Positions 1 to 24,895 of a stretch of 24,895 nucleotides of DNA are shown here, piece after piece. The number at the start of each line of letters is the position of its first letter. Position 1 is the stretch's first letter. Source of the DNA: Burkholderiaceae bacterium (GTDB lineage Bacteria > Pseudomonadota > Gammaproteobacteria > Burkholderiales > Burkholderiaceae_C). The notes under the pieces were generated by a model. That model was given only the letters and a program-made list of their open reading frames with translations, was not told the origin of the DNA and searched no databases. Both the position numbers and the translations under genes were made by a program. The stretch covers positions 8,062 through 32,956 of the forward strand of contig JANREF010000135.1 of assembly GCA_030726195.1 (NCBI GenBank), written 5' to 3'.

Positions 1-9
1 CGATTGCCC

Positions 10-15
10 GATAAT
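10..15 (+). promoter_or_regulatory. Possible -10 box for kdsD
   Basis: GATAAT lies just upstream of the first in-frame ATG of kdsD (22). A start site about seven bases after the box would fall on or next to that ATG. The transcript would then be leaderless for the ATG at 22, or would carry a roughly 50-base leader for the ATG at 73. The -35 region lies outside the window, so this rests on one hexamer. Confidence 0.35.
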
Positions 16-21
16 TGCACC

Positions 22-1050
22 ATGCAACCCACACCCAACACGCCCACCACGCCTACCCAAGCCGAGCAAGCCATGACTGTCGACCCCCAACAAGCGCTCA
101 GCATTGCGCGCGAGACGCTGGCCATTGAGGCGCAGGCGGTCAGCGCCATGGCCCAGCGTTTGGATGAACGCTTCGCCGACGTGGTGGCCGCCGTCTTGGC
201 GTGCCGTGGCCGTTTGGTGGTCATGGGCATGGGCAAAAGCGGCCATGTGGGCAACAAAATTGCCGCCACACTGGCCTCAACGGGCACGCCCGCCATGTTT
301 GTGCACCCCGGTGAGGCCAGCCACGGCGACTTGGGCATGATCACCGCTGCCGACGTGGTGCTGGCCATCAGCAACAGCGGCGAGAGCGACGAGCTCAATG
401 CCGTCCTGCCCGTCATCAAACGCATGGGCATTGGCCTGATTGCGCTCACTGGGCGTGCAGACTCTTCATTGGCCAACTACGCCGACTGGGTGTTGGACAG
501 CAGCGTGGCCAAAGAGGCCTGTCCCCACAACTTGGCGCCCACAGCCAGTACGACGGCCCAAATGGCCTTGGGTGATGCATTGGCCATGGCGCTACTGGAC
601 GCCAGAGGTTTTAAGCCACAAGACTTCGCGCGCTCACACCCAGGTGGTGCCTTGGGCCGCAAATTGCTCACACACGTGAGCGACATCATGCGCAGCGGTG
701 ACGCCGTGCCGCGCGTGTTTGCGCACACCTGCGGCATGGACTTGATGCGTGAGATGAGCGCCAAGGGGCTGGGCGCCACAGCGGTGGTGGACGACGCCAA
801 CCGCGCCATAGGCATCTTCACCGACGGTGACCTGCGCCGCAGCATTGAGCAAGGGGTGGACTTGCGCACCGCCGTTGCGGGCGACATCATGCGGCCCAAC
901 CCGCGCACCATCAACAGCCAGGAGCTGGCCGCGCAAGCCGCGGATGTGATGGAGGCCCATGCTGTGACCAGCTTGCTGGTGGTCGATGACAGCGGCGCGC
1001 TCATAGGCGCGCTCAACACCAACGACTTGATGCGCGCCAAGGTGATTTAA
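22..1050 (+). CDS. kdsD: Arabinose-5-phosphate isomerase (KpsF/GutQ family)
   Basis: This enzyme interconverts D-ribulose 5-phosphate and D-arabinose 5-phosphate, the first step of Kdo synthesis for LPS, in the cytosol. From the ATG at 22 it has 342 residues. It has an N-terminal SIS domain with the sugar-phosphate motif GMGKSGHVG near residues 69-77 and the downstream ISNSGES motif. Two CBS domains form the C-terminal third, each with the IMR/FTDGDLRR or VVDD type of signature. The ATG at 73 would give 325 residues, closer to E. coli KdsD (about 328), and is preceded by GAG six bases away. The extra N-terminal stretch is Pro/Thr-rich and unconserved in look, so the start is uncertain. kdsC begins three bases after the stop, which fits a Kdo operon. 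The isomerase assignment is firm; kdsD is favoured over gutQ by this context. Confidence 0.93.
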   Translation: MQPTPNTPTTPTQAEQAMTVDPQQALSIARETLAIEAQAVSAMAQRLDERFADVVAAVLACRGRLVVMGMGKSGHVGNKIAATLASTGTPAMFVHPGEASHGDLGMITAADVVLAISNSGESDELNAVLPVIKRMGIGLIALTGRADSSLANYADWVLDSSVAKEACPHNLAPTASTTAQMALGDALAMALLDARGFKPQDFARSHPGGALGRKLLTHVSDIMRSGDAVPRVFAHTCGMDLMREMSAKGLGATAVVDDANRAIGIFTDGDLRRSIEQGVDLRTAVAGDIMRPNPRTINSQELAAQAADVMEAHAVTSLLVVDDSGALIGALNTNDLMRAKVI

Positions 1051-1053
1051 GCC

Positions 1054-1671
1054 ATGACCGATCACAACCTCAGCGCAGGCCACGCAACGCACGTGGATCA
1101 ACACGGTAAGGCCGCACACATGTCACAGGCCGCATTGGCTCGTTTCTCGCCCGACGTGTTGGCGCGCGCGCAAGCGGTCAAGGTGGTCTTTTTCGATGTG
1201 GACGGTGTGCTCACCGATGGCAGCTTGTGGTTTACCGATGCGGGCGAAGCCATGAAGCGCTTCAACACCTTGGATGGCCATGGCATCAAGTTGCTGCAAC
1301 GCGCAGGCATCACGCCAGCGGTTGTCACGGGGCGCGACTCCAGTGCCCTGCGCAACCGCCTAACCGCCTTGGGCGTGGTACATGCCCGTTTTGGTACTGA
1401 AGACAAGCTACCGGCCGCCAACGCGATTTTGGATGAGCTGCACCTAAACTGGTCGCAGGCCTGCGCCATGGGCGACGACTGGCCAGACCTGCCCATGCTC
1501 ACGCGTGCGGCCTTGGCCTGTGTGCCTGCAACTGCGCAGGTGGACGTGTTGGCGCATGCGCACTTCACGCCGCGCGCCAGTGCGGGCAACGGCGCGGTGC
1601 GTGAGCTGTGCGATGTGCTGCTGCACGCCAGCGGCCAGTACGACGCACTGCTGCAGGAAGCCATGAAATGA
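1054..1671 (+). CDS. kdsC: 3-deoxy-D-manno-octulosonate 8-phosphate phosphatase (HAD family)
   Basis: KdsC removes phosphate from Kdo-8-P to release Kdo for LPS inner-core synthesis. The 205-residue product has the HAD nucleophile motif FFDVDGVLTDG (Asp48 and Asp50), the motif-II region VVTGRDS, a conserved lysine in TEDKL, and the metal-binding GDDWPDLPML near residues 140-149. The tail GNGAVRELCDVLL is typical of KdsC. The family is usually 170-190 residues. The first 22 residues (His/Asn-rich) may not be translated, because an in-frame ATG at 1120 would give 183 residues. It lies 3 bases after kdsD and overlaps lptC by ATGA, so translational coupling is likely. Confidence 0.94.
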   Translation: MTDHNLSAGHATHVDQHGKAAHMSQAALARFSPDVLARAQAVKVVFFDVDGVLTDGSLWFTDAGEAMKRFNTLDGHGIKLLQRAGITPAVVTGRDSSALRNRLTALGVVHARFGTEDKLPAANAILDELHLNWSQACAMGDDWPDLPMLTRAALACVPATAQVDVLAHAHFTPRASAGNGAVRELCDVLLHASGQYDALLQEAMK

Positions 1672-2336
1672 ATGCCACCAGTGCACTGCCAGATGTGACG
1701 CCCACCAAGCCTAAACCAGGCTCGTCAGGCGGCGCACGCAAGCCCGTGCATGTGTTGCGCCAATGGGCCGACCACCTGATTGCCTATGTGCCCTTGGCCT
1801 TGGTGGGCATCTTGGCCGCAATGACGTTTTGGTTGTTGCGACTCACGCCTGTGCCGCAAGAGGCACAAGCCGCGCGGCCAACGCCCACGGTTCCGGACAA
1901 TTACTTGGTCAACTTTGTCGCTCGCAGTTTTGACAACAGCGGCACGCTCACAGCGCAAGTCATCGGTGACTCGGCGCAGCACCTGCCTCACACAGGCGAC
2001 ATGCACGTGCAGGTTGCGCGCATCACGGCTTGGGGCAAAGACGACACCCGCACCGACAGCACCTCGGACACGGCGGTGGTGAACCAAGCGCAAACGCAGT
2101 ACGAGCTCAACGGCAACGTGGTGGTAAAGCGCATACAGCTCAATAAGCCCGATTTGCAAATCACGGGTGAGCAGCTGTTGGTCGATACCGACTTGGACCG
2201 CATGACCTCTGTGTTGCCTGTGCATGTGCGCCGAGGCGTAGACGACATCAAGTCCCAGCGCATGGTGGTGGACAACGCCACCGGCATCGCCGAGTTTTCA
2301 GAGCGTGTGCGTGCGGTGGTGCAGCCACGCCCATAA
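1668..2336 (+). CDS. lptC: LPS export protein LptC
   Basis: LptC is the inner-membrane bitopic component of the Lpt machine and passes LPS from LptB2FG to LptA in the periplasm. The 222-residue product has a basic, Pro-rich cytoplasmic N-terminus, one membrane segment near residues 38-60 (IAYVPLALVGILAAMTFWLL), and then a periplasmic beta-jellyroll region (YLVNFVARSFDNSGTL through YELNGNVVVKR to the C-terminus). The ATG overlaps the kdsC stop as ATGA. The reading frame stays open upstream of this ATG, but that part overlaps kdsC. The usual next genes lptA and lptB do not follow; a dehydrogenase gene does, 24 bases downstream. Confidence 0.88.
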   Translation: MNATSALPDVTPTKPKPGSSGGARKPVHVLRQWADHLIAYVPLALVGILAAMTFWLLRLTPVPQEAQAARPTPTVPDNYLVNFVARSFDNSGTLTAQVIGDSAQHLPHTGDMHVQVARITAWGKDDTRTDSTSDTAVVNQAQTQYELNGNVVVKRIQLNKPDLQITGEQLLVDTDLDRMTSVLPVHVRRGVDDIKSQRMVVDNATGIAEFSERVRAVVQPRP

Positions 2337-2360
2337 CGTCTACAGACCGAAACGAAAAAC

Positions 2361-3158
2361 ATGTCCAACACCGCGCCTCTTGCTTTCATCACGGGCGGCT
2401 CCAGTGGCATAGGCCAAGCGCTGGCTGAGCACTACCTGCAGCTTGGTTGGCGCGTGGCTGTGGTGGCCAGGCGAGAGCAAGACATGCGCGACTGGGCCAG
2501 CACCTACAACCCAAGCGATGCGGGTGTGCGTGTGGGCGTGTACGCGGCCGATGTCAGCGACGCGGTCCAAGCGCGCCAAGCAGCGCAGGCCTGTATCGCG
2601 GATATGGGCCTACCCGATGTGGTTGTCGCCAACGCCGGCATCAGCGTGGGGGTGGACACCTCGGAGTTTGAAGACCTCGCGGCGCTGCAGCGCACCTTGG
2701 CGCTCAATGTGGGCGGCTTGGCCAATACCTTTCACGCTTTTATCAACCCCATGCGCGCGCGCGGCAGCGGCCGGCTGGTGGGCATTGCCAGCGTGGCGGG
2801 TATACGTGGCCTGCCCGGTCACGGTGCCTATTGTGCGAGCAAGGCGGGTGCGATCGCCTATTTGGAGTCTTTGCGCGGTGAGCTGCGTGGCAGTGGTGTA
2901 GACGTGGTCACCGTGGTACCCGGCTACATCGCAACGCCTTTGACGGCCAAGAATCCTTATGGCATGCCATTTTTGATGCCTGCTGCAGACTTCGCAACTG
3001 CGGCTGTGCGCGCCATTGCTAAACCCCAATCGTATGTGGTCATTCCATGGCAAATGGGCGTGGTGGCCAAATTGCTGCGCATACTACCCAACGCGTTGTT
3101 TGACCGCTTGCTGAGCGGGCGCGCGCGCAAGCCTCGCGAGCCCAACGCGTCACCCTAG
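2361..3158 (+). CDS. Short-chain dehydrogenase/reductase
   Basis: This is a classical NAD(P)-dependent SDR of 265 residues. Visible signatures are the cofactor glycine motif TGGSSGIG (11-18), an acidic AADV at the second strand, NAG (91-93), the catalytic Ser144 (IASVAG), and YCASK with Tyr157 and Lys161. Arg37/Arg38 after the second strand favour NADP(H) by family precedent. The C-terminal 45 residues are hydrophobic and basic (QMGVVAKLLRILPNALFDRLL), which suggests a membrane-proximal helix and a lipid or ketone substrate, but this is inference. Its place between lptC and sbtA does not reveal the substrate. The family call is firm and the specific reaction unknown. Confidence 0.9.
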   Translation: MSNTAPLAFITGGSSGIGQALAEHYLQLGWRVAVVARREQDMRDWASTYNPSDAGVRVGVYAADVSDAVQARQAAQACIADMGLPDVVVANAGISVGVDTSEFEDLAALQRTLALNVGGLANTFHAFINPMRARGSGRLVGIASVAGIRGLPGHGAYCASKAGAIAYLESLRGELRGSGVDVVTVVPGYIATPLTAKNPYGMPFLMPAADFATAAVRAIAKPQSYVVIPWQMGVVAKLLRILPNALFDRLLSGRARKPREPNASP

Positions 3159-3214
3159 TGGGCCCTGGGTCGGGCTTGCCCTGTGTAACCCACACCAAAG
3201 AAAGTGCTAGGCGT

Positions 3215-4225
3215 ATGGATGTTGTTGTTTGGTTTTTCTTGTTGGGCGTGCTGGCCAAGCTGCTCAAAAGTGACCTGCGGCTTCCCGAGCCTTTGTACGA
3301 AACCCTCTCCATTTACTTGCTCTTGGCCATTGGCCTCAAAGGCGGCATAGAGCTCAGCCGTCAGTCGCTGTGGGAGTTGTTTCCCCAAATTGCCTTGTGC
3401 GTGGGCTTGGGCTTGCTCATACCGGTGTTGGTCATGCCCGTGCTCAAGGCCTTGGGCCTGCGCGCGGTGGACGCCGCGGCCATGGCAGCGCACTACGGCT
3501 CGGTCAGCGTGGTGACCTTTGCGGTGGGCTTGGCCTACCTCAATGCCCAAGGCATTGCCACTTCCAGCCATGCACCGCTGTGGGTGGCTGTGATGGAGGC
3601 GCCCGGCATCATGGCGGGTATTGTGTTGGCGTATTGGTTTGCACGTGACACGCGCACACAAGCTGGCGCCAATGGTTTAAGTGCAGGCGCGACTTCAGGT
3701 GCTGCTGCTCACGCAACGACACCCGCCGTGGGTGGCTTGCGCGGCGTGATACACGACGTGCTGTTTGGCAAGTCCATTCTGTTGCTCATGGGTGGTTTGT
3801 TCGTGGGCGCTGTCATGGGCGAGCAAGGCGTAGCACCTATTGCACCGTTGTTCATCACACCCTTCAAGGGCGTGCTGGCTTTGTTCTTGTTGGAGCTGGG
3901 GCTGGTGGCTGGTGCGCGCTTGGGTGACTTGCGTCGCTATGGCGTGCGCCTCATTGCCTTTGGCGTCTTGGCGCCACCTGTCTTGGCGTTGTTGGGCATG
4001 GCAGGCGCGCGTGCCTTGGGTTTGGGTGTAGGCGACATGGTGATATTTGCGGTGCTGGCTGCCAGCGCCAGCTACATTGCTGCGCCAACGGCCATGCGCA
4101 TGGCCTTGCCCAAAGCCAATGCGGCCCTGTCGATCACGGCGTCGTTGGGCTTGACGTTTCCGTTCAATATTGTGTTGGGTGTGCCGCTGTACACCCATAT
4201 GGCTGTTTGGTGGGGTAGTGCATGA
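3215..4225 (+). CDS. sbtA: Sodium-dependent bicarbonate permease, SbtA family
   Basis: SbtA proteins import bicarbonate with Na+ across the inner membrane. From the ATG at 3215 the protein has 336 residues and about ten hydrophobic segments in two inverted halves. These are split by a soluble Ala/Thr-rich loop near residues 145-180. Recognisable family stretches are AIGLKGGIEL in the first half and AASASYIAAPTAMRMALPKA in the second, which corresponds to the AASSSDISGPPTLR region of cyanobacterial SbtA. An upstream GTG at 3158 would add 19 residues (GPGSGLPCVTHTKESARR) that do not look membrane-related and overlap the SDR stop, so the ATG is preferred. The stop overlaps the next ATG, which encodes the PII-like partner, and this strongly supports the assignment. 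Transport has not been shown for this clade from sequence alone. Confidence 0.85.
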   Translation: MDVVVWFFLLGVLAKLLKSDLRLPEPLYETLSIYLLLAIGLKGGIELSRQSLWELFPQIALCVGLGLLIPVLVMPVLKALGLRAVDAAAMAAHYGSVSVVTFAVGLAYLNAQGIATSSHAPLWVAVMEAPGIMAGIVLAYWFARDTRTQAGANGLSAGATSGAAAHATTPAVGGLRGVIHDVLFGKSILLLMGGLFVGAVMGEQGVAPIAPLFITPFKGVLALFLLELGLVAGARLGDLRRYGVRLIAFGVLAPPVLALLGMAGARALGLGVGDMVIFAVLAASASYIAAPTAMRMALPKANAALSITASLGLTFPFNIVLGVPLYTHMAVWWGSA

Positions 4226-4566
4226 GCGATGAACAACGCGCGGTGTCTGTGGCGGGCGATGCCTTGCCAACATTTGAGAAAACCTTGCTGGTGGTGTTGT
4301 GTGAGGCTTTGCTAGAAAAGCCGCTGCTCAGCCTGGCCAAGCGCATGGGTGCCTTGGGCTACACCGTGCACGATGTGCGTGGCGGCGGCTCCTGGGGCAC
4401 GCGCGACGCCATGTGGGAGGCGGATCGCAGCATTGAGGTGAAGTTCATTTGCGCATCTGCGGTTGCCAAAACCATTGCCAATGCCATAGTGGCCAACTAT
4501 GGCGAGGACTACGCCTTGAGCCTGTACCTCAGCCCCGTTGAGGTGTTGCGCGGCCACAAATACTAG
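4222..4566 (+). CDS. sbtB: PII-like regulatory protein of the SbtB type
   Basis: SbtB is a trimeric PII-like protein that binds adenyl nucleotides and controls SbtA. The 114-residue product starts by ATGA overlap with sbtA. It shows the ferredoxin-like layout: strand TLLVVLCEALL, helix and GALGYTVHDV (41-52), a T-loop-like GGGSWGTRDAMWEADRS (54-70), strand IEVKFICAS, helix AVAKTIANAIVANYG, strand ALSLYLSPVEVLRGHKY. The GYTV..., IE..KF and Y...EVL.GH positions match cyanobacterial SbtB. It ends right after GHKY and so lacks the C-terminal Cys-containing CGPEGC-type hairpin of cyanobacterial SbtB. The T-loop has no Tyr at the classical uridylylation position that I can place. A strong terminator follows. 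Confidence 0.82.
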   Translation: MSDEQRAVSVAGDALPTFEKTLLVVLCEALLEKPLLSLAKRMGALGYTVHDVRGGGSWGTRDAMWEADRSIEVKFICASAVAKTIANAIVANYGEDYALSLYLSPVEVLRGHKY

Positions 4567-4623
4567 ACCCGCGTGTTGGGGGTCAGTTCGTAGGCGCGTG
4601 TGACAGGTGCGTGTTACAGGCGT

Positions 4624-4661
4624 AAAAAAACCGGCTGGCACTCACGTGCTAGCCGGTTTTT
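4624..4661. terminator. Bidirectional intrinsic terminator
   Basis: Arms at 4626-4641 and 4646-4661 (AAAAACCGGCTGGCAC / GTGCTAGCCGGTTTTT) pair over 16 positions with one G-T wobble and a four-base loop. A T5 run follows on the plus strand and a T7 run on the minus strand. It closes the kdsD-sbtB run and the convergent RNA-binding protein gene. Confidence 0.93.
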
Positions 4662-4692
4662 GAGAGGTTTAAACCTTAGATGAATCTAAGAT

Positions 4693-5055
4693 TTAGTAAC
4701 CACCACGGCCACCGCCGCCGCCGCCTTCGCGACGGCCACCGCCGCCGTATGGGCTACGGAAACCATCGTTGCCGCCGCCGAAGCCGCCGCTACGTGGAGG
4801 ACGTGGCTCCATTGGACGAGCTTCGTTCACGACCAAGTTACGGCCGCCCAAAGCTTGACCGTTCATGCCGTTGATAGCAGCTTGTGCTTGCGCATCATCA
4901 GCCATTTCCACAAAGCCGAAGCCTTTGGAGCGACCGGTGTCACGTTCCATCATTACTTTGGCGCTGGTAACAGTGCCGAATTCGCCGAAAGACTGGCTCA
5001 GGTCATCGTCGCGTACCGTGTAAGGTAGATTGCCGACGTACAGTTTGTTGCCCAT
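4693..5055 (-). CDS. RRM RNA-binding protein with glycine-rich tail
   Basis: A 120-residue single RRM protein. RNP2 is LYVGNL (5-10) and RNP1 is KGFGFVEM (44-51), with the usual aromatic residues for stacking RNA bases. Residues from about 89 onward form a Gly/Arg low-complexity tail (SGGFGGG, GGGGRREGGGGGGRGGY). Such small Gly-rich RRM proteins in bacteria and cyanobacteria are often cold-induced RNA chaperones; that role is inferred. The ATG at 5055 is chosen because GAGGAG lies seven bases upstream, a very strong ribosome site. A GTG or other start a few codons upstream would bypass it. The tail is encoded by GCC/GCCGCC-rich DNA, a likely site of repeat-length change. It is transcribed toward the terminator at 4624-4661. 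Confidence 0.92.
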   Translation of the reverse strand: MGNKLYVGNLPYTVRDDDLSQSFGEFGTVTSAKVMMERDTGRSKGFGFVEMADDAQAQAAINGMNGQALGGRNLVVNEARPMEPRPPRSGGFGGGNDGFRSPYGGGGRREGGGGGGRGGY

Positions 5056-5193
5056 TCTGGGACTCCTCAAAAAAACACACTACTAAGCGATGGAAGTCCG
5101 GCAAGCACTAACTGAATTGACTTCGTCCGAGCACGCAAAACTGACCTATCACCTCTAACAACGTGGCATTGATTGCCACGCACCCCCATTATC
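5056..5193 (-). promoter_or_regulatory. Leader and candidate promoter of the RRM gene
   Basis: On the minus strand GATAAT (complement of 5188-5193) is a fair -10 box, with no good -35. A start near 5181 would put a perfect 7-bp stem-loop (CGTGGCA, five-base loop, TGCCACG; 5162-5180) at the very 5' end of the RNA. The leader to the ATG would be about 125 bases. Long structured leaders are common for cold-shock genes. The rest of the gap to amt (5194-5336) holds no gene I can support. Confidence 0.4.
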
Positions 5194-5336
5194 ACGGTAA
5201 ACACCAAGAAAAACCGACTAATTTGTAGGACTTCGCCTGAAATACCCATAAATGTGTGGTTGCTAAGGGAATTCAATGACTAAACCCTTGGTTTTCAGGC
5301 TGTGCCCGCCGCACATCAAGCCGGTAGGACCGTGGT

Positions 5337-6539
5337 TTACCAGCTCACCTCACGCTCAGGCGTGGCCGTGATTTGGTGTATGGACAGGTCGGCACCTTGG
5401 AACTCGTCTTCATTGGACAAGCGCAAACCCACCGTGTAGCGCAACACGCCGTAGACCACCACGCCGCCGAGCAAAGCCCAAGCCACACCCATGGCTGTGC
5501 CAATGAGTTGTGCGCTCAAGCTCACGCCACCCAAACCACCCAAACTGTTGCTGCCAAAAATACCGGCTGCAATGCCGCCCCAAGTGCCGCACAAACCGTG
5601 CAGTGGCCACACACCCAGCACGTCGTCTATCTTCCATTTGTTTTGCACCAAGGTGAACAGCCATACAAACAGGCCACCCGCAATCGCACCTACAAACCAT
5701 GCGCCAATGGGGTGCATCACGTCAGAGCCTGCACACACGGCAACCAATCCAGCCAATGGGCCGTTGTGCACAAAGCCGGGGTCGTTCTTGCCCAATACCA
5801 ATGCGGCCAGCGTGCCGCCCACCATGGCCATGAGGGAGTTCACGGCGACCAAGCCGCTGAGGTTGTCTACGGTTTGTGCGCTCATCACGTTGAAGCCAAA
5901 CCAGCCCACACACAAAATCCATGCACCCAAAGCCAAGAACGGAATGCTTGAGGGTGGGTGTGCGCTTAGCGACCCGTCTTTGCGGTAGCGGTTGTAACGC
6001 GCGCCCAACAAGACCACGGCGGGCAAGGCAATCCAACCGCCCACCGCGTGCACGACCACAGAGCCAGCAAAGTCGTGGAAGGGGGCGCCTGTGAGCGACT
6101 CAATCCAGGCTTGCACGCCCCAATTGCCGTTCCACACCACGCCTTCAAAAAACGGGTACACAAAACCCACAATCACAGCGGTGGCCATGAGCTGTGGCCA
6201 GAACTTGGCGCGCTCAGCAATGCCGCCGGAGATGATGGCAGGAATAGCCGCGGCGAAGGTGAGCAAAAAGAAGAACTTCACCAAGTCGTAGCCATTGCGC
6301 TGCGCCAGTACATCAGCACCCACAAAAAAGTGCGTCCCATACGCCACGCCGTAACCGACCAAAAAATACACCACGGTAGACAGCGAGAAATCCACCAAAA
6401 TTTTCACCAGCGCATTGACTTGGTTTTTCTTCCTGACCGTGCCCAATTCCAAGAACGCAAAGCCCGCGTGCATGGCCAGCACCAGAATAGCGCCAAGTAA
6501 TATAAAGAGGGCGTCCATGCCCTGTTTCAGTGCGTCCAT
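5337..6539 (-). CDS. amt: Ammonium transporter Amt
   Basis: A 400-residue inner-membrane ammonium channel of the Amt/MEP/Rh family with eleven or so hydrophobic segments. Visible landmarks are Asp156 in DFAGS, the first pore histidine His164 (VVVHAVGGW), WFGFN (213-217), and the second pore histidine His314 (WPLHGLCGTWGG). Both members of the twin-His pair are thus kept. It has no long N-terminal signal peptide. The ATG at 6539 is preceded by GGCAGG about eight bases away. No glnK lies beside it, unlike many proteobacterial amt loci; the nearest PII-type gene is sbtB on the other strand. Upstream DNA carries NtrC-like and sigma-54-like sites, which fits nitrogen-limitation control. Confidence 0.95.
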   Translation of the reverse strand: MDALKQGMDALFILLGAILVLAMHAGFAFLELGTVRKKNQVNALVKILVDFSLSTVVYFLVGYGVAYGTHFFVGADVLAQRNGYDLVKFFFLLTFAAAIPAIISGGIAERAKFWPQLMATAVIVGFVYPFFEGVVWNGNWGVQAWIESLTGAPFHDFAGSVVVHAVGGWIALPAVVLLGARYNRYRKDGSLSAHPPSSIPFLALGAWILCVGWFGFNVMSAQTVDNLSGLVAVNSLMAMVGGTLAALVLGKNDPGFVHNGPLAGLVAVCAGSDVMHPIGAWFVGAIAGGLFVWLFTLVQNKWKIDDVLGVWPLHGLCGTWGGIAAGIFGSNSLGGLGGVSLSAQLIGTAMGVAWALLGGVVVYGVLRYTVGLRLSNEDEFQGADLSIHQITATPEREVSW

Positions 6540-6568
6540 CGCTTAAACCTGCCTAAAAGTAAGTGTTG

Positions 6569-6585
6569 TGCATTGTTTTGGTGCA
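6569..6585 (-). promoter_or_regulatory. Candidate NtrC-type site upstream of amt
   Basis: Read on the minus strand this is TGCACCAAAACAATGCA. It compares with the NtrC dyad TGCACC-N5-GGTGCA: the left half is perfect and the right half matches at four of six. It ends 30 bases before the amt ATG, which is closer to the gene than usual for an enhancer site. By position it could lie downstream of the candidate sigma-54 start. Confidence 0.45.
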
Positions 6586-6617
6586 AAAAATGGCCTTTCG
6601 GCCACTTCGCACCAAAA
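6576..6617. repeat. Long imperfect inverted repeat upstream of amt
   Basis: Outer arms TTTTGGTGC (6576-6584) and GCACCAAAA (6609-6617) are perfectly complementary over nine bases. Inside them TGGCC and GGCCA pair around a four-base loop. On the minus strand the inner hairpin is closed by GAAA and followed by T6, so it also resembles a small terminator or attenuator. It overlaps the NtrC-like site. Confidence 0.6.
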
Positions 6618-6620
6618 GGC

Positions 6621-6637
6621 AGCAATAACTGCGCCAA
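6621..6637 (-). promoter_or_regulatory. Candidate sigma-54 promoter for amt
   Basis: The minus strand reads TTGGCGCAGTTATTGCT. The invariant GG and GC are separated by exactly ten bases, and the element matches TGGCAC-N5-TTGCT with one change (TGGCGC). A start near 6610 would give a leader of about 70 bases. Sigma-54 control of amt is common in proteobacteria. No clear NtrC dyad is seen on the upstream side (6640-6720), which weakens the case. Confidence 0.45.
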
Positions 6638-6727
6638 TCGGGTGCGGTACAGCCCCTGCGGTGGTGCTGGGCCAATGCCCGACGGCGCGCATGCACGCTT
6701 GCGTTTGGGCTTGTACATGGACCCAGT

Positions 6728-6736
6728 TGCTATACT
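6728..6736 (+). promoter_or_regulatory. Extended -10 promoter of metX
   Basis: TGC-TATACT is an extended -10 element with no convincing -35. The predicted start near 6743 coincides with the first base of the SAM-II-like aptamer, which supports both calls. Confidence 0.6.
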
Positions 6737-6743
6737 GATCACT

Positions 6744-6799
6744 TGCGCCGATTTGCTCCAGCTTGCGGGCGCGTTTAACAAATACAGCTAAAAACGGAT
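6744..6799 (+). promoter_or_regulatory. SAM-II riboswitch aptamer (metX leader)
   Basis: The leader aligns almost position for position with the SAM-II (metA/SAM-alpha) aptamer. P1 is TGCGCC (6744-6749) pairing with GGCGCG (6768-6773). The conserved GATTT follows the first P1 strand at 6750-6754. AAATACAGCTAAAAACGGA (6780-6798) matches the conserved 3' segment, AAAUGUAGCUAAAAAGGG in the well-known metX example. The pseudoknot is kept by TCC (6757-6759) pairing with GGA (6796-6798), a covarying pair compared with CC/GG in that example, and AGCT (6760-6763) can pair with AGCT (6786-6789). The class binds S-adenosylmethionine and lowers expression of methionine genes. The downstream gene, metX, is a classic target. 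I recognised this from memory of the consensus and ran no covariance search. Confidence 0.86.
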
Positions 6800-6829
6800 C
6801 ACTTGGATGCCAGACCCAGTGCCGTTTTT
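6790..6829 (+). terminator. Terminator-like hairpin after the SAM-II aptamer
   Basis: AAAAACGG (6790-6797) pairs with CCGTTTTT (6822-6829), and inside this CACTTGG (6800-6806) pairs with CCCAGTG (6815-6821) with one mismatch. The stem ends in T5, as in an intrinsic terminator. The outer 5' arm is the same AAAAACGG that forms the 3' strand of the riboswitch pseudoknot, so the two structures compete. The ATG at 6807 falls in the loop. The element may be the expression platform, by attenuation or by masking the start. Confidence 0.6.
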
Positions 6830-6851
6830 GGGTTCACGGGGTATGGGTGCC

Positions 6852-8033
6852 ATGACTTTGATTGCTTCAGCCAAAACACTAGATGTCCACCAGCCATTGA
6901 CGCTGCGTAGTGGCGAAGTGTTGGCTGGTTACACCCTGGCGTACGAGACATATGGCGAGCTCAACGCCGACGCCAGCAATGCCGTCTTGGTCTGTCATGC
7001 CCTGAATGCCTCACATCATGTGGCTGGTGTGTACAAGCAGGCCGACGGCACCTTGGAGTCCAAAAGCAGCGGCTGGTGGGACAACATGGTCGGGCCAGGC
7101 AAGCCGGTGGACACCAACCGCTATTTCGTCATTGGCGTGAACAACATCGGATCGTGCTTCGGCTCCAGCGGCCCGGCCAGCGTCAACCCTGCCACCGGTG
7201 CGGTGTGGGGTGCAGACTTTCCAGTGGTCACCGTGCAGGACTGGGTCAACACCCAAGCCGCGTTGCTGGATGCTTTGGGTATTGCGCAACTGGCCGCCGT
7301 GTTGGGTGGCAGTTTGGGCGGTATGCAAGCGCTGAGCTGGACCTTGCAATACCCGCAGCGCGTGCGCCACGCGGTGATTGTGGCCAGTGCGCCCAACCTC
7401 ACAGCAGAAAACATTGCTTTCAACGAAGTGGCGCGCCGAGCCATCGTGACCGACCCTGATTTTTTCGACGGCCACTACCGCGCGCACGGCACGCTGCCCC
7501 GGCGAGGCTTGCGCATTGCGCGCATGATTGGTCACATCACCTACCTGAGCGACGATGTGATGAATGCCAAATTTGGTCGCACGCTGCGCCGTGCGGTGCA
7601 GGCTGTGCGCCAGGGTGATACGCCGCCTGCCTACCTGTACAGCACGCAAGAGGTGGAGTTTGAAATCGAGAGCTACTTGCGCTACCAGGGCGATAAATTT
7701 GCCGAGTACTTCGACGCCAACACCTACTTGCTCATCACGCGCGCACTCGACTACTTCGACCCCGCGCGTGAGTACGGCGGTGATTTGAGTGCCGCGCTCG
7801 CGGTAGCCAAAGCCAAGTTCTTGTTGGTGAGTTTCACCACCGACTGGCGCTTTACGCCGCAGCGAAGCCGCGACATGGTGCAGGCCATGCTGAAAAACAA
7901 GCACGCAGTGAGCTATGCCGAAATTGACGCACCACATGGCCACGACGCCTTCTTATTAGACGACGCGCGCTACCACGGTGTGGTGCGCGCCTACTTTGAA
8001 CAAGCCGTAAACACAAAGGCCGCCGCGCTATGA
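6852..8033 (+). CDS. metX: Homoserine O-acyltransferase MetX
   Basis: MetX activates homoserine by O-acylation for methionine synthesis in the cytosol. The 393-residue product is an alpha/beta hydrolase-fold acyltransferase. The nucleophile elbow is GGSLGGMQ (Ser154), the acid Asp331 lies in TTDWRFTP, and His364 in PHGHDAF. The conserved [12 protein letters not shown] and [11 protein letters not shown] stretches are present. Whether the donor is acetyl-CoA or succinyl-CoA cannot be read safely; many betaproteobacterial MetX enzymes use succinyl-CoA. Start choice: ATG 6852 (MTLIASAK) matches the family N-terminus and has GGGG about ten bases upstream. ATG 6807 would add 15 unconserved residues, but it has CGGA eight bases upstream inside the riboswitch, as in translation-controlled SAM-II genes. 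ATG 6843 is a third option. metW overlaps the stop by ATGA. Confidence 0.95.
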
Positions 8034-8611
8034 GCACAGATCAAACCATGCAGGCTTTGGCCAATTTGGTGCCCGTGGGCTCGCACGTGCTGGACTTGGG
8101 CTGCGGCGATGGCGCCATGATGGCCTATTTGCAAACGCACCGCCAATGCACCGGCTACGGTGTTGAGATTGACGACGACAAAGTGAAGTCGTGTGTACAA
8201 GCGGGTGTGCGTGTGTTGCAGCTCAACTTGGACGATGGCTTGTCCATGTTTGACGACAACGCCTTTGACGTGGTCTTGCAAATAGACACCTTGCAGCACC
8301 TGCGCAATGCCGAGGTGATGCTGCGCGAAACCGCACGTGTGGGCCGCATTGGTGTGGTGGCCTTCCCCAACTTTGCGCACTGGCCCAACCGCTTGCAAGT
8401 GTTGCTGGGTCGCATGCCTGTGACCAAGCGCTTGCCCTACCAGTGGTACAACACGCCCAACATCCGTGTGGGTACGTTTGCCGACTTTGAAGTGTTGGCC
8501 ACATCAAACGGCTTGCACATAGACGATAGTTTTGGTGTGCATGCCGGGCGCGTGAAGCGCCACTTCCCCAACGCGCTCGCCAGTACCGCCGTGTTCAAGT
8601 TCCGCCGATAA
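8030..8611 (+). CDS. metW: Methionine biosynthesis protein MetW
   Basis: MetW is a small SAM-methyltransferase-fold protein that accompanies and supports MetX in homoserine acylation; a methyl acceptor is not established for the family. The 193-residue product shows the SAM-binding motif LDLGCGDG (21-28), an acidic residue at the end of the second strand (YGVEIDDD), and the MetW-typical [21 protein letters not shown] stretch. The start codon overlaps the metX stop as ATGA, so the two are translationally coupled and fall under the same SAM-II leader. Confidence 0.94.
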
Positions 8612-8625
8612 CACCACACCCACCC

Positions 8626-10413
8626 ATGCAAGCCTTCAGCAACAAGCCCCCTGTTTTGTCTGTTGCGCGGCTGTGGCCTTGGCTGCATCGGGTGAACAAG
8701 CGCAGCTTGCGCCTTGATGCGCAGGCCGGCTTGTTGGGCATGGTGTTGTCGCTGCCTCAAGGCATTGCCTTCGCAAGCCTAGCGGGCCTGCCCATTGAGT
8801 TTGGCGTGTACACCTCCATCGTGCCGTGCATTGTGGCGGCCTTGTTTGGCTCGAGCTGGCATGTGACCTCTGGCCCCACCAATGCCATTTCTTTGGCCAT
8901 GTTGGCCATGCTTGCGCCCTTGGCGGCGGTGGGCAGCGCGCACTACATTGCGCTGGCGCTCACCGTGACCTTGTTGGTGGGCTGCATTCAGCTGGGTGTG
9001 GGCGTGTTGCGCTTGGGCAGCATTGCCAACTTCATATCGCCCGTGGCCTTGTTTGGATTCACCGCGGGCGCGGCCCTGCTCATTGCCATGAGCGCCCTGC
9101 CTGAGGCACTGGGGCTCGATGCAGTCGGCGTGCATGGCGCGCTGCAGTCGGTGTCTTACGCTGTGACACACGCGGCGCACACGCATTGGGCCAGTGTGTT
9201 GGCGGCGGCCACCACCGTTGTGGTCGCCGTGGCACTCAAGCGCTGGCGCCCCACTTGGCCGCACATGTTGTTGGGCCTGATGGCGGCTACGGCCTTGTCT
9301 GTGGTGCTGCCCCATGCAATGCCTAATGCGCAGATGCAAACCGTGGGCCATATTCCCTCACCGTTTCCGCCCTTGTCTTGGCCTGTGGTGTCGCTGCGGG
9401 ACTTACCCGAGTTGGTGGGCTTGGCCTTGGCGCTGAGTTTGGTTGCGCTGGGCCAAAGCGTGTCCATCGCCAAAGCCTTGGCCGACCGCTCGGGGCAGCG
9501 CATAGACGCCAACCGTGAGTTTGTAGGCCAAGGCTTGTCCAACGTCGTGGGCGCATTCTTCTCTTGTTATGTTTCATGTGGCTCGCTCAACCGCTCCGTG
9601 CCCAACTATGAGGCGGGCGCGCAAACACCGTTGGCGGCGGTGTTCTCGGCCGCCTTCATGTTGGCGCTGGTTGGGGTGGCCTCGACGCAGCTCGCGCAGA
9701 TACCCGTTGCAGCCATTGCGGGCTTGCTCATGCTGGTCGCTTGGAGTTTGTTGGATGTACCGCGCTGGATGTATTTGTGGCGGGTGAGCCGACGTGACCT
9801 CGCCATTGCCGCGCTCACCCTACTGGCCACGGTCACCTTGCGACTGGAGTACGCCATTGTGTTGGGCGCACTGCTCAGCCTGATGGTGTTTTTGTACCGC
9901 ACGGCCAACCCGGCCATGCGCCGTATAGGCTTTGACACCCACGACCAGCCGCGCCGCTCTGTGGTGCTGGCCGACAGCGACAAGGCTTTGCCCGAATGCC
10001 CACAGCTCACGCTGCTGCGCATGGAGGGCGATGTGTACTTTGGCGCAGTGCAGTCCGTGAGCGACAGGCTGCAGCGCCTGCGCGACATGCCCGGTGCAGC
10101 CAAGCATTTGCTGGTGATGGCCAAGAGCATGAACTACATAGACTTGGCCGGTGCGCAGCTGTGGGCGCAAGAGCTGGGCGCGCGTCGCAGCGCCGGTGGC
10201 GATGTGTATTTTCATAGGCCCAGGTCTGCGGTGGTGCACATGTGGCAGGCCACCGGCTTTGACGCCGAGCTGGGCAGCGCCAACGTCTTTGGCGACAAAG
10301 GCAGCGCCATTGCCCACATCGTGCCGCGCTTAGACCCTAACCTGTGCAAGCACTGCCAAGCGCGGGTGTTCCAAGAGTGCGCCGCGCGCCCCGGCCCCAC
10401 CGACCCAAGGTAA
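8626..10413 (+). CDS. SulP family inorganic anion transporter with STAS domain
   Basis: A 595-residue inner-membrane SulP/SLC26-type carrier. The N-terminal part holds the family signature LPQGIAFASLAGLPIEFGVYTSIVPCIVAALFGSS (about residues 44-79) and roughly a dozen hydrophobic segments. A cytoplasmic STAS domain occupies about residues 450-560. The tail carries three cysteines, Cys574, Cys577 and Cys585 (C-x2-C-x7-C), which could bind metal or be redox active. Substrates of the family include sulfate and bicarbonate. Its place 14 bases after metW favours sulfate or another sulfur need, while the sbtA locus nearby keeps bicarbonate open. No clear ribosome site precedes the ATG, so translation may depend on metW. 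The family call is firm and the substrate unknown. Confidence 0.9.
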   Translation: MQAFSNKPPVLSVARLWPWLHRVNKRSLRLDAQAGLLGMVLSLPQGIAFASLAGLPIEFGVYTSIVPCIVAALFGSSWHVTSGPTNAISLAMLAMLAPLAAVGSAHYIALALTVTLLVGCIQLGVGVLRLGSIANFISPVALFGFTAGAALLIAMSALPEALGLDAVGVHGALQSVSYAVTHAAHTHWASVLAAATTVVVAVALKRWRPTWPHMLLGLMAATALSVVLPHAMPNAQMQTVGHIPSPFPPLSWPVVSLRDLPELVGLALALSLVALGQSVSIAKALADRSGQRIDANREFVGQGLSNVVGAFFSCYVSCGSLNRSVPNYEAGAQTPLAAVFSAAFMLALVGVASTQLAQIPVAAIAGLLMLVAWSLLDVPRWMYLWRVSRRDLAIAALTLLATVTLRLEYAIVLGALLSLMVFLYRTANPAMRRIGFDTHDQPRRSVVLADSDKALPECPQLTLLRMEGDVYFGAVQSVSDRLQRLRDMPGAAKHLLVMAKSMNYIDLAGAQLWAQELGARRSAGGDVYFHRPRSAVVHMWQATGFDAELGSANVFGDKGSAIAHIVPRLDPNLCKHCQARVFQECAARPGPTDPR

Positions 10414-10419
10414 TCGCCC

Positions 10420-11349
10420 ATGTCCCAGGCCACGTCCCAGCCCATCACCACCGAGTTGACCATGCCCGACGGCACGCCACTGGCTTACATGGCCTGGCCT
10501 TGGCGCCGCGCTGGCACACCACGTGCGCACATGCTGCTGGTCCATGGCCTAGGCGAGCATGCTCGGCGCTACGACGCGTTGGCCGAGTGGCTGCAAACAC
10601 AAGGTGTGGCCGTGTGTGCCTACGACCAACGCGGCCATGGTGCATCTGGCGGTGCGCGCGCCACGCTGGCCCAACCCGACAGCCTGCTGGACGACTTGGA
10701 CAGCGTGTGGCAAACCTTTGCGCAGACGCAAAAGACAACAAATGCAGGTGCAGATTTAGATGTGGCTGTAGATGGTGGTGTAGATGTAAGGGGTGCACCT
10801 TTGCTGGTATTGGGTCACAGCATGGGCGGCCTGGTCGTCATGCGCTGGCTGGCACGCGGCCCCACTATTGGCAGCGCGCCCGCGCCGCAGGCCGTCATAG
10901 CCTCCTCTCCCGCACTGGGCACGCACGCCAACGGCCTAGAGCTGTGGGTTGCCAAAACCCTGGCCAAGCACTGGCCCAATGCGCGCTTGAGCAATGGCTT
11001 GAAATTACAAAACCTCTCGCATGACCCAGCGGTGGTGCAAGCCTACAAACAAGACCCGTTGGTGCACAAATACATCACGCCGCGCTTGGCGCAGTGGATC
11101 ATCACGCAAGGCCAAGCAGCGGTGCAGGCTGCCCACAGTTGGCCGTTGCCCATGTTGCTGGTGTATGCCGGTGCGGATGCGCTGGTAGACCCGAGCGCCA
11201 CCGACGCCTTCGCACAAGCCGCACCGCCCATAGTGCACACGCTGCGCTTAGACGGCGCGTTTCACGAGATATTCAATGAAACGCCGCAGTACCGCGACGT
11301 GGCCTTGGCCACTGTGTCGCATTGGTTGGTGCAGCAGTTGAGGCCCTAG
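10420..11349 (+). CDS. Alpha/beta hydrolase, monoacylglycerol lipase/lysophospholipase-like
   Basis: A 309-residue serine hydrolase of the Hydrolase_4 type, likely cytosolic since no signal peptide is seen. The oxyanion region is LLVHGLGEHARRY (39-51), followed by AYDQRGHGASGG. The nucleophile elbow GHSMGG has Ser134, the acid is Asp253 (AGADALVD), and His282 sits in AFHEIFNE. This pattern is typical of monoglyceride lipases and lysophospholipases; the natural substrate is inferred. Residues about 105-125 are a low-complexity insertion made by a 12-bp tandem repeat. The gene starts six bases after sulP and ends sharing CTAG with the convergent MFS gene. Confidence 0.9.
   Translation: MSQATSQPITTELTMPDGTPLAYMAWPWRRAGTPRAHMLLVHGLGEHARRYDALAEWLQTQGVAVCAYDQRGHGASGGARATLAQPDSLLDDLDSVWQTFAQTQKTTNAGADLDVAVDGGVDVRGAPLLVLGHSMGGLVVMRWLARGPTIGSAPAPQAVIASSPALGTHANGLELWVAKTLAKHWPNARLSNGLKLQNLSHDPAVVQAYKQDPLVHKYITPRLAQWIITQGQAAVQAAHSWPLPMLLVYAGADALVDPSATDAFAQAAPPIVHTLRLDGAFHEIFNETPQYRDVALATVSHWLVQQLRP
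10757..10792 (+). repeat. Three 12-bp tandem repeats inside the hydrolase gene
   Basis: TAGATG recurs at 10757, 10769 and 10781, each followed by a six-base variable part, so the period is 12. In frame the units encode LDVA, VDGG and VDVR. The stretch is visibly richer in A and T than the gene around it and lies between the cap strand and the nucleophile elbow, in a likely surface loop. Confidence 0.8.
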
Positions 11350-12524
11350 GTGGATGAGGTCTGCGACGCAGTGCCGCGCAGTGACAGCCACCACAAACTC
11401 AAACCCGTCAGTGCCACAGGTAGCAGCGAGCCCCAGTTCAACCAAGCCCAGCCCTGCGTTGTGAGCAGTGCGCCGGATGCAAACGAGCTCAGTGCCATGG
11501 TGATGAAGGTGAGGAAGTTGATGGCGGCTTGTGCCTTGTCTTTCTCGGCGGGCTCGTAGGCTTTGAGCGCCAGCGTGGTGCTGCCCGTGAACAAGAAGTT
11601 CCAACCCACGCCAAGTACGAATAGCGCCACGGTGAAGTGCATCAAGTCTTGGCCGGACAGGGCGATGGCGATGCACGCGGCGTTGAGCAGCACGCCTACA
11701 CCCATGATGCGCAGCACGCCAAAACGCTTGATGAGGTGGCCGGTGAAAAAGCCTGGTGCGAACATGCCAATGACGTGCCACTCCAGCACCAAGGCGGTGT
11801 TGTCAAAGCTCATGCCGCACACTTGCATGGCCAGTGGTGTGGCGGCCATGAGCAGGTTCATCACGCCGTAGCCCAGAGCGGCGCCGCCAGCGGCGACGAT
11901 GAACAGGGGTTGGCGCATGATGATGCCCAGGGGGCGGCCGGTGTCGGCGCTGCGCTCGGCTTTGACAAAGGCGGGAAAACGCATCAGGGCGATGACGATC
12001 ATGGCCACAAGGGCTACCACCACCAAGGCCAAGTAGGCACCCGTGAAGGCGGTGGCGGTGAGGCCGCGTGTCATGGCGGCCAAGTTGGGGCCTAGCACAG
12101 CGCCCAGCAAGCCGCCGGCAAGCACCAGCGACACGGCTTTCTCACGCGTTTCGGGTGTGGCCAATTCGGCCGCCGCAAAACGGTACAGCTGGCCGTTGGC
12201 GCTGTAGTAGCCGGCCATGACGGTGGCGGCAACCAGCATCCAGAAGTTGCCTTGAATGGTGGCCATAGCGCACAGCAAGGCCGATGCAATGGCCACCAGC
12301 AAGCCCAGCTGAAACGAGACTTGGCGCCCAAACCGGCGCTGCGTGGCCGCGACCAAACCTGTGGACAAGGCGCTGCCCACCACATAGCCTGTCACGGGCA
12401 AGGTGGCCATCCAGCCCAGGGGTGCCAGCGCCAAACCGACCAAACCGTTGATGGCAATGAACACCACGTTGTTGGTGAGGAACAAGCCTTGGGCACCGGC
12501 CAGCAGCCATAAATTTTTATTCAT
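11346..12524 (-). CDS. MFS transporter
   Basis: A 392-residue inner-membrane protein with about twelve hydrophobic segments and the two-halves layout of the major facilitator superfamily. A charged cytoplasmic linker lies mid-protein (RFPAFVKAERSADTGRPLG). The loop after the second segment reads ATQRRFGRQVSFQ, a weak form of the MFS motif A. TPETREKA in the first half and EPAEKDKAQAAINF in the second are symmetry-related loops. The substrate is unknown; the closest look is to YfcJ/NarK-like general MFS permeases. The ATG at 12524 is preferred; a GTG at 12539 has GGGG upstream and would add five residues. It converges on the hydrolase gene with a four-base overlap. The 164-base gap to rsmE contains a six-bp hairpin (ATCAGC/GCTGAT, 12575-12590) and nothing else I can name. 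Confidence 0.85.
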   Translation of the reverse strand: MNKNLWLLAGAQGLFLTNNVVFIAINGLVGLALAPLGWMATLPVTGYVVGSALSTGLVAATQRRFGRQVSFQLGLLVAIASALLCAMATIQGNFWMLVAATVMAGYYSANGQLYRFAAAELATPETREKAVSLVLAGGLLGAVLGPNLAAMTRGLTATAFTGAYLALVVVALVAMIVIALMRFPAFVKAERSADTGRPLGIIMRQPLFIVAAGGAALGYGVMNLLMAATPLAMQVCGMSFDNTALVLEWHVIGMFAPGFFTGHLIKRFGVLRIMGVGVLLNAACIAIALSGQDLMHFTVALFVLGVGWNFLFTGSTTLALKAYEPAEKDKAQAAINFLTFITMALSSFASGALLTTQGWAWLNWGSLLPVALTGLSLWWLSLRGTASQTSST

Positions 12525-12688
12525 ACACAGGTGGCGCACTGCGCCCCATCAGACGTAAAGGAGTCCAATGGTATATCAGCCTGTGCTGATGTTCGGTGAC
12601 GGTGCTGTCGCTTGTGTTGTGAGCCGTGCGCTAGCCCGCTCTTGGTTCTTGGAAGCGGGGTTGCAGTGCCCCGGGTTGCGCGTGTGGG

Positions 12689-13474
12689 CTAGGCCAACTG
12701 CACCAAGGCGGCCAGTGCTGCGGTTTCGGCGCGCAACACCCGCGTGCCCAAACTCAGGGGCAGCCAACCTGCAGCGATGGCCTGGGCCTCTTCTTGCTCA
12801 GACAAGCCGCCTTCGGGGCCGTTGAGCACCCACACAGGGGCTTGTGCGCTGGTGATGTGTTGCGATGCAGGGGCAGTGGTGGGGCTGGTTTGTAGCGACA
12901 GCACAAACCGCTGCGCTGGTAACGCAGGTTCAGTCCCAGTTCTAGGTCCAGTTTGTGTCGGTGCTTGTGCTTGTGTTTGTGTTTGGGCATCAGACCAAGC
13001 ACCGAGCCATGTGTTGAGCGCCTGTGGCAAAGCGATGTGCGGCACCAGGTTGCGCCCACACTGCTCGCAAGCGGCCACGGCAATGGCTTGCCAGTGCTGT
13101 TGTTTTTTGAGCGCGCGCTCGCCACTGAGTTTGACCACGCTGCGTTGGCTCATCAGGGGTGTGATGCTGGCCACACCCAGTTCGACGGCCTTCTCGACCA
13201 GCCAGTCCATGCGTTCGTTGGCAGGCATGCACACGGCCAAATGAACAGCGCGGTTGGCTTCGCGTTCGATGTTGTGGTGTTCGCCCACGGCAACGTCCAC
13301 GCTTTGCCTGCCCATTTGCACGATGGCCGCTTCGTATTCACCACCGCGTCCGTCGAACAGCTGCACGGTTTGGCCGGGTTGCATGCGCAAGACTTGCACG
13401 TGCCTGCTGGCTTCGCGCGACAGCGTCAGTTGCACACCGTTGTGCAGGGCTTGGTCGCAGTAGATACGGGGCAT
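12689..13474 (-). CDS. rsmE: 16S rRNA (uracil-1498-N3)-methyltransferase RsmE
   Basis: RsmE methylates N3 of U1498 in 16S rRNA. The 261-residue protein has an N-terminal PUA-like domain (RHVQVLRMQPGQTVQLFDG) and a C-terminal SPOUT knot with the SAM-binding motifs NGPEGGLSEQE (218-228) and LGTRVLRAETA (242-252). Residues about 161-187 form an insertion of Thr/Ala-Gln repeats and Pro/Thr, which explains the length above the usual 240-245. The insertion is encoded by a hexanucleotide repeat. It follows amgK by 45 bases on the same strand, probably in one transcript. Confidence 0.94.
   Translation of the reverse strand: MPRIYCDQALHNGVQLTLSREASRHVQVLRMQPGQTVQLFDGRGGEYEAAIVQMGRQSVDVAVGEHHNIEREANRAVHLAVCMPANERMDWLVEKAVELGVASITPLMSQRSVVKLSGERALKKQQHWQAIAVAACEQCGRNLVPHIALPQALNTWLGAWSDAQTQTQAQAPTQTGPRTGTEPALPAQRFVLSLQTSPTTAPASQHITSAQAPVWVLNGPEGGLSEQEEAQAIAAGWLPLSLGTRVLRAETAALAALVQLA
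12953..12988 (-). repeat. Degenerate hexanucleotide repeat inside rsmE
   Basis: Six consecutive 6-bp units on the plus strand: TTGTGT, CGGTGC, TTGTGC, TTGTGT, TTGTGT, TTGGGC. In the rsmE frame they encode alternating Gln with Thr, Ala or Pro. A multiple-of-three unit keeps the frame when copies are gained or lost. Confidence 0.85.
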
Positions 13475-13519
13475 GGGGCTTGCGTGGATGTGGGTTGCTG
13501 TGATGGACGTTGCGCAGGC

Positions 13520-14728
13520 TCAGGCTGGGCCAAACGAGTAGCCGCTGGCCACTTGTAGACCCTCTATCTCGTCAATCAGGTGCAGCAGTGGCTTGAGCTC
13601 GCGGTAGCGCGATGCGGTGTTTCTCACGTAGTGGATGAAGCGTGGCGTATCCGCCAAATACTTGGGCTTGCCGTCACGCAACGTGAGGCGCGCAAAAATG
13701 CCCAATATTTTGAGGTGGCGCTGCAGGCCCATCCACTCCACAGCCCTAAAGAAGGCACCAAAGTCTTGGTCCCAATCGTTGTGGTTGAGCAGTCCTGCCG
13801 CACGGGCCCGCTCCCAGTAACGCACGGTGATGTCTATCACCATGTCGTCGTCCCAGCTCCAAAATGCGTCTCGCATGAGGCTGGCAATGTCGTAGGTGAT
13901 GGGGCCGATAACGGCGTCTTGGAAGTCCAGCAAGCCCAGGCTGTTGTCGCTTGCCACCATGATGTTGCGCGGCATGAAGTCGCGGTGTACGTAGACCTGT
14001 GGCGCATCCAGGTTGGTGGCAATGATGGTTTCAAACGTCGCATCAAGCATGCGCTGCTGGGACTCACTCAGTGCAAAACCTTTGTGTTGTGCCACGTACC
14101 ACTGCTCAAACAACTTGAGCTCACGCAGCAGCAAGGCATGGTCGTACGGCGGGAGTTGTTGGGGTGCGGTGGCTTGCTGCCACTGCACCAGCATGTCTAG
14201 GCTTTGTCCCATGTAGGAGCGCACCAACGCGTGGGCTTGACGCAGCGATGCCGACTTATCCGCCTCGGTGATATACGTTGCGGCGGCGCCTGCGTGCGGG
14301 TGCGCAGCGATGTCAAACGCAGATTGCAAGCCGGGTATGTGGCTGAGCACGTCGAGCAAGGTGTGGTGGCCCAAATCGGTGAGCAGCATAAAGCCTTGGG
14401 CTTGGTCCCAGGCCAGTACTTGCGGCGCGGCAATGTGGCCGCCTTGCATCAAGGAGGCTACTTTCACAAAGGCGGCGCAGTCCTCTTTGTCTGGTGGTGC
14501 GTCCATGATGACGCGCGATTGACCTGTCGCGTCAAGCACACGAAAGTAGCGTCTAAAGCTGGCGTCGGCACTGGCAACGCGCACGCTGGCCGCGTCGAGT
14601 TCATGGGCGCTCGCAACGTCAGCCAACCAGCTGTCGAACGCACGGCCCCTGGCGGTATCTGCCCACGTGAGCGCGTCGCCAGGCTGCGAAACTGGGGGCT
14701 GTTGGGGGTCGGTGGGTGTGTGGTGCAT
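13520..14728 (-). CDS. amgK: N-acetylmuramate/N-acetylglucosamine anomeric kinase, AmgK family
   Basis: AmgK phosphorylates MurNAc and GlcNAc at C1 in a cell-wall recycling route that bypasses de novo UDP-MurNAc synthesis. The 402-residue protein has the aminoglycoside-phosphotransferase fold: SADASFRRYFRV near the N-terminus, the catalytic loop VHRDFMPRNIM (His248, Asp250) and the metal-binding DFQDAVIGPITYDIASLMRD (Asp268). LTWADTARGRAFDSWL near the start suits this family. It diverges from lptD, the same arrangement as in Pseudomonas and other relatives. The usual partner murU does not follow; rsmE does. An insertion at about residues 139-163 is Ala/His-rich. The ATG at 14728 is chosen over an upstream TTG at 14785, which overlaps the candidate promoter. 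The kinase fold is certain and the AmgK role likely. Confidence 0.85.
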   Translation of the reverse strand: MHHTPTDPQQPPVSQPGDALTWADTARGRAFDSWLADVASAHELDAASVRVASADASFRRYFRVLDATGQSRVIMDAPPDKEDCAAFVKVASLMQGGHIAAPQVLAWDQAQGFMLLTDLGHHTLLDVLSHIPGLQSAFDIAAHPHAGAAATYITEADKSASLRQAHALVRSYMGQSLDMLVQWQQATAPQQLPPYDHALLLRELKLFEQWYVAQHKGFALSESQQRMLDATFETIIATNLDAPQVYVHRDFMPRNIMVASDNSLGLLDFQDAVIGPITYDIASLMRDAFWSWDDDMVIDITVRYWERARAAGLLNHNDWDQDFGAFFRAVEWMGLQRHLKILGIFARLTLRDGKPKYLADTPRFIHYVRNTASRYRELKPLLHLIDEIEGLQVASGYSFGPA

Positions 14729-14745
14729 GGCGCTGGGCAGGCTGG

Positions 14746-14790
14746 TCGATAGCCGCGTGTGTCTCGTAGGATAATGGCTGCTCAATTGTA
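14746..14790. promoter_or_regulatory. Overlapping divergent promoters of amgK and lptD
   Basis: For lptD: TCGATA (14746-14751), 18-base spacer, GATAAT (14770-14775), start near 14782. For amgK: TACAAT on the minus strand (complement of 14785-14790), start near 14778, no good -35. Each -10 lies in the other's early transcribed region, so the two would compete. A 13-base palindrome, AAGCACAGTGCTT (14839-14851), lies about 30 bases before the lptD ATG. Confidence 0.4.
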
Positions 14791-14879
14791 TGTGTTGCGG
14801 GCTTTGATGCCGCTGCGCCTGCTGGCCTGTTTAGTTTGAAGCACAGTGCTTGTTTGTAAGCCTGTATTGCCGTTTGTCT

Positions 14880-17252
14880 ATGCCGAAACCTTCTTTTTCT
14901 TGGTCGCCAGTTTTGCTCGTGTGCAGCTTGTGTGCGGCCTTGCAAAGCGTATGGGCGCAGGGCACCGACACGGCACTGCCAGGCTTGCGCTTGAGCCAGG
15001 AGTTGGTCGACGACTTGTCAGACGTGGCCAAAGACCAGCTGCCCACGTTTGTGTCGGGTGACAACATCACGGGTGAAGCCGACGTCTCTACCCGCATCGA
15101 TGGCCAAGCCCAGCTGCGCCGCCACGGCGTGATCATCAAGGCCGACACCATCACCCAAGACGTGGCAACTGATGTGGTGACCATGGAGGGTCACGTGCAG
15201 GTGAACCAGCGCGGCAACCGGTTTGAAGGTCCTAAGGCACAGATCAAGCTGGACACCACCCAGGGTTATTTCGAGACGCCCGACTTTGAAATCAACAGCC
15301 TAAACGGCCAAGGTCAGGGTAGAGGCCAAGCGCAGCGCATCGACTTCCAAGGCCCCGATGTGGCCGTGGCCACCGACGTCACATACTCGACGTGCCCACG
15401 TCCGCCCGGCAGCGCATGGGCGCCCGACTGGTTGGTCAGCGCTTCGACCATCACCTTCGACCAAGCCACCGATACCGGCACGGCCATTGGTGGCGTGCTC
15501 AAGTTCAAAGGTGTGCCCTTGTTGGCGTCTCCATGGGTGAGCTTTCCGCTGTCGGACGAGCGCAAGTCGGGTTTGTTGCCGCCCACGCTCAATTTTGATG
15601 AGGCCAGCGGTGTGGAGTTCACCGTGCCGTATTACTTGAACATCGCGCCCAACCACGACGCCACCTTGTACCCCACCTACATGAGCAAGCGTGGTTTGGA
15701 TTTGGCGGGCGAGTACCGTTATTTGGGCACCAGCTACGACGGGCGTTTGCGCGCGGCGTACATGGCCGACGACCAGTTGCGCGACGGCGCCAATCGTTGG
15801 GGTTGGTCTTGGCAGCACAACCAGGGCTTGCGTGTGGGCGATTTGCCCGTGCGCTTGCAAACCAACCTTAATCGCGTGAGCGACGGTGACTACTGGTCAG
15901 ACTTCCCGCGCAGCACCACCTCACTGACCGACCGTTTGTTGGCCAACGACGTGGTGTTCAGCACCCAACAAGGCTTGTGGAAGGCCAGTGTAGGTTCCTA
16001 CAAGTGGGAAACCTTGCAAAGCACAAACACCACCAGAATCACGGCGCCATACGACCGTGAGCCCCACATCACCTATGAGCTTGCATCCAACAGCCCTCAA
16101 AACCAGTTTGCAGGCATGGATTGGCGTGTCAACACACAGTTCACCGCATTCAGTGGCGACCCCGCCGACCACGCGTTCAATGGCGACCGGGCGGTTGTGT
16201 CTGGCAACCTGAGTCGGCGCTTCTCAACGGCGGGTGGCTACATCACACCGGCTTTGCGTGTGCACAGCCGCAGCTACCAGTTGGACAATGCCCTGACCCG
16301 AGGCCCGTTTGTGGATCGCCGCAGTGCGAACGTCACCTTGCCTACGCTCAGCTTGGACACTGGCTTGGTGTTTGAGCGTGATACCAGCAGTGGTGGCCTG
16401 CAAACCTTAGAGCCTCGTGCGTTGTTGGCCTACACACCCTATAAAGATCAAGACGGTTTACCCAACTACGACTCGGGCGAGGCCGACTTCAACCTGTCTA
16501 GTATTTACGCGCCCAATCCGTTCACAGGTAACGACCGCGTGGCCGATACCAAAACCTTGACCTTGGGTGTGACGTCGCGTTGGTATGAGGCGCAAAGTGG
16601 GCGCGAGCTGTTCAGCCTCACAGCGGCACAACGCACACGCCTGGCAGATCAAGTGCAAGGCATCGCATACGGCGCAGCCGTGCAGACCGACCGCGTGAGC
16701 GATGTGCTGCTGGGCGGCACCTACAAGCCCAATGACCGGTGGAGTTTTGATGGCGTGGTGCAATACGACCAAGACATTGGCCGCGCGCGCCGTGTGACCT
16801 GGACCGGCAGCTACAGTCCCAGTAATTACCGCACGGTGAGCTTGGCTTACCGCTTGCAGCGCGATACCAGCGAGTTGATCGATGTGGCTTGGCAGTGGCC
16901 GCTCAACGACTTGTGGGGCGACAGTGGTGAAGACTTGGGGCCTGGCCGCGGCTTGGGCGCACCGCGCTGGTACACCGTTGGCCGCGTGAACTACAGCCAA
17001 TTGGACAAAAAAGTGGCCGACTTGGTCACGGGCTTGGAGTACGACGCGGGTTGTTGGGTGGGTCGCGTGGTGTTGGAGCAGCTGCAAACCACATTGACCA
17101 CGTCTAACAAGCGGATTTTGTTCCAGTTGGAGTTTGTTGGGTTCTCGCGCATTGGTGCCAGCCCGCTCAAAACACTCAGTGAAAGCGTGCCGCGGTACCA
17201 ATACCTGCGACAAGACATACAGGCACCCAGCCGCTTCCAAAACTACGATTAA
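14880..17252 (+). CDS. lptD: LPS-assembly outer-membrane protein LptD
   Basis: LptD is the outer-membrane beta-barrel that inserts LPS into the outer leaflet with LptE. The 790-residue precursor has a signal peptide ending about residue 26 (QSVWA, then QG). A periplasmic jellyroll follows (about 70-140; GQAQLRRHGVIIKADTI, VTMEGHVQV), then a long barrel made of alternating strands (GLDLAGEYRYLGTSYDGRLRAAYM onward). The conserved GVPLLASPWVSFPL and SGLLPP regions are present. The mature protein seems to have just two cysteines, Cys172 and Cys725, so at most one disulfide forms. The ATG at 14880 has no good ribosome site; a TTG at 14850 could extend the signal peptide by ten residues. surA begins eight bases downstream. 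Confidence 0.95.
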   Translation: MPKPSFSWSPVLLVCSLCAALQSVWAQGTDTALPGLRLSQELVDDLSDVAKDQLPTFVSGDNITGEADVSTRIDGQAQLRRHGVIIKADTITQDVATDVVTMEGHVQVNQRGNRFEGPKAQIKLDTTQGYFETPDFEINSLNGQGQGRGQAQRIDFQGPDVAVATDVTYSTCPRPPGSAWAPDWLVSASTITFDQATDTGTAIGGVLKFKGVPLLASPWVSFPLSDERKSGLLPPTLNFDEASGVEFTVPYYLNIAPNHDATLYPTYMSKRGLDLAGEYRYLGTSYDGRLRAAYMADDQLRDGANRWGWSWQHNQGLRVGDLPVRLQTNLNRVSDGDYWSDFPRSTTSLTDRLLANDVVFSTQQGLWKASVGSYKWETLQSTNTTRITAPYDREPHITYELASNSPQNQFAGMDWRVNTQFTAFSGDPADHAFNGDRAVVSGNLSRRFSTAGGYITPALRVHSRSYQLDNALTRGPFVDRRSANVTLPTLSLDTGLVFERDTSSGGLQTLEPRALLAYTPYKDQDGLPNYDSGEADFNLSSIYAPNPFTGNDRVADTKTLTLGVTSRWYEAQSGRELFSLTAAQRTRLADQVQGIAYGAAVQTDRVSDVLLGGTYKPNDRWSFDGVVQYDQDIGRARRVTWTGSYSPSNYRTVSLAYRLQRDTSELIDVAWQWPLNDLWGDSGEDLGPGRGLGAPRWYTVGRVNYSQLDKKVADLVTGLEYDAGCWVGRVVLEQLQTTLTTSNKRILFQLEFVGFSRIGASPLKTLSESVPRYQYLRQDIQAPSRFQNYD

Positions 17253-17260
17253 AGGACCCT

Positions 17261-18556
17261 ATGCTGTTGACACGTTTGTATGCCAGCGCCTTGGTGCTGG
17301 CCGCCTCGGCTTTGATCGCACCGGCATCAGCCCAAACGCCTGGCGCACCCGCTTTAGTGGATGCGATTGTTGCGGTTGTGGGCACCGAGCCCATCACCGC
17401 GTTTGAACTCAATCAACGCGTGCAAGTGGTGGCTAGGCAAAACGGTGTGGCCGTGACTGAGCAGTTGCGCAGCCAAGTGCTGGACGCCTTGGTGAACGAG
17501 CGCGCGCAGGCGCAGGCCGCGGAGGCCGAAGGCATCTCGGTCACGCAAGCGGATGTGGATCAAGCCGAGCAAACGATTGCCGCACAAAACCAACTGGACG
17601 TGGCGGGCTTGCACAAGCAAATTGAAAAAGAAGGCCTTACCGTCAACGGTTTCAGACGCCAGCTGTTAGACCAGTTGCTGGTCCAGCGGGTGCGTGAGCG
17701 CGAGGTCAGCCGCCGCGTGAACGTGACGCCTGCGGACATCGACCAATTCTTGCAAGCCCAGGCGCAACCCGGCCCTATGAGTTTGCAGGTTGCACATATG
17801 TTGGTGACTACACCTGAAGCCGCGTCTGAAGCGGTGGTGGCCCAAGCCAAAGCCACGGCCCAGGGTTTGCAAGCGCGCGCCAAAGCGGGAGAGGATTTTG
17901 CAGCTTTGGCTCGCCAGTACTCGCAGTCTGGGGATGCCGCCCAAGGCGGTGATTTGGGTTTGCGTGTGCAAGCCGATGTACCCCCTTTGTTTGTGCAAGC
18001 CGTGGCCAATGTGGCCGCTGGCGAGGTGGGCGAGCTGGTGCGCAGTGGCGCGGGTTGGCACGTGGTCAAGCTGCTCAAACGTGAGCGAGCGCAGCCTGTG
18101 ATGACGGTGGTGCAAACGCGTGCGCGACACATATTGTTGCGCGCCGAAGGTGATGCACAGCAACGCCAAGCGGTCACTCAGCTGGAGGCTGTGCGCCAGC
18201 GTTTGGTGGCGGGCACGGCCGATTTTGCGCAGGTCGCGACCCAAATCAGTCAAGACGGCTCTGCGCCCGCTGGTGGCGACTTGGGCTGGGCGCGTCCCGG
18301 CATGTTTGTGCCCGAATTCGAGGCGGCCATGGACAGGTTGGACATCAACGGTATATCGCCACCCGTGGTGACGCGGTTTGGCGTGCACTTGATTCAGGTG
18401 CTGGAGCGCGCGCGCGCAGCACTCACACCCGAGGAGCAAAAGACGGCCGTGACCAATGTGTTGCGCGAACAAAAATCCAAAGAGGTACTCACAACGTGGG
18501 CGCGCGATGTGCGCGCACGCGCTTATGTCGAAATTCGCGAGCCGCAAGCCGAATGA
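17261..18556 (+). CDS. surA: Periplasmic chaperone and peptidyl-prolyl isomerase SurA
   Basis: SurA escorts unfolded outer-membrane proteins, including LptD, across the periplasm. The 431-residue precursor has a signal peptide of about 24 residues (ALIAPASA, then Q). A SurA N-terminal domain follows ([22 protein letters not shown] to about 165), then two parvulin domains at about 174-274 (VAHMLVTTP to HVVKLLKR) and 285-385 ([10 protein letters not shown] to HLIQVLER), and a short C-terminal helix. AAAGGA precedes the ATG by four bases. It is eight bases after lptD, so the chaperone and its client share a transcript. It overlaps rsmA by ATGA. Confidence 0.96.
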
Positions 18557-19332
18557 GGCACATTGCGCGCAAACGCTTCGGTCAGCACTTCTTAAGTGAT
18601 GGCCACATCATCGAGTCGATTGTCGATGGCATCAATCCCCAGCGTGGCGACGCAATGGTGGAAATTGGTCCTGGCCTCGCCGCACTGACCAACCCTTTGT
18701 TGGCAAGGTTGGATAAGCTGTGCGTGATTGAGCTGGACCGGGACTTGGCCGTGCGCTTGCGTGCCAACCCGCTGTTGGATGTGATTGAGTCGGATGTGCT
18801 GCGTGTGGATTTCACAGCCTTGGCCGACAAGCTACAAACCAAACGCCTGCGCGTGGTGGGCAACTTGCCCTACAACATTTCCACGCCCATTTTGTTCCAG
18901 CTCCTAGACCATGTGGATGTGGTGGCCGATCAGCACTTCATGTTGCAAAAAGAGGTGATTGACCGCATGGTCGCCTCGCCCAGTACGGCGGCGTATGGAC
19001 GCTTGTCTGTCATGTTGCAGTGGCGGTACGACATGGACAATTTCTTGTTTGTGCCGCCAGAGAGTTTCAATCCGCCCCCGCGTGTGGACAGCGCTGTGGT
19101 ACGCATGGTGCCCAAAGCTCAGATACCGCCGGTGCGCCTGCAAGCGTTTTCTGAAATGGTTCAAGTTGCGTTCAGCCAGCGCCGCAAGGTGTTGCGCCAC
19201 ACGCTGGGTGCGTGGCTTGCGCAGCGCGGCTACACGGGGGACTTTGATCTGCGCCGCCGCGCCGAAGAGGTGCCGGTGCAAAGCTACATCGACTTGCATT
19301 TGAGCTTGCCAGCTGCGCCGGCTGCGGCGTGA
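18553..19332 (+). CDS. rsmA: 16S rRNA adenine dimethyltransferase RsmA (KsgA)
   Basis: RsmA dimethylates two adjacent adenines, A1518 and A1519, in the 3' hairpin of 16S rRNA during small-subunit maturation. The 259-residue protein has the family N-terminus [12 protein letters not shown] (5-16), SAM motif [11 protein letters not shown] (36-46), IELDRDLA, and the catalytic NLPYN (104-108). [14 protein letters not shown] and [12 protein letters not shown] follow in the C-terminal part. The ATG at 18553 overlaps the surA stop as ATGA; an upstream in-frame start at 18496 would lie wholly inside surA and is rejected. The surA-rsmA order is widespread in proteobacteria. The gene ends about 90 bases before a bidirectional terminator. 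Confidence 0.96.
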
Positions 19333-19423
19333 GCTTTTCGCACAGCCACATCTACAGCCACAGCGCCCATCAACGCACCGAAGGTGATGCGCTCAACCCT
19401 TGGCCACTGACTAGCAGGGGCAA

Positions 19424-19456
19424 AAAAAACCACCCTCGGACACGGGGTGGTTTTTT
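19424..19456. terminator. Bidirectional intrinsic terminator
   Basis: AAAAAACCACCC (19424-19435) and GGGTGGTTTTTT (19445-19456) pair perfectly over twelve bases with a nine-base loop. The stem ends in T6 on the plus strand and T8 on the minus strand. It separates lptD-surA-rsmA from the convergent barstar-family gene. Confidence 0.93.
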
Positions 19457-19512
19457 CATATCCAAGCTGTGTCGCTTGGTGGCCTGCATCTGGGCGATGC
19501 GCCCGGTAAGCC

Positions 19513-20058
19513 TTAGGCCGCGCTCAACCAGTAACCTGCATTGAACGGGCTGCTCATGCGCAATGCCATGGGGCTCACGTCCACCAGCTTGTCGGTAGGC
19601 ATGGGCTCGTCTGTGCAGCCTTCAATGGTGATGGTTTCGCCGCTGGAGGCACGTGCCACTGAGAATGAGTAGAAGCAGCGGAACGGCACTTTGCGGTCGT
19701 TCCAGTAATCGGCCGTGTCGCGGAAAATGTCTAGTAACTGTTCGCGCGCTTCTTTATCAAACTTGGCGTGTGAGGGGATGTGCTCCAACACCACGATGAA
19801 ACCAGTTTGTGGGCCTGACTTGTGCAACACATCGGTCATGGCATCAAACAGCGAGTCAAAATTCTTGTTGCTGTTGGCGGCCAGTGTGCATTGCTCGTTG
19901 ATGAAGTCGAGCACGTCTTGCTTGGCAGTGGCTTTGGCCAAGTTGGCGTATAAAAAGTGGTGGCCCAACTGTTGCGCAGCGGCCTGCAATTCAGTCACGC
20001 TGTGGGCGCGAATGGATTGAACGATATTTGTACGTACGGTACGAAGCGGCGTGTCCAT
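19513..20058 (-). CDS. Barstar-family protein with C-terminal extension
   Basis: Barstar-type proteins inhibit small secreted ribonucleases of the barnase type; many family members have no known target. The 181-residue product contains a barstar-like core up to about residue 132: ANSNKNFDSLFDAMTDVL (61-78), with Asp68 and Asp72 at the positions of the two acidic residues barstar uses to plug barnase, GFIVVLEHIP, LLDIFRDTADYW and VPFRCFYSF. About 49 further residues (SVARASSG to the end) have no counterpart I recognise. Upstream residues 7-50 (TVRTNIVQSIRAHSVTELQAAAQQLGHHFLYANLA) suit the Burkholderiales form of the family. The ATG at 20058 is used, with a TTG at 20079 as the alternative. No ribonuclease gene lies beside it, so it looks like an orphan or housekeeping member. 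Confidence 0.8.
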   Translation of the reverse strand: MDTPLRTVRTNIVQSIRAHSVTELQAAAQQLGHHFLYANLAKATAKQDVLDFINEQCTLAANSNKNFDSLFDAMTDVLHKSGPQTGFIVVLEHIPSHAKFDKEAREQLLDIFRDTADYWNDRKVPFRCFYSFSVARASSGETITIEGCTDEPMPTDKLVDVSPMALRMSSPFNAGYWLSAA

Positions 20059-20365
20059 CTCCGTGTCTTTCTTTGTCAAAAGTCAATAAAACCAATGTGG
20101 GTTGTTTCACAACAACCCTGCAAGCTGCACCCTTGGGCGACGGGCTGCGCACCAAAAAAGTGCTACCTCAACCGCAGGTCAACAGGCATACGCAACGGCG
20201 GCGCAGCCAAGACTCACAGTTTGAGAAATTTTTGCAAATTTACTGATCAAGCGCCAAGGATAAGTTGTTGATAACTCGCCTTGTTGCTCAAGGGTTAACC
20301 CTGTAATCAACCGCGCAAGTGTGCCTGAAAGCGGTTTAAAGTGCAAGTTTTTATTGCACAAGGTG
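20059..20365. other. Palindrome-rich intergenic region
   Basis: No gene is supported in this gap between barstar and the maeB terminator. It holds a perfect 8-bp stem-loop (GGGTTGTT, TCAC, AACAACCC; 20099-20118) 40 bases upstream of the barstar ATG. It also holds an NtrC-like dyad (CGCACC-N5-AGTGCT; 20148-20164), a 12-bp palindrome AGGGTTAACCCT (20291-20302) and a 6-bp stem-loop GTGCAA/TTGCAC (20341-20359). A DnaA-box-like TTATCAACA lies on the minus strand (complement of 20266-20274) next to CTTATCC and an A/T-rich stretch (20221-20250). No convincing -35/-10 pair was found. Confidence 0.55.
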
Positions 20366-20398
20366 AAAAGCCGCCCCGTCTCACGACAGGGGCGGCTT
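20366..20398 (-). terminator. Intrinsic terminator of maeB
   Basis: AAGCCGCCCC (20368-20377) and GGGGCGGCTT (20389-20398) form a perfect ten-bp stem, extended by GTC/GAC inside the loop. On the minus strand the stem ends in T4. It starts 28 bases after the maeB stop. Confidence 0.88.
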
Positions 20399-20426
20399 GC
20401 ACAGGGGGCGCTTGCCGCGCCCGGCT

Positions 20427-22757
20427 TCAACTGCGCTGGACGTTGGCGTCTGCCACGGTCAAGGCGGTCATGTTCACAATGCGGCGCACCGTTGTGCTGG
20501 CCGTGAGTATGTGTACAGGCTTACGCGCACCCAACAGCACGGGGCCAATGGCAATACCGCCACCCGATGCTGTTTTGAGCAGGTTGTAGGCAATATTGGC
20601 CGCGTCGATGTTGGGCATGACCAACAAGTTGGCCTCGCCTTTGAGCAGTGAGTCTGGCATGAGTTTGGCGCGTGCGGTCGGGTCTAGTGCGACGTCACCG
20701 TGCATTTCGCCGTCGACTTCCAGCCAAGGCGCGCGCTCGTTCAACAAGGCCAGTGTGTCGCGCATTTTCACGGCGCTGGCATGGTTGCTGGAGCCAAAGT
20801 TCGAATGTGACAACAGCGCCACCTTGGGCGTCAAACCAAAGCGCAGCATTTCTTCGGCCGCCGCCAAGGTGATCTCTGTGAGCTCCTTGGCTGTGGGGTC
20901 GTAGTTCACGTGGGTGTCCACGATGAACACTTGGCGTCCAGGCAACATCAGGCCGTTCATACAAGCATAGGTGCATGCGCCGTCGCGCTTGCCAATGACG
21001 GGGTCGATGTAGGCCAAGTGGTCGTTGGTGTTGCCCCAAGTGCCGCAAATCAGGCCGTCCACATGGCCGGTTTCTAGCAGCATGGCGCCAATCAGCGTCA
21101 GGCGGCGGCGCATTTCAATTTTCGCCAGCTGTTGGGTCACGCCGTGGCGTGCTGTCTTCTTGTGGTACGCCTGCCAAAAACTGCGGTAGCGGTCGTCTTG
21201 TTCGACGTTGACCACGTCGTAGTCCACGCCTTCGCGCAGGCGCAGGCCAAAGTGCTCGATGCGCGCCGCGATGATGGCGGGGCGGCCAATCAGGGTTGGC
21301 CTGGCCAAGCCTTCGTCCACCACCACCTGACAAGCGCGCAGCACGCGCTCTTCCTCACCCTCAGCGTAGGCCACGCGCTTGCGTGCGGCTTGCTTGGCGG
21401 CTGCGTAAATGGGCTTCATCAGCGTGCCGGACGCAAATACAAAGCTTTGCAGGCGTTCGCTGTAGGCTTGCATGTCGGTAATAGGGCGGGTGGCCACACC
21501 GCTGTCCATGGCGGCCTGTGCCACGGCGGGTGCAATTTTCATCATCAAGCGTGGGTCAAAAGGCTTGGGGATGAGGTATTCGGGGCCAAAGGTGAGTTGC
21601 TCGCCCACGTAGGCGGCTGCCACCACTTCGCTTTGTTCGGCCTGCGCCAATTCGGCAATCGCATGTACCGCTGCCACTTCCATCTCGTCTGTGATGGTGG
21701 AGGCGCCTGCGTCCAATGCACCGCGGAAAATATAGGGGAAGCACAAGACGTTGTTGACTTGGTTGGGGTAGTCGGTGCGCCCGGTCGCCATCACTGCGTC
21801 TGTGCGCACGGCCAGCACTTCTTCTGGAAGAATTTCTGGTGTGGGGTTGGCCAACGCAAAAATCAGAGGGCGCTCGGCCATGTTGGCCACCATGTCGGGC
21901 TTGAGCACGCCGCCGGCAGACAAGCCCAAGAATGCATCTGCGCCCTTGATCACTTCGGCCAAACTGCGCATGTCTGTTGGTTGCGCAAATTGCGCCTTGT
22001 CGGCATCCATCAATTCGGTGCGACCTTCGTACACCACCCCGGCCAAATCGGTCACCCAAATGTTCTTGCGTGGCAAGCCCAGCTTGACCAACAAATTCAA
22101 GCAAGCCAAAGCTGCAGCACCCGCACCAGAGACCACCAACTTGGTGTTGTTGATGTCTTTGCCCAGCACTTTCAAGCCGTTGAGAAACGCCGCACCCACC
22201 ACAATGGCGGTGCCGTGTTGGTCGTCGTGGAACACGGGAATGTTCATACGCTCACGCAGCTTGCGTTCGACGTAAAAACAATCGGGTGCTTTGATGTCTT
22301 CTAGGTTGATGCCGCCAAAAGTGGGCTCAAGCGAGGCAATGATGTCGACCAGTTTTTGCGGGTCTTTTTCATTGATTTCGATGTCGAACACATCGATGCC
22401 TGCAAACTTTTTAAACAGTACGCCCTTGCCCTCCATCACGGGCTTGGCAGCCAATGGACCAATATCGCCGAGCCCCAATACAGCCGTGCCGTTGGTGATG
22501 ACGGCGACCAAGTTGCCACGGCTGGTGTACTTGAATGCGGCAGCGGGGTCGGCCACGATTTCTTCGCACGGCGCAGCCACACCGGGCGAGTAAGCCAGTG
22601 CCAAGTCGCGCTGGTTGGTGAGCTGCTTGGTAGCAGCGATGGCCACTTTTCCGGGGGTTGGGAACTCGTGGTACTCCAAGGCTGCTTTGCGCAACTCGGC
22701 CTGTTTGTGGGCCTTGTTGGCGGCCGCGTTGTTTGCCGTGTTGGTCGAGTCGGTCAT
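20427..22757 (-). CDS. maeB: NADP-dependent malic enzyme with phosphotransacetylase-like domain
   Basis: MaeB oxidatively decarboxylates malate to pyruvate and yields NADPH. The 776-residue length fits the large proteobacterial form (E. coli 759). The malic domain has [13 protein letters not shown] (Tyr56 region), [15 protein letters not shown] (Lys111 region), the metal-binding [10 protein letters not shown] (152-161) and FHDDQHGTA (176-184). The nucleotide fold begins with [11 protein letters not shown] (208-218). From about residue 430 a phosphotransacetylase-like domain follows ([44 protein letters not shown]), which in this family is regulatory and binds acetyl-CoA rather than acting as an enzyme. 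The ATG has no clear ribosome site; AAAAAGTG lies about ten bases upstream. Confidence 0.96.
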
Positions 22758-22815
22758 AGTTGGGGCACTTTTTAAAACATCACAGGCTGGCGTACATCAC
22801 GCGCTGCGTCGGCCT

Positions 22816-22821
22816 ATTGTA
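22816..22821 (-). promoter_or_regulatory. Candidate -10 box of maeB
   Basis: The minus strand reads TACAAT, about 60 bases before the maeB ATG, with no good -35. It sits inside GCCTA-TTG-TAGGC (22812-22824), a 5-bp inverted repeat centred on the box, which could be an operator. Confidence 0.45.
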
Positions 22822-22871
22822 GGCAGGGCGCAGGGGTGAAATGCAGTGGCACTAGCCCAGGAAGAGGTGGT

Positions 22872-22902
22872 TCGCTTTTGACCAGTATGTATGCAAAAGC
22901 GA
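22872..22902. repeat. Perfect 9-bp inverted repeat upstream of maeB
   Basis: TCGCTTTTG (22872-22880) and CAAAAGCGA (22894-22902) are exact reverse complements with a 13-base spacer. It lies about 50 bases upstream of the maeB -10 candidate and 140 bases after the MOSC stop. There is no T run, so it is more likely a regulator site than a terminator. The rest of the 282-base gap (22758-23039) shows an A/T-rich stretch at 22903-22950 and no gene. Confidence 0.6.
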
Positions 22903-23039
22903 GAGAATCTCATTTATTCCGCTATTTTGCGCTTATTTTCCAAGTGGTTTTCCGCAAGCGGTTTGACGTCAGTTGCACGGCGTTTCCACCCCATTCCCCC
23001 CGCTGTTGTGTGCTGCGTCGTCTCTACGCGGGTGCTGCT

Positions 23040-23624
23040 TCAGTCTTTGGCGTAGCGCGCCCACATGGCCGTGGCTTGGCTGGCGATGGACAGCTCTTGC
23101 GCGCCTGGCACCAGCTCCAGTGTGTCGCCGGCTTCAATGTGCCCGGCTTGCTCCACCGCCAAGTAAAAGCCGCAGTTGGCGTGGGCCACCATGTCTTTGG
23201 CCGCTTGTGCATAGCCCATCACGGCGTTGAATTTGCTGCACGGTTGACGCACGCGGGTGACCCGCAACACCACGTTGGGGCCCACCAGTTTGTCACCCAC
23301 AAATACGTCGTGCTCCAACAAGCCTTCAATGGTGAGGTTCTCGCCCATGCTGCCGTGCGGCAAATCGGTCTCGAAGAGGTCAAGGCCTAGGGCTTTGCGG
23401 CGCTGTTGCCAAAACGCGTAATGCTCGACGGGGTAGGCATACACGGCCTGGTTCAAGCCACCGTGCAACGACAGTTCTACTTGCTCGTCGCCCGCCAAGC
23501 CCAGTGCCGCCACATCGACTGCACCCACTTGGGCGCGTTTGCCAATGGCCGAGCGTGTGTTTCGCCCGCCCACCCGCAAGTTGTGTGCAGCGCTGGTGCA
23601 CACGCTCAAAACGGTGGCGTTCAT
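23040..23624 (-). CDS. MOSC domain protein, YiiM-like
   Basis: MOSC domains handle molybdenum cofactor or detoxify N-hydroxylated compounds together with redox partners. The 194-residue product matches the YiiM type: GLAGDEQVELSLHGGLNQAVYAYPVEHYAFW (42-72), GSMGENLTIEGLLEHDVFVGD (91-111), and the conserved Cys129 in RVTRVRQPCSKF, a likely ligand for the cofactor. No second domain is fused. The start overlaps the pepP stop as ATGA, so it is coupled to pepP. The exact substrate is unknown. Confidence 0.88.
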   Translation of the reverse strand: MNATVLSVCTSAAHNLRVGGRNTRSAIGKRAQVGAVDVAALGLAGDEQVELSLHGGLNQAVYAYPVEHYAFWQQRRKALGLDLFETDLPHGSMGENLTIEGLLEHDVFVGDKLVGPNVVLRVTRVRQPCSKFNAVMGYAQAAKDMVAHANCGFYLAVEQAGHIEAGDTLELVPGAQELSIASQATAMWARYAKD

Positions 23625-24895
23625 GCGTGTGCCATCAAGGCTTCGATCTCGTCTATGGCCACAGGCACGCCGCGTGAGATGAGTTCGCAGCCCGTGTCGG
23701 TGACCACCGCGTCGTCTTCAATGCGTATGCCAATGTTGTGAAAGTGCGCTGGTACATCGTCGGATGGGCGGATGTACAAGCCGGGCTCTATGGTTAAGAC
23801 CATGCCAGTTTGCAAGTGGCGACTCAGCGGCGGTGTTTGCAGAACAGCTTGTGCGTCGGTGCCTGCGTAGCGCCCGCAGTCGTGTACATCCAAGCCCAGC
23901 CAGTGGCTGGTGCGGTGCATGTAAAACGGTGCGTACGCGCGGTTGGCGATGGCCTCGTCGAGGTCGCCCGAGGCGTTGCGGCTCACAATGCCCAGGTCTA
24001 GCAAGCCCTGCGTGAGCACGCGTAACACGGCGTCGTGCGGCTCGTTGAAGCGAACGCCTGCGCGTGTGGCGGCAACGGCGGCCTCTTGACTGGCCAGCAC
24101 CAGTGCGTACACGTCACGCTGTGGGCCGGTGAACCGGCCGTTGGCGGGGAAGGTGCGGGTGATGTCGCTGGCGTAGCCGTCTAGCTCACAGCCGGCATCA
24201 ATCAGCACCAAATCACCGTTGTTCACCACGGCGTTGTCGGCGCGGTAGTGCAGCACGCAGGCGTTGGCGCCGGTTGCCACAATCGAGGTGTAGGCCGGGA
24301 ACTGCGCGCCATGCTGCCTGAACTCGTGCAGCAGCTCTGCCTCCAAGTGGTACTCGCGCAAATCGCGCCCGCTGCGCAAGTCGGCCGCGCTGCGCTGCAT
24401 GGCACGTATGTGTGCGCTTGCAGAAATGCGCGCCGCGCGCCGCATGGTGTCTAGCTCGGTGTCGTCTTTGACCAAGCGCATCTCGTCGAGCACAAGACAG
24501 GCGTCGCGCTGTGTGCTGGGGCAGCGAACGCCCGCGCGCGACTGGCCGCGCACGGTACCCAGCCAGCGCTCCACATCGGCGTTGAGATGCGCATGTGTGG
24601 CAAACGGCCACCACACCACTTCTTTGTTGGCCAACAGCTTGGCCACCGTCTCATCCAGCGCCTCAGCGGGCACGCTGGCATCGACGCCCAGTGCAGCCGG
24701 TGCCGCATCAGGGCCTAGGCGGCGTCCATCCCAAATTTCGCGCTCCAAGTCCTTGGGCAGGCACACCAACGTGGTGTGGCCGCTGCTGTCTATGAGCAGC
24801 GTTGCGCCCGGTTCGGTAAAACCGCACAGGTAAAAAAAGTAGCTGTCGAAGCGAAACGGGAAATCGGCATCGCGGTTGCGCATGCGCTCAGGCGC
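23621..24895 (-). CDS. pepP: Xaa-Pro aminopeptidase PepP (5' end cut by the window)
   Basis: PepP removes the N-terminal residue from peptides with proline at the second position, using two Mn ions. The window holds at least 424 residues and the frame is still open at the edge (APERMRNRD...), so the true start lies beyond it; the ATG at 24883 is internal to the conserved APERMRNRDADFPFRFDS block. The C-terminal pita-bread domain shows the metal ligands in order: LIDAGCELDGYASDITRTF (two Asp), HRTSHWLGLDVHD (His), TIEPGLYI (Glu) and IGIRIEDDAVV (Glu). The stop overlaps the MOSC start as ATGA. Confidence 0.95.
   Translation of the reverse strand, partial: APERMRNRDADFPFRFDSYFFYLCGFTEPGATLLIDSSGHTTLVCLPKDLEREIWDGRRLGPDAAPAALGVDASVPAEALDETVAKLLANKEVVWWPFATHAHLNADVERWLGTVRGQSRAGVRCPSTQRDACLVLDEMRLVKDDTELDTMRRAARISASAHIRAMQRSAADLRSGRDLREYHLEAELLHEFRQHGAQFPAYTSIVATGANACVLHYRADNAVVNNGDLVLIDAGCELDGYASDITRTFPANGRFTGPQRDVYALVLASQEAAVAATRAGVRFNEPHDAVLRVLTQGLLDLGIVSRNASGDLDEAIANRAYAPFYMHRTSHWLGLDVHDCGRYAGTDAQAVLQTPPLSRHLQTGMVLTIEPGLYIRPSDDVPAHFHNIGIRIEDDAVVTDTGCELISRGVPVAIDEIEALMAHA

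Follow-up and report, generated by a model that had tools for sequence, protein, structure and literature searches.

In the window, the whole 24,895-nucleotide stretch of Burkholderiaceae DNA analysed here, the metX-metW transcript very probably begins with a SAM-II aptamer at positions 6744-6800. The sequences point to control by antitermination in related bacteria, and to an output that in this species may be weakened, altered or being lost. The source assembly (2.09 Mb, 87% complete) was the only one available for the species.

The aptamer and its genes

All segments of the SAM-II core, GAUUU, UUGC, AAAU and GCUAAA, were present and in order at 6744-6800, as the first-pass annotation had described. 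Features lie on the plus strand unless stated otherwise. Covariance-model alignments with Rfam and with R1, a model of 69 aligned sequences from outside the window's genus, placed the P1 5′ strand TGCGCC at 6744-6749 and the L1 core GATTTG at 6750-6755. In the SAM-II family this core is the SAM-binding strand. The P1 3′ strand, GGCGC (6768-6772) plus a wobble G, occupied 6768-6773 in the R1 alignment, giving P1 five Watson-Crick pairs and a T6744/G6773 wobble. Between the two strands of P1 lay the 5′ strand of pseudoknot P2 (TCC, 6757-6759) and a segment at 6763-6767 made up of the TTGC core (6763-6766) and a loop-closing G opposite C6785. A conserved A-rich strand followed at 6780-6792, with AAAT at 6780-6783 and GCTAAA at 6787-6792, and then the P2 3′ strand GGA at 6796-6798, which can pair with TCC.

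Model searches supported a SAM-II identity for the intact P1 and core. RF00521 (SAM_alpha) matched 6735-6809 with 28.6 bits (E 1.2e-4, 421 bases searched), and a whole-genome search with the same model placed the window match (E 1.5e-4) first among 16 at E ≤ 10. Run with default settings, Rfam gave no match in the window, since 28.6 bits is under the curated gathering score of 36. The RF00521 search proposed in the first-pass annotation thus singled out this site in its genome at a score below the family's own threshold. With R1 the window match reached 63.6 bits, for an E-value of 1.4e-16 when the window was searched and of 1.2e-14 for the whole genome (both rough because calibration was short); the runner-up in the genome had only 18.8 bits. 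A second RF00521 site in the genome (22.2 bits) was dropped as a chance match; by eye, it lay inside a dnaK-like open frame. Rfam SAM-V, whose pseudoknot core is closely superimposable on that of SAM-II (PMC6061858), gave no match in the window stretch or in the loci scanned.

An extended -10 promoter, TGCTATACT, was found at 6728-6736, seven bases ahead of P1, in agreement with the earlier reading, and transcription would be expected to start at about 6743-6744. A TA[TAC][AG]NT hexamer lay 4-13 bases 5′ of P1 in 86 of 101 loci, preceded by TG in 37 of these. A sigma-70 scan that requires a -35 element listed no promoter within 6540-11500. Across the riboswitch promoter lies a divergent ammonium-transporter-like gene (amt, 5337-6539; 308 bits, under the NCBIfam cut-off of 343).

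The target genes were as previously assigned. metX, encoding a homoserine O-acyltransferase, spans 6852-8033 (NCBIfam MetX_succinyl, 630 bits; cut-off 560); comparison with relatives placed its start at ATG 6852 (393 aa) and not at the longer ORF start at 6807. The protein query used for family scoring, relative searches and operon comparison was 6855-8033, that is, metX minus its first codon. metW (8030-8611; NCBIfam 222 bits, cut-off 189.5) overlaps metX by 4 bases. A sulP-type permease gene (8626-10413; 310 bits, under the sulP cut-off of 380.45) follows after 14 bases and a gene for an alpha/beta hydrolase-like protein (10420-11349; family matches all weak) after a further 6, and both are possible operon members. 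The suggestion that control extends to these two genes found support in the short gaps but little in gene order, since sulP came immediately 3′ of metW in only 4 of 86 loci compared (L038, L119, L120 and L124), all placed within the window's genus, whether by leader or by handle. In two other loci of the genus (L121, L122) sulP was not seen directly after metW, and in L041 and L103 it lay farther away. The promoter and terminator scan of 6540-11500 gave no deciding evidence on the extent of the operon.

Known SAM-II members share with the window P1, the pseudoknot (putative in the window), the four core boxes and a position at the start of a methionine-gene transcript; they are often accompanied by terminators, and metX is among their targets (PMC1273637). 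The window differs from RF00521 in its P2 of 3 possible bp, its 3-nt spacer (2 in the Rfam consensus), its G-C rather than A-U loop-closing pair, its sub-gathering score and its lack of a U-tract. The loop-closing pair, formed by the base that follows TTGC and the one two positions ahead of GCTAAA, was G-C in 119 of 122 rows and A-T, G-T and T-T in one row each; in the Rfam consensus these positions are A and U, making G-C a matched change. P1 was near constant among Comamonadaceae-type loci, and therefore covaried little there. In distant relatives it changed in step (GCGTC/GACGC in L131, TACGCC/GGCGTA in L133).

The first-pass annotation had also read TCC with GGA as a compensatory change in the pseudoknot. 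This reading was supported in part: with fixed registers (2- or 3-nt spacer), pairing across 108 distinct loci scored 4.60, against 3.37 for swapped partners (sd 0.18; reached by 0 of 500 swaps), and at least 3 bp were possible in 42% of these loci versus 19% for swapped partners. On the other hand, the helix has only 3 bp in the window, and free registers gave no set-wide signal (7.33 vs 7.21).

Two variants were seen among the aligned loci. By eye, an extra hairpin of variable sequence stands between P1 and AAAT in L046, L048, L052, L053, L055, L060, L063, L064, L082, L092, L095 and L120; Limnohabitans and the congeneric genome G001 are among its carriers. Where such a hairpin is inserted in L3, as in some Comamonadaceae, it recalls the P3 hairpin of SAM-V (PMC6061858). 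L133 and L147 have a SAM-II element with a shortened L3 and no AAAT, 5′ of a MetN-like methionine-transporter ATPase-like gene (by protein start).

Related genomes and other names for the element

Relatives were chosen by MetX protein and not by RNA. Among the 80 best metX loci, most of them named Comamonadaceae or Burkholderiales, the SAM-II core was found 5′ of metX in 75, of which 74 were recovered by a pattern within 400 bases upstream, with one mismatch allowed in two of three boxes, and one (L069) by another pattern. No element was found 5′ of metX in L061, L066, L073, L076 and L093, also when searched with R1 (best 12.6 bits). The first-pass annotation had named as contrary evidence a related genome that keeps metX and has lost the boxes. 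Such cases were found, in these five loci and in two members of the window's genus (G003 and G009), and given 5 loci without the element against 75 with it among the 80 we read them as lineage loss. The nearest named record was Betaproteobacteria bacterium MOLA814 (L038; MetX 88% identical), which has the same leader as G007, a genome of the window's genus.

Since so many metX loci carry the element, horizontal transfer is not needed, and its presence in most relatives would fit vertical descent. The broader spread or transfer suggested earlier did not hold up as news. SAM-II in betaproteobacteria has been in print since 2005 and 2007: Bordetella bronchiseptica is listed in a figure legend of Corbino 2005 (PMC1273637), and Barrick and Breaker 2007 give SAM-II in alpha- and beta-proteobacteria (PMC2258182). 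In the genomes scanned here, SAM-II-type elements also lay 5′ of metH- and metK-type genes (by Pfam) and of metZ, metY and metN-like genes (by protein starts). In L039, L041, L067 and L096 a manganese (yybP-ykoY) riboswitch over the Rfam cut-off lies about 700-1000 bases 5′ of metX.

RF00521 recovered much of this set at scores below its cut-off. At E ≤ 0.05 it matched 41 of 60 relatives and 3 of 14 control genomes, with 5 of the 60 over the cut-off; at E ≤ 10 it matched all 14 control genomes, so weak RF00521 scores alone mean little. At the gathering threshold it found 0 of 12 named relatives' metX loci and 2 of 4 further loci, and in related leaders of the same order it reached up to 45 bits. 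R1 matched 175 of 250 genomes of the order at E ≤ 1e-4, a count that covers SAM-II-like elements of both forms because R1 picks up the metK-type element (see below) as well. The scans of the 14 control genomes covered RF00521 and RF02424.

The same leaders have been described under another name. Leyn 2014 reports a 'novel' element, metXZ, 5′ of metXW and metZ in most betaproteobacteria studied, with 10 of 11 Comamonadaceae in its Table 1 and a pseudoknot followed by a terminator (PMC4239095). Location and topology indicate that metXZ is probably SAM-II missed by the Rfam cut-off, since 75 of 80 related metX leaders carry SAM-II. The two share the position 5′ of metXW and the pseudoknot followed by a terminator; they differ in that Leyn 2014 presents a novel element, without assigning it to SAM-II, and speculates on another antiterminator (PMC4239095). 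In the literature searched, which covered few subscription papers, the identity of metXZ with SAM-II was not stated and the metK-type element was not described, and 'metXZ' and 'riboswitch' occurred together in Leyn 2014 only.

Alternatively, metXZ could be a separate betaproteobacterial RNA element that answers to another ligand or to no small ligand. Both the published description, which places SAM_alpha in Rhizobiales and Rhodobacterales only (PMC4239095), and the failure of these leaders to pass the Rfam cut-off would speak for it. We nevertheless consider such a separate element very unlikely: RF00521 reaches 45 bits in leaders of the same order, every core box is retained, the targets are SAM and methionine genes, and the loop-closing position carries a matched change from A/U to G-C. 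Moreover, the published pseudoknot (regions 1-4 and 2-6), as we interpret it, has SAM-II topology (PMC4239095).

A third name belongs to the opposite strand. RF02424 (Bp2_287) matched the window on the minus strand with 18.5 bits against a gathering score of 70 (E 0.049). Among 250 genomes of the order it had matches at E ≤ 1e-3 in 49, a single one exceeding the cut-off, and it had none in the 14 control genomes. All 20 matches fetched (L131-L150) lay antisense over a SAM-II core. RF02424 therefore probably models the same element on the opposite strand; it shares with SAM-II the kind of locus, 5′ of metX and metZ, and differs in strand (PMC3521395). Its founder, the Burkholderia sRNA Bp2_Cand287, was detected by RT-PCR (PMC3521395), which together with the minus-strand match would speak for a functional antisense RNA here. 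We regard this as extremely improbable, because conserved boxes, promoter, terminators and gene order are all as expected for the metX strand and every fetched match was antisense to a SAM-II core. SAM-II, 'metXZ' and RF02424 are thus probably three descriptions of one element.

The expression platform

A hairpin followed by a T-run was detected by script 3′ of the aptamer in 93 of 100 non-window loci; among the remaining 7, several had shorter T-runs by eye. In these relatives the loop of the terminator hairpin and the adjoining bases were complementary to the aptamer's GCTAAA strand, as in GCTAAAC/GTTTAGC and GCTAAAT/ATTTAGC. Complementarity of at least 7 bp was found in 66 of 93 loci, compared with a mean of 10.6 and a maximum of 19 in shuffles. 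The mean duplex score over 94 rows was 17.2. Swapped partners averaged 14.9 (sd 0.26), with 15.7 the highest among 300 swaps, and shuffled loops averaged 11.3. This set included a spurious window row, in which the antiterminator had been read as a terminator; a rerun without it gave 17.3, 15.0 and 11.4, respectively. Own loop partners exceeded swapped ones with z values of 7.2 and 8.0, tests that are inflated by relatedness among the loci.

Other aptamer segments were compared in the same way. Against shuffles, the P1 5′ strand with GATTTG gave z 1.6 and 3.6 and L3 gave z 2.5 and 2.0, and neither beat swapped partners by a margin above z 1.4; the segment from TTGC to the P1 3′ strand had no complementarity signal to the terminator loop. 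The antiterminator proposed in Leyn 2014 (regions 3 and 4, as we interpret them) was rejected, since it did not stand out from shuffles (z -1.3 and 0.9).

Complementarity between the GCUAAA strand and the terminator loop suggests SAM-controlled antitermination in the relatives. When SAM is scarce, the 3′ strand containing GCUAAA would pair with the hairpin loop as an antiterminator, and metX would be read through. When SAM is plentiful, that strand would be locked in the pseudoknot, the hairpin would form and transcription would stop. In comparison, the metZ SAM-II of Sinorhizobium meliloti, from an alphaproteobacterial host, has a predicted SAM-dependent terminator, and an sRNA of about 100 nt there fits termination (PMC9373788).

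In the window, most of this platform was recognisable. The putative antiterminator 5′ strand CUAAAAACGG (6788-6797), which overlaps the aptamer 3′ strand, can form a duplex of -13.2 kcal/mol with the 3′ strand CCGUUUUUGG (6822-6831), and the latter lies inside a downstream hairpin at 6810-6846 (-14.3 kcal/mol), the counterpart of the relatives' terminator without its U-tract. After the hairpin the window reads TATGG, where five genomes of its genus (G001, G002, G005, G007 and G008) have six or seven T, and the terminator scan listed nothing on the plus strand at 6810-6846. Of the features of a transcriptional OFF-switch, hairpin and antiterminator are present and the U-tract is missing. The output of the switch in the window is uncertain because the U-tract is gone: antiterminator and hairpin persist in this species, and the output may be weakened, reliant on another mechanism or being lost. 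The aptamer itself probably still binds SAM.

Translational control was considered as a replacement. Folding alone gave similar access to GGGG (6838-6841) and to ATG 6852 in the free and the aptamer-locked leader, and without a consistent difference in ribosome-site access between the two states a shift to translational control is unsupported in the window. Among named hairpin-bearing loci, the metX match starts at most 20 bases 3′ of the hairpin in 36 of 66, and a hairpin this close might also impede binding of the ribosome.

The 10 genomes of the window's genus comprised five with aptamer and U-tract, the window's own with an aptamer lacking the U-tract, two in which metX has no aptamer upstream (G003, G009) and two (G004, G006) in which the start of metX falls at a contig edge. 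Weak RF00521 matches in G004 and G006 were set aside, as by eye they were not metX leaders. The metX leader of G009 (L124) lacks the aptamer yet keeps the TATACT promoter.

This series bears on a rival explanation, namely that the riboswitch has decayed in this species, the aptamer being left over and metX freed from SAM control. The U-tract lost here is kept in five congeners, and two others have metX without any aptamer, one of them with its promoter kept, which speaks for such decay. Drift would, however, be expected to erode an aptamer, antiterminator and hairpin that are all intact, and loss of the U-tract is known from a single assembly of the species. We hold full decay to be possible rather than probable, and favour a SAM-II aptamer that is retained, with an output that is weakened, altered or being lost.

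A sister element at metK and tandem units

R1 gave a second match 5′ of metK (by protein start) in 5 of the 10 genomes of the window's genus (G001, G003, G007, G008 and G009). This element has P1 strands ATCGCC/GGCGAT, GAGTTA in place of GATTTG, the TTGC, AAAT and GCTAAA boxes and a possible pseudoknot GAAC/GTTC. It is followed by a stretch able to pair with the Shine-Dalgarno sequence, with co-changes in several cases by eye. The sister element was seen in 23 related genomes, including five from the window's own genus (L221 at 992-1051, L222-L226 and another 17 metK loci among L227-L256), mostly with GAGUUA. Its two extra pairs, which covary on the pseudoknot side, were always kept in 35 rows (L221-L225 and L227-L256, several near-identical): the first was A-U in 17, G-C in 15 and G-U in 3, and the second G-C in 29, A-U in 5 and G-U in 1. 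Rfam gave no match at E ≤ 1 on the metK elements examined; its matches in these loci fell on SAM-II units or outside the elements. A MetK-fragment search of the window's own assembly (87% complete) found nothing.

Of 250 genomes searched in the order, R2, a model of the metK element, matched 141, a figure to be read with the cross-matching of R2 to SAM-II. Among its best 30 loci, 18 lay 5′ of metK (by protein start) and 9 behind a SAM-II unit; the sister form thus also occurs as the second unit of a pair. Tandems of SAM-II and then a GA(T/G)TTA-type unit were observed in L135, L142, L205, L206, L229, L246 and L249. The frames downstream of such tandem units contained no recognisable methionine genes, and the proteins in L142 and L205 had no Pfam match. 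Genome G528 of the class sample had 10 R1 matches; of five copies fetched (L209-L213), three were clearly paired SAM-II-like units, and the two downstream proteins tested had no Pfam match. In L204, two SAM-II-like units (541-617 and 663-711) lie 5′ of a frame matching an AAA/MoxR-type ATPase. Tandem SAM-II was discarded as a novelty, 44 examples being already in print (PMC9481103).

There is an even chance, in our judgement, that the SAM-II elements of beta- and gammaproteobacteria make up a large branch that is under-annotated and comes in two forms, one at metX and metZ, read out by pairing of the GCUAAA strand with the terminator loop, and a sister form at metK with an extended GCNN/NNGC helix and maybe a changed binding pocket. 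If so, the branch would help to fill a gap noted in Leyn 2014, where metY, metK and metNIQ in betaproteobacteria are without a known regulator (PMC4239095).

Databases miss this branch. In 274 genomes of the class, RF00521 was over its cut-off in 24 and matched 89 at E ≤ 1e-3, against 0 of 14 control genomes, whereas the branch-trained R1 matched 135 at E ≤ 1e-3, counting both forms. The analysis provides a specific, testable model of antitermination for these leaders, and within the window's genus the metX leaders form a natural series in which the element is intact, lacks its U-tract or has been lost.
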